Part shown: piece by piece, positions 1 through 64,000 of the stretch
Layout: each line of letters starts with the position of its first letter
Position numbering within the stretch: the stretch's first letter is position 1
From: Hydrogenobacter sp.
Lineage (GTDB): Bacteria; Aquificota; Aquificia; Aquificales; Aquificaceae
Length of the DNA: 64,000 nt
Direction of reading: 5' to 3'
Assembly: GCA_028276405.1 (NCBI GenBank)
Contig: JAPYWJ010000002.1
Location: forward strand, 1-64,000
Notes under the pieces: generated by a model
Database searches by the model: none
What the model saw: only the letters and a program-made list of their open reading frames with translations
What the model was told of the DNA's origin: nothing
Made by a program: the position numbers and the translations under genes

Positions 1-2
1 CC

Positions 3-95
3 ATTGCCTGTGCTATTCTTTGGAACTTCTGGGTGCTTGCGACTTACTTATTTTTGTTATTTCTGTCTGGTATCTTGCACTATAGCTACGCTTAA
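3..95 (+). CDS. C-terminal end of a membrane protein (partial)
   Basis: An open frame enters from the left edge and stops with TAA at 93-95. The roughly 30 residues are strongly hydrophobic (Ile, Leu, Trp, Phe, Tyr) and look like a last membrane helix with a short tail, ending Tyr-Ala. The other two forward frames also run for some distance, but their composition is less protein-like. The family cannot be named from so short a tail; a small polytopic protein such as a GtrA-like flippase would fit but is a guess. Confidence 0.35.
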   Translation: MACAILWNFWVLATYLFLLFLSGILHYSYA

Positions 96-186
96 TGGCT
101 ATGGTAGATTTTTAGAACAGCCTTAGAGTTTTCATCTAATAATATTTTCTCATTAACAGGTTTAAAGATTAATAAATCTTGAAAAG

Positions 187-1065
187 TCAGTTTCGGAGGA
201 TGATAAGCTCAAAATAGTTAAGAAAAGTTCTGTTGAAATAAACAGACCCATCTTTATAGAGAAGCAGTATACCTATGTCCTGATGGTTTTCTAAGAATCT
301 TTGTCTTTGCTCATCGCTCATAGCGAATATCGCGGTGGATAAGGCATCTGTAATAGTGCAATCTCCGTAGGCAACGGTCACCTGAATCAAGTGGTTTTGT
401 TTCCCTACTATGTGATTCCTAAGATAGTTTCCTGAGGTGGAAAGACAGAGGTCTTTCTTATTTATGGCTTCCATGAGGATGCCCTTAGTGATAGGATTGT
501 AAACAGCCAACAGCCTTTTTTCTCCCCATACTTTCATATCTCCTGCTATGGATATGAAACCTTTTGGGGTTTTTATATATTCATAAGCTTTCTGTACCGC
601 GTATCCCTTACCTATACCGCCTAAGTCTATAGCCATATTTTTCTCCTTTAAAAATACCTTACTGCCTTCTAACTTAACTTTTCTGTAGTCAACGAGCTTG
701 ATAGCCTCTTCCATTGATATTTCCTTGTTTCTTTTAGCTCTTATGGTTATAGCGCCTACCGTTATGTCAAAAGCTCCCTCTGTTATCTGGGATATGTAAA
801 GAGCCTTTTTTATGACCTCTAAGGTTTCTGGTGATACTTCAACTTCCTGTAATCCTGCCTTTCTGTTTATTTCTGAAATCTCCGATGTCTCCATGTAGTC
901 TGAAAGCTTTTCCTCAATACTTCTCATGTATCTGTAAGCTTGATGATTTTTGCCTTCTGGCAGGTCAATAATAGCGTAAGTGCCCATCAGATAAAACACT
1001 TCCTCTTTTGCAAAAGACAAGGAAAGGAAAGTTAATATAGTTAGTATGGTAATTATGTTCCTCAT
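187..1065 (-). CDS. apbE: ApbE-family FAD:protein FMN transferase
   Basis: A 292-residue exported protein of the ApbE family, which transfers FMN from FAD to a Thr of target proteins outside the cytoplasmic membrane. Seen: a hydrophobic signal peptide (residues 1-19, ending SLSFA), GAFDITVG near 97-104, the flavin-binding DLGGIGKGYA at 148-157, STSGNY at 209-214, and a CTITDALSTA stretch at 236-245 in the place of the Mg site. I chose the ATG at 1065 because it opens directly into the signal peptide; a longer frame to 1131 would put 22 non-signal residues in front. Its first 20 bases overlap the start of the divergent NlpC/P60 gene. No obvious flavinylated partner (Rnf, Nqr) lies nearby. Confidence 0.85.
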   Translation of the reverse strand: MRNIITILTILTFLSLSFAKEEVFYLMGTYAIIDLPEGKNHQAYRYMRSIEEKLSDYMETSEISEINRKAGLQEVEVSPETLEVIKKALYISQITEGAFDITVGAITIRAKRNKEISMEEAIKLVDYRKVKLEGSKVFLKEKNMAIDLGGIGKGYAVQKAYEYIKTPKGFISIAGDMKVWGEKRLLAVYNPITKGILMEAINKKDLCLSTSGNYLRNHIVGKQNHLIQVTVAYGDCTITDALSTAIFAMSDEQRQRFLENHQDIGILLLYKDGSVYFNRTFLNYFELIILRN

Positions 1066-2134
1066 ATTACTCTTCAGTATAGCCCAAAGCCTTGAGGTGA
1101 GTAAGATAAACTCCCAAGTATATACCCTCATACCTTATGTTATGAAAATAACAGACTTTCCAGAAAAATTGAAGGGAAGTACGGTAAAAGAGTGGATGTT
1201 TAAAGATGCTTTACCTATGGACAAAAGCTTTGTAAAGAATACAAATCTGGAGGGTATTCCGCAAGAGATAGAAGTATCCTTTGGTTGGACTCTAAGAAGA
1301 ACAAACATGAAGATGTATCCCACAGACCTTCCTATATACAAAAACAATAAAGACATAGACCTAAATCAGTACACTCTGCTTGAACCTTTCACACCTTTGG
1401 CAGTACTTCATACCTCAAAAGACAGAGAGTGGCTTTATGTACAGTCTCCTTTTATGAGGGGCTGGGTAAAAAAGAAGGATGTTATCATAAAGGAGAAGAA
1501 AGAACTTCTTAAAGTGCTTTCTTTACCCTTTCTTGTAGTGTTAAAGCCAAAGCTTTACATAAAAAACTTGGAGTTTGGGCTTGGTGCCAAAGTGCCTTAT
1601 TTAAACAAGGAGGGCGAGCTTTATCGTGTTTTGCTTCCTGACGGCTCTTCTTATAGAGTGAGCCTATCAGAAGGTTTTAACGATGGTTATCTTGCGTATT
1701 CTGAAGGTATTGTTAAGAGCCTGCTGGAAGGGTTTTTGGGACAGCCTTATGACTGGGGAGGAATGCACGGTAGTTGGGACTGTTCTTCCTTTATTAGAGA
1801 TGTGTTTTCCCTTTTTGGACTTGAGCTTCCCAGAAACTCTCAGCAACAATCACAAATAGGGATAAAGGTAAAAGAGGGTTTCAACAGTTACGAAGAGATG
1901 AAAACTACTCTTGAAACATTACCACCTTTTAGGACTCTCATTTTTCTCAGAGGGCATGTTATGTTATACGGCGGTATGGAAGGAAAAGACATAGTGATCT
2001 ATCATGCACTTTACGGTATTTTACTTGATGATGGGAAGTATATAAAGGTCAAAAAGATAGTGAAGAATTTACTTGAAAGGGACAAGCTTACAAACATATA
2101 CAAAAGGGTAATAAGCGTAAATGTGCTGGAGTAA
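1046..2134 (+). CDS. SH3-domain NlpC/P60 peptidoglycan hydrolase
   Basis: A 362-residue secreted cell-wall hydrolase. The N-terminus is a short hydrophobic signal (FLILLFSIAQS); the start may be the ATG at 1046 or the one at 1055. Residues about 80-205 resemble the bacterial SH3 repeats found in YkfC-like endopeptidases (RRTNMKMYPTDLP at 84-96). The NlpC/P60 catalytic domain follows: PYDWGG at 234-239, WDCSSF with catalytic Cys246, GHVMLYGG with His304 and a third candidate His near 323. Such enzymes usually cut gamma-D-Glu to diamino-acid bonds in stem peptides. The gene is followed after 9 bases by thrB. The 5' end overlaps the divergent apbE-like gene. Confidence 0.85.
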   Translation: MVIMFLILLFSIAQSLEVSKINSQVYTLIPYVMKITDFPEKLKGSTVKEWMFKDALPMDKSFVKNTNLEGIPQEIEVSFGWTLRRTNMKMYPTDLPIYKNNKDIDLNQYTLLEPFTPLAVLHTSKDREWLYVQSPFMRGWVKKKDVIIKEKKELLKVLSLPFLVVLKPKLYIKNLEFGLGAKVPYLNKEGELYRVLLPDGSSYRVSLSEGFNDGYLAYSEGIVKSLLEGFLGQPYDWGGMHGSWDCSSFIRDVFSLFGLELPRNSQQQSQIGIKVKEGFNSYEEMKTTLETLPPFRTLIFLRGHVMLYGGMEGKDIVIYHALYGILLDDGKYIKVKKIVKNLLERDKLTNIYKRVISVNVLE

Positions 2135-2143
2135 AATATTTTC

Positions 2144-3046
2144 ATGTTCAGCGTAAAAGTTCCTGCAAGCACTAGCAATTTGGGTTGTGGTTTTGATACT
2201 TTTGGGCTTGCGTTAAGTCTTTATAACGAATTTTTCTTTGAGAGGTCAGACAGGTTTATTGTAGAAATAGAGGGAGAAGGAAGGCACTTACATAAAGATG
2301 AAAACAACTTGCTGTTGAAGGCTTACCTAAAAGCTTGCGAATATTTTGGGAAGGATCCAAAGCCCACAAGAGTGGTTCAGAAAAATCGCATACCTACGGG
2401 GAGAGGTCTTGGGTCCTCTGCAACCGCCATAATAGGTGGCATAACTGCCTTTGAGGTCCTGCACGGTGAAAAGCTAAGCCAAGAAGAAAAACTGAAATTG
2501 TCTCTAAGCATGGAACCTCATCCAGACAATCTCTTTCCTGCCCTTTTGGGTGGTTTTGTAATATCCCTTTGGGACGGTGAAAGGCTTGTCTATACAAAGC
2601 TGGATTTTCCCGAAGACATAAAAGTTGTAGTTGCTGTACCGGATTTTGAACTTTCTACGAGTATGGCAAGGAGTGTTTTAGAGCAAAATGTCAGCCTTTC
2701 CGATGCGGTAAATAATATCCAAAGGGCAAGTCTAATGGTTGCGTGTCTGTGCAACAAAGAATACCATCTTCTCAAAGAAGCTGTCAAAGACAGATTGCAT
2801 CAACCTTACAGGGCAAAACTCATACCGGGTTTTTTTAAAGTTATAGATAGAGCTTACCAAGAGGGAGCTTTAGCAGTATTTTTGAGCGGTGCGGGACCGT
2901 CTGTGGCTTCCTTTTCCAACAGAAACTTTGAAAACATAGGAAAAGCCATGGTTAGAGCCTTTGAGGAAGAGGGAATAATAGCAAAATACTTGCTTTTGGA
3001 TGTGGATCAAGAGGGAGCTAAGGTTTATGAAGGTTCTCACTCTTGA
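2144..3046 (+). CDS. thrB: homoserine kinase
   Basis: A GHMP kinase that phosphorylates homoserine to O-phosphohomoserine, the committed step to threonine. The 300-residue length is normal. Seen: the N-terminal VPASTSNLGCGFD signature (6-18) and the ATP-binding IPTGRGLGSSATA loop (83-95), with a C-terminal FLSGAGPSVA motif. No ribosome-binding site lies close to the ATG; instead TAAAAT at 2132-2137 ends six bases before it, as in several other genes of the window. The 3' end overlaps coaX by 20 bases. Threonine synthase is not in the window. Confidence 0.95.
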   Translation: MFSVKVPASTSNLGCGFDTFGLALSLYNEFFFERSDRFIVEIEGEGRHLHKDENNLLLKAYLKACEYFGKDPKPTRVVQKNRIPTGRGLGSSATAIIGGITAFEVLHGEKLSQEEKLKLSLSMEPHPDNLFPALLGGFVISLWDGERLVYTKLDFPEDIKVVVAVPDFELSTSMARSVLEQNVSLSDAVNNIQRASLMVACLCNKEYHLLKEAVKDRLHQPYRAKLIPGFFKVIDRAYQEGALAVFLSGAGPSVASFSNRNFENIGKAMVRAFEEEGIIAKYLLLDVDQEGAKVYEGSHS

Positions 3047-3704
3047 TGTGGGGAACACAAGCGTTGATGCTTGCCAATATGACGGCAAAAACCTCACCTT
3101 TATCCGAAAATTTTCCCACAAGGAAGTGGAACATTTAAAAGGTGATTATGATATGGTGTATGTAGCATCAGTGAAGCCTTCTCTAAACACAACACTAAAA
3201 GAGGTCTTTCCCAACGCTGTTTTTATAGAGAGTAAAGATGTACCAATAAAGGCAACTTTTGACACCAACAGTGTAGGTATTGACAGACTTTTGAACCTTT
3301 ACGGAGCTTGGCGTTTTTATTCCAAAAACTCCCTTGTGATCAGCTGTGGAACAGCCTTTGTGCTTGATGTCCTTGTGGAAGGCGTATTTGAAGGTGGTTT
3401 TATAAGCCTTGGATTGGCTACAAAGCTACAGTGTCTTTCTCAAAGGGCAGAACTTATACCTTCTTTTGAGCTTAAGAAGGTTGAGGTATTTTTAGGTAAA
3501 GATACACAAAGCGCTGTTGTTGGAGGCATATTAAAAGAAGCTAAGAGCTTTATAAAAGTTTTTCTTGAAGAGTTGAAAAACACCTATATGAGGGATTTTT
3601 CTGTAGTGATCACGGGGGGTGACGGATGGTTGTTTGAAGATATAGGCATCTATGACCCTTTACTGATGCACAAAGCTATGCTTCATGTCCATAAGCTTCT
3701 TTAA
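3027..3704 (+). CDS. coaX: type III pantothenate kinase
   Basis: A 225-residue CoaX-type kinase making 4'-phosphopantothenate, the first step of coenzyme A synthesis. The start at 3027 was chosen because the family opens with a phosphate-binding DVGNTS (here 7-12) directly after a short beta strand. GIDR (84-87) matches the pantothenate-site motif. Two conserved places look altered: the usual Asp before GTA is a Ser (ISCGTAFVLD, 105-114), and the usual GGxIxPG reads GGFISLG. Family assignment is secure; full activity is less certain. It overlaps thrB by 20 bases and the convergent DUF2103 gene by 29 bases. Confidence 0.85.
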   Translation: MKVLTLDVGNTSVDACQYDGKNLTFIRKFSHKEVEHLKGDYDMVYVASVKPSLNTTLKEVFPNAVFIESKDVPIKATFDTNSVGIDRLLNLYGAWRFYSKNSLVISCGTAFVLDVLVEGVFEGGFISLGLATKLQCLSQRAELIPSFELKKVEVFLGKDTQSAVVGGILKEAKSFIKVFLEELKNTYMRDFSVVITGGDGWLFEDIGIYDPLLMHKAMLHVHKLL

Positions 3705-3969
3705 ATCGCCTTTCAAAAGCTTGGCTATCGCTACAAACCACAAAAACTTCCTGCACAGAAGTACCGTTTTTATAAAGAAGTTTAAAACCAGAATTTGTCC
3801 TGTATTTAAGAAATATACCTTTTGAACCCCTTCCTCTGTTATTTCTTGATATCCTTCCCGGCACTATGGTCTTTACTCCATCAAACTGGGATAAGACTTC
3901 CAAGTAGTCTTCAAGTCCTTCAAGCAATGTGTGTTCAACCTTTACTTTGTTTTTTCTGTGCTTGCCCAT
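3676..3969 (-). CDS. DUF2103 family small protein
   Basis: A 97-residue basic protein. Its layout matches the DUF2103 family known from cyanobacteria and other thermophiles: a short start, a GVKTIVPGRISR segment (31-42), a central strand region, then GFKLLYKNGTSVQEVFVV (62-79). The family has been described as a predicted metal-binding protein but its function is unknown. No signal peptide or membrane helix is visible. The 3' end overlaps the 3' end of coaX on the other strand, and its ATG lies 15 bases from the start of the divergent phosphoribosyltransferase gene. Confidence 0.65.
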   Translation of the reverse strand: MGKHRKNKVKVEHTLLEGLEDYLEVLSQFDGVKTIVPGRISRNNRGRGSKGIFLKYRTNSGFKLLYKNGTSVQEVFVVCSDSQAFERRFKEAYGHEA

Positions 3970-3984
3970 ATATTTAAGTTTAAT

Positions 3985-4635
3985 ATGATCTTTTCAGACA
4001 GGACTCAAGCAGGAAATGTGTTGGGGAAGTATCTTGAGGATAAGATAAATAGGGACCTAAATCCTATAGTTTTAGGAATACCAAGGGGTGGTGTGCTGGT
4101 CGCTAAAGAGGTAGCAAGGATACTCCAAGTGCCTATGGGTCTGCTCATGGTAAGAAAGTTAGGAGTACCACAAAATCCGGAACTTGCCTTTGGAGCGGTG
4201 GACCCGGACGGTGAGGTTTACATAGACAAAAAAACAGCGGATCACTTTAAGCTCTCCGAAGACCAGATAAAAAAGGTAGTTAATGAAGAGATGAAAAAGA
4301 TAAAGGAAAGGGAAAAGCTCTTCTTGAAAGGTAGCATGCCTAATCTTTCGGGAAGAGAGGTAATAATAGTTGATGATGGCATAGCAACAGGATACACAGT
4401 AATAGCAGGCGTAAACTTCGTTAAAAGAAGGTCTGCCCGTAAGGTGATAGTTGCGTCTCCTGTATGTCCTGCAGATACTTTGAAGAGAATAAAAGAATAC
4501 GCTGATGAGGTTTTCTGTTATCATGTGTCCCACGATCCTAACTTTGCTGTAGGCATGTTTTACAAAAACTTTCGTCAAGTGGAAGACCAGGAGGTTTTGG
4601 AGCTCTTACAAGAACTCAATCCCCAAGATGTATAG
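3985..4635 (+). CDS. predicted phosphoribosyltransferase (COG1926 type)
   Basis: A 216-residue type I phosphoribosyltransferase-fold protein. Seen: GIPRGG (31-36), RKLGVPQNPELAFGA (57-71) and the PRPP-binding VIIVDDGIATG (126-136). These are features of the COG1926 group, whose substrate is not established; in other bacteria it is sometimes fused to a dienelactone-hydrolase domain, which is absent here. The start at 3985 is preferred over an upstream ATG because the family begins with F(S/R)DR. The last 20 bases overlap the 3' end of the convergent hemerythrin gene. Confidence 0.8.
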   Translation: MIFSDRTQAGNVLGKYLEDKINRDLNPIVLGIPRGGVLVAKEVARILQVPMGLLMVRKLGVPQNPELAFGAVDPDGEVYIDKKTADHFKLSEDQIKKVVNEEMKKIKEREKLFLKGSMPNLSGREVIIVDDGIATGYTVIAGVNFVKRRSARKVIVASPVCPADTLKRIKEYADEVFCYHVSHDPNFAVGMFYKNFRQVEDQEVLELLQELNPQDV

Positions 4636-5020
4636 CGGTGGTAGAGTCCCACCTTGCTATGTGAAGCATCAGCCAGGGTATTAACCGTTCCTTTATGAAA
4701 TCAGAGATCTCTTGAGGGTTTGTGTTTTTCTTCCAATTTTCCCTAAGAGCCCTCACTTCTTGTCTCATCATATCGTGCTCTGCTTTGTGCATGGGATATG
4801 CAAAAAACTCTCCCTCTCTCATAAGGGCTTCTTCCGTAGAAAAGTGCTCCTCTATATCGTAGACCAAAAGTTCCATAAGCTGATTTATTTTCTCTTTGTT
4901 CCCTTCCTGACAGGCAGAATAAAGTTCGTTGATGATCTCTATCTCGTCCTCGTGAAGGGTGTTCATAATGGAATTGGCTACCTGAGGCAAGTCTGTTTTT
5001 TTATCAGCATGATGCTGCAC
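4616..5020 (-). CDS. bacteriohemerythrin-like O2-binding protein
   Basis: A 134-residue four-helix hemerythrin. The di-iron ligands can be followed: His23, His59 with Glu63 (EEHFSTEE), His78 and His82 (HKAEH), His120 and Asp125. The family binds O2 reversibly, for storage, delivery or sensing, which would suit a microaerophile living beside oxygen-sensitive POR. The start is awkward: the in-frame GTG at 5020 touches the AGGAG at 5021-5025, leaving no spacing, while the well-spaced ATG is out of frame by one base across an A7 run. The N-terminal 15 residues are therefore uncertain. Confidence 0.8.
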   Translation of the reverse strand: MQHHADKKTDLPQVANSIMNTLHEDEIEIINELYSACQEGNKEKINQLMELLVYDIEEHFSTEEALMREGEFFAYPMHKAEHDMMRQEVRALRENWKKNTNPQEISDFIKERLIPWLMLHIARWDSTTAIHLGD

Positions 5021-5072
5021 CTCCTGTTTTATGAGTAAATATACACTTACTAAGCCTTCAAAATATTAACAA

Positions 5073-5094
5073 GGGGGGCGCTTTATAGGCCCCC
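5073..5094 (-). terminator. terminator of the por operon, enclosing the porG stop codon
   Basis: Read on the minus strand, GGGGGC (end of porG) pairs with GCCCCC just after its stop codon, giving a six-pair all-GC stem with a nine-base loop that contains the TAA, followed by TTGTTAATATTTT. This fits a rho-independent terminator for the por operon. The same hairpin lies upstream of the hemerythrin gene. Confidence 0.6.
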
Positions 5095-5805
5095 ACCTTT
5101 CATCACTTCCTGAGGTCTTGGTAGAAAAGGCTCCATGCCTTGTTCTTGAGCCCATCTTTTTGCAAGCTCGTAAGCAGCTTTTGCGGTATTGAGGTTTTTT
5201 TCTATAAGCTCTAACTTCTTTTTGAACTTTCTTTCAAGAGCAGAGTCAAGAGACGCTGTACCACCTGATGCTACAAACTTTTTGAGGAATCTTGACTTTA
5301 TACCCTCTTCTATGGCTTCTAAACCCACACAACCTATTACGCCAAATAGGGCTCCTATCATAGCCATGTTTGTGGAAAGCTCAGTACCTGCAATGTCTAT
5401 AGCAAATTTTGTAGCTGGAAAGTTAAGCACCTTTACATTTAAAGATTCCAAGTATTCTTTGTCTTCATCCGTAAGCAAGTCTTCCTCTGTGTTTATGATG
5501 ATAAGTCCGTTTTTCTTTATACCCGAATAGAAAGGCATGGTGTAAGACTTACCCATGGTGATGACCTGAGGATGGAAAACCATTATAACATCGGGATAAA
5601 CCACTTCACCTCTGTCGTAAATGGGTTCTAAGCCAATACGTGCATAGCTCTCCGCAGGAGCCATTCTTTTCTCAGCACCAAAGAAGGGGTTAGAAACCGC
5701 ATAATAACCTTCGTAGTCTGCAGCTGTGGCTATTATGTGAGCTGCGGTAACAGCACCTTGACCACCCAAAGCGGGCATTCTTATGTTTACCCTTCTCCTT
5801 CTCAT
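5083..5805 (-). CDS. porG: pyruvate:ferredoxin oxidoreductase, gamma subunit
   Basis: The 240-residue gamma subunit of a 2-oxoacid:ferredoxin oxidoreductase. It has the GGQGAVTAA motif (14-22) and SNPFFGAEKRMAPAESYARI (38-57), typical of the domain that helps bind CoA. With PorA and PorB it forms the catalytic core that carboxylates acetyl-CoA to pyruvate in the reductive TCA cycle. The ATG overlaps the porB stop by four bases, so translation is probably coupled. It is the last gene of the operon; its final codons form one arm of the terminator. Confidence 0.9.
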   Translation of the reverse strand: MRRRRVNIRMPALGGQGAVTAAHIIATAADYEGYYAVSNPFFGAEKRMAPAESYARIGLEPIYDRGEVVYPDVIMVFHPQVITMGKSYTMPFYSGIKKNGLIIINTEEDLLTDEDKEYLESLNVKVLNFPATKFAIDIAGTELSTNMAMIGALFGVIGCVGLEAIEEGIKSRFLKKFVASGGTASLDSALERKFKKKLELIEKNLNTAKAAYELAKRWAQEQGMEPFLPRPQEVMKGGGL

Positions 5806-6662
5806 AACAAGCCTTCCTCCTTAACTCTGTTTATTACTTCTTCTGCTTGTGGTGTCATGTATTCAAAGAAAGAGAACCTTTCCTTGTCCCTTGCTCTCAT
5901 TTCGTCTAGTCCATCGTCAGAATTTAGACCTATCTCAAGTATGCAGGGAGTATAAAGGTGCACATAAGTAGGTCCCACTTCCCTTGCCACATATATAGCT
6001 TTCTTTATAACCTGTTCCACCTTTTTAGGAGATGATACTGTAAGCCTTGCTACATAATGACATCCTGAGTCTATGGCTATCTGCCAGAAGGGCACTTTGT
6101 CCCACTGCTTTCCTTTGGGAGCCATTTTAAACACATGTCCTTTGACGGTCAAGCCACTTTCCTGTCCACCTGTGTTAGCGTAAACCTCGTTATCAAAGCA
6201 TATGGTTGTTATTTTTTCTTGCCTAAAGAAGGACTGGAGAGTACAGTCAAGACCTATATCCACCGTAGCACCATCACCTGCGAGAACTACCACATCTTTG
6301 ACCTTATCTGGAAAGCGCCACTCAAGAACCCTTTTTATACCAGATGCTACAGCGTTTTGGTTTCCAAATAAGGAGTGAACCGTATGAAGCGCTATATGAG
6401 GAAAGACCAAGGAGGTGCATCCCGTGGAGTTAACTATTATGGTATCCTCAGGATTAGGTAAGGATGCGAGGATGTATCTTAGTGCCATAGACTCGGGACA
6501 TCCGGCACAAAGGGAATGCTCTTCTATAAGCTCCTTAGTATAGGGCAGATCCATGACACCCCTTTTTGGATTTCCCCAGGTTGCTCTCTCTTCAAGGTCT
6601 ATTATCTCCTTAGGCATAAACTCCTTTAGGTCTTCGTTGATGTCATATATCTTATATGACAT
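5802..6662 (-). CDS. porB: pyruvate:ferredoxin oxidoreductase, beta subunit (TPP-binding)
   Basis: The 286-residue thiamine-diphosphate subunit of POR. Seen: LCAGCPE with Cys52 and Cys55 (iron-sulfur ligands in this family), GCTS at 81-84, the TPP/Mg motif GDGATVDIG (129-137) and NEVYANTGGQESG (158-170). The start overlaps the end of porA by 11 bases. The gene order E-D-A-B-G is that reported for POR of Hydrogenobacter thermophilus; its 2-oxoglutarate counterpart ends with E, which is why I prefer pyruvate as the substrate. Confidence 0.92.
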   Translation of the reverse strand: MSYKIYDINEDLKEFMPKEIIDLEERATWGNPKRGVMDLPYTKELIEEHSLCAGCPESMALRYILASLPNPEDTIIVNSTGCTSLVFPHIALHTVHSLFGNQNAVASGIKRVLEWRFPDKVKDVVVLAGDGATVDIGLDCTLQSFFRQEKITTICFDNEVYANTGGQESGLTVKGHVFKMAPKGKQWDKVPFWQIAIDSGCHYVARLTVSSPKKVEQVIKKAIYVAREVGPTYVHLYTPCILEIGLNSDDGLDEMRARDKERFSFFEYMTPQAEEVINRVKEEGLL

Positions 6663-7854
6663 GTTTGACCTCCTTTCCTGTAAGTTTTAGCACTTCTTTA
6701 ACTATGACTTCTGCAGGCATGGTCATTCCACCAGCAACTCTTGGAGCACCTATTATCTCAGCGTTAGAATGTCCGTACAGATATCTCCTTACTTCTCTTT
6801 CAAGCCAGCCTACTACATTAAACTCGGGTACGAATATGTATTTGGCTCCTTTCACCGCCTGTCTGAGCTCTTCTATGGGGAAGGGTCTTATGGTTTTGAG
6901 TTTTACAACTCTTGCAGGAATACCTTCATCTTCTAAAAGTCTGACAGCTTCCTTTGCCTGAGCGGATGCGGTACCACATGCCACAAAAACAAGCTCGGCT
7001 TCTGGATCTCCAAAATGCTCTATAAGTCCTCTTAGATAGTGCTTAGCATAAGGTCTTGACCTCTCTATTGCAGCCCTTACCTCCCACTGCCAGCTTGCAT
7101 GGGTAGCGTAAGATATATAGTTAGACTTCATGACAAATGGGTCCCTGAGAAATCTACCAGGAGGAACTTCTGCGTCTATAACAGGCATGGGCGCTCTGTA
7201 GGGGTTATAGGGAGGAAGTGCTATGTCATCTGGAGGAAGCATAATGGCTTCTCTTGTGTGAGATACAAAAAAGCCATCAACTACAGTAATTACCGGCACA
7301 TGCACATCTGGTTGCTCTGCTACTACAAAACCCGCTAATATCATATCAAATAAGTCTTGAGCAGTTTCCGCATACCATATCATGCAACCCGTATCAAGCA
7401 AAAATCCCACTTCAAGATTGTCAGGTTGTATAGAAAGTGGGGAGTTTACACCTCTTGCCATCAGCACCAATTGAACTGGTATTCTCGTCCCCGCCCACAT
7501 GGGGAAGTTTTCCATAGCTCTGAGGGTTCCAGGTCCAGATGTAGTGGTTATGGTTCTGGCACCTGCCATGGCGCATCCTGCTATTTCTGACATAACTCCA
7601 AACTCGGACTCACCTCTAAAGTAAACACCTACATATCCTTCCACCCATAGCTCACCTATGAGGTGCGCAGCTTCTGACTGCGGAGTTATGGGATAAGAGA
7701 CAGACGCATCAACGGATGCTCGTTTTACTGCTTCCTTTACCGCCTCGGAACCCGTCATGAAATGTTTGGTTCTTGGAGCCTCAAAAAGAAGGTAGTCTGG
7801 AGAAACTACCCTCTGACCCGCTCTGTTGTATAAGATAGTTTCTGTAGCTTGCAT
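6652..7854 (-). CDS. porA: pyruvate:ferredoxin oxidoreductase, alpha subunit
   Basis: The 400-residue alpha subunit, with the pyrimidine-binding domain (residues about 30-260: VSYPITPQSE, FRGESEFGVMSE, TTTSGPG, GVNSPLSIQPDN) and a transketolase C-terminal-like domain (about 280-390). It contributes the catalytic interface with PorB. A ribosome-binding site AGGAGGTG precedes the ATG. A 66-base gap separates it from the upstream D gene, long enough for an extra promoter though none is clear. Confidence 0.92.
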   Translation of the reverse strand: MQATETILYNRAGQRVVSPDYLLFEAPRTKHFMTGSEAVKEAVKRASVDASVSYPITPQSEAAHLIGELWVEGYVGVYFRGESEFGVMSEIAGCAMAGARTITTTSGPGTLRAMENFPMWAGTRIPVQLVLMARGVNSPLSIQPDNLEVGFLLDTGCMIWYAETAQDLFDMILAGFVVAEQPDVHVPVITVVDGFFVSHTREAIMLPPDDIALPPYNPYRAPMPVIDAEVPPGRFLRDPFVMKSNYISYATHASWQWEVRAAIERSRPYAKHYLRGLIEHFGDPEAELVFVACGTASAQAKEAVRLLEDEGIPARVVKLKTIRPFPIEELRQAVKGAKYIFVPEFNVVGWLEREVRRYLYGHSNAEIIGAPRVAGGMTMPAEVIVKEVLKLTGKEVKHVI

Positions 7855-7920
7855 ATCACACCTCCTATCAAAGGGTTTTCTTAAATTTACTTAAAAAGTC
7901 CCAGATTAGCATGATTTTTA

Positions 7921-8493
7921 TCAAGATCTTCCAAGCCCTCTTTTTACTTCTTCCGCTATTTTTATAAACTTTTCCATCTCTTCAGTGTGCTGGTCTCTGA
8001 GGGTTATCATGGCATCTTCGTGTCCTGCCATACCGCACATGGCTATGGTAAAGCAGTCCGTTTCTGCTCTTATGATCTTTAGTGCTACATTGGCATAGTG
8101 GCAGTGAACACCTACAAATATGCAAGCTTTTATCTTGTTGTGCCATATAGTCAGGTTAGGATGGTTGGGATTTATCTCTATAGCGGGGTTTATCTTTGGA
8201 TACTTGGGTCTGTAGTCGTACATGGGGATTATCTTTGCTCCTAAAACTTCTGCCATTTTTCTAACAAGCTTTGCCTTCTCCTTTGCTTCTTCGTTCCACG
8301 CGTAAAGTACCTGTGGACCAGGAAAGATGGTGGGATTTGGTCTTGTCAGCATTGCCTTTGCGGCTTCACGCATGGCTACCTCTTCATCTACTATTTCGTT
8401 GAACATAAGGGCTTTTCCCGGTGGTGGGTTTAACACACCTTCATAAACAGCTACCGGATAGGGTGAAAAGCCACTGGGACCTATATGTGCCAT
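7921..8493 (-). CDS. porD: POR accessory subunit, CO dehydrogenase beta/ACS epsilon-like
   Basis: A 190-residue protein found in the five-subunit oxoacid oxidoreductases of Aquificales. From memory of the family it is annotated as a CO dehydrogenase beta subunit/acetyl-CoA synthase epsilon-like protein (PF02552), a Rossmann-type fold; I could not test this here. The N-terminus is rich in Gly and Pro. The middle carries GPQVLYAWNEEAKEKAK, and the C-terminal half has a Cys/His-rich GVHCHYANVA and DCFTIAMCGMAGHEDA. No CxxC cluster site is evident. The letter D follows the published gene order and is provisional. A GGAGG site precedes the ATG. Confidence 0.7.
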   Translation of the reverse strand: MAHIGPSGFSPYPVAVYEGVLNPPPGKALMFNEIVDEEVAMREAAKAMLTRPNPTIFPGPQVLYAWNEEAKEKAKLVRKMAEVLGAKIIPMYDYRPKYPKINPAIEINPNHPNLTIWHNKIKACIFVGVHCHYANVALKIIRAETDCFTIAMCGMAGHEDAMITLRDQHTEEMEKFIKIAEEVKRGLGRS

Positions 8494-8515
8494 AACAAAC
8501 CTCCTTTAGGGTTCT

Positions 8516-8746
8516 TCACTTTTCTGCATGCACTTCTGGCATGATCATGTGTATAGCGTTTCGCTTCAGTAGGTTTACACACACATAAACGCACAAAGCA
8601 CAGCCTTTGCACCTTTCCTGAATTACATAAGCGTGATGTTCTTCGTCAGTGTACATGAGTGTGTTGGGTTCCGGACAAAAAAGAGTGCACTGCTTGCAGT
8701 TGTATTTACTGCATTCGTCGTTTATCACCTCCGCCACATAATACAT
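8516..8746 (-). CDS. porE: POR ferredoxin-type subunit, 2[4Fe-4S]
   Basis: A 76-residue iron-sulfur protein, the first gene of the por operon. Eight cysteines form two sets: Cys12, 17, 20, 24 (CX4CX2CX3C) and Cys46, 49, 52, 56 (CX2CX2CX3C). The first set is unusual because the first spacing is four rather than two. It probably carries electrons between the core enzyme and soluble ferredoxins. AGGAGG lies seven bases before the ATG. The letter E follows the published order and may be interchanged with D in other naming schemes. Confidence 0.8.
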   Translation of the reverse strand: MYYVAEVINDECSKYNCKQCTLFCPEPNTLMYTDEEHHAYVIQERCKGCALCVYVCVNLLKRNAIHMIMPEVHAEK

Positions 8747-8778
8747 ACCTTGCCTCCTAATAAGGATTTTCGGATTTT

Positions 8779-8809
8779 ATTAAGTTAAGACTATTTGAAA
8801 AAATGTCAA
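8779..8809 (-). promoter_or_regulatory. candidate por operon promoter
   Basis: On the minus strand a perfect -35 hexamer TTGACA (8804-8809) is followed after 19 bases by CTTAAT (8779-8784), 32 bases before porE. The spacing is long, so the -10 assignment is weak; the -35 is the only perfect match in this gap. Confidence 0.4.
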
Positions 8810-8826
8810 GGTAAATAGCATGAGTT

Positions 8827-9141
8827 TTACTTCCCCTGATTAGAATTAAGCAAAATTACCGCTACCACTATCATATCCTTTTGTGCTTTCATACCATGAG
8901 GTTCTAAAGGTTCGCAAACTACAAGATCACCTTCTTCTACCTTTATCCACTCTTTTCCTTTTAAGAACTCTCCCTCACCTCTTGCACAGTAAAGCAAAAT
9001 CTTTGAAGGGCTTATGTGAGGAGGTACTTGGCTTTCGGAAGGCATGGAAAAAACCATTATCCTTGCTTCCTTAGAATCGTATGAAAGCCTGCGCTTCACC
9101 TTTGAGTTATCAAATTCAACTTTCAAAAGGTTATCCTTCAT
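8827..9141 (-). CDS. small cupin-domain protein
   Basis: A 104-residue single cupin barrel. The pattern PPHISP (38-43), GEGEFLKGKEWIKVEEGD (54-71) and EPLEPHG (76-82) follows cupin motifs 1 and 2, though motif 1 has only one clear His. No signal peptide. Such proteins bind a metal or small ligand; the role here is unknown. A strong AAAGGAGGTG site precedes the ATG. It lies just upstream of the por operon in the same direction, so read-through is possible. Confidence 0.75.
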   Translation of the reverse strand: MKDNLLKVEFDNSKVKRRLSYDSKEARIMVFSMPSESQVPPHISPSKILLYCARGEGEFLKGKEWIKVEEGDLVVCEPLEPHGMKAQKDMIVVAVILLNSNQGK

Positions 9142-9217
9142 AAGGCACCTCCTTTGTAAGTGAGTTAATACTTATATATAGATGGGAAAATAGATGTGTA
9201 AATGATCACTATCATGT

Positions 9218-10927
9218 TTATACTTTGTCTTTGTCTATAAGTTCCTTTACTACCTGTATAGCAGATTCCACGGGCACATCAGTTTTCTCACCTGTGTGCC
9301 TGTTATGGAGTTCCACTTTACCTTCCTTGACCTTTTTACCTACTATTATTCTGTATGGAAATCCGCACAGGTCAGCATCTGCAAACTTAAAACCTGCGCT
9401 TGCTTCTCGGTCGTCGTATATAACATCTAAGCCTAATTCCTGAGCCATCATGTAGAGCTTCTCTGCTGTGCTTTTTTGTTCTTGGTCGGATGGGTTTAGA
9501 CATATAATATCAAGTTCAAAGGGTGCAACTACTGTAGGCCATTTTATGCCAAACTCGTCATGATACTGCTCTACTATGGCAGACATGCACCGTGATATGC
9601 CTATGCCATAGCATCCCATAAATAGGGGCTTGTCCTCGCCTTGCTGATCCTTGTAGTATGCCTTCATGGGCACAGAATAACGAGTGCCAAGTAAGAATAT
9701 GTGTCCTAACTCCAAACCTTTGCTGACCTTTAGGGGGGACGCACACTTGGGGCACGGATCTCCTTCCGTAACCTGTGCCAAGTCAAAGAAATCACCGTAA
9801 GAAAAATCCCTTTCGGGATTAGCATTTATGTAATGATAATCTGGCTCATTAAAAGCGATCACTGCGTTTTTTATACCAAAAGTGGAGTTATCCCATAGGA
9901 CTTTCACACTGGGGGGTACATTAAAAGGACCTATAAAGCCTTTCTGTGTTCCAAAGAGCCTGTAGACCTCTTCGTCAGTGGCGAGCCTGAAGTTTTCCGT
10001 ACCAATAACTTGCGCAAGTTTGTTCTCATCTACTTCCCTGTCTCCCTTTATCATAACCATCACAGGCTCGCCTTGAGCTATATAGAGTACTGCTTTGAGT
10101 ATTTTGCTTTTTGGCACTTTTAAAAACTGGGAGAGCTCTTCTATGGTTTCCGCGTTGGGTGTGTATACCTTCTGTAAGGATTTTTCTTCTTCCTCCTGTT
10201 GTTTTCCAAGAGGGAGTTTTACTATCTCTGCATTAGCTGAATATCCGCAACTTAGGCAGTAAGCCACCTTTGCCTCTCCATAGTCTGTAAGAATTACAAA
10301 TTCGTGAGAGCTTATACCACCTATGGCTCCTACGCTTGCTTCCACCATCAAAGTATTTAGCCTGAGTTTTTTAAAAATTCTCTCGTAAGCAAACCTCATG
10401 GTCTCGTAAGACATCATCGCAGAGAACTCATCCGTATCAAAGGAGTAGGCGTCTTTCATTATGAATTCTCTTCCACGGATAAGTCCAAAACGAGGTCTTT
10501 TCTCATCCCTGAACTTTACCTGTATCTGGTAGAGTATGAAGGGTAGTTGTCTGTAAGAGTTTACAAAACTTCTAACCAAGTCCGTTATTTCCTCTTCGTG
10601 CGTAGGTCCCAAGCAGTATTCTCTGCCATGCCTGTCTTTTAGAGTAAAAAGCTCTCTGCCATACAGCTCCCACCTTCCTGTTTCTTTCCAAAGCTCCGCA
10701 GGGTTTAGAACTGTAAGCAAAACTTCCTGTGCACCGCTTCTTTCCATCTCTTTCCTTATGATGTTTTCTATCTTTCTTATCACTCTATAGCCAGGTGGTG
10801 TAAAAGCGTAGATACCAGAAGCAACTTGCTTTATAAAACCACCTTTGAGTAAATACTTGTGTGAAGGTGCTTCTGCATCCGCGGGATCATCCTTTGAAGT
10901 GTACCAAAAGTAAAAGCTCCACCGCAT
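9218..10927 (-). CDS. proS: prolyl-tRNA synthetase, bacterial type with editing domain
   Basis: A 569-residue class II synthetase charging tRNA-Pro. The N-terminal catalytic part contains motif 2-like FRDEKRPRFGLIRGREFIMK (about 138-157); residues about 225-390 are the INS editing insertion typical of bacterial-type ProRS, which removes mischarged alanine; the core then resumes (GCYGIGISR) and ends with the anticodon-binding domain. The length is normal. The start faces miaA on the opposite strand across 56 bases. Confidence 0.96.
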   Translation of the reverse strand: MRWSFYFWYTSKDDPADAEAPSHKYLLKGGFIKQVASGIYAFTPPGYRVIRKIENIIRKEMERSGAQEVLLTVLNPAELWKETGRWELYGRELFTLKDRHGREYCLGPTHEEEITDLVRSFVNSYRQLPFILYQIQVKFRDEKRPRFGLIRGREFIMKDAYSFDTDEFSAMMSYETMRFAYERIFKKLRLNTLMVEASVGAIGGISSHEFVILTDYGEAKVAYCLSCGYSANAEIVKLPLGKQQEEEEKSLQKVYTPNAETIEELSQFLKVPKSKILKAVLYIAQGEPVMVMIKGDREVDENKLAQVIGTENFRLATDEEVYRLFGTQKGFIGPFNVPPSVKVLWDNSTFGIKNAVIAFNEPDYHYINANPERDFSYGDFFDLAQVTEGDPCPKCASPLKVSKGLELGHIFLLGTRYSVPMKAYYKDQQGEDKPLFMGCYGIGISRCMSAIVEQYHDEFGIKWPTVVAPFELDIICLNPSDQEQKSTAEKLYMMAQELGLDVIYDDREASAGFKFADADLCGFPYRIIVGKKVKEGKVELHNRHTGEKTDVPVESAIQVVKELIDKDKV

Positions 10928-10983
10928 GCAAAGTTTATTATCTTACATCCTTTATTATCAGTCAAGCAATAATATTTTATAGC

Positions 10984-11913
10984 ATGTTATTGGTGATAGG
11001 TGGACCTACAGCAAGTGGGAAGTCTTCAATAGCCTGCTTGGTGGCACAAGCTCTTGATGGTGAAATAATAAGCGCTGATTCTATGAGTGTTTACAAACAC
11101 ATGGACATAGGCACTGCAAAACCTGTAGCATGTATGAAAGTAATAAAACACCATCTTGTTGATATCCTTGAGCCGGGTGAAGTTTTTGACGCAAAAATTT
11201 TTGAGGAGATGTCTGTAAAAGCCATAGAAGATATAAAAGGTAGGAAAAAGCTTCCCATAGTATGCGGTGGCACTTATCTTTACATAAATGTCCTTCTGCA
11301 GGGCATAGAGGACACGCCACCACCCGATTGGTCCTTAAGAGAAAGACTCTACGCAATAGTAAAGAAAAAAGGCAGTGCGTACCTATACGAAAAACTAAAA
11401 GTAGTTGATAAAAAATACGCCATGAAGATATCGCCACGGGATAGCAGGAGAATAGTGAGAGCTTTAGAGGTTTTTCTTCAGACCGGCAAGCCCTTTTCTT
11501 CTTTCCATAAGTGGGGAGCACCGCGCTTTGAGTTTAAGGGTTTTTACATAAAACTAAGCTGGGAAAGCCTTTCTCACAATATAGAGAAAAGAGTATTGCA
11601 GATGTTTGAAAGAGGCTTAGTTAATGAGGTGGAAAAGCTCTTAGAGATGGGTTTTGAACATTTCTTAACCTCACAACAGGCTATAGGATACAAGGAGTTG
11701 ATACCTTACCTGAAGGGTGTGATAAGCTTAGAGGAAGCGATAGAGAATATAGTGAAAAACACAAAAGATTACGCCAAAAGGCAGGTAAGGTGGTTCAGAA
11801 AACAAGGGTGGGAAGAGGTAGATGTGGAAAAACTCGGTATAGAAGGTAGCGCTCAATTCATCGTGGAAAAAGCTTTAAATTTAGATGCCCTCCACTGCGT
11901 AAATGCCCCGTAG
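10984..11913 (+). CDS. miaA: tRNA dimethylallyltransferase
   Basis: A 309-residue enzyme that adds a dimethylallyl group to A37 of tRNAs reading UNN codons. The P-loop GPTASGKS (7-14) directly follows the first strand, which fixes the start at 10984; an upstream in-frame ATG at 10861 would add 41 unrelated residues. DSMSVYKHMDIGTAKP and HHLVDILEP match the substrate-binding region. No Shine-Dalgarno sequence is near the ATG. The last 33 bases overlap the 3' end of hpt. Confidence 0.95.
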   Translation: MLLVIGGPTASGKSSIACLVAQALDGEIISADSMSVYKHMDIGTAKPVACMKVIKHHLVDILEPGEVFDAKIFEEMSVKAIEDIKGRKKLPIVCGGTYLYINVLLQGIEDTPPPDWSLRERLYAIVKKKGSAYLYEKLKVVDKKYAMKISPRDSRRIVRALEVFLQTGKPFSSFHKWGAPRFEFKGFYIKLSWESLSHNIEKRVLQMFERGLVNEVEKLLEMGFEHFLTSQQAIGYKELIPYLKGVISLEEAIENIVKNTKDYAKRQVRWFRKQGWEEVDVEKLGIEGSAQFIVEKALNLDALHCVNAP

Positions 11914-12420
11914 GTTTCTACCTTCCTCGTCCCAGTCAAGCCCGTAGCCTACTAAAAAGGCATCTGGGACTTTAAAACCAACATACTCCACTTGGACATC
12001 CACCTTTCTTCTTTCATACTTGTCAAGAAGCACGCATGTTTTGAGCAATTTAGGTTCTCGCATACTTAGAATGCTTTTTATCTCTTTGAGTGTATAGCCA
12101 GTATCTAAAATATCGTCTACCAGAAGCACTTTTTGTCCTTCTATGTTCATGCTTATGTCCTTTACTATCTTCACATGACCTTCGCTCCAAGTACCAGAAC
12201 CATAGCTAGACACCCACATAAAGTCTATCTTTACGAGCGTGTTTATGTGTCTTACCAAATCAGCCAAGAATACGAAGGATCCCTTAAGAAGCCCTATGGC
12301 AACAAAAGGTTCTCCAAAGTCGTGCTCTATAGTTTTGGCAAGTTCCTCCACTCTCTTTTTAATTTCCTCTTCACCTATTAGGAGTGTTAGCTTTTTACCC
12401 TTTACGCTTGTATATTGCAT
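11881..12420 (-). CDS. hpt: hypoxanthine phosphoribosyltransferase
   Basis: A 179-residue purine-salvage enzyme joining hypoxanthine or guanine to PRPP. Seen: LKGSFVF (45-51), the flexible-loop SSYGSGTWS (71-79), the PRPP motif VLLVDDILDTGYT (98-110) and a C-terminal VPDAFLVGYGLDW. The ATG at 12420 is preferred to an upstream start because the family begins about here. TATAAT on this strand (12427-12432) ends six bases before the ATG and overlaps the start codon of the divergent GT9 gene, so a leaderless transcript is likely. Confidence 0.93.
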   Translation of the reverse strand: MQYTSVKGKKLTLLIGEEEIKKRVEELAKTIEHDFGEPFVAIGLLKGSFVFLADLVRHINTLVKIDFMWVSSYGSGTWSEGHVKIVKDISMNIEGQKVLLVDDILDTGYTLKEIKSILSMREPKLLKTCVLLDKYERRKVDVQVEYVGFKVPDAFLVGYGLDWDEEGRNLRGIYAVEGI

Positions 12421-12431
12421 AGAATGATTAT

Positions 12432-13214
12432 ATGATACTCTTTTACAGAAGGGGTGGACTTGGAGATACACTGCTCACCTTTCCTGTGCTTGAGATACTC
12501 AAGAAAAGGGGTGAGCGCATATTTGCAGTAGGTAATACAGATTATTTGAAGATAGCTAAGAAGGTAGGCTGGATTGATGAAATGCACTACGAAATACCAG
12601 AAGGCAGTTTCAGTAAGGTCATAAAAGTGTCCGTAGATGGAAATGTGAGACCTTTTCCAGAAAGGAGAATTTGGATAGTAGAGCACTATCTTGAAAGCTT
12701 AGAGCTAAAGGATAGCTACTCTGATACACTTAACCTTGAGCCTCTACCAAACAATCCTTTAAGTGGTAAGGTGGTTATACACCCATCAAGCGGTTCGAAG
12801 GCTAAAAACCCTTCCATAGAACTCTTCTTGCGCATAGAGGAGTATCTAAAAAGACGAAGTTATCAGACCGTTTACTTTTTAGGTGAGGCGGATTATTGGG
12901 TAAAGGAGCTTGTTTCTGAGTTTTACGAAAGCTCAGACCCCCTTGAAATAGCTAAAGCACTAAAAGAAGCTAAGCTGTTTATAGGAAACGACAGTGGTAT
13001 ATCTCATTTGGCTGCTTATGTGGGTGTTCCATCTTTTGTTTTCTATGGACCTACAGACCCTATAGTTTGGAAACCTATAGGTAGAAATGTGTTTCAAATA
13101 AGTTTAAACCTCTATTGCAGTCCATGTTTTCCCAACACCTGCAGAGAAAGACCATGTTTGGGCGCAGAAGAACTTTTTAAAGGCTTTGTTAGAGCTTTTG
13201 AAACTCTGTATTGA
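12432..13214 (+). CDS. glycosyltransferase family 9 (heptosyltransferase-like)
   Basis: A 260-residue protein of the ADP-heptose:LPS heptosyltransferase family. The N-terminal GGLGDTLLTFPVL is the classic GT9 start, VVIHPSSGSKAKNP lies in the middle and FIGNDSGISHLAAYVGVPSFVFYGPTDP in the nucleotide-sugar domain. It is about 70-80 residues shorter than typical WaaC/WaaF, so the exact donor and acceptor are open; LPS core assembly is the likely role. Only 11 bases separate its start from hpt on the other strand. Cysteines near the C-terminus (YCSPCFPNTCRERPC) are a noticeable cluster. Confidence 0.85.
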   Translation: MILFYRRGGLGDTLLTFPVLEILKKRGERIFAVGNTDYLKIAKKVGWIDEMHYEIPEGSFSKVIKVSVDGNVRPFPERRIWIVEHYLESLELKDSYSDTLNLEPLPNNPLSGKVVIHPSSGSKAKNPSIELFLRIEEYLKRRSYQTVYFLGEADYWVKELVSEFYESSDPLEIAKALKEAKLFIGNDSGISHLAAYVGVPSFVFYGPTDPIVWKPIGRNVFQISLNLYCSPCFPNTCRERPCLGAEELFKGFVRAFETLY

Positions 13215-13290
13215 ATCAGATACCGGTTTCTAAGACTTTTTTGGAAAAGCACATCACGAGCAAAGTTTGGAGAGCCATCCTTAGCTTTCT

Positions 13291-14046
13291 TTATCCAAGC
13301 ACAGAACTGTAGGTTAAAGCTGCGGTAATAAGGGATGTGAAAAAGGATACTGTTAACAAAACAATCATTACAACTATCTGGAACACCACCGCACTTATGG
13401 GATCCGCACCCCCTACCATCATACCCACCGCAACGCCAGGTATATGCACAATGCCTGCAGACCTTAGCATGTTATACTTGGGCATCATAGACACCTTTAT
13501 GGCATTTTGCACCACTTCCTCCATAGCCTTCTTTAAAGGTGCCCCCAAGGCAACCTTTGCCTCTATCTCCCAGAGCCTGTTTAAGGCTTCTGAGCGCATC
13601 CTCTCAAAGGTCAATGACACATTGCTGAGGGAATTTCCAAGCACCAAGCCCCACATGGTGATCATACTCACCGGGTCCTTGGGCACATAATCCATCAGAT
13701 AGAGCAGAACAAACACCAAAGAGGAAGGACTAACCAAGGCTATGTAGCTCTTTAAAAAAAGCCTTCCAAAGCTTCCCTCTATTTTGAGCCTTTCCACCGC
13801 GGTTATACTACCGAAGAGAGACATAACAAAGAGGATAAAAATTAGCAGAGCTAAGGATTGTACTTCCAGAATAAACCGAAGGAGGTAGCCAAGCAGTAGA
13901 AGCTGGATAGTGGTCCGCAGGGAGCTTTCAAGGAGGTCCCTTTCCGCTTTGAGGTTGTAAAAGTAAGAAAGGGCTATGGCAAAGAGAACCAAAAGAAAGG
14001 CTGGTGGTAGATGGCTCAATTCAAAAATATACAACCTTTGTCCCAT
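13291..14046 (-). CDS. fetB: FetB/UPF0014-type ABC transporter permease
   Basis: A 251-residue membrane protein with about seven hydrophobic segments. The family mark is the stretch around WGLVLGNSLSNVSLTFERM (131-149) and the later LRSAGIVHIPGVAVGMMVGG. In Escherichia coli FetAB acts in iron export. The partner ATPase FetA is not next to it or elsewhere in the window. Its third positions look richer in G and C than its neighbours (many CTC, GCC, AAG), which may point to a recent arrival, but I could not compute this. Confidence 0.8.
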   Translation of the reverse strand: MGQRLYIFELSHLPPAFLLVLFAIALSYFYNLKAERDLLESSLRTTIQLLLLGYLLRFILEVQSLALLIFILFVMSLFGSITAVERLKIEGSFGRLFLKSYIALVSPSSLVFVLLYLMDYVPKDPVSMITMWGLVLGNSLSNVSLTFERMRSEALNRLWEIEAKVALGAPLKKAMEEVVQNAIKVSMMPKYNMLRSAGIVHIPGVAVGMMVGGADPISAVVFQIVVMIVLLTVSFFTSLITAALTYSSVLG

Positions 14047-14118
14047 CAGATGGCATGTAGGAAAGAATTATACAACACTTCTCTTGATTATGAAGCTTTA
14101 GAAGATATTTTATTATAT

Positions 14119-14325
14119 ATGGTTCTTTACATAAACGGTGAGCCGAGGGAAGTAAAGGATGAACTCAATCTATATGAACTTCTGGATCACTTAGGTATAG
14201 CCTTAAGAGAGGTAGGGCTTGCCATTTCTGTAAACGGAGAGGTTGTTCCTAAGAGTAAATACGCAGATGTTAGGTTAAAAGATGGGGACAGTGTGGAGAT
14301 CATACACTTGGTAGGTGGTGGTTGA
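14119..14325 (+). CDS. thiS: sulfur carrier protein ThiS
   Basis: A 68-residue ubiquitin-fold protein that carries sulfur as a C-terminal thiocarboxylate for thiazole formation. It starts at 14119 (MVLYINGEPREV) and ends in VGGG, with the needed terminal Gly-Gly. A longer frame from 14011 overlaps fetB and lacks ThiS character. It is 27 bases upstream of thiG, its partner. No TPP riboswitch motif is visible upstream. Confidence 0.92.
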   Translation: MVLYINGEPREVKDELNLYELLDHLGIALREVGLAISVNGEVVPKSKYADVRLKDGDSVEIIHLVGGG

Positions 14326-14352
14326 TGTAAAATCTATTCACGGAGGTTTTAT

Positions 14353-15156
14353 ATGCTTGACTTGGAAAAACTTTTAGAAGAGGATCCTCTTGAAATAGCA
14401 GGAAGAACATTTAACTCAAGGCTCATAATAGGCTCCGGTAAGTTTAAAAGCTTTCAGCAGAATAAGGAAGTGCTTGAAGCAAGCGGTGCCCAGATAATAA
14501 CTGTGGCGGTCAGAAGAGTCAACATCACAGACCCAAATAAGGAAAACTTATTAGACTACATAGACCCAAAAAAGTACCTAATACTTCCTAACACTGCTGG
14601 TTGCTATACTGCAGAAGAAGCCATTAAAACTGCCATGCTTGCAAGGGAAGCCACAGGCATAAACTGGATAAAGCTTGAGGTTATAGGTGATCAAAAAACA
14701 CTCCTTCCGGATATGGAGGAGACGCTGAAAGCTGCTAAGATTTTGGTAAAAGAAGGTTTTGTAGTACTTCCTTACATATTTGATGACCCTGTTTATGCCA
14801 AAAAGTTTGAAGATATAGGTTGTGCAGCGGTTATGCCCTTGGCAGCACCCATAGGTTCAGGACTTGGACTTCAAAACCCTTACAACATCATGTTTATCAA
14901 AGAATCGGTATCTATCCCCGTTATAGTGGATGCTGGTATAGGAAGCGCTGCTGACATACCACCCGTTATGGAGCTTGGTGTTGATGCTATTCTTACCAAT
15001 ACTGCTCTTGCAGAAGCAAAAGACCCCATAAAGATGGCAGTAGCCATGAAGTATGCGGTAATAGCGGGAAGGCTCTCTTACCTTGCAGGAAGAATGCCCA
15101 AAAGAGACTACGCAGTTCCTTCCTCTCCTTTAAAAGGGGTTCCTTACAAATCATGA
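14353..15156 (+). CDS. thiG: thiazole synthase
   Basis: A 267-residue TIM-barrel enzyme that builds the thiazole ring of thiamine from deoxyxylulose phosphate, dehydroglycine or glycine imine, and ThiS thiocarboxylate. Seen: RLIIGSGKF (22-30), the Schiff-base lysine region [11 protein letters not shown] (about 104-114), PIGSGLG, and [18 protein letters not shown] near 195-213. A GGAGG site lies eight bases before the ATG. The stop overlaps the hemG start as ATGA. Confidence 0.95.
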
Positions 15157-16478
15157 TGGAAGTTGCGGTAGTAGGAAGCGGTATATCTGGACTTTCGGTA
15201 GCACATCACCTAAAAAAGTCTGGTGTGGAAGTAAAGGTCTTTGAAAAGGAAGAGGTTTTGGGAGGAAACATACAGAGCGAGTACAAAGACGGATACCTGT
15301 GTGAGTTAGGACCTCAGACGGTTCTTGCAGATAATAAAGTGGAAGAGTTTTTGAAAGGTCTGCATTTAGAGCCCATCTTTGCAAATCCATCTTCTAAAAA
15401 AAGATACATATACAGAAAAGGTAGGCTTATAGCTCTTCCTCTTTCTCCGTTAGAGTTTCTCAGATCACCTTTCCTATCCTTTAGTGGAAAATTGAGACTT
15501 TTGAGAGAACCTTTTATCCCCAAATCCCCAAAAAGTGAAGAAAGCATTGCGGAGTTTGTAAGACGCAGGTTTGGGAAGGAGTTTTTAGATTATGTAGTTG
15601 CACCCTTCGTGTCTGGCGTTTATGCAGGGGATCCAGAAGAACTTTCTGTAAAGTATGCGGTTAGAAAAGTATACGAGCTTGAAGAAAGGTACGGAAGCGT
15701 TATAAGAGGTGCCATAAAGCTAAAAGCTTTAGGTCCTTCTGGAAAACTCATATCTTTCAGGGAAGGCAACGGAGCACTAATAAAAAAACTTTCAGAAAAC
15801 CTTCAGATCTTTAAAGGGAATGTAGTCCTTAGAATAAGAAGGAAAGATGAGTTTTTCCTTTTGGACACTAAGGAAGGCAAGTTTTTTGCTAAAGCGGTAG
15901 TAGTTGCTGTACCCTCTACATCTGCGAGCTACTTGCTCAGAGACCTCTCCTGGAGCGTGTCAGAAGAATTTGATGAGATTTACTATGCGCCCGTGCTTGT
16001 GATGCACATATCCGTAAAGACAGGTAGCCTGCCAGAAGGCTTTGGCTTTTTGGTGCCAAAAAAAGAAGGCAAAAGAGTACTTGGGGTGATATTTTCATCA
16101 CAGCTTTTTGAGGGTAGAAGTCCAAAAGGAAAGGACCTACTCACTGTATACTTAGGTGGAGCTACAGACCCACAGATAGTGGACTATTCGGACGAAGCAG
16201 TAGTGAGCATAGTAGAAAAAGAATTAAAGGAAATATTAAAAATAGAGAATTTTGAAGTTATAAGGATAACGCGCTGGAAGAAAGGAATACCTCAGTACAC
16301 GGTGGGATACGGTCGATACCTGGACCTAGCAAACTCCATAGAAAAGGAACAACCAGGTCTATTTCTAACGGGCAATTACCTTTACGGCGTATCAGTAGCA
16401 GATTGCATTAGAGCATCTTATAAGGTGGCACAAAAGGTTTTAGAATTCCTTGAACTCAAGAGGGGTATTGTGGTATAA
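15153..16478 (+). CDS. hemG: protoporphyrinogen/coproporphyrinogen oxidase, FAD type
   Basis: A 441-residue flavoprotein that oxidises a porphyrinogen to the porphyrin late in haem synthesis. The dinucleotide-binding [13 protein letters not shown] (8-20) and [13 protein letters not shown] (31-43) are at the N-terminus. The C-terminal [16 protein letters not shown] closes the FAD site. Whether it acts on protoporphyrinogen or coproporphyrinogen cannot be read from sequence alone. It overlaps thiG by four bases. Its TAA stop lies inside the -10 box of the following transaldolase promoter. Confidence 0.88.
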
Positions 16479-16479
16479 T
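16450..16479 (+). promoter_or_regulatory. candidate promoter for the transaldolase gene
   Basis: TTGAAC (16450-16455), an 18-base spacer and a perfect TATAAT (16474-16479) lie within the end of hemG, 19 bases before the transaldolase ATG, which has its own AAGGAGG site. The -10 box overlaps the hemG stop codon. Confidence 0.5.
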
Positions 16480-16498
16480 TATCAAGGAGGCTAAGAAG

Positions 16499-17152
16499 AT
16501 GCAGTTTTTCTTGGATACGGGGAATATAGATGAAATAAAACAAGCGTTGGATTGGGGTATTCTTGACGGTGTGACTACCAACCCCACACTTATATCCAAA
16601 ACGGGCAGATCCTTTATGGAAGTAGCTAAAGAGATAGTCAAACTCGTGGATGGTCCTGTGAGCTTAGAAACTGTTTCTCTTAACGCAGAAGGTATGATTA
16701 AAGAAGGAAGGATGCTTGCTGAGCTTGGTGATAATGTCGTTGTAAAAATACCCATGACTCCAGAAGGTGTAAAAGCTATTCAAGTGCTTGAATCAGACGG
16801 CATACCTGTAAATGTGACTCTTATCTTTTCACCAGCTCAGGCTCTTATAGCTGCAAAGGCAGGTGCTACCTTTGTTTCTCCTTTTATAGGAAGAATAGAT
16901 GATGTATCTGGAGAAGGTATGAAGCTTATAAGAGAAGTCAAGACCATCTTTGACAACTACGATATAGATACAGAGATCATAGTAGCAAGCGTGCGTCATC
17001 CTATGCATGTGGTAGAGGCTGCTCTTATAGGTGCTGATATATGCACCATGCCCTTTGAGGTGATGAAAAAACTCTTTAACCATCCTCTTACTGATAAAGG
17101 ATTAGAGCAGTTCCTCAAAGATTGGGAAAAAGTTCCGGGCAGGCCTTTTTAA
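16499..17152 (+). CDS. fsa: transaldolase, small (TalC/fructose-6-phosphate aldolase) type
   Basis: A 217-residue TIM-barrel aldolase. GVTTNPTLI (24-32) and the Schiff-base lysine in VVVKIPMT (Lys83) are clear, with [10 protein letters not shown] and SPFIGRIDD further on. Short members act either as transaldolases in pentose-phosphate metabolism or as fructose-6-phosphate aldolases; the sequence does not separate the two with certainty, though the length and thermophile context favour transaldolase. AAGGAGG precedes the ATG. Three bases overlap the convergent rseP end. Confidence 0.9.
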
Positions 17153-18444
17153 ACACCACTACCGGTTATAAGTCTCAATATATCGTTGAGTATAACAAAA
17201 GCAGAAAGAGTTATAATGATGGCGAAACCAACTTTCTGCCAGTTTTCTTTGAACTTTTGGGAAAGAGGTTTTTTCCTGACAGATTCTATAAGAAAAAGAA
17301 GTATTAAGCCACCGTCAAGCACGGGAAGGGGTATAAGATTAAAAACCGCAAGCTGAACGGATATAAAAGCCATCATACCAAGAAAAGCTATGAATCCCTG
17401 CTGGGCAGATTCTCCAGCCAACTGAGCTATAGCTATGGGACCACCAAGTGTTTTTAGGGAGAGTCCACCCGTAACTAACCCCCAAAGAGCTTTAACAGAC
17501 AAGACCGCTATGTCTTGTGTTTTCTTGAAACCTTCTAAGACAGCTTCACCTAATGGCTCTTTTACGCTTATGAACTCTATGCGCGGTGAAACACCCAAAA
17601 GGGGAACACCTGTTTTTTTATCTACAACAGGTACCACCAACTTCTCAAAAATTTGTCCATTTCTTTGGAGTTTAAGCTTTATAACATCCCCCTTTGTGCT
17701 TCTTATAAGAGCTACCGCATCGTACCAGCTTTTAACCTTTTTGCCGTTTATTTCTAATATCTCATCTCCTTCTTGTATACCTACTTGCTCAGCAGGGCTT
17801 TTGGGAAGAACCTTACCTATGACAGGTTTTATGTATGGCTCCACGCCAAAAGAATGAGCTTTAGAAAGCTCCACACTTCCAGAAAGTCGTAATACCTGAC
17901 CGTTTCTGAGCACCACTACATTCCAGTTCTTTTTCAGTACGCTCTCAAGCACAACATTTTCAAAGTCTTTCCATGTATTTACCTTCTTACCGTTTATCTC
18001 TAACAAAAGATCTCCTTCTTTTAGTCCAAGCTTTTGCGCTGGACTATTTTCCACCACATGACCCACAAAAGGTTTTTCAAGCACATAGGAGGGCACAGGT
18101 TTCCCTACAAAGAAGATAAGGGCAAACAGAAAAACAGACAACAAAAAGTTAAAAAGGGGTCCTCCGCTGGCTATAAGTATCTTTTGGTAATTCTTCTTTG
18201 AGGAAAAAGCTCTTGGATCATCTGAGTTTTCTTCTTCGCCGTATAGCTTGACAAAACCACCCAAAGGTATGGCAGATACCCTATACTCAGTCTCTCCCCA
18301 TCTCTTACTTAGAACCACTGGACCAAAACCTATAGAAAAAACCTCCACCTTTACGCCGAAAAGTTTAGCAAAAAGAAAGTGTCCAAGCTCGTGAAACCAC
18401 ACAAGCACACCTATGAGTACTAAAAAAGCTAAAAGCGTTTCCAT
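17149..18444 (-). CDS. rseP: RIP metalloprotease RseP (site-2 protease)
   Basis: A 431-residue intramembrane zinc protease that cuts anti-sigma factors and signal-peptide remnants. The zinc motif HELGH (18-22) is in the first helix, two PDZ domains occupy roughly 120-290 (each with [11 protein letters not shown]), and the second metal site appears as [11 protein letters not shown] near residue 370. The ATG lies eight bases after a TATACT box of a near-consensus promoter shared at the -35 with the divergent coiled-coil gene. No Shine-Dalgarno sequence is present. Confidence 0.94.
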
Positions 18445-18452
18445 AGTTCATA

Positions 18453-18481
18453 AGTATATGTTATACACCCCCATTTGTCAA
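18453..18481 (-). promoter_or_regulatory. rseP promoter (near-consensus, probably leaderless)
   Basis: On the minus strand TTGACA (18476-18481), a 17-base spacer and TATACT (18453-18458) stand eight bases before the rseP ATG. This is the best sigma-70-type promoter in the window. Transcription would begin at or next to the start codon. Confidence 0.65.
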
Positions 18482-18502
18482 AGATCTAAGCTAAGATATA
18501 TT
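18475..18502 (+). promoter_or_regulatory. promoter of the coiled-coil gene cluster
   Basis: TTGTCA (18475-18480), a 16-base spacer and TATATT (18497-18502) stand seven bases before the ATG at 18510. Its -35 hexamer lies on the same bases as the -35 of the divergent rseP promoter, shifted by one. Confidence 0.55.
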
Positions 18503-18509
18503 TAACGCT

Positions 18510-18728
18510 ATGGAATGGATACAAGCTCTTACAGTAATAGCCAGTCTCACAGCAGTCATAGGTATAGTAACTAATCTCCTAAACAAACGCATAGATGACC
18601 TTAGGCAGGATGTGGATAGGAGATTCAGTGAGATGGACAGGAGGCTTGACAGGATAGAACAAGACATAAGAGAGATAAGACAGCTTCTATACAAAGCCTT
18701 TGAGCTTCCTCACAGGGAGGACAAGTAA
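18510..18728 (+). CDS. small membrane-anchored coiled-coil protein, copy 1
   Basis: A 72-residue protein of unknown function. Residues 1-24 form a hydrophobic anchor (ALTVIASLTAVIGIVTNLL), followed by a highly charged helix with heptad pattern (RIDDLRQDVDRR, MDRRLDRIEQDIREIRQLL) and a short tail (ELPHREDK). It is the first of three tandem copies; the first 41 bases are identical to those of copy 2, so duplication is recent or maintained by conversion. Its TAA is followed directly by the ATG of copy 2. Likely a homo- or hetero-oligomer at the membrane. Confidence 0.75.
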   Translation: MEWIQALTVIASLTAVIGIVTNLLNKRIDDLRQDVDRRFSEMDRRLDRIEQDIREIRQLLYKAFELPHREDK

Positions 18729-19019
18729 ATGGAATGGATACAAGCTCTTACAGTAATAGCCAGTCTCACGGGAGTTTTGGGCATAGTGGCTAACCTTTTG
18801 AGCAAGCGCATAGAAGACACAAACAGGCGCATTGAAGACACAAACAAACGCATAGAAGACACAAACAAGCGTATTGAAGACACAAACAAGCGTATTGAAG
18901 ACACAAACAGGCGCATAGATGACCTAAGGGAAGACATGAGGGAAATAAGACAGGAGTTAAGAGAGATAAGACAGCTTCTATACAAAGTTTTTGAGGTACC
19001 TCACAAGGAGGACAAGTAA
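18729..19019 (+). CDS. small membrane-anchored coiled-coil protein, copy 2, with heptad repeats
   Basis: A 96-residue paralogue of its neighbours. The hydrophobic anchor (1-24) is followed by five perfect heptads of the type RIEDTN(K/R) encoded by a 21-bp tandem repeat, then RIDDLREDMREIRQELREIRQLLYKVFEVPHKEDK-like C-terminus. The extra heptads explain why it is 24 residues longer than copy 1. Copy number of the repeat could vary by slippage, changing rod length by about 1 nm per heptad. Function unknown. It starts and stops flush with its neighbours. Confidence 0.75.
   Translation: MEWIQALTVIASLTGVLGIVANLLSKRIEDTNRRIEDTNKRIEDTNKRIEDTNKRIEDTNRRIDDLREDMREIRQELREIRQLLYKVFEVPHKEDK
18807..18911 (+). 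repeat. five-copy 21-bp tandem repeat encoding a coiled-coil heptad
   Basis: Five units of CGY ATW GAA GAC ACA AAC ARR in frame. Units differ only at silent or Lys/Arg third-position sites, so the protein repeat is exact while the DNA has begun to diverge. Confidence 0.9.
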
Positions 19020-19250
19020 ATGGAGTGGGTGCAAGTTATTACCATCATAGCGAGCATAATAGGTGGCAATGTGGTAATAATGGGCATAATCACAAACGTG
19101 CAAAATAAACGCTTTGACGACATAAACAAACGCATAGATGACCTTAGGCAGGATGTGGACAGGAGACTGGATAGACTTGAGCAGGACATAAGAGAGATAA
19201 GACAACTTCTATACAAAGTTTTTGAGGTGCCTCACAAGGAAGATAAGTGA
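19020..19250 (+). CDS. small membrane-anchored coiled-coil protein, copy 3
   Basis: A 76-residue paralogue. The N-terminal anchor is longer and more diverged (VITIIASIIGGNVVIMGIIT), while the coiled coil (KRIDDLRQDVDRRLDRLEQ) and tail (LLYKVFEVPHKEDK) match copies 1 and 2. The conserved tail suggests a shared binding partner; the variable anchor suggests different membrane neighbours. Its TGA stop lies within the first copy of a 13-bp direct repeat that recurs upstream of the pilin gene. Function unknown. Confidence 0.72.
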   Translation: MEWVQVITIIASIIGGNVVIMGIITNVQNKRFDDINKRIDDLRQDVDRRLDRLEQDIREIRQLLYKVFEVPHKEDK

Positions 19251-19259
19251 AATTTTCGT
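19247..19259 (+). repeat. 13-bp direct repeat, left copy
   Basis: GTGAAATTTTCGT followed by an A-rich run; identical to the copy at 20513-20525. The two copies bracket the endonuclease remnant and methyltransferase. The stretch 19260-19340 between this copy and the remnant holds no other recognisable feature. Confidence 0.7.
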
Positions 19260-19340
19260 AAAAAATTGAGGCTGTTTCAAATGTGCCAAGGTATTAAGAA
19301 AAAAAACGACAAAATAGCAAGACAGAACTAAGGTTTTATA

Positions 19341-19727
19341 ATGTGCATTATGGCAAATCCAAATCTAAAACATAGCATTGAGCTGTATTCAACAGAAAGT
19401 CTTGAAAAGCTTATCCAATTTCTAAACGGGCTTTCCAAGCCATCCTTAATATCCCTTTGCATAGACCTTCTTACCCTTTACTTTAATGACAAAAACTCAT
19501 CAAGGCTCAGAGAACTAACCACTTTGTGGATGTGTGGCTTTCAGCCAAACACGGAAAAACTCGGATACAACGGTTATAGAATGGATGTGGATACGGGAAA
19601 AAGAATTGATTGTGAAGTGAAGCCTCAAAATACTGATGACCCTAAGAAAAAACTAAACGGCGGTGGGAGTTTTAACGATGGGGATGAACAGTTTAGAAAA
19701 GTTTATCAACCAAGTTATATGTGGTGA
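19341..19727 (+). pseudogene. remnant of a type II restriction endonuclease (probable)
   Basis: An open frame of 128 codons without a clear match to a complete enzyme. Residues 1-75 look like a helical N-terminal region. Then YRMDVDTGKRIDCEVKPQN (about 78-96) has the D...ExK spacing of a PD-(D/E)xK nuclease core. It is followed by LNGGGSFND, after which the frame runs into the 5' end of the methyltransferase in another frame and stops. Restriction enzymes of this fold are usually 200 residues or more, so the C-terminal half appears to be deleted. AAGG seven bases before the ATG would still allow translation. The nuclease identity is inferred from the motif and from the adjacent methyltransferase. 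Confidence 0.5.
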
Positions 19728-20487
19728 TGCTCTGGAAATTTTAAGGGAAATGCCCGATGAAAGTATAGATTTGGGTATCACCTCTCCACCATACAACAAA
19801 AAAGAAAAGCACGGTGGGTGGTTGGTGGATAAAGTCCGATACAAGGGCTACAGGGATGTTATGCCAGAGGAGGAGTATCAAAGCTGGCAGGTGGAAGTTT
19901 TAAACGAACTCTACAGAGTGATAAAGGAAGGAGGCTCCTTTTTCTACAATCACAAAGTGCGCTACGAAGACGGAAAAATGATCCATCCCTTACAGTGGCT
20001 ACTTAAAACCAAGTGGAATATATGGCAAGAGATCATTTGGAACAGAAAAATTGCGGGCAACATAAGAGGATGGAGGTTTTGGCAGGTGGAGGAAAGAATT
20101 TACTGGCTTGTGAAAGGAAAGCCAAGGGAGTTAAAGCCCAAGCACGCTAAATTGACATCCATATGGGGGATCCGCCCAGAGCAAGGACACAAAGAGCATC
20201 CCGCAGTATTTCCCATAGAACTTCCCACACGGATCATAGCAAGCTTGCTGGAGGAAGAGGATGGCATTGTTATAGACCCTTTTTGTGGAACTGGAACCAC
20301 CTTGGTAGCTTCAGAGCTTTTGGGAAAGAAGTATATAGGTATAGACATTTCAAAAGAGTATGTTGAATACACCAAGAAAAGGCTTGAAAGGGCACAGAAG
20401 GAAAAAATGAGAGTTTCAAAAGAGTTAGCCTTGCACAGCGTGGAGCTAACCTTCAAAGAAAGAAAAGAGAGGGGTTTTTGGAAATAG
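19678..20487 (+). CDS. DNA methyltransferase, beta class (N4-cytosine or N6-adenine)
   Basis: A 269-residue amino-methyltransferase with motif order IV then I: catalytic TSPPY (35-39) near the N-terminus and the AdoMet-binding PFCGTGTTLVASELLGKKYIG at about 201-221 (given here as landmarks). That order defines the beta class; SPPY often goes with N4-cytosine but N6-adenine cannot be excluded. The ATG at 19678 has GGGAG eight bases upstream, inside the end of the endonuclease remnant. With the cognate nuclease apparently broken it would be a solitary methylase protecting DNA or regulating genes. Confidence 0.88.
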   Translation: MGMNSLEKFINQVICGDALEILREMPDESIDLGITSPPYNKKEKHGGWLVDKVRYKGYRDVMPEEEYQSWQVEVLNELYRVIKEGGSFFYNHKVRYEDGKMIHPLQWLLKTKWNIWQEIIWNRKIAGNIRGWRFWQVEERIYWLVKGKPRELKPKHAKLTSIWGIRPEQGHKEHPAVFPIELPTRIIASLLEEEDGIVIDPFCGTGTTLVASELLGKKYIGIDISKEYVEYTKKRLERAQKEKMRVSKELALHSVELTFKERKERGFWK

Positions 20488-20512
20488 CCCGCTCAAGCCT
20501 TCCTGTAAGAAT

Positions 20513-20525
20513 GTGAAATTTTCGT
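20513..20525 (+). repeat. 13-bp direct repeat, right copy
   Basis: GTGAAATTTTCGT followed by GAAAAAA; identical over 13 bases to 19247-19259 and then similar. It lies just upstream of the candidate pilin promoter. Confidence 0.7.
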
Positions 20526-20533
20526 GAAAAAAC

Positions 20534-20561
20534 TTGCCGTACACAAAACCTCGCTTAAATT
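20534..20561 (+). promoter_or_regulatory. candidate promoter of the pilin gene
   Basis: TTGCCG (20534-20539), 16 bases, TAAATT (20556-20561). The pilin ATG is 31 bases further on with AAGGAGG before it. Each box matches consensus at four of six positions, so this is tentative. A sigma-54 site was considered and not supported. Confidence 0.35.
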
Positions 20562-20592
20562 AAAATTAAAACCTTTAAAGGAGGGTTTAGCC

Positions 20593-21036
20593 ATGAGACA
20601 GCTCTATCAAGCAACGAGCAGGTCCACAAGACTTGCAGGCTCAAAGGGTTTTACCCTGATTGAGCTACTCATCGTCATAGCCATCATAGCCATACTGGCA
20701 TCCCTGGCAATACCTCAGTACCTAAAGTACCAAAGGAAAGCCAAGGTAAGCTCCTACGCGGAACCCATAGCCAGAGGTTGTATGCTGGACATAGTGGCCT
20801 TCTGCACTGAAAACCCTGGTGCCTCGGTAACAACCGCAAGCTTAGCTAACTGCTCCCTTACTACTGTTAGCACTGCTGGAGGACCAGTTACTCTGAGTGC
20901 TAACGGTGGAACTTGCCAATCTGATGGTCAAGCGGACACCAACGCTTCTGCTACCGCTACCCTTTCTGGCGTGACTGACTACACTGCAGTTTGCAACTAC
21001 AGCAACCAGAGCATCAAGTGTACTATACAGGGTTAA
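20593..21036 (+). CDS. pilA: major type IV-like prepilin
   Basis: A 147-residue prepilin. A 19-residue leader ends in Gly at the cleavage site, then [22 protein letters not shown] with Glu at +5, the hallmark of type IV pilins. The head domain carries six cysteines (C-x7-C near 62-70, two central, C-x8-C near the end) and a middle rich in Ser, Thr, Ala and Gly (from [15 protein letters not shown] to NASATATLS) that would suit O-glycosylation. AAGGAGG before the ATG at 20593 fixes the start; the frame upstream is not pilin-like. A terminator-like hairpin follows, so it is probably expressed above the genes behind it. Confidence 0.9.
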
Positions 21037-21048
21037 TCTAAGCTGAGC

Positions 21049-21070
21049 GCCCCCTTGCCGGGGGGCTTTT
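21049..21070 (+). terminator. hairpin between the two pilin genes, terminator or attenuator
   Basis: GCCCCC (21049-21054), loop TTGCCG, GGGGGC (21061-21066), then TTTT. The run of G in the 3' arm lies about seven bases before the ATG at 21074 and is the only Shine-Dalgarno-like sequence for the second pilin, so the hairpin may limit both transcription and translation. Confidence 0.65.
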
Positions 21071-21073
21071 GCC

Positions 21074-21469
21074 ATGAAAAAAGGCTTTACTCTTGTAGAG
21101 CTTCTGATGGTTATAGCTCTTTTGGTTATACTGGCTTCTATGGCTCTCCCTTCTTATCTTATGTATCGCGACAAATCCAAGGTGAGCAACTTTGCGCTTT
21201 CTATAGCTTCAGCGTGTGCCAAAGATGCCATGGCAGATTGTGTGTCAAGGTTTGTGGATGCACCAACTGTTTACAACCTAAGTGCTCTTCCTAACTGTTC
21301 AAGGGTCAACACCGCTATGGGTAATGTTGAGGTTTTGCTTGATGGAAGCTACACATGCACGCCAAGTGGTATAGCAAGTGGTACTGTAAAAGGCATGCTT
21401 GCAGGAATAAACAACTACACCGCTGTGTGTGAGTTTTTGGAAAACAGCCTGAGGTGTAGCGTTAAGTGA
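21074..21469 (+). CDS. second prepilin-like protein
   Basis: A 131-residue pilin paralogue with a very short leader (MKKG) and FTLVELLMVIALLVILASMALPSYLMYR. It shares the six-cysteine pattern of the first pilin, including C-x7-C and the C-terminal C-x8-C, but is poorer in Thr and Ser. It may be a minor pilin. The stop codon overlaps the GTG of the GT-C gene by four bases, tying pilin and glycosylation genes into one transcript. Confidence 0.88.
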   Translation: MKKGFTLVELLMVIALLVILASMALPSYLMYRDKSKVSNFALSIASACAKDAMADCVSRFVDAPTVYNLSALPNCSRVNTAMGNVEVLLDGSYTCTPSGIASGTVKGMLAGINNYTAVCEFLENSLRCSVK

Positions 21470-23370
21470 TATACCTCCTTCTTTCTCTTTTTGCCTTCCT
21501 CTACATCTTTTCTGCCAGCAAGGTTATAAACACGGGTGATGCAGGAGAGTTTGCGGTAGGGGCTATAACCTTAGGTATTGCACATCCTTCTGGCTATCCT
21601 CTGTACATGGAAGTTTTAAAGCTTTTCAGCTTTTTACCCTTAGGGAGCATGCCCTTCAGAATGGTTTTAGTATCTGTGGTGTTTTCTTTACTGTCTCTTT
21701 ACATGCTCTATAAACTTACCTACACTCTTACGAAAAACCCTTATGTTTCCCTTTTTCCAGTAGCTATACTTGGAGTTTCTTATTCCTTCTTTGGTCAATC
21801 CGTAGTAATAAAGTTCTATACTCTAAACCTTTTTATTATCTCCCTTTTGCTATATTTTGGACTGAAAGTCTTACTTGAAGGTTATGAAAGAAAGATGCAG
21901 TTTCTTGTTAGCTTTCTGCTTGGTCTTTCCCTTGCCAACCACCATACCGCCATCATGATGACCTTACCTCTACTGTATGCTTCTTCCTTTTATATGAGGC
22001 AGGTCCTAAGGAACTTACCCTTGAGCTTAGTCTTTTTTGTAATGGGCTTTTTGGTAAACCTTCACATGCTCATAAGAGGAAATAGAGTTTTTGCCCCCAA
22101 CCCCGTTTATGACCTGAAAAGCTTTGTGGAGATTTTTTTGAGAAAGCCTTACAATGAAGGTTCATCTCCTGAGGTAGCAAAGGGCGTGTTTACAGGTCTG
22201 AGCGGATACTATTATGCCGCAAAGAACCTGCTTATAATACTGGACAACAACTTTCCTTTATACGCTTTTGCGCTCTTCCTTTTGGGTGTTTTTTGGACTT
22301 TTAAGTTTTCCAAAAAACTTGGTGTGTATATGGCAATTTTCTTCATAACTTACTCCCTTATCCTTGCAAAAATGACCTTTTCTTTCCCTGTTGTTAAAGC
22401 GGAAGGCTGGTACATAGGGGCGCATCAGTACTTTTTGCCTGCGCTTTTTGGGTTTGCTCTTTTTTGCGGACTTGGTTTTTACTTACTCTTAGACCTCCTT
22501 AAAAAGACAGAACTGTTAAAGGTTGTGGTGCCTGTCTCTGTATCTGTATACGCTCTCACGGGAGCTTTTGAAAGGCTAATAGACCAAAACTTCAACGATA
22601 ACTACATAGCTTACTCCATTTCAAAAAGTATACTTTCCTCTTTGCCTGTGGGTAGCCTATATTTAACTTACGGAGATAACCACACCTTCGGATCTTGGTA
22701 TTTCAAGTATGTAGCACGCTACAGACAGGACATATGCTCTAACGATTACTTATCTCCAGACAGCAACATACTTATACCCAGAGGTTGCTACCCGCAAGAC
22801 CTTTACAAAAATAGCCATGTTTTTTCAGAGTTTTTCAAAGGGAACCTTGCAGATTTTGCAAACCATCTTAGACTTTACAGTATTGTCTATATAAAGCCTC
22901 CTAACCCTCTGGCACAGTTTTTCAAAAACGAGTTTTGGGTTTTTTCCTTTGCACTACTACCAAAGAACATACAGATACCAAAAGACTTCTGGTCAAAAAA
23001 GCTTCTCAAATATCAAGACCTTGAAACCCTGAGTATGATGGACTGCGCGGGTTATATTACTGATGATAGGTTTTCCACAACGCTATGCAACTATTCTCTG
23101 CCTATGTTTGCTTATATGATATCCCTTATAGAACCAAAAAAGGCGTCTGGGAATATAAGCTACGATGTTAGATACATGGGAAAAACCTTCAGGGTTTCCA
23201 TAAACGCGCCCCCAGATAAAAGCCATCCGGGAGAGAGCTTTAGCATAAAAGTTGGCACAGAAAACCAAAACCTTATAGAGCTTTACAACAAAGTAATGGA
23301 AAATAACAAGCTGGAAAAGTTTAAGTACTATCCCTACACAGAGGAATACATAAACAGAGGAAAAAGATGA
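21466..23370 (+). CDS. DUF2723-family membrane glycosyltransferase (GT117, TMEM260-like)
   Basis: A 634-residue polytopic membrane protein. The N-terminal INTGDAGEFAVGAITLGIAHPSG (residues 21-43) is the signature of DUF2723/PF11028, with acidic residues at the end of the first helix as in GT-C enzymes that use lipid-linked sugars. About nine helices follow, then a soluble domain from about 390 to the end. The human relative TMEM260 is an O-mannosyltransferase. Start is GTG, overlapping the second pilin gene by four bases. Position directly behind pilins and ahead of a polyprenyl-phosphate sugar synthase-like gene supports pilin glycosylation; this is inference. Confidence 0.75.
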   Translation: MIYLLLSLFAFLYIFSASKVINTGDAGEFAVGAITLGIAHPSGYPLYMEVLKLFSFLPLGSMPFRMVLVSVVFSLLSLYMLYKLTYTLTKNPYVSLFPVAILGVSYSFFGQSVVIKFYTLNLFIISLLLYFGLKVLLEGYERKMQFLVSFLLGLSLANHHTAIMMTLPLLYASSFYMRQVLRNLPLSLVFFVMGFLVNLHMLIRGNRVFAPNPVYDLKSFVEIFLRKPYNEGSSPEVAKGVFTGLSGYYYAAKNLLIILDNNFPLYAFALFLLGVFWTFKFSKKLGVYMAIFFITYSLILAKMTFSFPVVKAEGWYIGAHQYFLPALFGFALFCGLGFYLLLDLLKKTELLKVVVPVSVSVYALTGAFERLIDQNFNDNYIAYSISKSILSSLPVGSLYLTYGDNHTFGSWYFKYVARYRQDICSNDYLSPDSNILIPRGCYPQDLYKNSHVFSEFFKGNLADFANHLRLYSIVYIKPPNPLAQFFKNEFWVFSFALLPKNIQIPKDFWSKKLLKYQDLETLSMMDCAGYITDDRFSTTLCNYSLPMFAYMISLIEPKKASGNISYDVRYMGKTFRVSINAPPDKSHPGESFSIKVGTENQNLIELYNKVMENNKLEKFKYYPYTEEYINRGKR

Positions 23371-23954
23371 GGTGGGTTTTGGTTTTTCTGGCAGTGTTGG
23401 CAAGCTGTGTTTATGTTTTGACCAATAACCAAAAACGCCTCATAAGAGAAGGAGACCTACTCTTTGCTATGGGAAAGCCCCTTATGGCTATTTCCATGTA
23501 CGAAAGAGCCCTTTTAAACTATGTTCCCTTTAGCCCTTACAACGAAAAAGCTGTAGAAAAGATTAAAAAAACTTGTCAAGCGTTGACGGAAAAAGAGCAT
23601 AAACTCTTCTGTCAGGAAACCCTCAGGTCCGCTCTTTACCAACTTAGGGGTTTTTATGTGCCCTATTGGGAAACCATCACCAAGACAGAAAAAGACATGC
23701 TAATCACTAAGCTTGAGCTTTACATACAGCACAACAACCCACCGCCAGAGGAGTATCAGCAGATATTCAAAGAGTTAAAAGCTATGACAGACTATGACCC
23801 TTACCCTTCTGTGTTTTGGAGTTTTCTGGTGGTGTTTTCTCTTGCAGGATGGATAGGCTCTGCTGTTTTTTTAACACTAAAGGCTAATAAAAAAGCGTTT
23901 CTTTCCTTTTTAGTATTTCTCTTTTTATGGCTCTTGGGACTTTACCTTGCATGA
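23367..23954 (+). CDS. membrane protein with TPR-like middle, unknown function
   Basis: A 195-residue protein not matched to a named family. An N-terminal helix (VLVFLAVLASCVYVL) is followed by a charged helical region of about 110 residues whose start (LIREGDLLFAMGKPLMAISMYERALL) resembles a TPR hairpin, then two closely spaced C-terminal helices (about 150-192). It overlaps the GT-C gene and the following GT4 gene by four bases each, so it is probably a co-translated partner in the glycan pathway, for instance a scaffold of the transferase. Confidence 0.65.
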   Translation: MRWVLVFLAVLASCVYVLTNNQKRLIREGDLLFAMGKPLMAISMYERALLNYVPFSPYNEKAVEKIKKTCQALTEKEHKLFCQETLRSALYQLRGFYVPYWETITKTEKDMLITKLELYIQHNNPPPEEYQQIFKELKAMTDYDPYPSVFWSFLVVFSLAGWIGSAVFLTLKANKKAFLSFLVFLFLWLLGLYLA

Positions 23955-25003
23955 AAGTGCTTATCCTTTGCAGGAGGTGTATTAAACATCCAGAAAGAGG
24001 GGGTGCAGAAATATACACTATGGAACTTGCCAAGGCTGTGGTGGAAAAGGGTGGAAAGGTGGAGTGGTTTGCATCAAAACCTTCTGGTTTAAAGGAAGAA
24101 GAAGTCATAGAAGGCGTAAAGTTTATAAGGAAAGGTAATGAGCTTACCACACACTTTTACGGACTTCTTTACGCCTTAAGAAAGCCCAAAGACTGGATCC
24201 TTTTGGATGAGTTCAACGGTATAGGTTATTTTACCTTCTTTATGGACAACTCTCTTCTGTTGATCCATCAACTTTATCAGGAGTTCTGGACTGCACAGAT
24301 GGGTTTTGGAGGCTATCCTTTTAAGCTAATAGAAAAACAAATTCTGAAGCTCTACAAAAGAAAAGAAGTAATAACCGTATCATCCTCTACACAGGAGGAC
24401 CTAAAAAGCTTAGGTTTTGAAAAAGTGCGTATAATTTACAACGGACTGGACATAGAACCTTTAGAAGATACACCACAAAAAGCCAAAAACCTCACGCTTG
24501 TGTATTTAGGAAGACTAAAGAAAACAAAGAATCCAGAAGATGCTATAAAAGCTTTTATTACTGTAAAGGAAAAGGTAAAAGACGCGGAGCTCTTTGTAGC
24601 GGGTGATGGTCCTTTGAGAAGCCATCTTGAAAGTAAGTACAAAGGTGTAAAGGGACTGTATTTCACGGGCTACTTAACAGAAAAGTATCAACTTCTTAAA
24701 ACTTCTCACATACTTTTAGTCCCCAGTCTTAGAGAAGGGTGGGGACAGGTGGTTTTGCAAGCTAACGCTGTGGGTACCCCTGCCGTTGGTTATAAAGTTA
24801 AAGGGCTAAAGGATAGTATAAAAGATGGGGAAACGGGTTTTCTGGTGGAGGATGTAAATAAGATGGCACAAAAAGTGCTTCTTTTGTGGGAAAATGAGGA
24901 ACTATACCAAAAGCTTTCAAGGAACGCTCTATCTTGGGCAAGGAACTTTTCTTGGGAAAAAACAAGAAAAGAGTTCATTGAGTTTTTGGAAGGCAGAACA
25001 TGA
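23951..25003 (+). CDS. glycosyltransferase family 4
   Basis: A 350-residue GT-B enzyme. The N-terminal domain has RGGAEIYTMELAKAV (about 16-30); the C-terminal donor domain has LVYLGRLKKTKNPEDAI, FVAGDGPLR and the acidic EGWGQVVLQANAVGTPAVG, where the Glu residues contact the nucleotide sugar. The start at 23951 overlaps the previous stop as ATGA. Donor and acceptor are unknown; an N-acetyl-sugar or mannose transferase to a lipid-linked glycan fits the neighbourhood. Confidence 0.85.
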   Translation: MKVLILCRRCIKHPERGGAEIYTMELAKAVVEKGGKVEWFASKPSGLKEEEVIEGVKFIRKGNELTTHFYGLLYALRKPKDWILLDEFNGIGYFTFFMDNSLLLIHQLYQEFWTAQMGFGGYPFKLIEKQILKLYKRKEVITVSSSTQEDLKSLGFEKVRIIYNGLDIEPLEDTPQKAKNLTLVYLGRLKKTKNPEDAIKAFITVKEKVKDAELFVAGDGPLRSHLESKYKGVKGLYFTGYLTEKYQLLKTSHILLVPSLREGWGQVVLQANAVGTPAVGYKVKGLKDSIKDGETGFLVEDVNKMAQKVLLLWENEELYQKLSRNALSWARNFSWEKTRKEFIEFLEGRT

Positions 25004-25707
25004 AAGGTCTGATAGTATTACCCACATACAACGAAGCAGAAAACATAGATAAAGTTATTTCTAAAATAATACAGCACTCTTCTCTTGACATACTTGTGGT
25101 GGATGATAACTCTTCCGATGGGACTGCACAAAAGGTACAGGAATGGATGAAGAAAGAAAAAAGAGTAAACCTTCTGAAAAGACCTTCAAAGCTTGGCTTG
25201 GGAACCGCTTATGTAGACGGCTTTAGATGGGGATTAGAAAGGGATTATCAGGTGTTTTTTGAAATGGATGCAGACATGTCTCATGATCCCTCTGACATAC
25301 CAAGATTTTTAAAAAAGGTGGAAGAGGGGTGCGACCTTGTGGTGGGTTCAAGATACACAAAAGGCACCATAAGCGTGGTAGGTTGGGACTTCAAGAGGCT
25401 TCTCCTTTCCAAGTTTGCCAACTTTTACGCAACTACCATACTTAATCTAAAACCGTTTACAGACATTACTAGTGGATACAGATGCTATAAAAGAGAGGTT
25501 TTAGAAAAAATAGACCTCAGCGGTACAAAGTCCAACGGCTATGCTTTTCAGATAGAGACCTTTTATAAGGCTCATAAGCTTGGCTTTAGGGTGTGTGAAA
25601 TTCCTATAATATTTTACGAAAGAAACAGCGGTGCTTCAAAGATGAGTAAAAAAATAGCCTTAGAGGCGGCTATAATGGTTTGGAGGCTTAGGTGTGCAAA
25701 AACATAA
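25000..25707 (+). CDS. polyprenyl-phosphate sugar synthase, DPM1-like GT2
   Basis: A 235-residue GT2 enzyme. LPTYNEAENI (6-15), VVDDNSSDGT (33-42), a DADMSHDP (about 90-97) metal site and GSRYTKG follow the dolichyl-phosphate mannose synthase pattern closely, including SGYRCYKRE. No C-terminal membrane helices are present, as in the soluble catalytic forms. It would transfer mannose or glucose from a nucleotide sugar to polyprenyl phosphate, giving the donor for a GT-C enzyme such as the DUF2723 protein upstream. Overlaps its neighbours at both ends. Confidence 0.82.
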   Translation: MKGLIVLPTYNEAENIDKVISKIIQHSSLDILVVDDNSSDGTAQKVQEWMKKEKRVNLLKRPSKLGLGTAYVDGFRWGLERDYQVFFEMDADMSHDPSDIPRFLKKVEEGCDLVVGSRYTKGTISVVGWDFKRLLLSKFANFYATTILNLKPFTDITSGYRCYKREVLEKIDLSGTKSNGYAFQIETFYKAHKLGFRVCEIPIIFYERNSGASKMSKKIALEAAIMVWRLRCAKT

Positions 25708-26422
25708 AGGGTATCAGGAACACCTTGCAAGCATAAGACACATAGGACTAAGACCCTTTTTCAGAAGACTTTTGGAAACCCACACCATCACGGAAAAGCT
25801 ATACTACAGATTGACCAACATATCTGTAAAAAAGTTAGGCAATATACCCAACATAAAAATAGCTTCCAACATTCTTGATGTGGGTTGTGGAACTGGAGAG
25901 ATTCTCTATTACATAAAGAAGTTTATAAACCCACACGCAGAGCTGTTTGGGGTTGACCTTGAAAAGAACCCACTGCTTAAAGACTATGTGAAGTTTTTTA
26001 GGTGTGATTTAGAAGATGAGTCTTTACCCTTTGAAGAAGAAAGCTTTGATGTGGTTATTTCCACCTTTGTGCTGGAACACCTAAGAAATCCTCAAAAGCT
26101 CTTCTCCGAGAGCTTTAGAGTGCTAAAGAAGAAGGGATACTTCTACTGTACTACCGACTATTACACTTCCCTTTTCTGCCCAGAAGGTTATAACTTCTAC
26201 TCAGACCCAACTCACATAAGACCTTGGACCAAAAAGAGCCTAAAAACCCTTGCCAAGATGTGCGGTTTTGAGGTCTGTCAAGTAAAGGTTTTAAGATGGT
26301 GGGAGTACTTACCTTTTCTACCCATCTATCCTCTGCTCCATCTTCTCACGCCCAACGATTTTTCCTTTATACCCTACGAAATACTCGGAAGAACAGTTTA
26401 TGTGATCGCAAAAAAACCATGA
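25694..26422 (+). CDS. class I SAM-dependent methyltransferase
   Basis: A 242-residue protein with AdoMet motif I ILDVGCGTGEILYY (about 59-72), an acidic residue GVDLEKN after the second strand, and STFVLEHLRNPQKLF (about 118-132) as in Methyltransf_11 proteins. The C-terminal half carries two hydrophobic stretches (EYLPFLPIYPLLHLL). Start is GTG with 14 bases of overlap with the previous gene. Sugar or lipid methylation within the glycan pathway is the simplest guess. Confidence 0.8.
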   Translation: MQKHKGYQEHLASIRHIGLRPFFRRLLETHTITEKLYYRLTNISVKKLGNIPNIKIASNILDVGCGTGEILYYIKKFINPHAELFGVDLEKNPLLKDYVKFFRCDLEDESLPFEEESFDVVISTFVLEHLRNPQKLFSESFRVLKKKGYFYCTTDYYTSLFCPEGYNFYSDPTHIRPWTKKSLKTLAKMCGFEVCQVKVLRWWEYLPFLPIYPLLHLLTPNDFSFIPYEILGRTVYVIAKKP

Positions 26423-27477
26423 GAATAATTCACTTCATCTACGACCATATAAACAATCCTTGGGTAGGTGGTGGTGGAGCGGTAAGGGTTTTTGAAGTAT
26501 ACAGAAGGCTTGCAAAAAAAGGCTACAGCATAACCGTTGTGAGCGGAAAGTATCCAAAAGCTCAGGAAGGCGAGGCACAGGGTATAAGGTTTTTGTTTTT
26601 AGGCTCTGATAAAAACTACATTCTCAGCACCTTCTCTTACGCTTTGATAGCTAAAGGTTTTTTGGACAAACATTATAAGGATTATGACCTCATAGTAGAA
26701 GATTTTGCACCTTGGAACCCCATATGCGCATACAGGTATCAAGATAAAAAGCCCGTAGTTCTCCAACTCCAGAATTACGAAGGAATAAACACCTTGAAAA
26801 AGTATGCACTCCTTGGCTTACCTTTTCTCTTAGTGGAAAGGTCCTACCCCAAAAGATACAACCATGTAATTTCCCTCTCTGAATTTCTCAACAGAGTTTA
26901 TAACATCAAAGCTAAGGTGATACCCAGCGGTGTTGATAAAGTTGAGGAGAATTTTGAGTTGGGAGACTATGTGGCTTATCTTGGTAGGCTTGATGTAGCT
27001 CAAAAAGGTTTGGACCTGTTAGCTAAAGCCATAAAGGAGTTAAAACACATAAAATTTAAGATAGCTGGGGATGGAAAAGACAGAGAGAAGTTCTTAAAAA
27101 TGATAGATGGTTGTAAAAATGTAGAGTATTTGGGAAGACTAACCGGAGAAAAGAAGTTTAATTTCATCAAAGGTTCAAAATTTTTAGTCATGCCTTCAAG
27201 GTACGAGGGACAAGGAATAGTGGCAATGGAATCCGCATCTTGTGGAAAACCCATAATAGTTAGCGATATTCCTGTATTTTCTTATGTGGTGCAAGCGGGG
27301 TTTGGTGTGAGCTTTCGCAAAGACGACCCGAAAGACCTTGCGGAAAAGATAAAGTTTTTATACGAGAGGGAGGATATGGTCTTTGAGATGGGTAAGAAAG
27401 GTATAGAGTTTGCCAAAAACTACACATGGGATAGAATAGCTTACCTCTACGAAGAGTATATAAAGAGCTTGTTATGA
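26419..27477 (+). CDS. glycosyltransferase family 4
   Basis: A 352-residue GT-B transferase: GGGGAVRVFEVYRRLAKKGY (about 18-37) at the acceptor domain, IPSGVD at the hinge, YLGRLDVAQKGLDLL, and the donor-site PSRYEGQGIVAMESASCGKP. The start at 26419 was chosen by the ATGA overlap with the methyltransferase; the longer frame from 26296 is that gene's shadow. It is more distant from the GT4 at 23951 than a simple duplicate would be. Sugar specificity unknown. Confidence 0.85.
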   Translation: MRIIHFIYDHINNPWVGGGGAVRVFEVYRRLAKKGYSITVVSGKYPKAQEGEAQGIRFLFLGSDKNYILSTFSYALIAKGFLDKHYKDYDLIVEDFAPWNPICAYRYQDKKPVVLQLQNYEGINTLKKYALLGLPFLLVERSYPKRYNHVISLSEFLNRVYNIKAKVIPSGVDKVEENFELGDYVAYLGRLDVAQKGLDLLAKAIKELKHIKFKIAGDGKDREKFLKMIDGCKNVEYLGRLTGEKKFNFIKGSKFLVMPSRYEGQGIVAMESASCGKPIIVSDIPVFSYVVQAGFGVSFRKDDPKDLAEKIKFLYEREDMVFEMGKKGIEFAKNYTWDRIAYLYEEYIKSLL

Positions 27478-28637
27478 TAAGAGACCTATCTTTTGTTGGT
27501 GTAGCCTTTCTGTATGCAAACGCTGTAGGCTACATCTTTCACTTTTTTGTGAGCAGACACTTGGGAACCTATGGATACGGTGAGTTTATGGTTATCTACT
27601 CTTTAATGTTGAGCGTGGGGAACTTTATAAACTTGTTTTCTAACTCTTTGGTAAAAGAGCTTCTAAAAAGTGGGCAAGGAATGAAAAGTGAGCTTTCTTA
27701 TCTGAGATGCTTGGGTTTGCTCTTGGGATTTTTTATTCTTATGCTTGGAATAGCATTTGCTGAGCCTGTAAAGGATTTTTTGAGGATATCAAAAGCTCAG
27801 TACTTTTGGATAGTAGCTGGTATCTGGTTTATTCAGCTTTTGCTGGTGATAGAACGAGCCTACCTTCAGTCTTTAGAGAGGTTTAGCTTACTTGCTTTTT
27901 CCGTATTTATTGAGCAAAGCGTGAAACTTTTAGCTGTGTTTTTCCTTATAAACTTGGGTGTGTTTGGGGTCTTGTTGTCTTTTTTTGTGAGTATGTTTTC
28001 TACTTTCGGGCTAGTTTTAAGTATTAATAGAGCCTTTTTTGTTGGGCTAAAAAGAGTAAGTATTTTAAGTCTTGTTAAATCTTCTCTGTTTACCTCACCC
28101 GTAGGTTTTTTTGTATACGCAGACGACCTCTTTATAAGGAGGATCTTTGACCCACATACCGCTGGGCTGTATGCTTCCGTTTCTTTGGTAGGTAAAGTAT
28201 TTATATGGCTTATTATAACGCTCATGAGTGTGCTGTTTCCTAGGTTCGTAATGTATGCACAAAAAAGGGAAAAAGTAGGAAGTCTTCTAAGAAGAGCGCT
28301 CTTTTGGTGTTTTTTTGTGTTTATTGTTTTTGAAGTTTCCTTAATTTTTGTAGGTAAATACCTTTTTGTGTTACTTTTCTCTGAAAAATTCCTTACCGCC
28401 TTTACCTATTTACCCTTCTATCTTTCTGCAGTGCTTTTTTTAACCTTTACATTGATCTTTATATACCTTCTTACCGCTTTTGGTAAGCATATTTGGTTAC
28501 CTTACCTTCATCTTTTTCTTTATTACGGTGGATTTTTATTGCTTGATTTTAAAAATGTCTGGTGGTACATTTTTTACATATTCTCTATAAATCTGTGTTT
28601 TTTGCCTCTCTATGCTCTTTCTATACGCAATCGGTAA
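27474..28637 (+). CDS. polysaccharide/oligosaccharide flippase (Wzx-like, MOP family)
   Basis: A 387-residue membrane protein with about eleven or twelve helices and few charges. The opening (RDLSFVGVAFLYANAVGYIFHFFVSRHLGTYGYGEF) is typical of polysaccharide transporters, with the RHLG-YGEF motif near 30-42. It likely turns a lipid-linked glycan across the membrane. It is the last gene of the run that starts at the pilins, and its 3' end overlaps the convergent membrane-protein gene by 28 bases. Confidence 0.82.
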   Translation: MIRDLSFVGVAFLYANAVGYIFHFFVSRHLGTYGYGEFMVIYSLMLSVGNFINLFSNSLVKELLKSGQGMKSELSYLRCLGLLLGFFILMLGIAFAEPVKDFLRISKAQYFWIVAGIWFIQLLLVIERAYLQSLERFSLLAFSVFIEQSVKLLAVFFLINLGVFGVLLSFFVSMFSTFGLVLSINRAFFVGLKRVSILSLVKSSLFTSPVGFFVYADDLFIRRIFDPHTAGLYASVSLVGKVFIWLIITLMSVLFPRFVMYAQKREKVGSLLRRALFWCFFVFIVFEVSLIFVGKYLFVLLFSEKFLTAFTYLPFYLSAVLFLTFTLIFIYLLTAFGKHIWLPYLHLFLYYGGFLLLDFKNVWWYIFYIFSINLCFLPLYALSIRNR

Positions 28638-29257
28638 TGGGAAGTTAGCACTCCAGAAAGACAGCCACCCACAAAGAAGGCAAAGAGGAATAAACCAAAA
28701 AGCTTTGAAAAACCACCAAAAGGTGAGCTGATAAGCCACATACCTGCCAAAGGCAGAAGCATAAAGGAAAGAAACACTTTTGTATCTTTGTTGCTTATCT
28801 TTATCTTAAAAAGGTATCCCACAGGGGTTGTTTCAAGATTTTGGACAAATCCTGCATACAGAAGAAGGGCAATAAAAAGCTTAAAGAGAGAAAGGAAAGA
28901 CCACACAAGCACTTGAGATGCGAAAAACCCAGATGCTATACCTTCCAAGTTTAAACTTTTAGAAAACCATTCAGAGAGTGAAAAAACAAAAAAGGTATCC
29001 AACAAAGCTGTTGCAGTAAAACCTAAGGGAGATACGCTTTCTATATGGACTTCTTCTTGGTAGTAGCAAAGCTCATCAAGAACATTTTTCCATTTTTTGT
29101 ATGCTTCTCTTTCCATTTCAAAAACAAAAGGCTTACCCACATTTATAGACCTGAAAAATTCTGATATACTTACTCCTAAACTTTCTAAGGCGTCTACGAG
29201 CTTTTCTATACTTTCTTCCTTCACAGAAATTATCTTTATCCTTACTTTGTCGCTCAT
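28610..29257 (-). CDS. membrane protein of unknown function at the end of the pil operon
   Basis: A 215-residue protein. Residues 1-75 form a soluble alpha/beta region (RIKIISVKEESIEKLVDALE, KPFVFEMEREAYKKWKNVLDEL). Residues about 80-210 hold four hydrophobic segments; LETTPVGYLFKIKI resembles the GxTxGKxxxGxxV part of RDD-type membrane proteins, but this is weak. The ATG at 29257 overlaps the pilQ stop by four bases, so I took it over the longer frame. It may help secretin assembly or have an unrelated role. Confidence 0.6.
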   Translation of the reverse strand: MSDKVRIKIISVKEESIEKLVDALESLGVSISEFFRSINVGKPFVFEMEREAYKKWKNVLDELCYYQEEVHIESVSPLGFTATALLDTFFVFSLSEWFSKSLNLEGIASGFFASQVLVWSFLSLFKLFIALLLYAGFVQNLETTPVGYLFKIKISNKDTKVFLSFMLLPLAGMWLISSPFGGFSKLFGLFLFAFFVGGCLSGVLTSHYRLRIERA

Positions 29258-31023
29258 TCTCTTATAAGTACTGGAGTTAGGAATATGAGAAGCTCCGACT
29301 GTGTGTTTTGTAATCTTTCCTGTCCAAAAACCCACTTGAGTATGGGCACCCTCACAAGACCAGGAATCCCTTCGTTGGTTCTGGACTCTTGGTTGTCTAT
29401 TATACCTCCTATAACTAAGGTGTCTCCATCGTTGACTACTACTTTTGTGGAAGCTTCTTTGGTGTTTATAGCTGGTCCCTGAGGAGTCTGTTGTCCGGGT
29501 GTGTCCCTTTTAAGGTTTATGTCAAGGAGGATTCTACCGTCTGGTGATACAACTGGCGTGACATCAAGCTGAAGTACCACATCTTTAAACTGTATGTTTG
29601 CAGCCTGACCACCTCCTGCAATTACCGTTGTTTGATAGGGTATCTGTACTCCCTGTTTTATGGTTGCTTTTTGAGCGTTTATGGTTACCACTGTGGGTTT
29701 GGCTATGTTCTTAGCCAAGGATACGCGTTCAAGAGCGGATAGTCTTAGGTTTAGAGCGTTTAAAATTCCCTTCTGGAAGGCAAAGGTGAATATACCACCC
29801 GGTGTAGGAGAAAGCCCTGGCGTGTAGTATATGGGAGAGCGCACCCCTGTGTCTGGTGGTACATATACATTACCCAACGGTGGTGGCGTGCCTATGTTAG
29901 CTCCCTGTCCTGCTCCACCGCTCATAAACTGAGGCACTCTTGCCTGAGAGAGCAAAACATTCCAATTTATACCCAGCTCCCTTAAGGCTTCATCTCTTAT
30001 CTCAATGATCCTAGCTTCTATCTTCACTTGAACAGGTGAGTCGCTTATGTAGTCTTTAAATCTTTCTCTTATCTTCTCTATGACTTCTGGATAGTCCGTA
30101 ATCATCACAGCGTTGAACTCTTTTAGTATGGGCGAAGGAGGAGTTTGCTGTTGAGTTTGCTGTTGGGCTTGTGTTACTTGTGGCTGTTGTATGGGTGTTT
30201 GTACCTTTATGGATCCACCGCTTAATACCGCACCGGCTTCTGACCTGAGTGGCTCTATCATCTTTATGAATTCGTCTGGGCTTATGTACCTAAGGTAGAA
30301 GATCTTGGTTATGGGTCTTCTTTCTGTGGGTGTCATGGTGAGAAAGTTTTTAAGCACTTCCTGATACTTTTCCATCTGTTTGGGACTGTCTGTTATCACC
30401 AAAGCAGAAAAGCTCTGCACTTTCGTGATTAGAGTATCTGGCTTTTTATAGGCACTTAAAAGCCTTTCCACTTCGTCTAAGGATATGTTTTTAAGATAAA
30501 AGACTCTTGTGATGCGCTCTTCTGGAGGTGCTACTTTTTCCACTATCTTGGCGTAATCTTTAAGTATTGGTTCAAGCTTTTTTATGCTACGCTCTTCGTC
30601 TCTTATGTAGACTGTCTTGAGGGTCTTGTCTATGACTATTTCCGCAGAAGGACTTACTCTTGGCTTTAAAAACTTGACAAACTCCTCTATTTGCCTGTCA
30701 TCAAGCCCAGAAAGGCTCATGCTTATCTCTCCAGCTTTGGTTATCCTATAGACCTTCCTGTCTATGGGTACCGCTATAAGTCCGTACTCTTTGAGTATTA
30801 TGTTCATAGCTTCTCCAACCGGCACTGGTTTGTATATGGCTATGCTAACGGTTTTGGATGCTTCTTGCGACACCTGAGGGTCAAAGATGACATTCATATC
30901 AGCAACCTGAGACAGGGCTTTTAGTACGGTTTCCAGCTTCACATTTTCAAACTTCATCTCCTTTATGGTTTGTGCTAAAGACACGCTTAGCAGGAGCAGT
31001 ACAGACATAAGCACCCTTTTCAT
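29254..31023 (-). CDS. pilQ: type IV pilus secretin PilQ
   Basis: A 589-residue outer-membrane secretin. Signal peptide 1-17; a secretin/TonB N-terminal domain at about 20-95; three N-domains (VFYLKNISLDEVERLL, IFYLRYISPDEFIKMI and flanks); a Gln-rich linker near 280-300; then the secretin core from about 330 with VKIEARIIEIRDEAL and the closing DTLVIGGIIDNQ...LGW-type region (VRVPILKWVFG). The linker splits an N1-like repeat. It ends an operon with pilM, N, O and a small gene in place of pilP. It forms the gated pore through which the pilus leaves the cell. Confidence 0.92.
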   Translation of the reverse strand: MKRVLMSVLLLLSVSLAQTIKEMKFENVKLETVLKALSQVADMNVIFDPQVSQEASKTVSIAIYKPVPVGEAMNIILKEYGLIAVPIDRKVYRITKAGEISMSLSGLDDRQIEEFVKFLKPRVSPSAEIVIDKTLKTVYIRDEERSIKKLEPILKDYAKIVEKVAPPEERITRVFYLKNISLDEVERLLSAYKKPDTLITKVQSFSALVITDSPKQMEKYQEVLKNFLTMTPTERRPITKIFYLRYISPDEFIKMIEPLRSEAGAVLSGGSIKVQTPIQQPQVTQAQQQTQQQTPPSPILKEFNAVMITDYPEVIEKIRERFKDYISDSPVQVKIEARIIEIRDEALRELGINWNVLLSQARVPQFMSGGAGQGANIGTPPPLGNVYVPPDTGVRSPIYYTPGLSPTPGGIFTFAFQKGILNALNLRLSALERVSLAKNIAKPTVVTINAQKATIKQGVQIPYQTTVIAGGGQAANIQFKDVVLQLDVTPVVSPDGRILLDINLKRDTPGQQTPQGPAINTKEASTKVVVNDGDTLVIGGIIDNQESRTNEGIPGLVRVPILKWVFGQERLQNTQSELLIFLTPVLIRE

Positions 31024-31238
31024 CTCTTCCCTCCTTCTTCAGCCTTTTTTAGAAACTGCGATGGGTTTTGGTCTACCCTGATAGTTTTTACCTTTCCGTC
31101 CTTCTCCTCAACAACCACATAGTTTTCTGTTTTTCCACGCTTTTCTAGAATTATATAACCCACCGCACCTTCCATACTTTCAAAAGCTTTCTGTGAAAAG
31201 GCTACACTTACCAATGAAAACAAAAGCAGTTTCTTCAT
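31020..31238 (-). CDS. small exported protein in the pilP position
   Basis: A 72-residue protein with a signal peptide (MKKLLLFSLVSVAFS) and a short mature part of about 55 residues: an amphipathic start, two probable strands (GYIILEKRGKTENYVVVEE) and a charged tail. In classical pil operons this slot holds PilP, a lipoprotein of about 170 residues that joins PilNO to the secretin. There is no lipobox Cys here. It overlaps pilO and pilQ by four bases each. It may be a reduced PilP or a lineage-specific substitute. Confidence 0.65.
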   Translation of the reverse strand: MKKLLLFSLVSVAFSQKAFESMEGAVGYIILEKRGKTENYVVVEEKDGKVKTIRVDQNPSQFLKKAEEGGKR

Positions 31239-31921
31239 TTTTCCTCCTCCTTTATAAGAACAAAAACATCAAGCTCTCCGCGCAACTTTCCAGCTTCTGC
31301 TTGAGATATCTGTATGCTTGAAGGATATGATATAACACCACCTTTTGACATACCCTCCATAAACTTTTCAACAGCTGGATAAGTTCCTGTAAAGCTCACT
31401 TTTATGCTCTGTTTTATGTACTTTACCCCTTCCTGTTTCTGTTGTTGCTGTTTTTTCTGTTGTTGTTGTGCTTGTTGGGGCTGTGGTTGAAGTTCTTTGA
31501 CAAACTTTTCATCTCCTGCGCTTTGAAGCACATAAAGAGTTTCTTGACCTGGTTGTATCTGCACATTGGTTATGGTGAGCCCGCTCCTTTTTGCTAAAAG
31601 ACCTATATTTTTGAGTACAACGCTCACATCTTTTTTGGTAGGTATGGTTCCCACCATAGCGGAAAGCTCTTTTTCTTTCTCTTCTAAAAGTCTCCTCGTC
31701 TCTTCTTCTTTCTTTTTGAGGTTTTCAAGGAACCTAGGGTTTGTAGAGCGCTGTAGGTTTTCTATTTCCCATTGTGTTTTTTCTTTCTGATCTTTTAATT
31801 TACCCATTTCTTCTTTTGCAGGCTGGAGGAGCAAAAAGTAAAGAAAAACAACAAGAGCAATGGGTAATCCCACAAGCACAAACACTCTCTGCCATTGGGG
31901 AAGTTCATTGATTTTCTGCAT
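31235..31921 (-). CDS. pilO: type IV pilus inner-membrane protein PilO
   Basis: A 228-residue protein: short cytoplasmic start, one helix (VFVLVGLPIALVVFLYFLLL, about 13-32), a long coiled coil (about 40-90), then a ferredoxin-like periplasmic domain interrupted by a Gln/Lys-rich stretch near 140-160. The ATG at 31921 is chosen because GGAGG lies eight bases before it; upstream starts fall deeper within pilN. PilO pairs with PilN to form the alignment subcomplex between motor and secretin. Confidence 0.85.
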   Translation of the reverse strand: MQKINELPQWQRVFVLVGLPIALVVFLYFLLLQPAKEEMGKLKDQKEKTQWEIENLQRSTNPRFLENLKKKEEETRRLLEEKEKELSAMVGTIPTKKDVSVVLKNIGLLAKRSGLTITNVQIQPGQETLYVLQSAGDEKFVKELQPQPQQAQQQQKKQQQQKQEGVKYIKQSIKVSFTGTYPAVEKFMEGMSKGGVISYPSSIQISQAEAGKLRGELDVFVLIKEEEK

Positions 31922-32561
31922 TCCCTTTCCCTCCATACAGTGTCTTTTCTGTGGAAAGTTTTGCGCTGTAATACTCAAATCCGTACTGATTTGTCTTTCT
32001 TTCTACGCTTGATACCTCTATGGCTCTTGATAGTGATGCGAGCTTTTTGGTGTAATTGCTTATTCCATAATAATCAAGAGATTGAAGCTCAAGCTCCGCC
32101 TTTATGAGCGATGTGTTAATATCCAAGCTCTCTTTGTAAGAAGATATCCAAGAAACTGATGGCACTGATTTGACATGAAAGAGAAAAGTGTTGTTAAAGG
32201 GCACATAGTAGGATTTTAGCCCTACGATTATATCTTTGCTTTTATCTATGTCCTTTATTCTGTTCTCAAGGTCCCTTATGTTATTCTCGATAAGATTCTT
32301 CTCCTCCGCAAACTTCTTTGCTCTCACTTGCAACTGCACCTTTTGAGCGTTAAGTTCTTCCAGCTGTTTCCTAAGATTCTCCATGTCCGAGTGAAGCTTG
32401 AGATAATAAAGCAGTGTTAACGCAAAGCTTATCCACAAGATGACTGACAGATAATAAATAGCCTTTTCTTTTTGGGTGGGAAGGCTTATCTGTGGTATTC
32501 TTCCTACTGCAGGCTTTAATTCCTTCTCCTCCTTCTTTTTTGCAAGGTTTATTTTTATCAT
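31905..32561 (-). CDS. pilN: type IV pilus assembly protein PilN
   Basis: A 218-residue protein. The conserved cytoplasmic start MIKINLA (1-7) is the PilM-binding peptide of PilN. A single helix lies at about 33-52, followed by a coiled coil (about 55-100) and a periplasmic domain with the PilN-like WISSYKESLDIN region. It overlaps pilM by four bases and pilO by 17. Confidence 0.88.
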   Translation of the reverse strand: MIKINLAKKKEEKELKPAVGRIPQISLPTQKEKAIYYLSVILWISFALTLLYYLKLHSDMENLRKQLEELNAQKVQLQVRAKKFAEEKNLIENNIRDLENRIKDIDKSKDIIVGLKSYYVPFNNTFLFHVKSVPSVSWISSYKESLDINTSLIKAELELQSLDYYGISNYTKKLASLSRAIEVSSVERKTNQYGFEYYSAKLSTEKTLYGGKGNAENQ

Positions 32562-33433
32562 CCCTCCATACCTCTCAGGCTAAGTGTGTAGGGAATAAAA
32601 AAGTTAGGTTTTAAGTTTTCTATATCAAGAAGACCAAGTATGGGTAGGTTTTCAAGTACGCGCGTTAGGAGTTCTTCCTCAGAAAGGATGGGTCCTGCTA
32701 TGTAAATATTGGTAAGATCGTTGATAATTAAGATATTTCTTATCTCTGCAAAGAAGTTTTCCAAGGAGGGTTCGTCCCTGGTCTTGAGGTATTCCGTGTA
32801 GTCCCAAGGTGTTACAAAATAAGCCACATTCAGGGGTGAATAATTTACCAATAAAGCGTAGCCATAGTCTATGTAAAGCACAGAAAAGGGAAGGGCTATC
32901 TTGTGATAAAGCCCGTAGTTTATTATGGTTATAACTTCGTAGTCAAGCATCTTCAGTCTCATACCAGCAGATTCTATAAGCCTTTTCAGATTGTTTACCG
33001 CTTCTTCCCTTGCAAGCACCAAAAGCATGACAACATTTTTGGCATCTTTTTCTCTTTCAAGCACAAAATAGTCGTGCAGGGTGCTCTCTTTTATCATGGA
33101 AAGCTCTCTTTTAACAGCCCAATCTATGGCATGCTGAAGGTCTTTCTGACTCATGGTGGCAGGGTATTTGTAAAACTTTAAAAGCCCATCGTTGACAGGC
33201 AGGCAGGATATTACATCTCTGTCCTTTAAGTTGTATCTTTCCACATAAGTTTTTAATATACTCAATTTCTCGCTTTCAGTTTTACCTTCCCAGCGAACTT
33301 CTAAATCAAAAATGGGCTTTTTTTCCTCATTCAGGTCCAACATCCTGAGGACTCTATCTGTTATTTGCACAGATAGAGAGACTTTGGTTTTTCTTAGAGT
33401 GGGAAGTTTTAGCTTTGGTAATGTTAGTTTCAT
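32558..33433 (-). CDS. pilM: type IV pilus assembly ATPase-fold protein PilM
   Basis: A 291-residue cytoplasmic actin-like protein. The N-terminal strand (VSLSVQITDRVLRMLDL) and the CLPVNDGLLKFYKYPATMSQKDLQHAI region (about 80-106) match PilM; a second subdomain runs to the end. It is somewhat shorter than the usual 340-350 residues. It binds the N-terminus of PilN and links it to the motor ATPases, which are not in this window. Its start overlaps the end of ppsA by four bases. Confidence 0.82.
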   Translation of the reverse strand: MKLTLPKLKLPTLRKTKVSLSVQITDRVLRMLDLNEEKKPIFDLEVRWEGKTESEKLSILKTYVERYNLKDRDVISCLPVNDGLLKFYKYPATMSQKDLQHAIDWAVKRELSMIKESTLHDYFVLEREKDAKNVVMLLVLAREEAVNNLKRLIESAGMRLKMLDYEVITIINYGLYHKIALPFSVLYIDYGYALLVNYSPLNVAYFVTPWDYTEYLKTRDEPSLENFFAEIRNILIINDLTNIYIAGPILSEEELLTRVLENLPILGLLDIENLKPNFFIPYTLSLRGMEG

Positions 33434-35991
33434 TTGACTACCTCTCCAAGCTTCTCTTCTGCTTTACTTACCACAAGCATGGTCTTTAAGACAGAGTCTG
33501 GGTTTAAGGATATGCTGTCTATACCTTCTTCTACTAAGAAGACTGCAAACTCTGGGAAATCTGATGGTCCTTGCCCGCATATGCCAACTTTTCTTCCTTT
33601 TTCTTTTGCTACCTTGATGAGCTGTGATATGAGTCTCTTTACAGCTTCATTGCGCTCATCGTACAGGTGCGCTACTAAGGCTGAGTCTCTGTCCAAACCT
33701 AAGGTAAGTTGGGTAAGGTCGTTAGAACCTATGGAAAAACCATCAAAGATCTCTGCAAACTTATCCGCAAGAAGCACATTGCTGGGAAGTTCCGCCATTA
33801 CATAAACTTCTAAGCCGTTGTCCCCTTTCTTAAGATTGAACTCTTCCATGACTTTGAGTACCCTCTGTCCCTCCTCTGGTGTTCTGCAGAAAGGAACCAT
33901 GACCTTAGTGTTAGTAAGTCCCATCTTGTTGCGCACTCTTAGGATGGCTTGACACTCAAGCCCAAAGGCTGGCTTGTAAGTGTCTGAGTAATAACGAGAT
34001 GCACCTCTCCATCCGAGCATGGGGTTCTCTTCTTCGGGTTCAAAAAGCTCCCCACCTATGAGTCCCCTGTACTCGTTAGACTTAAAGTCAGAAAATCTCA
34101 CTATCACAGGATTGGGATAAAAGGCTGCGGATATCTTGGCAATTCCATACGAAAGCTTTTTTACAAAATACTGGGCTTTGTCTTCATATCCAAAGGTAAG
34201 GTTTTCTATGTCTTCTATGATTCTCCTTAGTGGTATGGCTTTTTTGTCTCTACCTTTGACTAACTTTTCCGCAAGCTCCCCTCTGGCGTTATTCTGAATA
34301 ACTGACATGAGGCAGTATCCTTTTTCGTCTAAGAGCCCTTCCTTCTCAAGCTTTAAATACAGTTCTTTTAATTCTTCGTAATGGATAAGAGCTAATGGGT
34401 GTATCTTTATGTAGTTGGCTATTATGAACTCTTCTCTGGCAAGACCAACACCATCGTTGGGTATAAAGGAGTACTTGAAGGCAGACTCTGGGTTTCCCAC
34501 ATTCATCATGATCTTTGTCTTGGGTCTTGGTAGGCGCTCAAGGTTTATTTCCTCTACCTCAAAGGGTATACCGCCATCGTACACATATCCTATCTCACCT
34601 TCCGCACAGGATACGGTAACTTCCATACCGCTTCTTAGTATTTCAGTAGCTTTATGAGTACCCACCACCGCAGGTATGCCAAGCTCCCTTGCTACTATGG
34701 CTGCATGGGCTGTTCTGCCTCCTCTGTTGGTGATTATGGCAGATGCTTTTTTCATTATTGGTTCCCAATCTGGGTCCGTGATGTCTGTAACTAACACTTC
34801 ACCCTCTTGGAACTTCCCCGCATCCTTAAGGTCGTATATCACCCTTACCTTACCCACAGCTATTTTATCCCCTACCGCTATGCCGTAAACCAGTCTTCTC
34901 TTCTCCCTTTCTTCTACTGGCTCTACGAATTTATAAACTTTGAGCACTCTCTCTTCCCTTCTTGAATGTACCGTTTCTGGTCTTGCCTGAACCACAAAAA
35001 GCTCGTTTAGAATACCATCCTTTGCCCACTCTATGTCCATAGGTGTCCATCTTCCGTTCTTCTTTGAATAGTGTTCTTCTATGAGTATTCCCCACTTGGC
35101 AAGCTTTAGGATCTCCTCATCTGTTAGGGCAAACTGCTTCTGTTCTGATATGGGTACATTGACTATTTTTGTTCTCTCTCCTCCTACACCATAGACCATT
35201 TTTCTGTCTTTGCGCCCAAGCTTTTTCTCTATTATTGCTGAGTAACCTGCTTGAAGTGTGGGTTTAAAAACCATGTATTCGTCAGGTGTTATAGCTCCTT
35301 GAACCATGAGCTCACCAAGTCCGTAAGCGGCGTTTATCACCACCACATTCTTAAAGCCAGACTCCGTGTCAAGGGTAAACATCACCCCCGAGGCTCCCAT
35401 GTCTGACCTTACCATCTTTTGTACGCCCATAGCTAAACCTACCTTGAAGTGGTCAAAACCAAACGACTCCCTGTAAGATATGGCTCTATCGGTGAACAAA
35501 GATGCAAAGCCGTTCTTTATAGCTGTCAAGACATTTTCCGCACCCACTACATTTAGGTAAGTGTCTTGCTGACCCGCAAAGGAAGCGTGAGGTAAATCTT
35601 CTGCAGTAGCAGAAGATCGCACCGCAACATCTACCGCAAAAGAGCCGTATTTTTCTGAAAGCTTAGTGTAGTATTCCTTTATAAGCGCCTCTAACTGTGA
35701 GGGGAACTCTCCACCTCTTACAAGCTCTCGGACTTGATGACCTCTTTTAGCCAAGTCCTCCACATTTTTTGTATCAAGTCCTTTTAGGACTTTCCTTATC
35801 TCCTCTTCCAGCTTGTTATACCTCAAAAACTCGTAATAGGCTTCTGATGTCACTACAAAGCCGTAAGGTATGTTTATCCCTAAAGGGGATAAGTTTCTTA
35901 TCATCTCACCCAAGGATGCGTTTTTACCACCTACTAGGGGCATGTCTTCTATACCTACCTCGTCAAGCCAAACCAAGTAGCGCTGGGCCAT
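33430..35991 (-). CDS. ppsA: phosphoenolpyruvate synthase
   Basis: An 853-residue enzyme converting pyruvate, ATP and water to PEP, AMP and phosphate; after POR it commits fixed carbon to gluconeogenesis. Domains: ATP-grasp (1-350, VGGKNASLGEMI at 20-31), the phosphohistidine swivelling domain with GGRTAHAAIVARELGIPAVVG (near 425-445), and the PEP/pyruvate TIM-barrel (ending SIGSNDLTQLTLGLDRDS and GICGQGPSDFPEF). Length is typical or slightly long. AGGAGGTG precedes the ATG. It sits between glyS and the pil genes. Confidence 0.96.
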   Translation of the reverse strand: MAQRYLVWLDEVGIEDMPLVGGKNASLGEMIRNLSPLGINIPYGFVVTSEAYYEFLRYNKLEEEIRKVLKGLDTKNVEDLAKRGHQVRELVRGGEFPSQLEALIKEYYTKLSEKYGSFAVDVAVRSSATAEDLPHASFAGQQDTYLNVVGAENVLTAIKNGFASLFTDRAISYRESFGFDHFKVGLAMGVQKMVRSDMGASGVMFTLDTESGFKNVVVINAAYGLGELMVQGAITPDEYMVFKPTLQAGYSAIIEKKLGRKDRKMVYGVGGERTKIVNVPISEQKQFALTDEEILKLAKWGILIEEHYSKKNGRWTPMDIEWAKDGILNELFVVQARPETVHSRREERVLKVYKFVEPVEEREKRRLVYGIAVGDKIAVGKVRVIYDLKDAGKFQEGEVLVTDITDPDWEPIMKKASAIITNRGGRTAHAAIVARELGIPAVVGTHKATEILRSGMEVTVSCAEGEIGYVYDGGIPFEVEEINLERLPRPKTKIMMNVGNPESAFKYSFIPNDGVGLAREEFIIANYIKIHPLALIHYEELKELYLKLEKEGLLDEKGYCLMSVIQNNARGELAEKLVKGRDKKAIPLRRIIEDIENLTFGYEDKAQYFVKKLSYGIAKISAAFYPNPVIVRFSDFKSNEYRGLIGGELFEPEEENPMLGWRGASRYYSDTYKPAFGLECQAILRVRNKMGLTNTKVMVPFCRTPEEGQRVLKVMEEFNLKKGDNGLEVYVMAELPSNVLLADKFAEIFDGFSIGSNDLTQLTLGLDRDSALVAHLYDERNEAVKRLISQLIKVAKEKGRKVGICGQGPSDFPEFAVFLVEEGIDSISLNPDSVLKTMLVVSKAEEKLGEVVK

Positions 35992-35993
35992 CT

Positions 35994-37979
35994 TTACACC
36001 TCCTCATATACTAATTTTCCAAAGTCTGCAAATTTATTGAAAAGTTGCTTTACATTTAAAAGTAAAGCCAGTCTGTTTCTTCTTATCTGTTCATCCTTGT
36101 CCATAACGAGCACCTTGTCAAAAAATTGGTCTATGGATTCTTTCAAAGGTTGAAGGTCAAGGATATCTTCTACCTTTAGCCTTTTGAGATTTTCCCAAAG
36201 GTCTTTTTCCTCCCTTTCTCTAAGAGCCATCTCATCCACCATGCTGTCCTCCCAGTCCTTAGGAAGGATCTTTACTACCCTCCTGTATGCGCTTACTACA
36301 TCTTTAAATTTTTGCTCTTCTTTTAAACTGGCAACCCTTTTAGCTACATTTATGCTTTCTAAGGGTTTCAAAGGGTCATGAACTTCAAGCACCGCTCTTG
36401 CAACATCATACCCGTAAGGTTCAAGATAAGCTTCAAGCCTACTTCTCAAAAATTCTTCCAATGTTTCATCTACATTACCGTAAGTCTCTTTTATTAGCTC
36501 TCTCAGATTTAAATCCCATTGGGTGTCTTCAATTATGGAAAACACCCCATGGGCGCATCTTCTAAGACCGTAAGGGTCAGAACTACCCGAAGGGACTTCG
36601 CCTACTCTTATTAAGATTACCAGGTTATCCAATTTGTCCGCAAGAGAAAGCACTTTACCTACCAGTCCAGAAGGCAGAGAGTCAGAGGAGAACCTGGGAA
36701 GGTAGTGCTCGTATATAGCAAGGGCTGTCTCTTGGTCTTCACCCTGAAGAAGGGCATACACATATCCCATGTATCCCTGAAGCTCGTCAAACTCTCTTAC
36801 CATATGGGTAAGAATGTCCGCTTTTGAAAGGTAGCTTGCTCTTTTTAGCTTCTTAAGGGTGTTTTCGTCTAAGTTTAAAGTCTTTCCTATTTTTTCCGTA
36901 AGAGTTATAAGCCTTTGGGTCTTTTCTAACAAACTACCTGCTTTTGGATGAAAGACCACCTGGGATAGTCCCTCTACTAATTCTTCAAGTCTTACCTTCA
37001 GGTCTTCTCTGTAGAAGAAAAGAGCGTCTTCTAACCTTGCCTTTACTACCTTCTCGTAGCCTTTGACTATAAGGCTATCCTTCGGAAGATTCCCACTTAT
37101 GGCTATAAAGTTGGGAAGGAGCTTGTCTTGTTTTTTTACGCAAAAGAATCTTTGGTGATGGGCGAGCACAACCACTATAACCTTTTGAGGAAGTTGAAGG
37201 TACTTTTCGTCAAAAGCACCTACCACTGCGAAGGGAAACTCCACAAGGTTTGCTACCTCTTCGTCAAGTCCCTCTGGATACTCAGCAACACCACCCAAAG
37301 CGTAGCTCTCTTCTTTTAGAAAGCTCAAGATCATATCCAACCTCTCTTTAAAGTCGGGCACTACATAATGTTCTTTGAGTTTCTCTTCGTATTCAGAAGC
37401 GGACCTTAACTCTATCCACCCTTGCGATAAGAACCTGTGTCCCTTTGTCTTCCTTCCTGCCTGAACACTACCAAAGCGCAAGGGAACTACCTGCTCACCG
37501 TAAAGGGCACATATCCATCTTACAGGCCTTGAGAACTTTATGTGGGTTTTGTCCCAACGCATGCTCTTTGGCAACGGTGCAGAAAGGAGGATACTTTCAA
37601 ACTGCTCTGCAAGAAGGTCAAGGGGCTTTTTACCCTCTTGAACTTTCTTTACCGCAACATACTGGGCTGTGCCTTTTTGCAGTGTTATAATGTCTTTTTC
37701 GGATGTTTGGGTTCTCTGAAGAAAGCCCAATAGAGCCTTTGTAGGTTTCTTTTCACTATCGTAAGCTGCACTTAACGGAGGTCCTACGAGTAGTTCTTCG
37801 TGCACGGAACTTGCATTCTCAAAGTTTTTGTAATATAGGGCTATCCTTCTTGGGGTTCCGTAAGTTTTAGCATCTTTTCTTCCAAGGACATGACCCAGAG
37901 CCTCTCTGAGGTGTTCTAAAAGGGGGTTTATTACCTTTGTGGGGAGCTCTTCGGTACCTATTTCTACAAGCAGGTCCAT
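35994..37979 (-). CDS. glyS: glycyl-tRNA synthetase beta subunit
   Basis: A 661-residue beta subunit of the bacterial alpha2beta2 glycyl-tRNA synthetase. The N-terminal LLVEIGTEELPTK (3-15) is diagnostic. The middle carries an HD-like domain and the C-terminal part binds tRNA. The alpha subunit gene glyQ is not in the window. The start is flush with the end of the TPR gene and its stop lies two bases from ppsA. Confidence 0.95.
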   Translation of the reverse strand: MDLLVEIGTEELPTKVINPLLEHLREALGHVLGRKDAKTYGTPRRIALYYKNFENASSVHEELLVGPPLSAAYDSEKKPTKALLGFLQRTQTSEKDIITLQKGTAQYVAVKKVQEGKKPLDLLAEQFESILLSAPLPKSMRWDKTHIKFSRPVRWICALYGEQVVPLRFGSVQAGRKTKGHRFLSQGWIELRSASEYEEKLKEHYVVPDFKERLDMILSFLKEESYALGGVAEYPEGLDEEVANLVEFPFAVVGAFDEKYLQLPQKVIVVVLAHHQRFFCVKKQDKLLPNFIAISGNLPKDSLIVKGYEKVVKARLEDALFFYREDLKVRLEELVEGLSQVVFHPKAGSLLEKTQRLITLTEKIGKTLNLDENTLKKLKRASYLSKADILTHMVREFDELQGYMGYVYALLQGEDQETALAIYEHYLPRFSSDSLPSGLVGKVLSLADKLDNLVILIRVGEVPSGSSDPYGLRRCAHGVFSIIEDTQWDLNLRELIKETYGNVDETLEEFLRSRLEAYLEPYGYDVARAVLEVHDPLKPLESINVAKRVASLKEEQKFKDVVSAYRRVVKILPKDWEDSMVDEMALREREEKDLWENLKRLKVEDILDLQPLKESIDQFFDKVLVMDKDEQIRRNRLALLLNVKQLFNKFADFGKLVYEEV

Positions 37980-38549
37980 TTACCTTTCCTCCATGAGAAG
38001 AGCGCTTGCCAAATTGCCAAAGTAAGTGCCCTTAGCTGACTTTTCCACTTGTGAGTAGACCTCTTTTGCTTGATCCTTCCTTCCCATCTTTTCTAAAACC
38101 AAACCCATAAGGATCTGTGCAGAGTAGTAATTAAAGCTGTTTCTACTTATGCCCTTTAGCAGTTCAAGAGCTTTTTGGTTGTTCCCAGCAAGGTAATAAG
38201 CGTAAGCCAGTCTCTCTTTATATAAGGGCGCAACATCCTCATCTTTGAGTGAGCTTATTATGTCCTGAAGTGTCCGCACCTCATCCACCTTGATGCCTTC
38301 TTCTTTTTCTAAGTAAAGCTCATAGGAAAGCACGAGGGGCTTGTAAGGAGAGTTAACCTTTTGGATTTTTTTTATGAGATCATCTGCCTGCTTGTAGTTT
38401 CCAGATTGTATGGCACGCCTTATCTCGTACTCTTGATAGGAAAGCTCTGAAAGTTTTTTGTCCTTCCACCACTTTAATCCACCCAAACCCCCCACCACAA
38501 CGAACAAAGCTAAAACTAACAGCACTATCCTTACAGGAGAATATCTCAT
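37980..38549 (-). CDS. membrane-anchored TPR protein
   Basis: A 189-residue protein: one N-terminal helix (IVLLVLALFVVVGGLGGLKWW), then helical repeats, with recognisable TPR units near ERLAYAYYLAGNNQKALELL and QILMGLVLEKMGRKDQAKEVY. The layout (single anchor, periplasmic TPR) resembles YfgM-type proteins that work with the Sec machinery or BamB, and secF lies directly upstream. Of two adjacent ATG codons I prefer 38549, eight bases after TATAAT (38558-38563). Confidence 0.7.
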   Translation of the reverse strand: MRYSPVRIVLLVLALFVVVGGLGGLKWWKDKKLSELSYQEYEIRRAIQSGNYKQADDLIKKIQKVNSPYKPLVLSYELYLEKEEGIKVDEVRTLQDIISSLKDEDVAPLYKERLAYAYYLAGNNQKALELLKGISRNSFNYYSAQILMGLVLEKMGRKDQAKEVYSQVEKSAKGTYFGNLASALLMEER

Positions 38550-38570
38550 CATAAAACATTATAGCAAAAG

Positions 38571-39437
38571 CTACGCTCTCTGAAGGCCTGCATTAAAAAT
38601 CCTCTCCTTTATATCTAACATAAGAGCGCTTGCAACGAATATGGAAGATAAAGTACCAACGGCTATACCTACCACAAAGGCAAACATAATGTCGGAGAGA
38701 GCAGGTCCTCCCAGTAAGAACAGAGTAAAGGCAACCACAAAGACCGTCAAAGATGTCATGAGAGTTCTTGACAAAGTCTGATTTATAGACAAGTTTATCA
38801 CCTGCTTTAGGTTTGTAGCCTTTCTTATCCTGAGGTTTTCCCTTATCCTGTCAAATACCACCACCGTGTCTGACACAGAATAACCCGCCACTATAAGAAA
38901 GGAAGCTACCACATCAAGGTTTATCTCCTTCTGCGTAAGAGAATACGCACCTAAAACCACTAACACATCGTGAACGAGGGCTACTATACCACTAAAAGAC
39001 CATATGGGCTCAAACCTGTAGCCTAAGTAAAGTAGTATCCCGCCTATGGCAACCAAGAGAGACCATAGGGCTTTCCTTCTTAGTTCGTCGCTTATCACCC
39101 CACCTATACTTTGCATGCTAATGAGTTGAGCGTTTCCAAGTTTTTTCAAAACAGAAATGGCTTTCTCTTTTGGTTCTCCCACCTTGAGCTTTACCAGCAG
39201 AGTCCCAGAAGCGGTATCCTGAACCTGTACAGAACTCAGACCAACATCTATTAGGCTACTTCTTATCTTAGCTATGTCTATCTTTGGTGAGTATTTCACT
39301 TCTATGACTGTCCCTCCTGTAAAATCAAGCCCTAAGTTCAAACCGTTCCAATATAGAGAAAACAAGCTAACAAAAACAAGAATTACGGAAATGACATAGG
39401 CATACGGCCTGATACCCATAAAATCAATCTGTTTCAT
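38571..39437 (-). CDS. secF: protein translocase subunit SecF
   Basis: A 288-residue membrane protein that, with SecD, uses the proton gradient to help complete protein export. Six helices; the first is followed by GLDFTGGTVIEV (36-47), the SecF signature, and a small periplasmic domain. Later SVSDTVVVFDRIREN (about 188-202) is the conserved transmembrane 4/5 region. secD is not in the window. TAAAAT at 39444-39449 ends six bases before the ATG; no Shine-Dalgarno sequence. Confidence 0.94.
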   Translation of the reverse strand: MKQIDFMGIRPYAYVISVILVFVSLFSLYWNGLNLGLDFTGGTVIEVKYSPKIDIAKIRSSLIDVGLSSVQVQDTASGTLLVKLKVGEPKEKAISVLKKLGNAQLISMQSIGGVISDELRRKALWSLLVAIGGILLYLGYRFEPIWSFSGIVALVHDVLVVLGAYSLTQKEINLDVVASFLIVAGYSVSDTVVVFDRIRENLRIRKATNLKQVINLSINQTLSRTLMTSLTVFVVAFTLFLLGGPALSDIMFAFVVGIAVGTLSSIFVASALMLDIKERIFNAGLQRA

Positions 39438-39446
39438 ACCAAAATT

Positions 39447-40112
39447 TTACAGCATTTCAACGCTTTTTACGAACTTATCTTTTATGAGCATCTCCATGAG
39501 TGTGTCTTTCTCTCTTTCGTTAAGTTCGCTCTGCAGAGTTATTTCAAATCCTTCTTTTAGCTTTGATACTCTACGCACCTCAAAGTTTCTCAAGAAACCT
39601 CTTAAATAATTTACAGGGTCCTCTACACCTTCAACGGTTAACGCTATTATATAACTTGTACCCATCCTTATGAACTCCTTTTCTATCCTGCTCATGGTAG
39701 AAAGGGTAAGAAGTAATAACAAAAGAGCAAAAAGAGACATAGTATACATACCCATACCTATGGAAAGTCCTATGCCCGCCGTAGTCCAAAGACTGGCAGC
39801 AGTAGTGAGCCCTTTTATGGATACACCTAACCTTATTATAGCGCCTGCACCCAAAAAGCCTATGCCTGTTATTACCTGTGATGCTATTCTGGATGGATCG
39901 GCTGACATCCCTTGAGCATAAGCGTAAACCGTGTGAATGGAGAGCAGGCTCATAAGAGCAGAACCAAGAGCTAAAACTGAATGAGTTCTAAAGCCCGCAG
40001 GCTGTCTTCTCTTTTCTCTCTCCAAGCCTATCAGAGCACCCGCAAGAAAAGCCAATGTTATCCTTAAAAAACCTTCCCACATGGAGAAAGGAAGATGTTC
40101 AGAAAAGCTCAT
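39447..40112 (-). CDS. MgtC/SapB family membrane protein
   Basis: A 221-residue protein: four or five helices in the first 145 residues with the family motif LIGLEREKRRQPAGFRTHSVLALGSAL (23-49, landmarks Glu27, Arg28, His43), and a C-terminal soluble ACT-like domain (about 150-221). MgtC proteins are linked to survival at low Mg2+ and to modulation of ATP synthase or transport; the role in an autotroph is unknown. Overlaps the ABC ATPase gene by four bases. Confidence 0.85.
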   Translation of the reverse strand: MSFSEHLPFSMWEGFLRITLAFLAGALIGLEREKRRQPAGFRTHSVLALGSALMSLLSIHTVYAYAQGMSADPSRIASQVITGIGFLGAGAIIRLGVSIKGLTTAASLWTTAGIGLSIGMGMYTMSLFALLLLLLTLSTMSRIEKEFIRMGTSYIIALTVEGVEDPVNYLRGFLRNFEVRRVSKLKEGFEITLQSELNEREKDTLMEMLIKDKFVKSVEML

Positions 40113-40876
40113 AACATCATTTTAGGCTCAGGTAGTGCTTTTGTAAAGGCATACTCTTCCATAACTTCATGGGGTCTTCCTATCTTATGCACTGTGTGGT
40201 TTTCTATCCACATGACCCTGTCACATACCTTCTTTATGTCTTCTGCAGAATGAGACACGAATATGGTGGTAACACCTCTCTGCTTAAATTCTTCCATCTT
40301 TTTTAAACACTTCTTTTGAAAGCTCAGATCCCCAACCGCTAACACTTCGTCTATTAGGAGTATGTCTGGGTCTAAGTGTGCCACTACTGAAAAGGCAAGC
40401 CTTGCAACCATACCTGACGAGTAAGTCCTCAAAGGCTGGTCTATAAAATCCCAAAGCTCGGAAAATTCTATTATGCTGTCCATCTTCTTCATAACCTCTC
40501 TTCTTGTCATGCCCATAAGAACCCCATTGAGAACTATATTTTCCCTACCTGTAAGCTCTTTGTGAAATCCAGCACCAAGCTCTAAAAGAGGACTTACCCT
40601 ACCTCTTACTATAACCCTTCCTTTTGTAGGCTTTAGAACTCCTGCTATTAAGCCAAGTATGGTGCTTTTGCCTGCGCCGTTTTTACCTACTATACCAAAG
40701 GTCTCACCCCTGTAAACTTCAAAAGATACATCTCTAAGGGCTTCAAAGCTCTTGCTTTTTAGCTCCTTTAAAGAAGAAGGTAGTGTAAAGATAAACTTTT
40801 TTAATCCTGCGGTTATGTGGGTATAGAAAGGATAAGACTTGCTTACCTTGTCAAAGATAACCGCCGCTTGACTCAT
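40109..40876 (-). CDS. ABC transporter ATPase for polysaccharide export (Wzt/TagH-like)
   Basis: A 255-residue nucleotide-binding protein. Walker A GKNGAGKST (about 67-75), the signature YSSGMVARLAFSV (about 157-169) and Walker B ILLIDEVLAVGD (about 178-189) are intact. The VSKSYPFY opening and the FEALRDVSFEV line are typical of O-antigen or teichoic-acid exporters. It lacks the extra C-terminal carbohydrate-binding domain of long Wzt proteins, so it should act like KpsT/TagH. The start is ATG at 40876 in a TGATG junction with the permease. Confidence 0.88.
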   Translation of the reverse strand: MSQAAVIFDKVSKSYPFYTHITAGLKKFIFTLPSSLKELKSKSFEALRDVSFEVYRGETFGIVGKNGAGKSTILGLIAGVLKPTKGRVIVRGRVSPLLELGAGFHKELTGRENIVLNGVLMGMTRREVMKKMDSIIEFSELWDFIDQPLRTYSSGMVARLAFSVVAHLDPDILLIDEVLAVGDLSFQKKCLKKMEEFKQRGVTTIFVSHSAEDIKKVCDRVMWIENHTVHKIGRPHEVMEEYAFTKALPEPKMML

Positions 40877-41631
40877 CAGAGAACCTCTGCAAACCTCCAA
40901 GATAGCTTCCTAAAAAGGCTATAGCCTGCAAGAAAGATGGTCAGAGAGTACAAAAATCCAAAAAGTAGGAGGTTAGGCTCAAAGGACTGTCCCAAAAACA
41001 GTCTTCTCCAGCAGATGATCAGAGGAGCCATGGGATTAAGGTAAAGTATGTATTTGTAATTTTCCGGAAGCATGTCTTCGCCATAAACCACGGGAGTCAT
41101 GTAAAAAAGAAGTGTGAGAAAAATGCTCACAAGCCTGTCAAGATCGCGAAAAAAGAGATGTAAAGATGAAACCGCAAGAGATATGCCGTAACTAAGCAGG
41201 AATTGGGGTACAAATACTAAAACTAAACCCAAAGGTAACCACCAACTTGGACTTCTGCCGTAAATGTATACAAAAATAAGTATCACGGGCACAGATAAAA
41301 GAAAATGCATGGAGTGGTTTATCACACAAGACAGGGGTATGAGCTCTCTTGGAAAGTTGAGCTTTTTTATGAGGGAAGCATTATCCATAAGTACAAAGAG
41401 AGAGGAGCTTACTGAGTTAGAAAACCACTGCCATGGAAACAGGGCTGTTATGAGAAAGAGGGGATAATCTTCTATTTTTACTTTCATAAAAACCTTGAAG
41501 GCCATGTAGAACATCAAAGCGAAAGCTAAAGGATGCATAATGGACCAGAAATACCCAAAAACACTGTTTTTGTACCTTACCTTTATTTCCTTCTGGGTCA
41601 ATACATAAACCAAGTCAAAAAAATACCGCAT
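40876..41631 (-). CDS. ABC-2 permease for polysaccharide export (Wzm-like)
   Basis: A 251-residue membrane protein of the ABC-2 type with about six helices. The N-terminal [24 protein letters not shown] (about 12-35) is the cytoplasmic interface typical of TagG/Wzm/KpsM. With the ATPase that follows it should export a lipid-linked glycan. It faces queF across 20 bases; TATAAT on the minus strand lies ten bases before the ATG. Confidence 0.88.
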
Positions 41632-41651
41632 TTTGTTGTAAATTATACATT

Positions 41652-42032
41652 ATGGAGAAGAAGTACGGAGAGCTCGCAATAGAGTCTGCCCATTTGGAAC
41701 CTTGGGAAAACCCAAGCCCTGAAAGGGATTATCTCATAGAGATCACTTTTCCTGAGTTTTCCTGTCTTTGTCCTCGCTCTGGATATCCCGATTACGCTAC
41801 AATAAAGATACGCTACATTCCAGACAGGTATATAATAGAGCTAAGATCTCTAAAGCTTTGGCTTAACAAGTTCAGAAATAGATACATATCTCACGAACAA
41901 GCTACCAACGAGATATACGCAGCGCTTTATGAGACACTAAAGCCGCGCTTCCTTGAGGTTATAGGCGATTTCAACCCAAGAGGTAATGTGCATACAGTAA
42001 TAACAGTCAGGAGCGACGGTCGTTATCTTTAA
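41652..42032 (+). CDS. queF: NADPH-dependent preQ0 reductase QueF
   Basis: A 126-residue tunnelling-fold enzyme reducing preQ0 to preQ1 in queuosine synthesis. The reactive Cys40 in [14 protein letters not shown] (36-49) and Asp47 align with the QueF active site; ELRSLKLW (63-70) is the QueF motif and SHE (80-82) supplies His/Glu. It is the short unimodular form. It converges on and overlaps the TgpA-like gene by 26 bases. Confidence 0.94.
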
Positions 42033-43914
42033 GGAGTTTTTTCATGGTCTTTATAGATTCGTATCCTGTGAGCACTTCGTCTCTGTATACCTTGTAAGGA
42101 GAGAACCTGTGCCTTTGATAAAGCCTTACTATGTACTCAGCGTAAGGAAATACTTCTGAGCCTTTGAGGTTTTTAAGCAACTCTTCTGGTAGCACAGTGC
42201 TTGGCATTTTTAAGAGTTTGAGCATATTTCTGTAGAGGTTCTCCGGCGTCTTTCTGCTACTTTTATAGAACTTTATAAGTAGGTATACCACAGAGGATAT
42301 TAAAAGAAACTCAAAAATTCCCAGAATAGGTTTTCTCAAGCTGTGCGTTTTTATGCCAAACCTCATTCCTCTTTGTATCTTTTCAAAGAGGGAAAACTGC
42401 TTTTCTGAAGAAAAACCCACCACATTTGAGTACCAAAAACTCAGCACCGCATCCCTCATAAGTGAAAGCTTAGATATTTCCTCTAGATTAGGTGAGGTGT
42501 AAGGTGGTGTAGTGTCTACTCTTACCCAGCGACCCTTTAAATAAGCCTCAACCCATACATGAGCCATTGAGTTAGTGATCACATAATAGTTCCCGTAATC
42601 GTTCCATACACCCCCCTTAAACCCACCTACTACCCTTGCAGGAATGCCCATAAGCCTAAGGAGTATGGCGGTAGCGCTGGCGTAATACTCACAGTTCCCT
42701 TTTTTTGAAACAAAGAGAAAGTATTCAAGAGGATCTCCACTGTACCTGCCAAGTTCAAGAGAGTATTTAAAGCCCTTTGAAAAGAATCTTTCTAAGTTTT
42801 TGAGCATGTCTTCTTGGTCCTTTGCTCCCTTAGAGAGCTCATGAGCAAGTTCTACAATGCTTTTAGACACACCTTTGGGTACTTGTGTATAATCCTGCGG
42901 GTCTTCGTACAGGGGTGGCGTGTCAGAAGATACAGCAGTGTACCTTATAGGTCTGGTTATCTCTTTTGAAAACCCAAAAACTCCTCCCGAGAGCATAGAG
43001 ACTTTCCCCGCAAGACCCTCCAAGTTTTGTACATTCACAGGATAATCAAGAGCGGGCAGATATTTCTCAAAAGTAGGTTCAAGCATAACCGTGTAATAAG
43101 TAAGCTTACCTTTATAAGATAAAACAGGGATCTCTTGCTTTTTTGTGCTTATCCATTCGTTTCCCACATAGGTGTCAAAGACGGAAACTCTCCAATACAT
43201 ATTCTTAAGTCCCTTAGAAAGACCATACACTCTGAAGGCTACAGTGTTATCTTGCTGTATCTGTCCCACCTTACCTAAAACCACACTGTCCGCTATGCCA
43301 GTCTTTAATCCAGAGTTTGCTTTTCCAAATACATCAAAAAGGGGTGTCTGAGTTCTCGGAAGCAAAAAGAAGAAGGGTACCGTGAGAAAGCTTACCACAA
43401 GGAAAAAAAACACAGATACCAGAGCATAGCTTTTGACTATGTTTTTACTAACCACCCTATCACCCACACTCTTGTAGAGGTTTATGAAAACTAAAGAAGA
43501 AACACCGAGGGCTATTTCAAGCAAAAGCAAAAGAGCAAAACTTATGCTCAGATTATAAACAGTGGATATGGACACGGAGAAAAGACTAAGAAGCAATATC
43601 TGATACATGTCTCTAGGTTTTTTTTCTTCAAGACTCTTTATAGCAAGCAGTAATAATACAGTGTTGGCAAAGGGTTTAATAAGGTCATCCCAACTTATAA
43701 AGGATAGGAAGTATCCAGACAGGATCAGCGCAAAAGTGTTAAGGATCCATCTTTTTATGGGGTAGTGTTTTTTAACATCTGCATACATGCCTACAGCATA
43801 CAAAAGAAGGAAAATAGCAAAGAAAAGATCCTGAGCAATACCGTAAAGTGATAAAACACCTATCAAAGCACACAAGTGTACCAAAGAAAGTGTTATATAC
43901 CTAAGGCTTGCCAT
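42007..43914 (-). CDS. TgpA-type membrane transglutaminase-like protein
   Basis: A 635-residue protein. Six or so helices in the first 200 residues (DUF3488-like), a periplasmic region with a transglutaminase core ([26 protein letters not shown], catalytic Cys near 407; AHVWVEAY, His; RVDTTPP, Asp), one further helix near 545-565 and a C-terminal cytoplasmic DUF4129-like part. In Pseudomonas aeruginosa TgpA is essential, with its substrate unclear. It overlaps the HD-hydrolase gene by 14 bases. Confidence 0.87.
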
Positions 43915-45040
43915 GGTATCCCTTTTTAGCTAATGACTTTTTTATCTCGTCTTTTATAGTCTTTTCCGCATAGACCCTGTAGATTTGAATGTCTTTTAGG
44001 TTGGCAAGCACATGAGATACCTCTCTTAAAGATAGGATGCTGTAGTTTTTAGAGAGAAGTATGTCACCATCAAGGACCTTTTTGCAGACCGTATCAAACC
44101 TCAGTAGCTCAGGGTCATAAAGGGAAGTGAGCTCTTCTTTTATACTTTCAAACTCTTCCTTTGAGCTAGTGCTGAAAACTTCCCTGAAGTGTTCCCTACC
44201 TATAAGCCTTTTTATGTATATGTTATCTGGTTGTTTTAAAGCCACAGCAAGGAGTTCCCCGTCTGTCATAGTCATAAGCGCATCTATGTTTAAAAATTGA
44301 TCCTTTCTGAAAAACCGTTCTATCATCTCAAGAAGGTGTATGTTGAGTATCCTAACTACCTTGTGAAAATAAACCTGGGCATACATAAAATAACGCCCTA
44401 AGACAAAACTCTCCAAGGTCCTTAGAGCACTTACATTTACCGTTTTTTTACCTTCTATTAGGTCAATGTGGTTTAGTAGCCTTTCGTAATCAAAAAATCC
44501 GTAATATGTCCCACAAAAGTAAGCATCTCTTCTCAGGTAGTCCATCCTGTCTGCTCCAAACTCACCCGTTATTATGTCAGAAAGAAGTCTTTCTTGATCA
44601 TCTCTGCACCTTTTGAAGGCAAGCCTTGCTATAAGCTCCACCTCATCGTAAGAAAAACCTTCTTTTCTTAATATTTCTCCTACATGGCCCTCTGTTATGG
44701 CTTTGTAGCCCACATCTTCGTGGCTTTTATCTCCTAAAAGTACTTCTGTAGTGTGTGAAAATGGGGGGTGTCCTATATCGTGCAAGAGTCCAGCCAATCT
44801 AACTATCTCCAAAAGCCTTTTGTCTTTTAGTCCCAAACTGTTGTATATGCGTGTGGCAAGTTCCATAACTCCTATAGAATGTTCAAATCGCGTGTGATGT
44901 GCAGACGGAAAGACAAGATAAGCCACACCGAGCTGTTTTATGTACCTTAGTCTCTGAAAGTACACTGCATCTATCACTTTAAGCTCGTGATCCTCCACCC
45001 TCACAAAGCCATATATGGGATCAGAAAAGTCTTTAAACAT
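43901..45040 (-). CDS. HD-domain phosphohydrolase (dNTPase-like)
   Basis: A 379-residue metal-dependent hydrolase. FQRLRYIKQLGVAYLVFPSAHHTRFEHSIGV (about 28-58) and LLHDIGHPPFSHTTE (about 89-103) supply the H...HD...D set of dGTPase/SAMHD1-like enzymes. Related proteins degrade dNTPs or other nucleotides; the substrate here is unknown. A TGATG junction couples it to the small gene upstream and it overlaps the transglutaminase gene downstream. Confidence 0.85.
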   Translation of the reverse strand: MFKDFSDPIYGFVRVEDHELKVIDAVYFQRLRYIKQLGVAYLVFPSAHHTRFEHSIGVMELATRIYNSLGLKDKRLLEIVRLAGLLHDIGHPPFSHTTEVLLGDKSHEDVGYKAITEGHVGEILRKEGFSYDEVELIARLAFKRCRDDQERLLSDIITGEFGADRMDYLRRDAYFCGTYYGFFDYERLLNHIDLIEGKKTVNVSALRTLESFVLGRYFMYAQVYFHKVVRILNIHLLEMIERFFRKDQFLNIDALMTMTDGELLAVALKQPDNIYIKRLIGREHFREVFSTSSKEEFESIKEELTSLYDPELLRFDTVCKKVLDGDILLSKNYSILSLREVSHVLANLKDIQIYRVYAEKTIKDEIKKSLAKKGYHGKP

Positions 45041-45246
45041 CAGTGGTTTTCGTTTTTCTCTCTTTCAAGTTCCTTTATCTCCTTCATAGTAAGGTCAAAC
45101 TGATAAAGAGAAGAAGCTACATACTTGAGATGTCTTGCGGCACGCAGGTATGCCTCTTTTAGCTTTCCATCAGGAAGTTTTTCCGCTTTTTCGAGCAGTC
45201 CTCTATGGAATAGTAGCAGGCTGTTTCTGAGGTCGTTAAAGTCCAT
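45040..45246 (-). CDS. small helical protein upstream of the HD hydrolase
   Basis: A 68-residue, charged, all-helical protein (FNDLRNSLLLFHRGLLEKAEK...). Not recognised. AGGAGG lies six bases before the ATG, which supports real translation. It is coupled to the HD gene by TGATG. Its first 88 bases are also read in another frame by the end of the 299-residue gene upstream. Confidence 0.6.
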   Translation of the reverse strand: MDFNDLRNSLLLFHRGLLEKAEKLPDGKLKEAYLRAARHLKYVASSLYQFDLTMKEIKELEREKNENH

Positions 45247-46058
45247 CTTTTACCTCCTTTTATCCTTCTGAAGATGTTTTTAATACCCTTTATAAGCCTT
45301 TTCCACTTAGATTCTTTATTTCCTTCCCCGTTTACAAACTCTATCTTAATACTTTCTAAAGATTTGCCCTTTTGAAGTTTTTTAAGAAGTTTTGAAAGAT
45401 CCCTTCTGAGCTTTTCAAGGTTTATACTGTAATAGACATCACCAAAAGGAGTTATTTTTCTAAGGCAGTCGCTTATGTGTTGTATTGTACTTTCCTTTTT
45501 CTTATAGGCTAAGGACAAGGATGATAACGCATCAAAAAAGTTAGCTTCCTTTCTGAATCTTTCTTTCTGAAACTCACAGTAACTTAAAAGCTCTTCGTAG
45601 AGTCCTTCGTTAAACATAATGGCAGATACATATACGGCATCGTAAGGTGTCATACTTCTACCGTAATGATGCACCCTGTTTATTACCCCCCAATATTTGA
45701 CAACCTTTGAGCTAAAGGAGCTTATGTCTTTGCAGTACTTGTGATGTACGCTTATGAAGTGAAATCCCCTTTCGTCTATACGGTATATGTCTTTGCCAGT
45801 ATAAGTGTTGCCATGCAGGTCGCTGATGAAAAAGATATTCATCTCTGCCAGTATGTCTTTCCAAGAGTTTCTCATGTTGATAAAGTTCCTGCTGGCACAC
45901 CTTAGAAATTGCTCTAACGGGATGTTAACATTGCCCACCTTTCTTATAAGCTGTACATAACAAAGAAGGTAAAGGATAAGCTCCCTTTTAGATGTGTCGT
46001 CAAGCACCTCAAGAAAGATACTCTCAAGCCTGTCGGTTTCCTTTATGTAATCTAACAT
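45159..46058 (-). CDS. uncharacterised 299-residue protein
   Basis: No family recognised. It is soluble, rich in Lys, Tyr and Ser. Notable: FFISDLHGNTYTG near 81-93 (resembling the opening of a calcineurin-like phosphoesterase, DxHG, but without the rest of that fold's motifs), SVHHKYCKDISS and RVHHYGRSM with paired His, and a basic C-terminal stretch (KRLIKGIKNIFRRIKGGKR). The last 29 codons overlap the next gene in another frame; either the overlap is real or the frame has shifted and the true end lies near the basic stretch. A TAATAT box is eight bases before the ATG. Confidence 0.55.
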   Translation of the reverse strand: MLDYIKETDRLESIFLEVLDDTSKRELILYLLCYVQLIRKVGNVNIPLEQFLRCASRNFINMRNSWKDILAEMNIFFISDLHGNTYTGKDIYRIDERGFHFISVHHKYCKDISSFSSKVVKYWGVINRVHHYGRSMTPYDAVYVSAIMFNEGLYEELLSYCEFQKERFRKEANFFDALSSLSLAYKKKESTIQHISDCLRKITPFGDVYYSINLEKLRRDLSKLLKKLQKGKSLESIKIEFVNGEGNKESKWKRLIKGIKNIFRRIKGGKRWTLTTSETACYYSIEDCSKKRKNFLMES

Positions 46059-46108
46059 AACTTTAAATATTAAGCTTTTTTAAAGCCTGTGGCAAGTTAA
46101 GTTTGTGT

Positions 46109-46513
46109 TTATCTTTCTTCTGGGCTATAAAGGAGTCCCGTTAAACCTCCCCACACGAGGTGAAGTATAAAGGTAGATATCTGAGCGTTCATAGTCATAG
46201 GTCTTTGAAACCATTCAGCCCCTCCAAAAGCTCCTATTAGGGAGATCACTATGACCAGTATGTGCCAGAGAACGCCGTATATGAGTCCCTTTACAATCCC
46301 CGGTCCGGGTATCTTGTTCCAAAGAAGCGCTAAGGGTATAGCAAAAAGGGTGGCATCTAACTGATGGTGAATAAACCAAGCAGGGTCTTTTAAACCGGGG
46401 AAGAGTCCAAACAGCCCAAACCATTTGGCATAAACTCCATCCAAAAGCACCATGGCATAGCCACCCATCTGGCTTGCAAATATAAAGTTCCAAAGGTTAG
46501 CACCTTTCCACAT
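46109..46513 (-). CDS. small polytopic membrane protein, paralogue A
   Basis: A 134-residue protein with four hydrophobic segments. GLFGLFP, GLIYGVLWHILVIVISLIGAFGGAEW and ILHLVWGGLTGLLYS recur in the protein encoded at 52608-53069, so the two form a family. A His-containing HHQLD (about 49-53) is unique to this copy. Function unknown; perhaps a haem- or metal-related membrane protein, but nothing proves it. AAGGAGGG precedes the ATG. Last gene of the CDGSH-pirin operon. Confidence 0.65.
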   Translation of the reverse strand: MWKGANLWNFIFASQMGGYAMVLLDGVYAKWFGLFGLFPGLKDPAWFIHHQLDATLFAIPLALLWNKIPGPGIVKGLIYGVLWHILVIVISLIGAFGGAEWFQRPMTMNAQISTFILHLVWGGLTGLLYSPEER

Positions 46514-46516
46514 GGT

Positions 46517-46747
46517 TTAACCCTCCTTATTTGCTATCCATTCCCAATGTTCTACAGCTTCATTAATCGCTTCCAAATGTTCACTTATAGAGTCGTATAG
46601 TTTCTTCATAAATATTTCGCACCCTTCAACGGGAGCGTACGGAACAGTATCCTCGATATCTTTTATAAGCTTTTGCATATCTTGCTCGATGATCTTAAGT
46701 TTTTCCACATAGGATAAAAGACTTTCTTTTGGTAGACCCTGCTTCAT
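46517..46747 (-). CDS. small helical protein, unknown
   Basis: A 76-residue acidic protein, predicted all-helical, with one Cys (VEGCEIFMKK) and a C-terminal Trp-rich EAVEHWEWIA. No family recognised. It overlaps the methyltransferase upstream by four bases and lies three bases before the membrane protein, so it is co-transcribed. Spacing of His and Glu is reminiscent of a four-helix bundle, but too few ligands are present to call a di-iron protein. Confidence 0.55.
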   Translation of the reverse strand: MKQGLPKESLLSYVEKLKIIEQDMQKLIKDIEDTVPYAPVEGCEIFMKKLYDSISEHLEAINEAVEHWEWIANKEG

Positions 46748-47322
46748 GATGGCACCTCCTTAGTTAATACTAAAAAGTAATGGTAGGGGAATACATTTAA
46801 CCTTTCCGTTAAAAGGAAACCGTTACTTTCTAAAAGTTCTACAGCTCTATCCTCTGGTATTCTCTCTTCTATAGGCGGTCCTGCTGGAGATGGTATGGGG
46901 TGCCAATCTATAACAATAATCTTGGCATTTGATTTGGAAATTCTTTTAACTTCCGATAGAAACTTTGAAGGATAAAGAAGCTCATGCAAAAGATTTGCCA
47001 TAAGCACTCTATCTGCCACACCATCAGCAAGGGGTATTTCCTCTTCGCTACATTTGATGAATTCCACTTTTGTTTCTAATCCTAACTGTTTTACCCTTTG
47101 CTGGCATATTTCAAGCATTTTGTCCTCTGAATCTACCGCGTACACTTTTTTACATTTAGAGGCTAATGGTATAGTAAAGTAGCCGGGTCCGCATCCTAAA
47201 TCCACCCACACTTCTTCCGGGAACGGCTTTACCCTTTCTAAGAAAACTTCTGTGCTTTGCCACTTCTCTCTTTCGGGGTTTAAAAGAGCCTGCCAGTTTT
47301 CTGAAGGAAACTTGAAAACCAT
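46744..47322 (-). CDS. class I SAM-dependent methyltransferase
   Basis: A 192-residue methyltransferase with VWVDLGCGPGYFTIPLA (about 37-53), KVYAVDSEDKML (about 58-69) and ANLLHELLYPSKFL (about 107-120). Closest in style to small Methyltransf_11/UbiE-like proteins; the substrate is unknown. The ATG at 47322 forms a TGATG junction with the pirin gene; a GTG three bases upstream is the alternative. Confidence 0.8.
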   Translation of the reverse strand: MVFKFPSENWQALLNPEREKWQSTEVFLERVKPFPEEVWVDLGCGPGYFTIPLASKCKKVYAVDSEDKMLEICQQRVKQLGLETKVEFIKCSEEEIPLADGVADRVLMANLLHELLYPSKFLSEVKRISKSNAKIIVIDWHPIPSPAGPPIEERIPEDRAVELLESNGFLLTERLNVFPYHYFLVLTKEVPS

Positions 47323-48107
47323 CACGCAAACCTCCCCTCTCTGTATTCCCTTAATGTTTGCTCAATCTCTTCCCATGTGTTCATTACAAAAGGACCAAAG
47401 CGGGCTAAGGGTTCTTTTAGGGGTTTTGCGCTTCCCACAATAAAAACTGCATCGTGAATGGCTGTGATTTCAATCTCATCCTCATTCCATACAATAAGGG
47501 CTGGTGCTTCAACTTTCAATGAACCTGACGATACAATACCTTCAGATAGGGCTACGAATGTGTTGCTTCCCTCTTTTGGCAAAAGAGAAAACTTGCCTCC
47601 CTTTTTGAGCTTTACATGTAAATACACAACGGGATAAAAACTATTTTCTTTGATATGTCCCCTTGCAAGATCCCACACCTGACACAGTGCGGTGTCTTCA
47701 ATGAGCTGTGCAGGAAAATTGTAATAAAAAGGTTCTGACATCTTTTTATCTTTAGGGTTGTTAAGCCAAAGTTGGAACCCCCACAAGAACCCATCACTTA
47801 CTAAGGGCATTTCAGAATGGAGCACTCCTCTTCCTGCGTTCATCCACTGGAGCCAACCATCTTCTAATATACCCTCGGCACCAGTGCTATCTATGTGTTG
47901 GAAGCGCCCCTTTATCATGTAAGTAAGTGTCTGGAAACCTCTGTGAGGGTGTTCTGGAAAACCCTTCAGGTAGTCTTCAGGGTTTGAGCTTTTAAACTCG
48001 TCCAGCAGAAGGAAAGGATCAAGCTCTCTAAGGTAAGAACTTCCTATGTATCTTCTTAGCCGAACGCCTGCACCATCTATCACTTCAACCGCAGGATAGA
48101 CTTTCAT
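47322..48107 (-). CDS. pirin family protein
   Basis: A 261-residue bicupin. The N-terminal cupin has [17 protein letters not shown] (about 51-67), HIDSTGAEG and [12 protein letters not shown], giving the His/Glu metal site of pirins. Pirins act as quercetinases or redox-sensing regulators; which applies here is unknown. It overlaps the CDGSH gene by four bases and leads into the methyltransferase. Confidence 0.88.
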
Positions 48108-48292
48108 ATTTCAGTTCTACCTTTTTCATCGTATATGTAAAGCTTTCCCTCTTCTTCGTCCTTTGCCCTTTTATGAGAACCGTCGCAAAAAGGCTTGTTC
48201 TTAGAAAGCCCACACTGACATATAAAGTATGTCTCACCTCCCACTTCAAGCTTGTAAGGACCTTTCTCTGTGTGCTTTACAAGCCTTGCCAT
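48104..48292 (-). CDS. CDGSH iron-sulfur domain protein
   Basis: A 62-residue protein with one CDGSH site: Cys25, Cys27, Cys36 and His40 (CQC...PFCDGSH), which binds a redox-active, pH-labile [2Fe-2S] cluster. Small single-domain forms act in electron or cluster transfer. It is the first gene of an operon with pirin, a methyltransferase and small proteins. AGGAGGTG precedes the ATG. Confidence 0.9.
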
Positions 48293-48311
48293 ACCCTACA
48301 CCTCCTACCTC

Positions 48312-48342
48312 ATTATCTTATCCTTATTTATAACCTTGTCAA
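48312..48342 (-). promoter_or_regulatory. candidate promoter of the CDGSH-pirin operon
   Basis: Perfect TTGACA (48337-48342) and GATAAT (48312-48317) on the minus strand, 19 bases apart, 19 bases before the CDGSH ATG. The long spacer equals that of the por promoter candidate. Confidence 0.4.
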
Positions 48343-48382
48343 GAAGTGACTTTTATGATACTTAATAACTTTTCTGTCTTAT

Positions 48383-48916
48383 TTAAAAACCATCACTCCA
48401 AAAGCCCTTTCTCTCTTCTCTTGCCTTTCTTTGGGCGGACAATAAAACCTCTTGGTATTTAACATTTGGCGGTATAGTGTACACCTGAGCATAACCCTCC
48501 CTTACAAGAACTTCGTTTAGCATGCGTCCATCAGGTAACCAAACATAGGCTAATATTCTGCCGTATTTGTCCGTAAGCTGCACATCTGTCTCTAAGTATA
48601 CAGTGGTACCCTCTGGTATTAGGCTTTTCGTAAACTTATAGGCTGTCTTACCCATCTTGATAATGTCTTCTATTGGCATGCCGGTTTTTTCTGCATCTCT
48701 GCGTGCCTTTGGGTTGTTGCGGCTTTCTGGCGTATCTACACCTATAAGCCTGACCTTTATTTCCTCTCCGTTAGCTACGCAGTGGAAGGTATCACCGTCA
48801 ACAACCTTGCTTACTTTACAAGGGATGTTCTTAGAATTCTGTGTTATAACTACCCTTTCCTGGGATAGGCACGAAAAAGAAGCCATCAACAAAAGCAGAA
48901 CAAAGAGTTTTTTCAT
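48383..48916 (-). CDS. exported thermonuclease (SNase) family nuclease
   Basis: A 177-residue staphylococcal-nuclease-like protein. A signal peptide ends near ASFSC (Cys16), possibly a lipobox. The OB-fold core has VVDGDTFHC (38-46) and [12 protein letters not shown] (55-66) with Arg56, Asp61 and Glu64 in place of the active-site residues, and [13 protein letters not shown] further on. It may scavenge or degrade extracellular DNA. Start at 48916 overlaps the permease stop by four bases. Confidence 0.88.
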
Positions 48917-50304
48917 GGTTTGTAAGACCTCTCTTGAACTCTGCTGTTTCTGTAGCCGTATACAAGGTAGAGGAATATCCCAAGGGCGTTCCACAGGAAA
49001 AACCTTATCCAAGTTTCCTTAGGAAGACCCCCCATGATAAAAATCAGAAGGAAAAGGTTTATAGGAAGTAATAGTTTTGCATAGGGTATTCTAAAAGTGG
49101 GTACGACATCACCGCTTCTTCTAAGAAGTATAACGCCTACGCCCACCATAAAGTACGCAAATAAAGTACCTATATTAACGAGTTCTGCCAGCACTTTAAG
49201 AGGTACAAAGCCAGCAAGCAACGACAGTATGATGCCACCTGTTAATGTGGATACATAAGGGGTCTTAAACTTACTGTGGACAGCAGAAAGCTTTTGGGGA
49301 AGTAGCCCATCTCTGGATAGAGCATAGATTATACGAGTAAAACCAAGCCCCATAACGAGCATCACGCTTGTTATTGTTATAACCGCCCCCGTAGCTATCA
49401 GGTTAGCTAAACCTTTGTTTCCCACCTTGAGCATGGCATAAGCTAAGGCGTCTGGTACGTTGAGCTCTCTGTAATTGACCATACCTACTAGAACGAAGCT
49501 AACAGACATATAAAGCAGAGTGCTCACACCTAAAGACAAAATAAGACCTAGAGGGACATTTCTTGTGGGGTTTTTTGTTTCTTCTGCAACAGTGGATACA
49601 GCATCAAAACCAAGATAGGCAAATATGATAAGAGAGGCCGCATGCCAAACGCCTGTCCATCCGTAGGGAAGAAAGTTCTCAAGATGCTTAAAGTCCACAT
49701 ACTTTATACCAAAAAAGAGAAAAGTAAGAAGAGTTGCTATCTTCAAGACTACTATCAGGCTATTCACCGTAGCGCTTTCTTTAATGCCTATGGTTAGAAG
49801 AAAAAATACCGCTACTACACCGAGTAATGCAAAAATATCTACAACGGTACCTTTTGCAGGATCATAGGCACCCGTAAGAAATACGGGCAGAGTAAAGCCA
49901 AAGTTCTGCTCAAGGAAAGTACGAAGGTAGCCAGACCATCCCGTGGCAACCGCGGCTGTAGCAACTCCGTACTCCACCAGCAAGTTCCAACCTACAAGCC
50001 ATGCAACTATCTCACCTATTGTTGCGTATGTATAACTGTAAGCACTTCCAGATATGGGGTAAGCTGAGCTAAGTTCTGCATAAACTAACGCGCTAATACC
50101 TATAGCTACAGCACCCAAAAGAAAGGAAAGCACTATACCCGGACCAGCATAAAGAGCAGCTGCCTGTCCAGTTATCACAAATATACCAGCGCCTATTATA
50201 GCACCTATACCTAAGAAAGTTAAGTCAAATAGGCCAAGCTTTCTGGGAAACCTACCTTCATCCACAGCATAACACTTTTTTCTGAAAAAATCCCTCCATA
50301 ACAT
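48913..50304 (-). CDS. APC-family amino acid permease (cationic amino acid transporter type)
   Basis: A 463-residue protein with about twelve helices. [18 protein letters not shown] near the first helix is the conserved APC substrate site; the [24 protein letters not shown] stretch is typical of the CAT/YfnA subgroup. I place the start at 50304 rather than the TTG at 50313 because TATAAT lies eight bases before this ATG. It diverges from mqnD with 38 bases between the starts. Confidence 0.87.
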
Positions 50305-50342
50305 GCTTCTCAATTATAGCATTTTATGTATAATTTATTCGG

Positions 50343-51179
50343 ATGAAACTCAGGATAGCTCATAGCCCAGACTCGGACGACGCTTTTATGTTTTACCCTA
50401 TGGTGTTTGGACTTATAGACACGGAAGGATTGTCCTTTGAACATGTGCTTGCAGACATAGAAACCTTAAACAGATGCGCTTTTGAGGGAACTTACGAGAT
50501 ATCTGCCATCTCCTTTCACGCATACCCTTATGTTGCGGGCAAATACCTTGTCCTACCAAGTGGTGGAAGTGTAGGAGACGGATACGGACCCATAGTGGTG
50601 TCCAAAAAGCCCTTAGACACGCTCAGAGGTAAAAAGGTGGCTGTGCCAGGCAGACTCACTACCGCTTACCTAATCCTCAAGCTGTACGAACCTGACTTTT
50701 ACGAGGAGGTTCTGCCTTTTGATCAGATCATGGATGCTGTAGAAAAACAGCTAACAGATGCAGGGCTTGTAATACACGAAGGACAGATAAGTTATGAAGA
50801 TAGAGGACTTTTGAAGTTTATAGATTTAGGTCAATGGTGGAAAGAAAAGACTGGTCTACCTTTGCCTCTTGGATGCAACGTGGTAAGAAAGGACCTGGGT
50901 GTAGACACTATAAAGAAGGTGGAAAGGGTGATGAAAAGAAGCGTGGAATACGCCCTTTCTAACCAAGAAAGAGCCTTAGAGTACGCAAGAAATTACGCAA
51001 GGGACATAAAGGATAGCCAAGAGAAAACAGAGAAGTTTGTAAGCATGTATGTAAACCAAAGGACCATAGATTACGGAGAGGATGGCAGGCAAGCGGTTAG
51101 ACTAATGCTTCAGTGGGGTACAGAAAGGGGGATAATAAAAGCTCAAGTTCCAAAGATAATTTTCTCTGATGAGATGTGA
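50343..51179 (+). CDS. mqnD: futalosine-pathway menaquinone enzyme, MqnD-like
   Basis: A 278-residue periplasmic-binding-protein-fold enzyme. The start RIAHSPDSDDAFMFYPM (4-20) is characteristic of MqnD, which converts cyclic dehypoxanthinyl futalosine to 1,4-dihydroxy-6-naphthoate; the related MqnA (chorismate dehydratase) is the alternative. A C-terminal YVNQRTIDYG helps the MqnD call. The pathway fits Hydrogenobacter, which uses a methionaquinone. TATAAT ends eight bases before the ATG. It probably leads into tRNA-Arg. Confidence 0.8.
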   Translation: MKLRIAHSPDSDDAFMFYPMVFGLIDTEGLSFEHVLADIETLNRCAFEGTYEISAISFHAYPYVAGKYLVLPSGGSVGDGYGPIVVSKKPLDTLRGKKVAVPGRLTTAYLILKLYEPDFYEEVLPFDQIMDAVEKQLTDAGLVIHEGQISYEDRGLLKFIDLGQWWKEKTGLPLPLGCNVVRKDLGVDTIKKVERVMKRSVEYALSNQERALEYARNYARDIKDSQEKTEKFVSMYVNQRTIDYGEDGRQAVRLMLQWGTERGIIKAQVPKIIFSDEM

Positions 51180-51193
51180 TATATTAAGTATTA

Positions 51194-51267
51194 GTCCCCG
51201 TAGCTCAGGAGGATAGAGCGCGAGATTCCTAATCTCGAGGTCGGAGGTTCGACTCCTCCCGGGGACG
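51194..51267 (+). tRNA. tRNA-Arg (anticodon CCT)
   Basis: Complete cloverleaf: acceptor GTCCCCG/CGGGGAC, D arm GCTC...GAGC, anticodon stem CGAGA/TCTCG with loop TTCCTAA (anticodon CCT, reads AGG), T arm with GGTTCGACTCC. Discriminator G; CCA is not encoded. It lies 14 bases after mqnD and eight bases before the macro-domain start codon. Confidence 0.93.
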
Positions 51268-51275
51268 CTTTGGGC

Positions 51276-51767
51276 ATGGAGATAGTTATAATAGAAGGTA
51301 GCTTGCTACAAGTAGAGGCAGACCTCATAGTAAACCCAGCTAACTCCTTAGGGTACATGGGTGGTGGAGTAGCGGGTGTTATAAAAAGAGTGGGGGGAAG
51401 TATTATTGAAGAGGAAGCGGTTATTAAGGCTCCTATTCCCATAGGTTCTGCCATCATCACAACCGCAGGTAGTCTTCCTTTTAAAGGAGTTATACACGCA
51501 CCCACTATGGAAGAGCCAGCCATGGAAACCACAGAGGAAAAAGTAAGAAAGGCAGTAAGAGCAAGCCTTGAACTTGCTGATAAGATGGGTTTTAAAAGCA
51601 TAGCTATGCCAGGAATGGGAACCGGTGTGGGAAAACTTCCCAAAGACATTGCAGCAAAGGCTATGATAGAAGAGATAAAAAGCTTTAAAGCTGTAAACCT
51701 TGAAAAAGTATTGCTTGTAGATATTGATAAGGAACTGGTCCAAAAGTGGAGGGATTATGCCCGTTGA
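51276..51767 (+). CDS. macro-domain protein (ADP-ribose binding)
   Basis: A 163-residue single macro domain. DLIVNPANSLGYMGGGVAGVI (about 17-37) is the ADP-ribose pocket and GFKSIAMPGMGTGVGKLP (about 108-125) the phosphate loop. Members remove or bind ADP-ribose or its derivatives. The ATG at 51276 is preferred to a TTG six bases upstream. The only Shine-Dalgarno-like sequence, GGGG, is inside the tRNA acceptor stem just upstream. It overlaps hisZ by 11 bases. Confidence 0.9.
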   Translation: MEIVIIEGSLLQVEADLIVNPANSLGYMGGGVAGVIKRVGGSIIEEEAVIKAPIPIGSAIITTAGSLPFKGVIHAPTMEEPAMETTEEKVRKAVRASLELADKMGFKSIAMPGMGTGVGKLPKDIAAKAMIEEIKSFKAVNLEKVLLVDIDKELVQKWRDYAR

Positions 51768-52611
51768 AGAAAGGTTCTTTTCCTTTGATGACTCTGAGAG
51801 GCTAAAGCAGTCCTTTTTAAATGCGTGCCTAGTGTTTGAAGACTACAAGTTTCTTATGCTTCCTACCATAGAAAGGCATGAGCATAAGATTATCACCCAG
51901 CACTACAGACCTTTTTTTATAGGGACATGCCAAGATGGCGGCTTTTTGAGCCTTAGAGCAGACTGGACTGTGAGCCTTGCAAGATTCCTCTCAAGCCTGA
52001 GACACTTGGAACTACCGTTAAAAGTTTTTTACTGGGGAAATGTGTTCTCACTCGTGGGTGATTCAGAAAGGTTTCAGATGGGTATAGAACACTTGGGTGT
52101 TAAAGAAGTGTACAGCGATGCGGAGGTAATAAGAAAGCTCTGCGAATACCTAAGGATATGTTCTGTAATAGATTTTGTCGTGAATGTAGGTCATATGGGT
52201 ATAGTAAACCGTATGTTGGAGAAGTATCCAGATAAACACAGGATAATAAAAGCCATGTTTGAAAAGAACTTCTCAGAGTTACAGAGTTATACAGAACTTA
52301 CGGAACTCCTCTACATGCAAGGTGGTAAAGAGGTAATTCAAGAGTTTGCAAGTAAGCACAGTGAGTTTTCTCGGGAGTGCGGAGAACTGCTCGAGATATC
52401 CGAGTACTTAGAAAACATTCCTGTGGTTTTTGACCTGTCAGAGATTAGGTTACAACCTTATTATACGGGGATAGTTTTCGAAGTTTTTCACCCAAGGCTT
52501 GGTTATCCCTTGGCAGGAGGTGGAAGATACGACAAACTTTACAGTCTTTTTGGAAGGGACATACCAGCAGTAGGTGGTGCTGTTTATTTGGATAGACTTC
52601 TTGAGCTTTAG
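51757..52611 (+). CDS. hisZ: ATP phosphoribosyltransferase regulatory subunit (HisZ-like)
   Basis: A 284-residue histidyl-tRNA-synthetase-like protein without the anticodon domain. LRADWTVSLARFL (about 67-79), FYWGNVFSL and the closing YPLAGGGRYDKLYSLFG follow the HisRS core, with changes that suit HisZ. With short HisG (not in the window) it forms the first enzyme of histidine synthesis. The ATG at 51757 overlaps the macro-domain gene; the GGRYD region argues against a synthetase paralogue of other use but does not exclude it. Confidence 0.82.
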   Translation: MPVEERFFSFDDSERLKQSFLNACLVFEDYKFLMLPTIERHEHKIITQHYRPFFIGTCQDGGFLSLRADWTVSLARFLSSLRHLELPLKVFYWGNVFSLVGDSERFQMGIEHLGVKEVYSDAEVIRKLCEYLRICSVIDFVVNVGHMGIVNRMLEKYPDKHRIIKAMFEKNFSELQSYTELTELLYMQGGKEVIQEFASKHSEFSRECGELLEISEYLENIPVVFDLSEIRLQPYYTGIVFEVFHPRLGYPLAGGGRYDKLYSLFGRDIPAVGGAVYLDRLLEL

Positions 52612-53069
52612 TCTTTTTGCGAGTAAAGAAAACCCAATGTCCCTCCCCATACCATGTGGAGAAAAAACAAAGAAACTTGGCTGGAAAAGGAAGCAGACAT
52701 CATAGCCGTAGAAAACTTAGCACCACCTAAGGAAGTTATAAGAAGAAAAAGTACAACACACACATGCCAAAAAGCTCCAAAGACAATACCCTTTGCCACA
52801 CCCCATTTAAAGGGCAGTCTGCGGTAAACAGCAGGATGTACAAAGAAAAGGGCAAGAACTACCGAGTTTGCCATGTGTCCCAAAACCATGATCACATCCT
52901 CAAAACCGTTGAACATACCAAACTGTTTTATTATGTTCAGATACTCTCTGTAAGTACCAAAAAGCCCCAGAAAGCCGTCCATCATAATATCCACAGCCAT
53001 CATCACATAACCCGCGACCAAAGAAGAAAAAAGGTAGCTGAAAAAGTTCACTTCACTGATCACCCTCAA
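52608..53069 (-). CDS. small polytopic membrane protein, paralogue B
   Basis: A 153-residue protein with four hydrophobic segments, related to the one at 46109-46513: AGYVMMAVDIMMDGFLGLFG, GIVFGAFWHVCVVLFLLITSLGGAKF and FFLHMVWGGTLGFLYS. The shared His in GxxWH and LHxVWGG lie in or near helices and could bind a metal or haem; this is speculation. It overlaps the end of hisZ by four bases and the start lies inside the uvrC end by 17 bases. Confidence 0.65.
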   Translation of the reverse strand: MRVISEVNFFSYLFSSLVAGYVMMAVDIMMDGFLGLFGTYREYLNIIKQFGMFNGFEDVIMVLGHMANSVVLALFFVHPAVYRRLPFKWGVAKGIVFGAFWHVCVVLFLLITSLGGAKFSTAMMSASFSSQVSLFFLHMVWGGTLGFLYSQKD

Positions 53070-54741
53070 GGTACTTTTTTACCTCCTGCTTTATGGCTGG
53101 GTTTATGCCCAGTCTTTTTAACACATCTTCGTCCGCTTTTAGAAGCTCGTAGAGGTTTTCAAAGTTTCTGTATATTATCCTCTTTTTGACCTCACCTATA
53201 CCTTTTATGTAGTCAAGCACATGGTGAGTGTCTTCTTTGAGTTTAAGCTTTCTGCTATAAGAAAGGGCAAAATTGTGCGCTTCGTCCCTTATATAACCAA
53301 ACACTCTGTACAGAATAGGATGGTCTTTTAGACACAGTTCCTTTCCGTCTTCACACAAAAGCATTTCTTCCTGTTTTGCCAAAGCAAAAACTTTTATATC
53401 CATCTGATACTTTCTTTTTACTTCCAGAGCTACATTCATCTGCCCATAACCACCGTCTATTAACCACGCATCAGGCATTATCTCTTCTCCAGCTTTCAAT
53501 CTTTTTGCTCTTCTTTCTAAAACTTCTCTAATAGATGCGTAATCATCTATCTTATTCACGCTTCTGATTTTGTACCTTCTGTACCTTCTTTTATTCATGT
53601 ATCCTTTTTCCCAGACCACACAAGATGCTACAGGATACTCACCGTAAAAGTGAGATACATCAAAACCTTCTATGATGGAAGGAAGTTCCATACGGAGCTT
53701 TTCTCTGAACTCCTTTTCAAGAAGGTTAAGGTCTATGTGATTGCCCATGTTCTCCCTGATGATATCTTCAAGAGCTTTATCGGTAAGTTTGTCTAGTTTC
53801 ACCCTTCCTCTCATCTGGAGCCACTCTTTAACTTCCGGTAAGAGCTCAAAGTTGGTAATCACCTGATGGGGTATGGGGTTAGAGTAATAAAAGCCAAGTA
53901 AAACCTCTTCCTTCTGTTCTTCTTTGTCAAGCAATATGATCTGTTTGTCCACAAGCTTGGAAGACCTTACTAAAAACACACCCAAGAGTTTGCCCATGGA
54001 ATAGAAAATGTCTGCGTTAGGAATGGGAATATTAGAAACCCTTTGCCCTTTTGAAAGGTTCTCAAGAGCCAGTACCTGATCTCTTATCTGGGCACACTTT
54101 TCAAACTTAAGCTCCTTAGAGTAGCGCTCTATGGCAAGGTAAAGTTCAGGAAGCACAAAGGATACATCTCCTGAAAGCAAGCTCGTGGCGGACTTCACAT
54201 TGAGCATGTACTCATCGTGGCTAACATAGCCACAACAAGGTGCACAGCAAAGCCCCAAGTGATAATCCATGCATGGCTCTTTTCTTATAGGCATGGGATC
54301 ACAAGTTCTTAGTTTAAAGAGTTTGTGAACCAACCTTTTTACTTTTTTGGCTTTACCAACGCTGAAGAAAGGTCCAAATACCCTTCCTTGAGATTGCCCT
54401 CTAACCAATTTCAGTGTGGGGTATTTATCTCCTGTTAAGAGTAAAAGAGGATAGCCCCCGCCGTATTTGTAAAGTATATTGTATTTGGGTTTATGAAGCT
54501 GTATAAGGTCCACTTCTAAAGTTAGAGCCTCAAACTCGTTCCTTGTTATGATCCACTCCACATGTTCAGATTCTAGCATGATGGCTCTTTCCTTTGGCTC
54601 TTTTTCACTCTGTCTGTAGTGCTGTAAGAGTCTTTCTTTTAAGTTTTTGGCTTTTCCCACATAAAGAACCTTGTTCCCTTTTTTGAATAGGTAAACACCA
54701 GTTTTTTCTGGCACAGTCTGAATATCTTCTAACCTTATCAT
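53053..54741 (-). CDS. uvrC: excinuclease ABC subunit C
   Basis: A 562-residue dual-incision nuclease of nucleotide excision repair. A GIY-YIG domain (GVYLFKKGNKVLYVGKAKNLKERL, about 15-38), a Cys-rich region (TCDP...CCAPCCGYV), a UVR motif (ELKFEKCAQIRDQVLALE), the RNase H-like nuclease domain (IIEGFDVSHFYGE, WLIDGGYGQMNVA) and C-terminal helix-hairpin-helix motifs. The GIY is GVY here. Slightly shorter than the usual 590-610. TAAAAT ends six bases before the ATG; no Shine-Dalgarno sequence. Confidence 0.95.
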   Translation of the reverse strand: MIRLEDIQTVPEKTGVYLFKKGNKVLYVGKAKNLKERLLQHYRQSEKEPKERAIMLESEHVEWIITRNEFEALTLEVDLIQLHKPKYNILYKYGGGYPLLLLTGDKYPTLKLVRGQSQGRVFGPFFSVGKAKKVKRLVHKLFKLRTCDPMPIRKEPCMDYHLGLCCAPCCGYVSHDEYMLNVKSATSLLSGDVSFVLPELYLAIERYSKELKFEKCAQIRDQVLALENLSKGQRVSNIPIPNADIFYSMGKLLGVFLVRSSKLVDKQIILLDKEEQKEEVLLGFYYSNPIPHQVITNFELLPEVKEWLQMRGRVKLDKLTDKALEDIIRENMGNHIDLNLLEKEFREKLRMELPSIIEGFDVSHFYGEYPVASCVVWEKGYMNKRRYRRYKIRSVNKIDDYASIREVLERRAKRLKAGEEIMPDAWLIDGGYGQMNVALEVKRKYQMDIKVFALAKQEEMLLCEDGKELCLKDHPILYRVFGYIRDEAHNFALSYSRKLKLKEDTHHVLDYIKGIGEVKKRIIYRNFENLYELLKADEDVLKRLGINPAIKQEVKKYLEGDQ

Positions 54742-54792
54742 AATATAATTTTAAGCGGCATCAGGAATTTAGTTATACTTATATGTCGGAAG

Positions 54793-55707
54793 ATGGAGCG
54801 GCTGTTAAAAGTGATAGAAGGTGAGCTCATAAGATATCTTGACCCAGAAGTGAGAGAGGTTTTGGAGGTAGGCAACTATATAGTATCCTCTGGTGGTAAG
54901 AGGATAAGGCCTATCCTTACTTTACTTACCTGTATGGCTCTGGGTGGAGATGAGAGCAAAGTGCATCCTTTAGCTGTAGGTATAGAATACATACATGTAG
55001 CATCCTTGCTTCATGACGATGTAGTCGATGGTGCGGACACAAGAAGAGGTAAACCTTCAGCTAACTTAGTTTTTGGAAACGAGATGTGCGTTCTGACTGG
55101 TGATTACATGTATGCTAAGGCTCTTTGGTTATATTCCGTGTATGGTGATATGAAAAGCATACAGATATTGAGCAAGGCTGTTATGGACATGGCTCAGGGA
55201 CAGGTGCTTGAACTCAAAAGCATAGAAAATGTTATAGATGAAAAAACTTACTTTGACATAATAGACAAAAAAACGGGTGTGCTCTTTGGGGCTAGCATGG
55301 CGGTAGGAGCTCTCATGGCAGGAAGGGAAGATTATGAAGAGTTTTACCGCATAGGTATCAGGGTAGGTAGAGCTTTTCAACTTGTTGACGATGCTTTAGA
55401 CTATGTGGGTTCTCAGGAAAAGCTGGGCAAACCTGTAGGTAATGACTTGAAGGAAGGCAAGTGTACATATCCTCTTATAAGCGTGTTAGACAAACTTGAT
55501 AGAAGAGATGTGGAAAGCTTTTTGAAGAACCGCAACACTGTATGGCTCAGGCAGAAGGTGATAGAGTTAGGTGGAGTTGAAAACACCTATGAGAAGGCAA
55601 AGGTAGAAACAGACCAAGCCTTAGAGGATCTTCACAGGATAGCCGGGAAAGATGCTGTAGAAATCCTCTTTCCTCTCATAATCTCTAGTGTAAAAAGGGA
55701 GAGGTGA
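54793..55707 (+). CDS. ispB: long-chain polyprenyl diphosphate synthase
   Basis: A 304-residue trans-prenyltransferase. GGKRIRPIL (34-42), first Asp-rich motif LLHDDVVDGADTRRGKPS (about 71-88) and second FQLVDDALDYVG (about 195-206). It should make the side chain of the menaquinone or the undecaprenyl/polyprenyl carriers; chain length cannot be set reliably. GGAAG directly abuts the ATG, an odd spacing. It diverges from uvrC and ends flush with the transglycosylase gene. Confidence 0.9.
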   Translation: MERLLKVIEGELIRYLDPEVREVLEVGNYIVSSGGKRIRPILTLLTCMALGGDESKVHPLAVGIEYIHVASLLHDDVVDGADTRRGKPSANLVFGNEMCVLTGDYMYAKALWLYSVYGDMKSIQILSKAVMDMAQGQVLELKSIENVIDEKTYFDIIDKKTGVLFGASMAVGALMAGREDYEEFYRIGIRVGRAFQLVDDALDYVGSQEKLGKPVGNDLKEGKCTYPLISVLDKLDRRDVESFLKNRNTVWLRQKVIELGGVENTYEKAKVETDQALEDLHRIAGKDAVEILFPLIISSVKRER

Positions 55708-56091
55708 TCACCTGTTGGCACTTAGTACTTTGTACACTTTCCATACATAGGTGCTTATATCCCTTGCCTTTTTACCTTTGTTGTAGCAATCAACCGCCTT
55801 CCAGTTAAAGCCATGGTTAGCTATACATTCCTTAAGTATGTAAGCTCCCGCTCTTATGTTTTTACAAACATCCCAAAGGTCTTCTTCTTTTTCTATAATG
55901 CCTAATCTTTTAAGCTTAGGTATATTAGATGAGTTTACCTGCATTATACCTATATCGTAAGTTCCGTTAGAATTCCTATTTAGTGCGTTATACCTTAACC
56001 CGCTCTCCACATAAGCTATTACTACAAGAAGTTTCCTATTTACCTGCATCTCTTGAGAAGCTTTGTCAAAACAAACAGACAACTCAAACAT
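55708..56091 (-). CDS. lytic transglycosylase (SLT domain) without signal peptide
   Basis: A 127-residue single SLT domain. VIAYVESGLRYNALNRN (24-40) with catalytic Glu at about 29, GIMQVNSSNI (48-57) and a closing ACDCYN-like AVDCYNKGKKA match the IagB/VirB1-like group. Such enzymes normally carry an export signal; here an in-frame TAA stands four codons before the ATG and no signal is possible. That TAA belongs to the small membrane gene upstream, which is in the same frame. Two or three Cys residues could form a disulfide if exported. Confidence 0.8.
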   Translation of the reverse strand: MFELSVCFDKASQEMQVNRKLLVVIAYVESGLRYNALNRNSNGTYDIGIMQVNSSNIPKLKRLGIIEKEEDLWDVCKNIRAGAYILKECIANHGFNWKAVDCYNKGKKARDISTYVWKVYKVLSANR

Positions 56092-56103
56092 CTGAATACT
56101 GTT

Positions 56104-56304
56104 TTATAACGGTAATCGCTTCTTCTTTATCCAGAATACAATAACAAAGGCAACGAACAACAAAGTAATGAACACAGATGCGGGCAAGGCTATAACCTTG
56201 TTTATCCTAAGGAATGTGTCAAGCAAGAAAAGAAACAGAAGATAAAAACCATAAACCACTAAAAGGAAAGAAAAAGCTTGCCATAGTTTGCTTAACACAC
56301 TCAA
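56104..56304 (-). CDS. small two-helix membrane protein
   Basis: A 66-residue protein with helices at about 9-30 and 38-58 and a basic end (WIKKKRLPL), so both termini probably face the cytoplasm. Not recognised. It starts one base after the HDAC-like gene and its stop is four codons from the SLT gene in the same frame. Confidence 0.6.
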   Translation of the reverse strand: MSVLSKLWQAFSFLLVVYGFYLLFLFLLDTFLRINKVIALPASVFITLLFVAFVIVFWIKKKRLPL

Positions 56305-56305
56305 G

Positions 56306-57235
56306 TCAAACCTCCAACATGGTCTCCAATGTTATTCTAACACACTCTGCAAGAGCCTTAAGATGGTATCCTCCTTCAAGAGCAAACAAAGATGGGACGC
56401 TCAACTCTTTGCACACATTGAGAATACTTTTGACTATGCTCCTCACGCCTTCTGTGCTAACATTCAGATAGGTCAGAGGGTCATCTTTGTGTATGTCATA
56501 ACCAGCTGATACGAGCACAAACTCGGGGTTAAACTGTCTGACAAGCTCAGGCAGGAGTTTTCCGTATATCTCTTTGTACTCCTCATCGCCGGCACCAGCA
56601 TTAAGGGGCACATTGTAAGTGTATCCCAAACCTTTACCCGCACCCTTCTCCTTGTCTGAACCCGTACCAGGATAAAAGGGATACTCGTGAGTGGAAAAGT
56701 AAAAAACTCTATCCTCTTCATAAAAGCTCTTTTGTGTACCATTTCCGTGATGGGCATCAAAATCTATGATGAACACTCTCTTGAATCCCTTTTGGACAAG
56801 GTACCATCCTCCTACAGCTATGTTGTTAAAAATACAAAAGCCCATAGCCTTTGCACGCTCTGCATGATGACCAGGAGGTCTTATAGCACAAAACACTGTA
56901 TCTACCTCACCCGCAATGAGTTTATCTATACTTTCAAGAACTCCTCCCACCGCATAGAGAGCAGTCTCGTAAGAATCCGCAACTACATAAGTGTCAGGGT
57001 CCAGATAGCCCCCACCAGCTTGACAAAAGTCATGTACCTCCTGTATGTAACCAAGGTCGTGATTTAGAGCCACCTCTTGCACGCTTGCTCTTCTGGGTTT
57101 TATCCTTTTTAAGCTTTTGAACAAGTTATTTCTGTCCAGCTCTTGGATTACACTTATGAGCCTGTCCATGTTTTCTGGATGGTTTTTCCAATTGTGTCTG
57201 AGGTATATATCATCGTAAACAAAACCTGTCCTCAT
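56306..57235 (-). CDS. class II histone-deacetylase family protein
   Basis: A 309-residue Zn deacetylase. CAIRPPGHHAE (116-126, His123/His124), IIDFDAHHGNGTQ (156-168, Asp160 and His162 as zinc ligands), SAGYDIHKDDPL (about 247-258, third ligand) and LEGGYH with the transition-state Tyr. RPPGHHA marks the class II/acetylpolyamine amidohydrolase side, unlike the class I-like HDLP of Aquifex. Likely substrates are acetylated polyamines or small acetyl-amides. TATAAT stands ten bases before the ATG. It shares a 44-base divergent region with the metallo-hydrolase gene. Confidence 0.9.
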   Translation of the reverse strand: MRTGFVYDDIYLRHNWKNHPENMDRLISVIQELDRNNLFKSLKRIKPRRASVQEVALNHDLGYIQEVHDFCQAGGGYLDPDTYVVADSYETALYAVGGVLESIDKLIAGEVDTVFCAIRPPGHHAERAKAMGFCIFNNIAVGGWYLVQKGFKRVFIIDFDAHHGNGTQKSFYEEDRVFYFSTHEYPFYPGTGSDKEKGAGKGLGYTYNVPLNAGAGDEEYKEIYGKLLPELVRQFNPEFVLVSAGYDIHKDDPLTYLNVSTEGVRSIVKSILNVCKELSVPSLFALEGGYHLKALAECVRITLETMLEV

Positions 57236-57250
57236 GAGAAAAAAGATTAT

Positions 57251-57262
57251 ACAAGATCTTGT
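57251..57262. promoter_or_regulatory. 12-bp perfect palindrome between divergent genes
   Basis: ACAAGATCTTGT is a perfect inverted repeat in the 44-base gap between the HDAC-like and metallo-hydrolase starts. It touches the -10 box (57246-57251, TATAAT on the minus strand) of the former and lies just before TATTAT (57267-57272) of the latter, where a dimeric regulator could block both. Confidence 0.4.
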
Positions 57263-57279
57263 GCTATATTATAAAAGTT

Positions 57280-58191
57280 ATGAAGGGTTTAGTGTTTTTG
57301 CTCTTAATTTTTGTCTTTGGCTTTTCTAAGGAGATGAACCTCAAAAAGGTGGAAGATAACATCTACATGGTCAGGGGTGTGGATGAACTGCCATCTTTGG
57401 AAAATGCAGGTTTTATGTCCAACGCTTATGGGGTTTTGACAGAGGAGGGATGGGTGGTTATAGATACACTTTCCACACCTGAGCTTTCAAAAAAATTCCT
57501 TGATCAATTACAGCGCGTAAAAAGAGCACCTGTGAAGTTTGCCATCATAACCCACTACCACCCGGATCATTGGTACGGAGCTAAAACCTTCAAAGATGCA
57601 GGTGCTAAGATGGTAGCACACAGAGGACTTTACGAGCTTTACAAAAGTGGGATAGCAAAGTCTATACTTGAAGAGGCAAATAAAAACTTTAGGGGTCTGT
57701 ACAAAAGCGTCCAGCTGGTAGAACCAGACATAGTGGTGGATAACTACAAAAAGCTAAAGGTGGGCAAGGAGGAATTTGAAATTATAGCCATGACGCCAGC
57801 ACACACCAACAGCGACCTAGTTATATACATGCCAAAAAAGAAAGTTCTCTTTGCAGGTGATTTGGTTTATCAAAAGCGCGTACCTTTTATGGCAGATAGG
57901 AACGCAAGCTCCAAAGGATGGGAGGAAGCTCTGAAAAAGATGAAAAACATGGACATAAAGGTCCTTCTGGGGGGACATAACGACCCTATGGACAAAAGCG
58001 CTATAGACTATACTTTGGGCTACATCACATATCTTAGGCAAAACATAAAGAAGATGAAGGAAGAAGGCAAGTTTATAGATGAGATAAAAGCTACCTTGCA
58101 AGATACTCCTTATAAATCAGATGCCATGTATCAGCAGTTTCACAACGCCAACATATTTAAAGTAGACAGCGAACTGGATGTAGAACCGTGA
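57280..58191 (+). CDS. exported metallo-beta-lactamase-fold hydrolase
   Basis: A 303-residue protein with a signal peptide (1-16, VFLLLIFVFGFS). The zinc motif THYHPDHWYGA (about 86-96), further ligands in GDLV and GGHNDPMD. Domain style matches SoxH-like or quinoprotein-relay MBL proteins of sulfur and methanol oxidisers, so a role in periplasmic thiol or sulfur chemistry is possible. The ATG at 57280 is seven bases after TATTAT. Overlaps rimO by four bases. Confidence 0.85.
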   Translation: MKGLVFLLLIFVFGFSKEMNLKKVEDNIYMVRGVDELPSLENAGFMSNAYGVLTEEGWVVIDTLSTPELSKKFLDQLQRVKRAPVKFAIITHYHPDHWYGAKTFKDAGAKMVAHRGLYELYKSGIAKSILEEANKNFRGLYKSVQLVEPDIVVDNYKKLKVGKEEFEIIAMTPAHTNSDLVIYMPKKKVLFAGDLVYQKRVPFMADRNASSKGWEEALKKMKNMDIKVLLGGHNDPMDKSAIDYTLGYITYLRQNIKKMKEEGKFIDEIKATLQDTPYKSDAMYQQFHNANIFKVDSELDVEP

Positions 58192-59450
58192 AAGTAGGTG
58201 TAATAAGCTTAGGATGTGCCAAAAACCTCGTAGATACGGAAGTTTTACTGGGTAAGCTCAAATCAAGCGGTGTTGCTATCGTAAGTGATCCCAAAAAGGC
58301 GGATGTAATAATCATAAACACATGTGGTTTTATAGAGCCAGCAAAAGCAGAGTCCATAGATACCATACTGGAATTTGCAGAAAGTAAGAAGGTTATAGTA
58401 ATGGGTTGCTTAGTTCAGAGGTACAGAGAGGAGCTGGAAAAGGAGATACCAGAGGCTATTGCTTATTTTGGGACGGAAAGCTGGGATGCTATATTAGAGT
58501 TTCTAAGGCTTGAGCCAAAAGAAGATATCAAAAGAGTCCTTACCACTCCAAGATCTTATGCCTACCTTAAAATATCAGAAGGATGCAATAGGCTTTGCTC
58601 TTTTTGTGCTATACCCACCATAAGGGGAAGACACAGATCAAGACCTATAGAAGAGATAGTTGAAGAAGCCAAATATTTAGCAGACCAAGGCGTAAAGGAG
58701 ATATGCGTAGTTTCTCAGGATACTGCTTACTACGGTAGGGACATATACGGTAGAGCTCATCTTATAAATCTTTTGCAAGAGCTTGAAAAAGTGCAAGGTA
58801 TAAAGTGGATAAGATTGCTCTATCTTTACCCTACGGAGGTAGGAGATGAACTTCTCTATTACATGGCAGATGCGGAGAAGGTGATTCCTTACCTGGACAT
58901 CCCCCTTCAACACATATCCACCAGTGTGCTAAAAAGTATGAGAAGAGGCTACGATGAGAGTTTTGTAAGAACTTTTTTGGACAAGGTGATGAAAGTATTA
59001 CCCCACGCTGTTTTGAGAACTACCTTCATAGTAGGCTATCCTTCCGAAACTCCACAAGACTTTCAAAAGCTTTTGGACTTTGTGCAAGAAGGATACTTCC
59101 ATTGGGTAGGTGTATTTACCTACTACCAAGAGGAAAACACCCACGCATACCCTTTAGGGGACCCTATACCCAAGGAAGAAAAGGAAGCAAGAAAAGGGGA
59201 GCTATTAAAAGTGCAAAAAGAGATAACTTACAAAAAGAACCTACTTATGGTAGGAAAAACCTCTGACCTTTTAGTAGATGGCTTTGATGAAGAGTTAGGC
59301 ATAGTGCCGGTGGGAAGAATTTACGCACAGGCTCCCGAAGTTGATGGCATTACTTATATAGAGTCAGAAAAAGAACTAAAGCCAGGAGATGTGCTAAGGG
59401 TTAAGATAACGCAAGCTAAGGATTATGACCTTGTTGCTGAGCATTCTTAG
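58188..59450 (+). CDS. rimO: ribosomal protein S12 methylthiotransferase
   Basis: A 420-residue radical-SAM enzyme that methylthiolates Asp of ribosomal protein S12. N-terminal UPF0004 cluster cysteines in LGCAKNLVD, NTCGFI and VMGCLVQR; radical-SAM cysteines in CNRLCSFCAIP (about 128-138); a TRAM domain in the last 65 residues. GCAKN and the IRGRHRSRP segment favour RimO over MiaB. Start is GTG, coupled to the preceding gene. Confidence 0.94.
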   Translation: MKVGVISLGCAKNLVDTEVLLGKLKSSGVAIVSDPKKADVIIINTCGFIEPAKAESIDTILEFAESKKVIVMGCLVQRYREELEKEIPEAIAYFGTESWDAILEFLRLEPKEDIKRVLTTPRSYAYLKISEGCNRLCSFCAIPTIRGRHRSRPIEEIVEEAKYLADQGVKEICVVSQDTAYYGRDIYGRAHLINLLQELEKVQGIKWIRLLYLYPTEVGDELLYYMADAEKVIPYLDIPLQHISTSVLKSMRRGYDESFVRTFLDKVMKVLPHAVLRTTFIVGYPSETPQDFQKLLDFVQEGYFHWVGVFTYYQEENTHAYPLGDPIPKEEKEARKGELLKVQKEITYKKNLLMVGKTSDLLVDGFDEELGIVPVGRIYAQAPEVDGITYIESEKELKPGDVLRVKITQAKDYDLVAEHS

Positions 59451-60004
59451 ATCTCTATGCGAGCGAACTTTCTCCTTCCTTCTTCAAACACATCGCCACC
59501 ATATATGTCGTTAGCAACGATCACAGGAAAGTCCTCCACATAGAGCCTTCTTATGGCTTCTGTGCCTAAGTCCTCGTACGCTATTACCTCAGAGGACTTT
59601 ATGCTTTTTGCCAGCAGAACAGCAACACCACCAACAGCAGCAAAGTAAACCGCTTTGTACTTTTTGAGAAGCTCCTTTACCTGCGTGCTTCTGTACCCTT
59701 TACCTATCATACCCTTTAGTCCTAATTTCAAAAGCGGTTCCACATACTTGTCCATTCTAATGGCTGTAGTAGGTCCCGCTGATCCTATCACCTGTCCGGG
59801 CTTGGGTGGAGTAGGTCCCACATAGTATATGACCTGTCCCTTCATGTCAAAGGGTGGCATATCTCCATTGCTTATAGCTTCAACCATCCGCTTATGAGCT
59901 GCATCTCTTGCGGTGTATATGTAGCCATTGAGCAGTACTTTATCACCTACCCTAAGCTCTTCTATAACTTGGTCTGTCAATGGAGTAAAAAGCCTTTTTT
60001 CCAT
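59447..60004 (-). CDS. fumB: fumarate hydratase class I, beta subunit
   Basis: A 185-residue C-terminal-type subunit of the two-subunit Fe-S fumarase, hydrating fumarate or (in the reductive TCA cycle) dehydrating malate. Seen: LRVGDKVLLNGYIYTARDAAHKRM (17-40), IYYVGPTPPKPGQVIGSAGPTTAIRMD and GKGYRS. The alpha subunit with the cluster cysteines is elsewhere. L-tartrate dehydratase beta is the alternative for such sequences, but the reductive TCA setting favours fumarase. CATAAT ends six bases before the ATG. Confidence 0.9.
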   Translation of the reverse strand: MEKRLFTPLTDQVIEELRVGDKVLLNGYIYTARDAAHKRMVEAISNGDMPPFDMKGQVIYYVGPTPPKPGQVIGSAGPTTAIRMDKYVEPLLKLGLKGMIGKGYRSTQVKELLKKYKAVYFAAVGGVAVLLAKSIKSSEVIAYEDLGTEAIRRLYVEDFPVIVANDIYGGDVFEEGRRKFARIEI

Positions 60005-60061
60005 ATGACTATTATGCTTCTTTATGGGAACTTATTATATGATTTGTATCATATATGACCC

Positions 60062-60094
60062 TTTAAACACCGCGGAAAAGTTTTATAATATAAT
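60062..60094 (+). promoter_or_regulatory. promoter of tRNA-Met
   Basis: TTTAAA (60062-60067), 16 bases, TATAAT (60084-60089), with a second overlapping TATAAT at 60089-60094, 11-16 bases before the tRNA. Confidence 0.5.
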
Positions 60095-60105
60095 ATCTGT
60101 CAGTA

Positions 60106-60177
60106 GGGCGCGTAGCTCAATGGCAGAGCGGGCGGCTCATAACCGCCCGGTTGGGGGTTCGAGTCCTCCCGCGCCCA
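60106..60177 (+). tRNA. tRNA-Met (anticodon CAT), probably elongator
   Basis: Cloverleaf: acceptor GGGCGCG/CGCGCCC, D arm GCTC...GAGC, anticodon stem GGCGG/CCGCC with loop CTCATAA, T arm GGGGGTTCGAGTCCTCCC. A72-type mismatch and the three consecutive G:C pairs of initiator tRNA are absent, so it is not fMet. A lysidine-modified tRNA-Ile2 has the same CAT and cannot be fully excluded. The convergent YqaA-like gene ends directly at its 3' end. CCA is not encoded. Confidence 0.9.
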
Positions 60178-60654
60178 CTAACGAACAAACCTTTCCAAAA
60201 GATTTCCAAAAAATACAAAGGCAGATATTCTTAATCCTCTTGCTATGGCGCTTGCAACAAGGAAAGTCATTACAGGCATTTTGAATATGCCAGAAAGCCA
60301 ACAGACCAGCTTATAAGGTTCTCCTAATATAACCGCAAAAAATCCGTACTTATTGAATATGCTCTCTCCCTTCAGATAAAGTCTCTCACCTAAAAAGTGC
60401 TTTACAAAAGCAGAGCCTAGAAAAGTTGCAAGGTAGTAAGCTACCAAAGCACCAAGAAGATTTCCTAAGAAGGCTACAAGACCTGCTATATAAACACTTA
60501 GCTTAAACAGAGGTGCGCTTACTATGAAGGGATAGGGTGGTATGGGTTGAAACAGAGATTCCGTGAAGGATATGAGAAATATAGCCACATAACCGTACTG
60601 GCTAACAAACTCCTGAGTATACCTTTTAAGCTCTGGGAAAAATTGCTCTATCAA
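60178..60654 (-). CDS. YqaA/VTT-domain membrane protein
   Basis: A 158-residue protein of the SNARE-associated/DedA-like VTT family, YqaA branch. FLISFTESLFQPIPPYPFIVSA (about 27-48) holds the conserved E-x-P-P region, NLLGALVAYYLATFLG and GFFAVILGEPYKLVCWLSGIF follow. Role unknown; VTT proteins can move lipids such as polyprenyl phosphate. It overlaps the following metallo-hydrolase by four bases. Confidence 0.82.
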   Translation of the reverse strand: MIEQFFPELKRYTQEFVSQYGYVAIFLISFTESLFQPIPPYPFIVSAPLFKLSVYIAGLVAFLGNLLGALVAYYLATFLGSAFVKHFLGERLYLKGESIFNKYGFFAVILGEPYKLVCWLSGIFKMPVMTFLVASAIARGLRISAFVFFGNLLERFVR

Positions 60655-61409
60655 TGTAGATAAACCTCCATATTGTCAAAAGCTGATACTGTGTTTATAC
60701 CTGTTAACGAGGTTATGTAGTCTGCCACCTCCTGAGGGTTATGGTTTTTTAGGAATTCATAGCCAAAGTGTGTAAGGATAGCTTTTTGAGGATTTAAGCC
60801 TTTTATAAGTTTAATAGCATCTTCTACAGAAAGGTGTTCTATGTTTTCCCTTTTGTTGTAAAGTGTGGTGTTTATAATCATGACCTGTACATTCTTTGGG
60901 TATAAGCTCAGCATCCTGTCCTCAAACATGGCGCATGATACATAAAGCACTTTATCGTTTAGGAAGAGAGCGTAAGTTTCTGCGTTGTGATGCCTATGCT
61001 TCATAACCGCTTTTACTTTTATGCCCATATACTCAAAGGTTTTGCCTTCTTCAAAAAAGGCTTCAAAAGCAAGTTTCTTCCTCAAATAAGGTAAAACTAC
61101 TCTGTCTTCTCCTTCAAAGGCAGATTTCGGTGCAAATAGAGCTATATGAATTCTTTTTCCACCATCTGTTGATGCTTCTATGAGGGAATTCACATCAGCA
61201 GAATGGTCTAAGTGTATATGAGAAAGCACTAGAAGGTCCAAACCTCTTGGGTCAAATCCTCTTTCGTGAAGGTAAACAAAGGCACCGGGTCCGGGGTCTA
61301 CATGCACCCACCTTCCTGACAGATGCATTAGTATACCACCAGACCTTCTTATCTTTCTAAAAGTGCTTAATCTACCTCCTGCGGTTCCTAAGAAAAGTAT
61401 TTTATCCAA
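60651..61409 (-). CDS. metallo-beta-lactamase-fold hydrolase (RNase Z-like)
   Basis: A 252-residue cytoplasmic MBL protein. ILFLGTAGGR (4-13) and VLSHIHLDHSADVN (about 61-74) open the fold; HRHHNAETYALF gives the next ligand and AILTHFGYEF the last. The GTAGGR start is typical of the RNase Z/PhnP/tRNase-like group, but the exosite of RNase Z is not seen. Substrate unknown. It overlaps the ferredoxin gene by eight bases and should share its mRNA. Confidence 0.82.
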   Translation of the reverse strand: MDKILFLGTAGGRLSTFRKIRRSGGILMHLSGRWVHVDPGPGAFVYLHERGFDPRGLDLLVLSHIHLDHSADVNSLIEASTDGGKRIHIALFAPKSAFEGEDRVVLPYLRKKLAFEAFFEEGKTFEYMGIKVKAVMKHRHHNAETYALFLNDKVLYVSCAMFEDRMLSLYPKNVQVMIINTTLYNKRENIEHLSVEDAIKLIKGLNPQKAILTHFGYEFLKNHNPQEVADYITSLTGINTVSAFDNMEVYLH

Positions 61410-61602
61410 CTTCTTCTAACTGTATGGAGTTACTTGGACAGCTCTCTACCACCTCCAGTAAGGAAGGTTTCAAGGAATCATCCATCTTAACCCTGAGCCA
61501 AACTATGGGTATGCCATCACCTCTATCAGCAAATACCTGTGGTAGCGTATCGTAGCACAACCTACAGGCTGTGCATGTATCTATATCAACAAGGATCCTC
61601 AT
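61402..61602 (-). CDS. ferredoxin, single [4Fe-4S] (second of tandem pair)
   Basis: A 66-residue ferredoxin with four cysteines: CTACRLC (near 10-16) and SCPSNSI (near 52-58). It resembles Fd2 of the tandem pair in Hydrogenobacter thermophilus, which serves oxoacid oxidoreductases. The ATG at 61602 overlaps the stop of the first ferredoxin gene by four bases; upstream in-frame codons belong to that gene. About half its residues match the first copy. Confidence 0.87.
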   Translation of the reverse strand: MRILVDIDTCTACRLCYDTLPQVFADRGDGIPIVWLRVKMDDSLKPSLLEVVESCPSNSIQLEEVG

Positions 61603-61817
61603 GTTTCCTCTGTTATGATGGAACCGCTGGGACACTCGTCGGTGACTTCTTTAACTTCCTGCTCCAATTCCGCAGGGACCATCATCCAACCATCAGGTCC
61701 AGGGCTTACCACTTCTGCTATGCCATCACCCCTGTTTTTATAAACCTCGGGAACTCTATCGTAGCATAGCTCGCAAGAGGTACAAGTATCTGGGTCAACC
61801 TTTGTTTTAAGTGCCAT
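61599..61817 (-). CDS. ferredoxin, single [4Fe-4S] (first of tandem pair)
   Basis: A 72-residue ferredoxin. CTSCELC (near 12-18) and ECPSGSI (near 62-68) hold one [4Fe-4S] cluster. The sequence, including ELCYDRVPEVYKNRGDGIAE and the DGWMMVPAELE insert, is as I remember Fd1 of H. thermophilus, an electron donor for POR and 2-oxoglutarate oxidoreductase. AAGGAGG precedes the ATG at 61817. Placed next to sucCD it links cluster chemistry with reductive TCA genes. Confidence 0.9.
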   Translation of the reverse strand: MALKTKVDPDTCTSCELCYDRVPEVYKNRGDGIAEVVSPGPDGWMMVPAELEQEVKEVTDECPSGSIITEET

Positions 61818-61891
61818 ACTACTTACCTCCTTCAACAAAGTTTTAGGTTATTAAAATATAACACATATTCAAGGCATCAATATATACTAAA

Positions 61892-62770
61892 TCATGTGCG
61901 CAAAAACTCGTATACCATCTTACCTATGAAGGCAGGGTTCTCTATAACATGTACTCCTGCACCTTTTAGTGCATCCATTTTAGCCTGAGCTGTTCCTTTG
62001 CCACCGCTTATGATGGCTCCTGCGTGTCCCATCCTCCTGCCGGGTGGTGCGGTAATACCTGCTATGTAGGCAAATACTGGTTTTCTCACATGGCTTTTTA
62101 TATACTCAGCTGCTTCTTCTTCAGCGGTTCCCCCGATTTCCCCTATCATAAGTATGGCTTCTGTTTCTGGATCCTGGTTAAACATGGCTATAACATCCTT
62201 GTGAGAGAGCCCGTGCACCGGGTCTCCACCTATTCCTACAGCGGTTGATTGTCCAAGCCCATAGCGTGTGAGCTGATAAGAAGCTTCGTAAGTCAAAGTT
62301 CCGCTTCTTGATACTATACCTATGCTACCTCTTTTGAATATGTGGCCAGGCATTATGCCTACTTTGGCTTCGCCGGGAGTTATAACCCCGGGGCAGTTAG
62401 GTCCTATAAGCTTAGCCTTAGGATAGTTTTTCTTCATGTAGTCCTTTACTTGCATCATATCTTTTACAGGTATACCTTCTGTTATACAAACTATCAGTTC
62501 TATGCCTGCATCTAAGGCTTCTACTAGGGCATCTGCTGCAAAGGCAGGCGGGACAAAGATCAAAGAGCAGTTAGCAGAAGTTTCTTGAAGTGCTTCTTCT
62601 ACAGTGTTAAAGACTGGTATGCCTTCTACCTTCTGACCTCCTTTACCCGGTGTGACACCGGCAACCACTTTTGTACCGTAGGCTTTACATTGGAGAGCGT
62701 GAAAAGAGCCTTCCTTTCCAGTTATACCCTGAACTACCACTTTTGTATCTTTGTTTACCAATATAGACAT
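61892..62770 (-). CDS. sucD: succinate-CoA ligase alpha subunit
   Basis: A 292-residue alpha subunit forming succinyl-CoA. [12 protein letters not shown] (14-25) is the CoA/nucleotide loop, GPNCPGVI (123-130), and the phosphorylated His249 is in [16 protein letters not shown] (245-260). In Aquificales a related citryl-CoA synthetase small subunit exists but is longer, so SucD is favoured. GGAGG precedes the ATG; it lies 21 bases after sucC. Confidence 0.93.
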
Positions 62771-62791
62771 GTTATACCTCCAATCCTTAAT

Positions 62792-63946
62792 TTAACCCCT
62801 GCTTGCCAGTTCTACAGCTTTCTTAGCGCCGTCCCACATATCTTCAGCGTTAATGAAGTTAAGACCTGACTCAGCTAAGAGTTTTCTACCTTCTTCCACA
62901 TTTGTACCTTCCATTCGGACAACTACCGGTACTTCTATCTGCACCATCTTTGCTGCCTCTATAAGCCCCTGAGCAAGCCTGTCGCACCTTAGTATGCCAC
63001 CGAATATGTTTATAAACACAGCTTTTACATTCTGGTCCGCCATGAGTATCCTAAAAGCGTTGGCTATCTGCTCCACATTAGCTCCACCTCCCACATCAAG
63101 GAAGTTAGCGGGCTCTCCACCGGCGAGCTTTATTATGTCCATAGTAGTCATAGCAAGACCTGCACCGTTAACCATACATCCTATGTTGCCGTCAAGCTTT
63201 ATATAGTTAAGACTGTAGCGTTTGGCTTCTACCTCTAAAGGGTCAAGCTGGGTAAGGTCTTCTAACTGTTCCAAGTCTTTGTGTCTTATTAGAGCGTTGT
63301 CATCTATCTCCACCTTTGCATCAAGCAGAATAAGGTTTCCTTCTTTTGTAAGCACTAAGGGATTTACCTCCACAAGACTTGCGTCTAAGTCCATGTAAGC
63401 TCTATATAAGGCTAAAGCTATCTTGACAAATTCATTTACAGGGAGTCCCAGCTTGAAAGCCACTTTTCTTGCCTGAGAAGGCATAAGCCCTAAAGCTGGG
63501 TCTATGTGTAGCATGTGTATTGCTTCTGGTTTTTCCTTTGCTACCTCCTCTATTTCCATACCGCCCTCTGCAGAAGTCATAAGGACTGGTTTTGACAGCC
63601 CTCTGTCAAGGGTTATAGAAAGATAGTATTCTTTTTGTATGTTGGTTGCTTTCTCTATCCAGACCCTGCTTACTAACTTCCCCTCTTGACACTGGAAAGT
63701 CTTTAATACCTTTCCCAACATGCCTTCTACCGCTTGCTTTAGCTCTTCCTGGTTTCTTACAAGCTTTACACCTCCTGCTTTACCCCTTCCCCCGCAATGT
63801 ACCTGCGCTTTTACTACCAAAGGATATTCTCCAAGCTCTTCTGCGCCCTGCAAAGCTTCTTCTACCGAAAAAGCTACCCTTCCTTCTGGAACAGGAAGCC
63901 CATACCTTTTCAAGAGCTCCTTTGCTTGATGTTCGTGCAGTTTCAT
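62792..63946 (-). CDS. sucC: succinate-CoA ligase beta subunit (ADP-forming type)
   Basis: A 384-residue beta subunit with ATP-grasp domain ([18 protein letters not shown] at 3-20; [17 protein letters not shown] at about 43-59) and the C-terminal ligase domain ([28 protein letters not shown]). With SucD it makes succinyl-CoA for reductive carboxylation to 2-oxoglutarate. GGAGG lies seven bases before the ATG at 63946; a TTG six bases upstream is less likely. Confidence 0.95.
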
Positions 63947-63975
63947 CCACAAACCTCCGTAAAGTTTAAGAAAAA

Positions 63976-63981
63976 ATTATA
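63976..63981 (-). promoter_or_regulatory. candidate -10 box of the sucCD operon
   Basis: TATAAT on the minus strand, 29 bases before the sucC ATG. The -35 region falls at the edge of the window and cannot be judged. Confidence 0.4.
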
Positions 63982-64000
63982 CAGAAAACAGAGAATATAC

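Follow-up and report, generated by a model that had tools for sequence, protein, structure and literature searches.

Tandem arrays of small, predicted membrane coiled-coil genes in Aquificaceae carry the Shine-Dalgarno site of the next copy within conserved tail codons

The Bdr proteins of Borrelia are small paralogous proteins with variable direct repeats, charged and probably helical, and with one membrane helix at the C-terminus. Judged by description, the family presented here resembles them in consisting of paralogous small proteins with variable charged repeats and one membrane helix, and differs in the N-terminal position of the anchor and in its repeat units; we know of no tail-coded ribosome site in Bdr genes. 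A similar layout, a hydrophobic N-terminus and then a coiled coil, is found in DUF2730, DUF948, phrog_1009 and Rz-like proteins, although the Pfam scores of our proteins against the two DUF families stay under the cut-offs. As for expression, Zheng 2011 (PMC3160421), with Aquifex aeolicus among the four figured genomes, describes leaderless proximal genes that have a TA box some 12 nt upstream of the start, only the operon-proximal gene being leaderless and the distal genes led by a Shine-Dalgarno (SD) site. Coupling by termination-reinitiation has been measured at a 4-nt overlap or distance 0, and coupled gene pairs often encode subunits of one heteromeric complex, as stated in Huber 2023 (PMC10666635).

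In this work, we are analysing an array of three genes in a stretch of 64,000 nucleotides of Hydrogenobacter sp. DNA (contig JAPYWJ010000002.1), called the window below; L and G numbers denote loci and genomes of our collection. The array occupies 18510-19250 of the plus strand as three flush open reading frames, each ATG standing directly after the preceding stop codon. Copy 1 (18510..18728, +; 72 aa) is composed of a short N-terminus, one predicted membrane helix, a coiled-coil rod and the tail LLYKAFELPHREDK; copy 2 (18729..19019, +; 96 aa) has the anchor start of copy 1 and a 21-bp repeat in its rod; copy 3 (19020..19250, +; 76 aa), the last of the array, retains the tail HKEDK. The initial annotation described three flush paralogues with a common anchor and tail. 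They are indeed flush, but only copies 2 and 3 have the tail LLYKVFEVPHKEDK exactly, and the anchor sequence of copy 3 differs (61% identity to copy 1 over the whole protein). Two further details of that description proved exact: the first 41 bases, and no more, are identical in copies 1 and 2, and the rod of copy 2 is coded by a 21-bp tandem repeat (18803..18923, +; 5.8 copies with 88% matches in TRF, the stronger of the two TRF rows of the window), which gives heptads [KR]RIEDTN and reads in frame KRIEDTN, RRIEDTN, three times KRIEDTN and RRIDDLR. Variation of the rod by whole heptads, which had been suggested from copy 2 alone, is seen between related genomes, since this rod exceeds those of the corresponding 75-aa copies in G025 and G028, its most similar-looking counterparts, by 21 residues, that is by exactly three heptads. 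As a family hallmark we used the N-terminal membrane helix followed by NKR[IF] together with L[LI]Y[KR] near the C-terminus; both marks are exact in copies 1 and 3, and copy 2 has SKRI. No further family copy was found at E<=1 in the genome of the window (1.36 Mb, 55 contigs).

The initial annotation proposed a search for the tail motif in other Aquificales, and the family does recur, almost exclusively in Aquificaceae, with a helical tail part like EIRQLLYKVLEVP present also in lone copies. Using genome sets with one genome per species, family matches at E<=0.01, some of them weak, were obtained in 37 of the 64 Aquificaceae genomes, while the profile of A1, a 19-member alignment, found matches at E<=1e-6 in 34 of the 121 phylum genomes sampled, 32 of these being Aquificaceae and the other two having weak matches in the rod only. 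With copy 3 as query, the genome collection yielded four loci, two of them in Aquificaceae bins, one in a Hydrogenobacter bin and one in a bin labelled Nitrospirae JdFR-85. No family match was obtained in complete relatives, for example G029, G032 and G050. Members occur as single genes or as arrays of two to six at many unrelated loci with differing neighbours; a conserved gene neighbourhood was considered as a general key and rejected, as neighbours vary between loci. The array is more than a chance arrangement because the family recurs in other genomes, because non-synonymous change is far rarer than synonymous and because the G025 and G028 copies are shorter by exactly three heptads; we regard its genes as real and under selection.

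That the family is without known identity, as initially stated, agrees with our searches of Pfam, NCBIfam, PHROGs and PADLOC, none of which gave a named match beyond similarity of the coiled-coil type. Pfam and NCBIfam made no assignment above the curated cut-off for the three proteins, copy 2 staying below the Pfam gathering cut-offs of DUF2730 (PF10805; 18.2 against 24.9 bits) and DUF948 (PF06103; 22.2 against 37.2 bits). PHROG matches are to families of lysis proteins or of unknown function and are strongest for the repeat-rich copy 2; phrog_1009 (function unknown), aligned from residue 2 on and so covering also the anchor, matches copy 2 at E 1.1e-9 and copy 3 at E 1.4e-5, and is not among the 19 PHROG families shown as matches of copy 1. 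The PDB, searched by sequence, gave a single weak match, 2yny_A (E 0.0018), covering its first 31 residues, and neither copy 3 in the phage collection nor copy 1 in the plasmid collection found a match at E 0.01. No paper recognised in our literature search describes this Aquificaceae coiled-coil family, and the main text of PMC4227106, on Aquificales genomes, does not contain the word 'coiled'.

The sites from which copies 2 and 3 may be translated lie inside the preceding genes: GGGAGG for copy 2 (18715..18720, +) within the tail codons of copy 1, and AAGGAGG for copy 3 (19005..19011, +) within the tail codons of copy 2 (HKED). When lenient 5-mers are counted, and with the reservation that members share ancestry, so that this and the other family counts are not numbers of independent events, an SD word stands within the final codons of the preceding copy (mostly HKE[DE]K) for 19/19 distinct closely following copies, in the arrangement CACAAGGAGGACAAG-stop-ATG or near it and at a spacing of 0 or -4 nt in 18 of them; stricter words are present in 19 of 20 internal tails, the tail before L045:7494, AAGAAGGAC, failing them. 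Loci L001-L034 were excluded from the upstream, tail and rod tests as repeats of the window or of loci re-fetched with longer flanks or re-found. Codon choice follows the same line. The tail Glu codon is GAG in 18 of 18 internal copies, in 8 of 12 others (one of which, L054:7253, is a neighbouring Glu) and, for comparison, in 178 of 352 Glu codons of the rods; among VPH-type tails the SD site is found in 14 of 15 internal copies versus 7 of 24 others. The last copy is without SD words in five of the seven flush arrays with a complete last copy (the window, L038, L042, L043 and L045), those of L039 and L048 retaining them. In the window the loss is synonymous, HKEDK of copy 3 being spelled AAGGAAGAT, and in the other four it goes with amino-acid changes, with HKEDK turned into QKGEK, HKGEK, HKQE or QKEGK. 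Some lone copies nevertheless retain HKEDK, and L041, L060 (as QKEDK) and L064 have the SD site though no copy follows, from which some protein-level role or inertia of the tail end is to be assumed.

Because every closely following copy has its SD word there and final copies have often lost it, the constant tail ends in what is, at least in part, a ribosome-binding site that is translated. The constant tail had been read initially as a sign of one common partner; its last residues do not serve as such evidence, as they encode the SD site of the next copy and are often changed in final copies. We consider this tail-coded design of expression to be the firmest new point of the study. It offers a clean case of a conserved C-terminal peptide being in part a ribosome-binding site in disguise, and a caution against reading short conserved tails as binding motifs. 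Copies 2 and 3 would then be translated by coupling through these sites. The arrays share the range of spacings with the coupled pairs of Huber 2023 (PMC10666635) and differ from them in that the partners are tandem paralogues distinguished mainly by rod length.

Copy 1 is preceded by a promoter-like site (18475..18502, +), read by sequence as TTGTCA, 16 nt and TATATT, the last starting 13 nt upstream of the ATG. A TATAWT-like box (at least 5/6) was found at -14..-11 in 41 of 49 first, lone or widely spaced members, the box being exact in 31, compared with a mean of 5.2 and a maximum of 12 of 49 in shuffled upstream regions; duplicates were dropped, as were members whose upstream sequence was shorter than 70 nt, and the class also takes in later copies separated by over 10 nt from the preceding one. 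Control genes of the same loci, whose starts were taken as the longest frame, which somewhat lowers their rate, have the box in 42 of 251 cases (genes of at least 150 aa), in 19 of 110 (ATG start, over 40 nt upstream) and in 14 of 55 (same, with the neighbour on the other strand). As 17-25% of control genes thus have a box at such a distance, it is an enrichment across the family and no unique mark. The eight members without the box comprise three with doubtful starts (L040, L054:7153, L063), three with leaders (L045, L048, L050), and L068 and L076. A conserved -35 box is not significantly enriched across the family (18 of 49; shuffle mean 12.9, maximum 21). SD 5-mers precede just 4 of the 49. 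By box and SD counts together, lone and widely spaced copies look leaderless, and copy 1 is probably translated from a leaderless mRNA. In the position of the box and in the leaderless proximal gene the family matches the pattern of Zheng 2011 (PMC3160421); it departs from that pattern in that the SD site is embedded in conserved codons of a paralogue's tail, each gene of an array carrying the signal of the next. The four SD-led first copies (L045, L048, L050, L052) all stand beside pilus genes, as if absorbed into longer pilus transcripts.

Residues around the anchor are charged unequally: the six residues after the anchor contain 1.97 Lys and Arg on average and the first six of the protein 0.17, with the higher count after the anchor in 67 of 69 members, so that the rod is predicted, from charges, to lie on the cytoplasmic side. 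The NKR-to-LLY distance ranges over 27-88 residues and falls, modulo 7, into classes 6, 2 and 3 in 31, 19 and 11 of 66 distinct members, five lying elsewhere (of 71 distinct proteins, five had been set aside because one of the two marks was missing). Rod length therefore changes in steps of 7 or of 3-4 in 61/66, by which the tail stays on one helix face. This phase lock was judged only against other periods (R is 0.49 for period 4, and 0.71, 0.80 and 0.75 for 3.5, 3.6 and 3.667), and it means that the helix face of the tail is constrained, saying nothing of a measured distance. Of 18 pairs compared, 14 give a dN/dS of 0.01-0.35, dS being infinite in the other four and above 1 in several of the 14; the family is under purifying selection. 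The pattern R-h-x-x-h-E is a motif of coiled-coil trimers. It occurs in 39 of 65 rods, compared with a mean of 16.8 and a maximum of 25 after shuffling of residues within heptad positions, and the rod is probably a parallel, trimeric coiled coil. AlphaFold2 modelled copy 3 alone as one helix (2-68, mean pLDDT 90.5) with a loose tail, a lone-helix model that tells little about assembly.

By DNA of anchor and tail, the nearest relative is in the same locus for 26 of 40 copies of multi-copy loci, and copies 2 and 4 of L045 encode an identical protein. Two adjacent copies of L038 (7538-7963) have ends 99% identical in DNA and different rods (75 and 65 aa), which suggests constant ends with exchangeable rods; gene conversion of the ends or rod exchange may be read from this pair. 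Copy number beside the two pilin genes is four in G025, one in G026, where the copy is without a clear ATG start, and three in G028. These naturally occurring arrays allow array size and rod length to be studied jointly with translational coupling.

Two prepilin-like genes (N_methyl; 20524..21469, +) lie downstream in the window, separated from the array by a probably inserted DNA-methyltransferase module; their counterparts in G025, G026 and G028, three sister genomes of the same genus, come directly after the array. Over 50 family loci in 31 genomes, nine have a pilin (N_methyl) or PilY1 gene no more than 2 kb away, with 0.55 expected, and after collapsing orthologous near loci, the others being left uncollapsed, 4 of 45 remain, with 0.47 expected (P about 1e-3); this value is a guide only, because the hypothesis was formed after seeing the neighbourhoods. 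The loci were merged by hand from the Aquificaceae and phylum searches, leaving out as partial or generic the matches of G001, G003 and G059, G035:C1:1146666, G036:C1:431116 and G042:C66, as well as rows weaker than about 1e-7 in both searches; most genome sizes were rounded, the extent of PilY1 in G054 was estimated, and pilins on another contig could not count as near. Proximity concerns 7 of 16 multi-copy loci versus 2 of 34 single-copy loci. Four independent contexts are represented: the pilin pair of the window; a secretin-array-pilins order in L045 and L050, the array beginning about 28 nt past the secretin gene; divergent pilins in L048; and PilY1 downstream in L042 and L052. Array and pilus genes share the strand in three of the four. 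Labels of PilN and PilO, given by eye to genes before the secretin, were not borne out by Pfam. A core component of the type IV pilus was rejected as an identity for the family: pilin matches are present in 25 of the 27 genomes that lack a family match, and G027 retains the same pilin locus with the array absent and other genes upstream, so the family would be at most accessory. The pilus is the best functional lead, and the chance of such a role is perhaps one in three; the family is in any case a candidate, open to test, for an accessory of the type IV pili of deep-branching thermophiles.

Taking the family, the array, the phase lock, purifying selection, the position of the -10 box, the tail-coded SD sites and the proximity of pilus genes as they stand in the sequence, we infer leaderless transcription, coupling, topology, the trimer and the pilus role, and we propose a model that, as a whole, we rate a little short of evenly probable: a tail-coupled tandem array of membrane coiled-coil adaptors or spacers, with the type IV pilus as the most likely machine in several lineages. 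The N-terminal helix would anchor the protein in the membrane, and a parallel, probably trimeric rod would extend in the cytoplasm, closed by the tail on a fixed helix face. Copy 1 would probably be translated from a leaderless mRNA and copies 2 and 3 by coupling through SD sites in the tail codons of the copy before. As each gene carries the start signal for any next copy, tandem duplication or unequal exchange yields translatable arrays, and from arrays grown in this way rods of different length would be made together. They would most likely serve envelope machines as adaptors or spacers on the cytoplasmic side, in homo- or hetero-trimeric form. In several lineages this machine would most likely be the type IV pilus, many multi-copy arrays being found next to pilus genes. 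A stronger form, in which an array-growing family produces from one coupled run graded hetero-trimeric rods tuning the cytoplasmic face of the pilus, with array size and rod length co-evolving by slippage and unequal exchange, we consider rather unlikely.

The tail can also be viewed as the initial annotation viewed it, with rods acting as length-graded spacers whose constant tail binds a common partner, held at a membrane distance that differs between the rods. Retention of the helical part EIRQLLYKVLEVP in lone copies, rod lengths of 27-88 residues that leave the tail on one face of the helix, and purifying selection would all fit; yet 34 of 50 loci are single-copy and thus have no local set of distances, and the SD site explains at least part of the tail's end, so that a measured distance is possible but unneeded to explain that end, and the reading as a whole seems to us improbable. 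A reading in which the coiled-coil family is generic, tethered to the membrane and unrelated to pili, and lies near their genes because these are hotspots of insertion and array growth, is quite conceivable, if still short of likely. It would suit the 41 of 50 loci that lie elsewhere than within 2 kb of pilin or PilY1 genes, the promoter-like box that dispersed single copies have of their own and the pilin locus of G027 without an array, and it sits less well with four different pilus contexts where 0.47 were expected (a post hoc count), with the common strand in three of them and with leader-type first copies all being beside pilus genes.

An array of phage-lysis type (Rz spanin or holin) or of small membrane toxins is suggested by the profile similarity to Rz-like spanins and to phrog_1009, in which the anchor is covered as well. 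In Rz-like i-spanins the rod is periplasmic and positive charges precede the membrane helix. Here the Lys and Arg counts given above have the opposite order, placing the rod, by prediction, in the cytoplasm; neighbouring genes read as chromosomal, and the phage (copy 3) and plasmid (copy 1) searches at E 0.01 were empty, all of which leaves this explanation very improbable. Low-complexity open frames without function, to which the simple heptad composition and the lack of matches in the complete relatives could point, are practically negligible as an explanation in view of dN/dS far below 1, phase-locked lengths and conserved start signals. Among all these readings we retain the tail-coupled array of membrane adaptors or spacers.

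Several observations were made around the family members. The DNA methyltransferase gene (PF01555) between array and pilins lies at 19663-20487, and a 128-aa frame upstream of it (19341-19727) matches phrog_3210 at E 1.7e-6 and contains IDCEVKPQ, which by eye resembles a PD-(D/E)xK nuclease core. The module (19247-20531) is bordered by a 19-nt direct repeat with one mismatch (19247-19265 and 20513-20531) and is not at the corresponding place in G025, G026 and G028; it is probably an insertion in the lineage of the window and possibly a restriction-modification remnant. In L047 the genes around a family member (6225-6464) look by eye like a nuo (complex I) operon, and the end of this member overlaps the frame that follows. 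L053, L054 and L075 hold a divergent long-rod subfamily, with frames reaching 139 aa and 57-75 nt gaps, near a gene pair labelled by eye as MNT/HEPN-like. Short frames next to the lone members of L058, L061 and L064 have a common sequence of the SQPHTVGLK / FNPTVWGCD type, as if a repeat element or a CRISPR-like repeat adjoined the gene.

Follow-up and report, generated by a model that had tools for sequence, protein, structure and literature searches.

A predicted type IV pilin glycosylation cluster with a TMEM260-like GT-C enzyme in Hydrogenobacter

In Pseudomonas aeruginosa, the pilA-tfpO and pilA-tfpW cassettes each place a pilin gene ahead of its own glycosyltransferase gene, and tfpW is accompanied by a gene for an accessory membrane protein (PMC11841053, PMC12369383). 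Such pilin-oligosaccharyltransferase (OTase) cassettes carry a terminator after pilA (PMC11841053). Three-component periplasmic glycosylation uses GtrB, the GtrA flippase, and a GT-C enzyme (PMC11127046), while in the Agl pathway of Haloferax, AglJ starts a chain on dolichyl monophosphate and AglR/Agl15 serves as the flippase (PMC3871713). TMEM260 is an O-mannosyltransferase that uses Dol-P-Man (PMC11292533). A literature search on bacterial DUF2723/PF11028/GT117/TMEM260 proteins and on Aquificales pilin glycosylation found no paper on a bacterial DUF2723 protein, and no earlier report of a TMEM260-type enzyme linked to pili was found in the literature searched.

The gene cluster described here is located in a 64,000-nucleotide stretch of Hydrogenobacter sp. 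DNA (the window) and shares features with each of these systems (Table 1). As in the P. aeruginosa cassettes, a transferase gene follows pilin genes, an accessory membrane protein is encoded (as with tfpW), a terminator-like element follows the first pilin gene, and arabinose genes are present in one relative (L029). However, the transferase is a PF11028 protein, and the genes for its donor machinery (DPM, GT4s, and flippase) share its operon; TfpW, a GT-C pilin arabinosyltransferase, is set apart here by its description rather than by its sequence. The combination of a polyprenyl-phosphate-sugar synthase, a flippase, and a GT-C transferase recalls the three-component system, but here a pilin is the predicted acceptor, a Wzx-like protein stands in for GtrA as the flippase, and extra GT4s are present. 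As in Haloferax, a DPM1-like GT2 would start a polyprenyl-monophosphate chain that other glycosyltransferases extend and a flippase exports, and the best NCBIfam models for the GT2 and GT4b are Agl proteins. In contrast to that pathway, the transferase is a DUF2723 protein instead of AglB/STT3, and O-linkage is predicted. PglL/TfpO and STT3/PglB enzymes hold the equivalent place beside pilins in relatives, yet they belong to families different from DUF2723 and neither is found in this genome.

Table 1. Features of the pilin and glycosyltransferase cluster, in positions of the window
Feature	Position	Strand	Support and remarks
PilA1, putative major type IV pilin	20593..21036	+	PF07963 E 4e-8; 147 aa; strong RBS aaaggagg upstream
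Terminator-like hairpin	21045..21070	+	CCCCC-TTGCC-GGGGG followed by CTTTT; downstream of major pilin, ahead of remaining operon
PilA2, second type IV pilin	21074..21469	+	PF07963 E 2e-6; 131 aa
DUF2723/TMEM260-like GT-C glycosyltransferase	21466..23370	+	PF11028 E 4e-18; 634 aa; GTG start
MP195, three-helix membrane protein	23367..23954	+	No family assigned in Pfam and NCBIfam searches
GT4a glycosyltransferase, cytoplasmic	23951..25003	+	PF00534 E 3e-31
GT2, DPM1/AglJ-like polyprenyl-phosphate sugar synthase	25000..25707	+	PF00535 E 1e-27; no TM
SAM-dependent methyltransferase (MT)	25694..26422	+	PF08241 E 2e-20
GT4b glycosyltransferase, cytoplasmic	26419..27477	+	PF00534 E 3e-26
Wzx/Polysacc_synt-like flippase	27474..28637	+	PF01943 in 7/11 members of its alignment

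All nine genes, from the two pilins to the flippase, have the identities and order given in the original prediction. The overlaps, described there as mostly 4 bases long, measure 4 bases at six junctions (pilin 2/DUF2723, DUF2723/MP195, MP195/GT4a, GT4a/GT2, MT/GT4b, and GT4b/Wzx) and 14 bases at GT2/MT. The statement that the genes follow one another without gaps holds from pilin 2 onward but fails between the two pilins, because a 37-base spacer carrying the terminator-like hairpin is found there.

The DUF2723 identity is well founded, with a PF11028 profile match of 66 bits against a curated cut-off of 24.2 (68 bits in the genome search). In a profile search of the PDB, the enzyme alignment matches the TMEM260 structure 9rql with an E value of 4.8e-44. 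The two GT-C modules are homologous over ~430 residues, and the GD...H-P-x-GYP motif of the first extracytoplasmic loop is kept; G24-D25, which provides the acidic residue of this loop, is invariant in two alignments. Foldseek neighbours of the predicted enzyme model are the GT-C proteins PglB, ArnT, AftB, and Pmt4. Unlike TMEM260, the window enzyme is bacterial and pilin-linked, and no TPR match was found in its chain, where the aligned region ends at profile position 442 and the C-terminal part of the model is of low confidence; the adjoining gene encodes a TPR-like protein of its own. A TPR module within the chain marks animal TMEM260, not the Pfam family PF11028. The DUF2723 protein has no match to Wzy_C (PF04932) or to STT3/PglB (PF02516/PF21436), and its genome yielded no match to PF02516, nor to PF04932 at E 1e-3. 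A PglL or STT3 protein elsewhere in the genome was rejected as the true enzyme, since neither family was found there. The enzyme is indeed distinct from PglL/TfpO, as had been proposed, and its sequence matches lead us to predict that it is a pilin O-glycosyltransferase.

MP195 has one N-terminal transmembrane segment (TM), a helical periplasmic body, and two C-terminal TMs (TMs at 2-34, 149-172, and 175-194), and its AF2 model is entirely helical (pLDDT 93.6). The top Foldseek matches are mostly TPR, none of them at E<=0.001, and Pfam TPR_1 is matched weakly (0.047) in 2 of 13 family members. The model suggests a TPR-like body. Among relatives, MP195 distances track DUF2723 distances (r=0.92), and MP195 is absent from every Aquificales relative having pilins but no DUF2723. 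We predict that MP195 is a constant, co-evolving, and previously undescribed partner of the DUF2723 enzyme. The original prediction gave this protein no role.

Conservation was surveyed in 61 Aquificales genomes. Each of the 14 DUF2723 genes over the cut-off directly follows a pilin gene; weak PF11028 matches below the cut-off (L015-L017; neighbourhoods L031-L033) are distant from pilins and are left out of the counts. Orthologues of MP195 and of the GT2 (DPM) occur in an identical set of 13 genomes and no others. This set includes two genomes (G011 and G018) that have the core with an unlinked DPM and with MT, GT4b, and Wzx not adjoining. Those three genes are missing beside the core at L028, L030, and L036, and one genome (G053) lacks both DUF2723 and the pilin. 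Nearly every MP195-bearing locus has a GT4 or GT9 gene after MP195, with GT9 replacing GT4a at seven loci (L018, L028, L036, L039, L041, L046, and L114). Conservation of the pilin-DUF2723-DPM order in other Aquificales had been set in advance as a check; the order recurs there, and the view that it is unique to this genome is rejected.

In a DUF2723-only scan of other genomes, 8 of the 9 scorable loci are also directly after a pilin gene, and in a Nitrospirota sample 16 of 30 DUF2723 loci lie beside one. About half of the Nitrospirota loci do not adjoin a pilin, so DUF2723 proteins in general cannot be called pilin-specific. The core is also found in Nitrospirota, Methylomirabilota, and Desulfobacterales MAGs. 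In Thermodesulfovibrio sp. N1 the set is divided, one contig holding pilin-DUF2723-MP195 and a second holding GT4a-DPM together with GT4b-Wzx; GT4a-DPM and GT4b-Wzx each remain intact even when separated from the pilin. The arrangement is beyond chance, its order being kept in two families of the order Aquificales and its core across phyla.

At the equivalent pilin locus, OTase classes swap. Four orthologous pilin pairs that lack DUF2723 are followed by an STT3 enzyme, a fifth pair is preceded by STT3, and one further pilin locus carries a PglL-type enzyme. Such swapping did not figure in the original prediction. No clear enrichment difference was found for N-X-S/T sequons in the pilins adjoining STT3. 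The 14th DUF2723 genome (L029) has no DPM, and genes for DPPR synthase, DprE1, and DprE2 (polyprenyl-P-arabinose) lie beside its pilin-DUF2723 pair; a plasmid search for TfpW-like relatives via this locus returned one DUF2723 protein only.

PilA1, whose orthologues are present in Aquificales, has an 18-residue leader, a GFTLIE motif, and a head that is rich in Ser and Thr, as originally noted (26%, with 18% in the PilA2 head). Pilin-1 heads contain ~24% Ser/Thr with a DUF2723 or other OTase-type neighbour versus ~15% without one, in a small sample in which kinship is ignored. PilA1 is the probable acceptor of the glycan and PilA2 a possible second acceptor. In L018-L027, a stem-loop with differing stem sequences is found in the position of the inter-pilin hairpin. 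The fold energy of the hairpin by itself is not above that of shuffled sequences, and a consensus terminator scan did not pick it up; its recurring position is the sole basis on which we consider it a likely attenuator.

The GT2 profile matches the dolichol-phosphate-mannose synthase (DPMS) of Pyrococcus furiosus (5mlz, E 2e-37), and its VVDD and DAD motifs are conserved, with D35-D36 and D90-x-D92 invariant. GDP-mannose synthesis is encoded in the genome (TIGR01479, 409 bits). A GT2 fold of this kind also serves glucose and N-acetylhexosamine. The GT2, proposed as a supplier of lipid-linked mannose, is DPMS-like, but mannose is not singled out, given that the best NCBIfam models (AglJ and PpgS) both fall below the cut-off and that one relative has arabinose genes. 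Mannose is a plausible sugar. For GT4b, the best NCBIfam model is Agl16, also below the cut-off. The methyltransferase is retained in most but not all relatives, and that it acts on the glycan is a guess. The flippase call was at first likewise a guess, because the window protein has no Pfam match; it gains from the matches of its aligned family to PF01943/PF13440-type models (best 1e-14), whereas a PDB profile search with the same alignment found none. By analogy with haloarchaea, the GT4s and the flippase point to an oligosaccharide on a monophosphate carrier rather than to a single mannose. Because TMEM260 transfers one mannose only, such a donor would be a departure. This oligosaccharide reading was not part of the original prediction.

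A dedicated, lipid-carrier-dependent pilin glycosylation cassette, as originally proposed, is supported by gene identities, order, and conservation, all read directly from the DNA, from which we infer its function and steps. In our view the cluster is likely to be devoted to the glycosylation of type IV pilins, as a system of a “three-component plus extension” kind. The GT2, like DPM1, GtrB, and AglJ, would take a single sugar from its nucleotide-linked form and load it onto polyprenyl phosphate. GT4a and GT4b would then extend it with further sugars at the cytoplasmic face, one of which the methyltransferase perhaps methylates, and the Wzx-like protein would export the lipid-monophosphate glycan. 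The DUF2723 enzyme would transfer this glycan onto Ser/Thr residues of the PilA1 head, and perhaps of the PilA2 head, while the pilins are still unassembled in the membrane. Beside it, MP195 may aid pilin recognition or act as a complex scaffold through its TPR-like periplasmic body, and the hairpin after the first pilin may keep enzyme levels low relative to the major pilin. G011 and G018, with their unlinked DPM, fit this scheme less well, as do the Nitrospirota DUF2723 loci away from pilins.

Other explanations were weighed. A fairly unlikely one is that the pilin receives a single mannose from polyprenyl-P-mannose, as with TMEM260, and that the GT4s, methyltransferase, and flippase make a separate surface glycan and merely share the operon. 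The activity of TMEM260, the DPMS-like GT2, the encoded GDP-mannose synthesis, and the loci with a core but no adjoining MT, GT4b, or Wzx would all suit this explanation. It accords poorly with the GT4 or GT9 gene after MP195, with the pairing of GT4a-DPM and of GT4b-Wzx away from pilins, and with the failure of NCBIfam to single out a mannose enzyme. An acceptor elsewhere in the periplasm or on the surface, with the pilin as one among many targets of general O-glycosylation, is unlikely. More than one target is possible for enzymes of the PglL and TMEM260 families, and a haloarchaeal-like glycan pathway would suit many acceptors, but pilin adjacency in all scored Aquificales cases and the joint absence in G053 suggest a dedicated role.

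We regard as very unlikely that the cluster produces exopolysaccharide or modifies O-antigen and that its pilin neighbourhood is incidental. The GT4s, together with the Wzx-like flippase and the ABC exporter at 40109-41631, are what surface polysaccharide loci typically contain, and many Nitrospirota DUF2723 loci have no pilin linkage. Against this stand the invariable pilin adjacency in Aquificales, the overlap of the DUF2723 start with the pilin 2 stop codon, conservation across phyla, the replacement of the cluster enzyme by known protein OTases (STT3 and PglL) at pilin loci, and a cluster without a polymerase or an initiating phosphoglycosyltransferase. Lastly, MP195 could be a TfpY/FimB-like pilus assembly accessory and not a glycosylation partner, which seems quite unlikely. 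Like TfpY (PMC11841053), it has three TMs, no enzyme domain, and a gene downstream of pilins. Yet this gene follows DUF2723 rather than a pilin, is absent where pilins occur without DUF2723, and diverges in step with DUF2723, and the all-helical AF2 model departs from the three N-terminal TM helices and mixed beta domain of TfpY.

Returning to the dedicated pilin glycosylation system, we tentatively propose, at somewhat less than an even chance, a bacterial two-subunit OTase of the TMEM260 type. A catalytic DUF2723 subunit, acting with MP195 as a TPR-like membrane subunit that would recognise the acceptor, would transfer a polyprenyl-monophosphate oligosaccharide to pilins; the donor, a DPM-made chain or arabinose, would be interchangeable. 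This would be a further pilin-OTase class, conserved in several phyla, beside PglL/TfpO, TfpW, and STT3.

Three unrelated types of OTase exchange at pilin loci inside a single order. If our interpretation is correct, an ancient branch of the TMEM260 family exists in bacteria; its acceptor, the pilin encoded alongside, is clear, its genetic context is simple, and it comes with a candidate subunit for recognition. The interpretation would also account for pilin glycosylation in several phyla, and would offer tractable thermophile systems for a family that is important in animal development.

The nine genes of the original prediction (20593–28637), in a 1.36-Mb Aquificaceae genome, proved on sequence and gene inspection to be real, contiguous, and all on the + strand. 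Neighboring genes overlap by 4 bases at six junctions and by 14 bases at one; the single gap, 37 bases between pilinA1 and pilinA2, holds a GC-rich hairpin with a short run of T. In Aquificales relatives L018–L027, the same inter-pilin place is taken by a hairpin whose sequence differs. Retention of position despite sequence change is expected of an attenuator, and the hairpin would fit one that allows an excess of major pilin. Regulation of this kind downstream of the major pilin gene has been described for accessory-gene cassettes of other bacteria (PMC11841053). Small ORFs resembling the heptad-repeat protein of the window (see table) lie upstream of pilins in congeners L025 and L026.

The 634-aa DUF2723 protein matches PF11028, and its gene's closest named relative is from a Hydrogenobacter MAG (77% identity). 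A profile built from 14 Aquificales members matches the solved TMEM260 protein 9rql (E 4.8e-44, profile positions 12–442), and the GD...H-P-x-GYP loop is kept in the alignment. The AF2 model reaches no more than moderate confidence (pLDDT 69); its best fold neighbors are the lipid-linked-sugar GT-C enzymes PglB, ArnT, AftB, Pmt4, and ALG12. The adjacent membrane protein, MP195 (195 aa), has no family match in Pfam or NCBIfam. Its confident model (pLDDT 93.6) comprises a TM helix, a helical body, and two TM helices, which suggests helices in the membrane and a periplasmic body. Its nearest folds are TPR proteins, none significant. Given that the TMEM260 polypeptide itself contains a TPR module presumed to bind acceptors (PMC11292533), we hypothesize that MP195 could be an acceptor-recognition subunit. 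DUF2723 distances correlate with those of MP195 (r = 0.92) more strongly than either does with those of DPM, the cluster's GT2 (0.71 and 0.80).

The predicted pilin-DUF2723-DPM order is conserved in other Aquificales. PF11028 scores above cut-off in 14 of 61 genomes, always with a pilin gene immediately before it. MP195 occurs in 13 of the 61, and the GT2 orthologue (E <= 1e-50) is present in exactly those 13; neither occurs in any other genome. Owing to shared ancestry, these do not count as 13 independent events. Presence of both varies within three genera (g13, g15, and g16). Because the GT2 is retained though unlinked in genomes G011 and G018, its association with MP195/DUF2723 appears functional and not merely positional. 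The 14th genome, G057, lacks both MP195 and the GT2 orthologue. In G053, which shares its genus with four DUF2723-positive genomes, neither a match to this pilin (E 1e-8) nor the cluster was found.

Searching GTDB genomes with the DUF2723 alignment also revealed the core in Thermodesulfovibrio, other Nitrospirota, one Methylomirabilis MAG, and one Desulfobacterales MAG. Of the nine loci whose upstream sequence could be scored, eight (all but L035) have a pilin upstream of DUF2723, and 8/11 of these genomes carry a DPM orthologue. Thermodesulfovibrio sp. N1 has all of the following, with pilin-DUF2723-MP195 on a different contig from GT4a-DPM and GT4b-Wzx; the frame split in its DUF2723 gene reflects either sequencing error or phase variation. 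Among 198 sampled Nitrospirota genomes, 27 carry PF11028 above cut-off. There, DUF2723 directly follows a pilin in 16 of 30 loci examined, so the family is not confined to pilins. Three of these loci have a GT2 of a different type directly after DUF2723 (one Pfam-checked), and several consist of pilin-DUF2723 only.

Coordinates and positions of features in the window and in related loci
Location	Strand	Source	Feature
18729-19019	+	window	small protein, heptad-like repeat (RIEDTNK)
28610-29335	-	window	241-aa membrane protein, no Pfam family, adjoins pilQ
40109-41631	-	window	Wzm/Wzt-like pair, ABC-2 type polysaccharide exporter, close to pilus assembly genes
L029:2800-11810		Hydrogenothermaceae (G057)	pilins, divergent DUF2723, DPPR synthase/DprE1/DprE2 homologues
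L042:9914-11810		Thermodesulfovibrio sp. N1	DUF2723 gene split across two frames, close to A-rich homopolymer runs
L108:1548-2204	-	Nitrospirota	MP195 homologue 4.8 kb from DUF2723, which is followed by GT2 of another type
L056, L057, L059, L060			STT3/PglB-type enzyme as gene after pilin pair
L062			STT3/PglB-type enzyme as gene before pilin pair

Most likely, the GT2 would charge polyprenyl phosphate, GT4a and GT4b would extend the lipid-linked glycan, the Wzx-like protein would export it, and DUF2723 would transfer it to pilin Ser/Thr residues. The GT2 profile matches the P. furiosus dolichol-phosphate-mannose synthase (2e-37); the flippase call derives from Polysacc_synt matches in other members of its family and not from the window protein itself. 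No initiating phosphoglycosyltransferase lies within the cluster, which fits a monophosphate carrier. The scheme resembles Haloferax, where assembly on such a carrier starts with an AglJ-like enzyme and relies on a flippase of the AglR/Agl15 type (PMC3871713), and the synthase-flippase-GT-C trios of O-antigen modification (PMC11127046). We infer glycan chain length, sugar identity, and methylation; mannose is possible because the genome encodes GDP-mannose synthesis and TMEM260 uses Dol-P-Man (PMC11292533). Ser/Thr content of the first-pilin head is higher with a transferase next door (p about 0.001, by a statistic that ignores kinship).

Relatives of the 241-aa protein are kept beside pilQ or the pilin pair (L054, L057, L058, L021, and L024–L026); it is possibly an undescribed pilus accessory protein.

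Pilin glycosylation cassettes are already known. The searchable (incomplete) literature yielded no report of one with a TMEM260-family enzyme and MP195, in a comparison that leaves out TfpW. The same pilin pair also occurs in relatives without DUF2723. Pilins adjoining STT3 there are predicted from gene order to be N-glycosylated or otherwise STT3-modified, and STT3 matches adjoin pilin matches, by coordinates, in three more genomes. Genus g6 (L050 and L051) has another pilin locus with a 585–588 aa Wzy_C protein, which in L050 also weakly matches PglL_A. No such transferase adjoins the pilins in L054, L055, L058, L061, L063, or L064. The G057 homologues (of decaprenyl-phosphate phosphoribosyltransferase, DprE1, and DprE2) match a route to polyprenyl-P-arabinofuranose that has been put forward for the arabinosylation of Pseudomonas pilin (PMC11127046), and the locus is predicted to be a pilin arabinosylation cassette outside Pseudomonas. 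GT9 replaces GT4a in L018 and L114 (by Pfam) and in L028, L036, L039, L041, and L046 (by sequence likeness). Variation of this kind among the sugar-adding genes is the pattern of a glycan cassette in which the pilin, the transferase, and the transferase's predicted partner stay constant.
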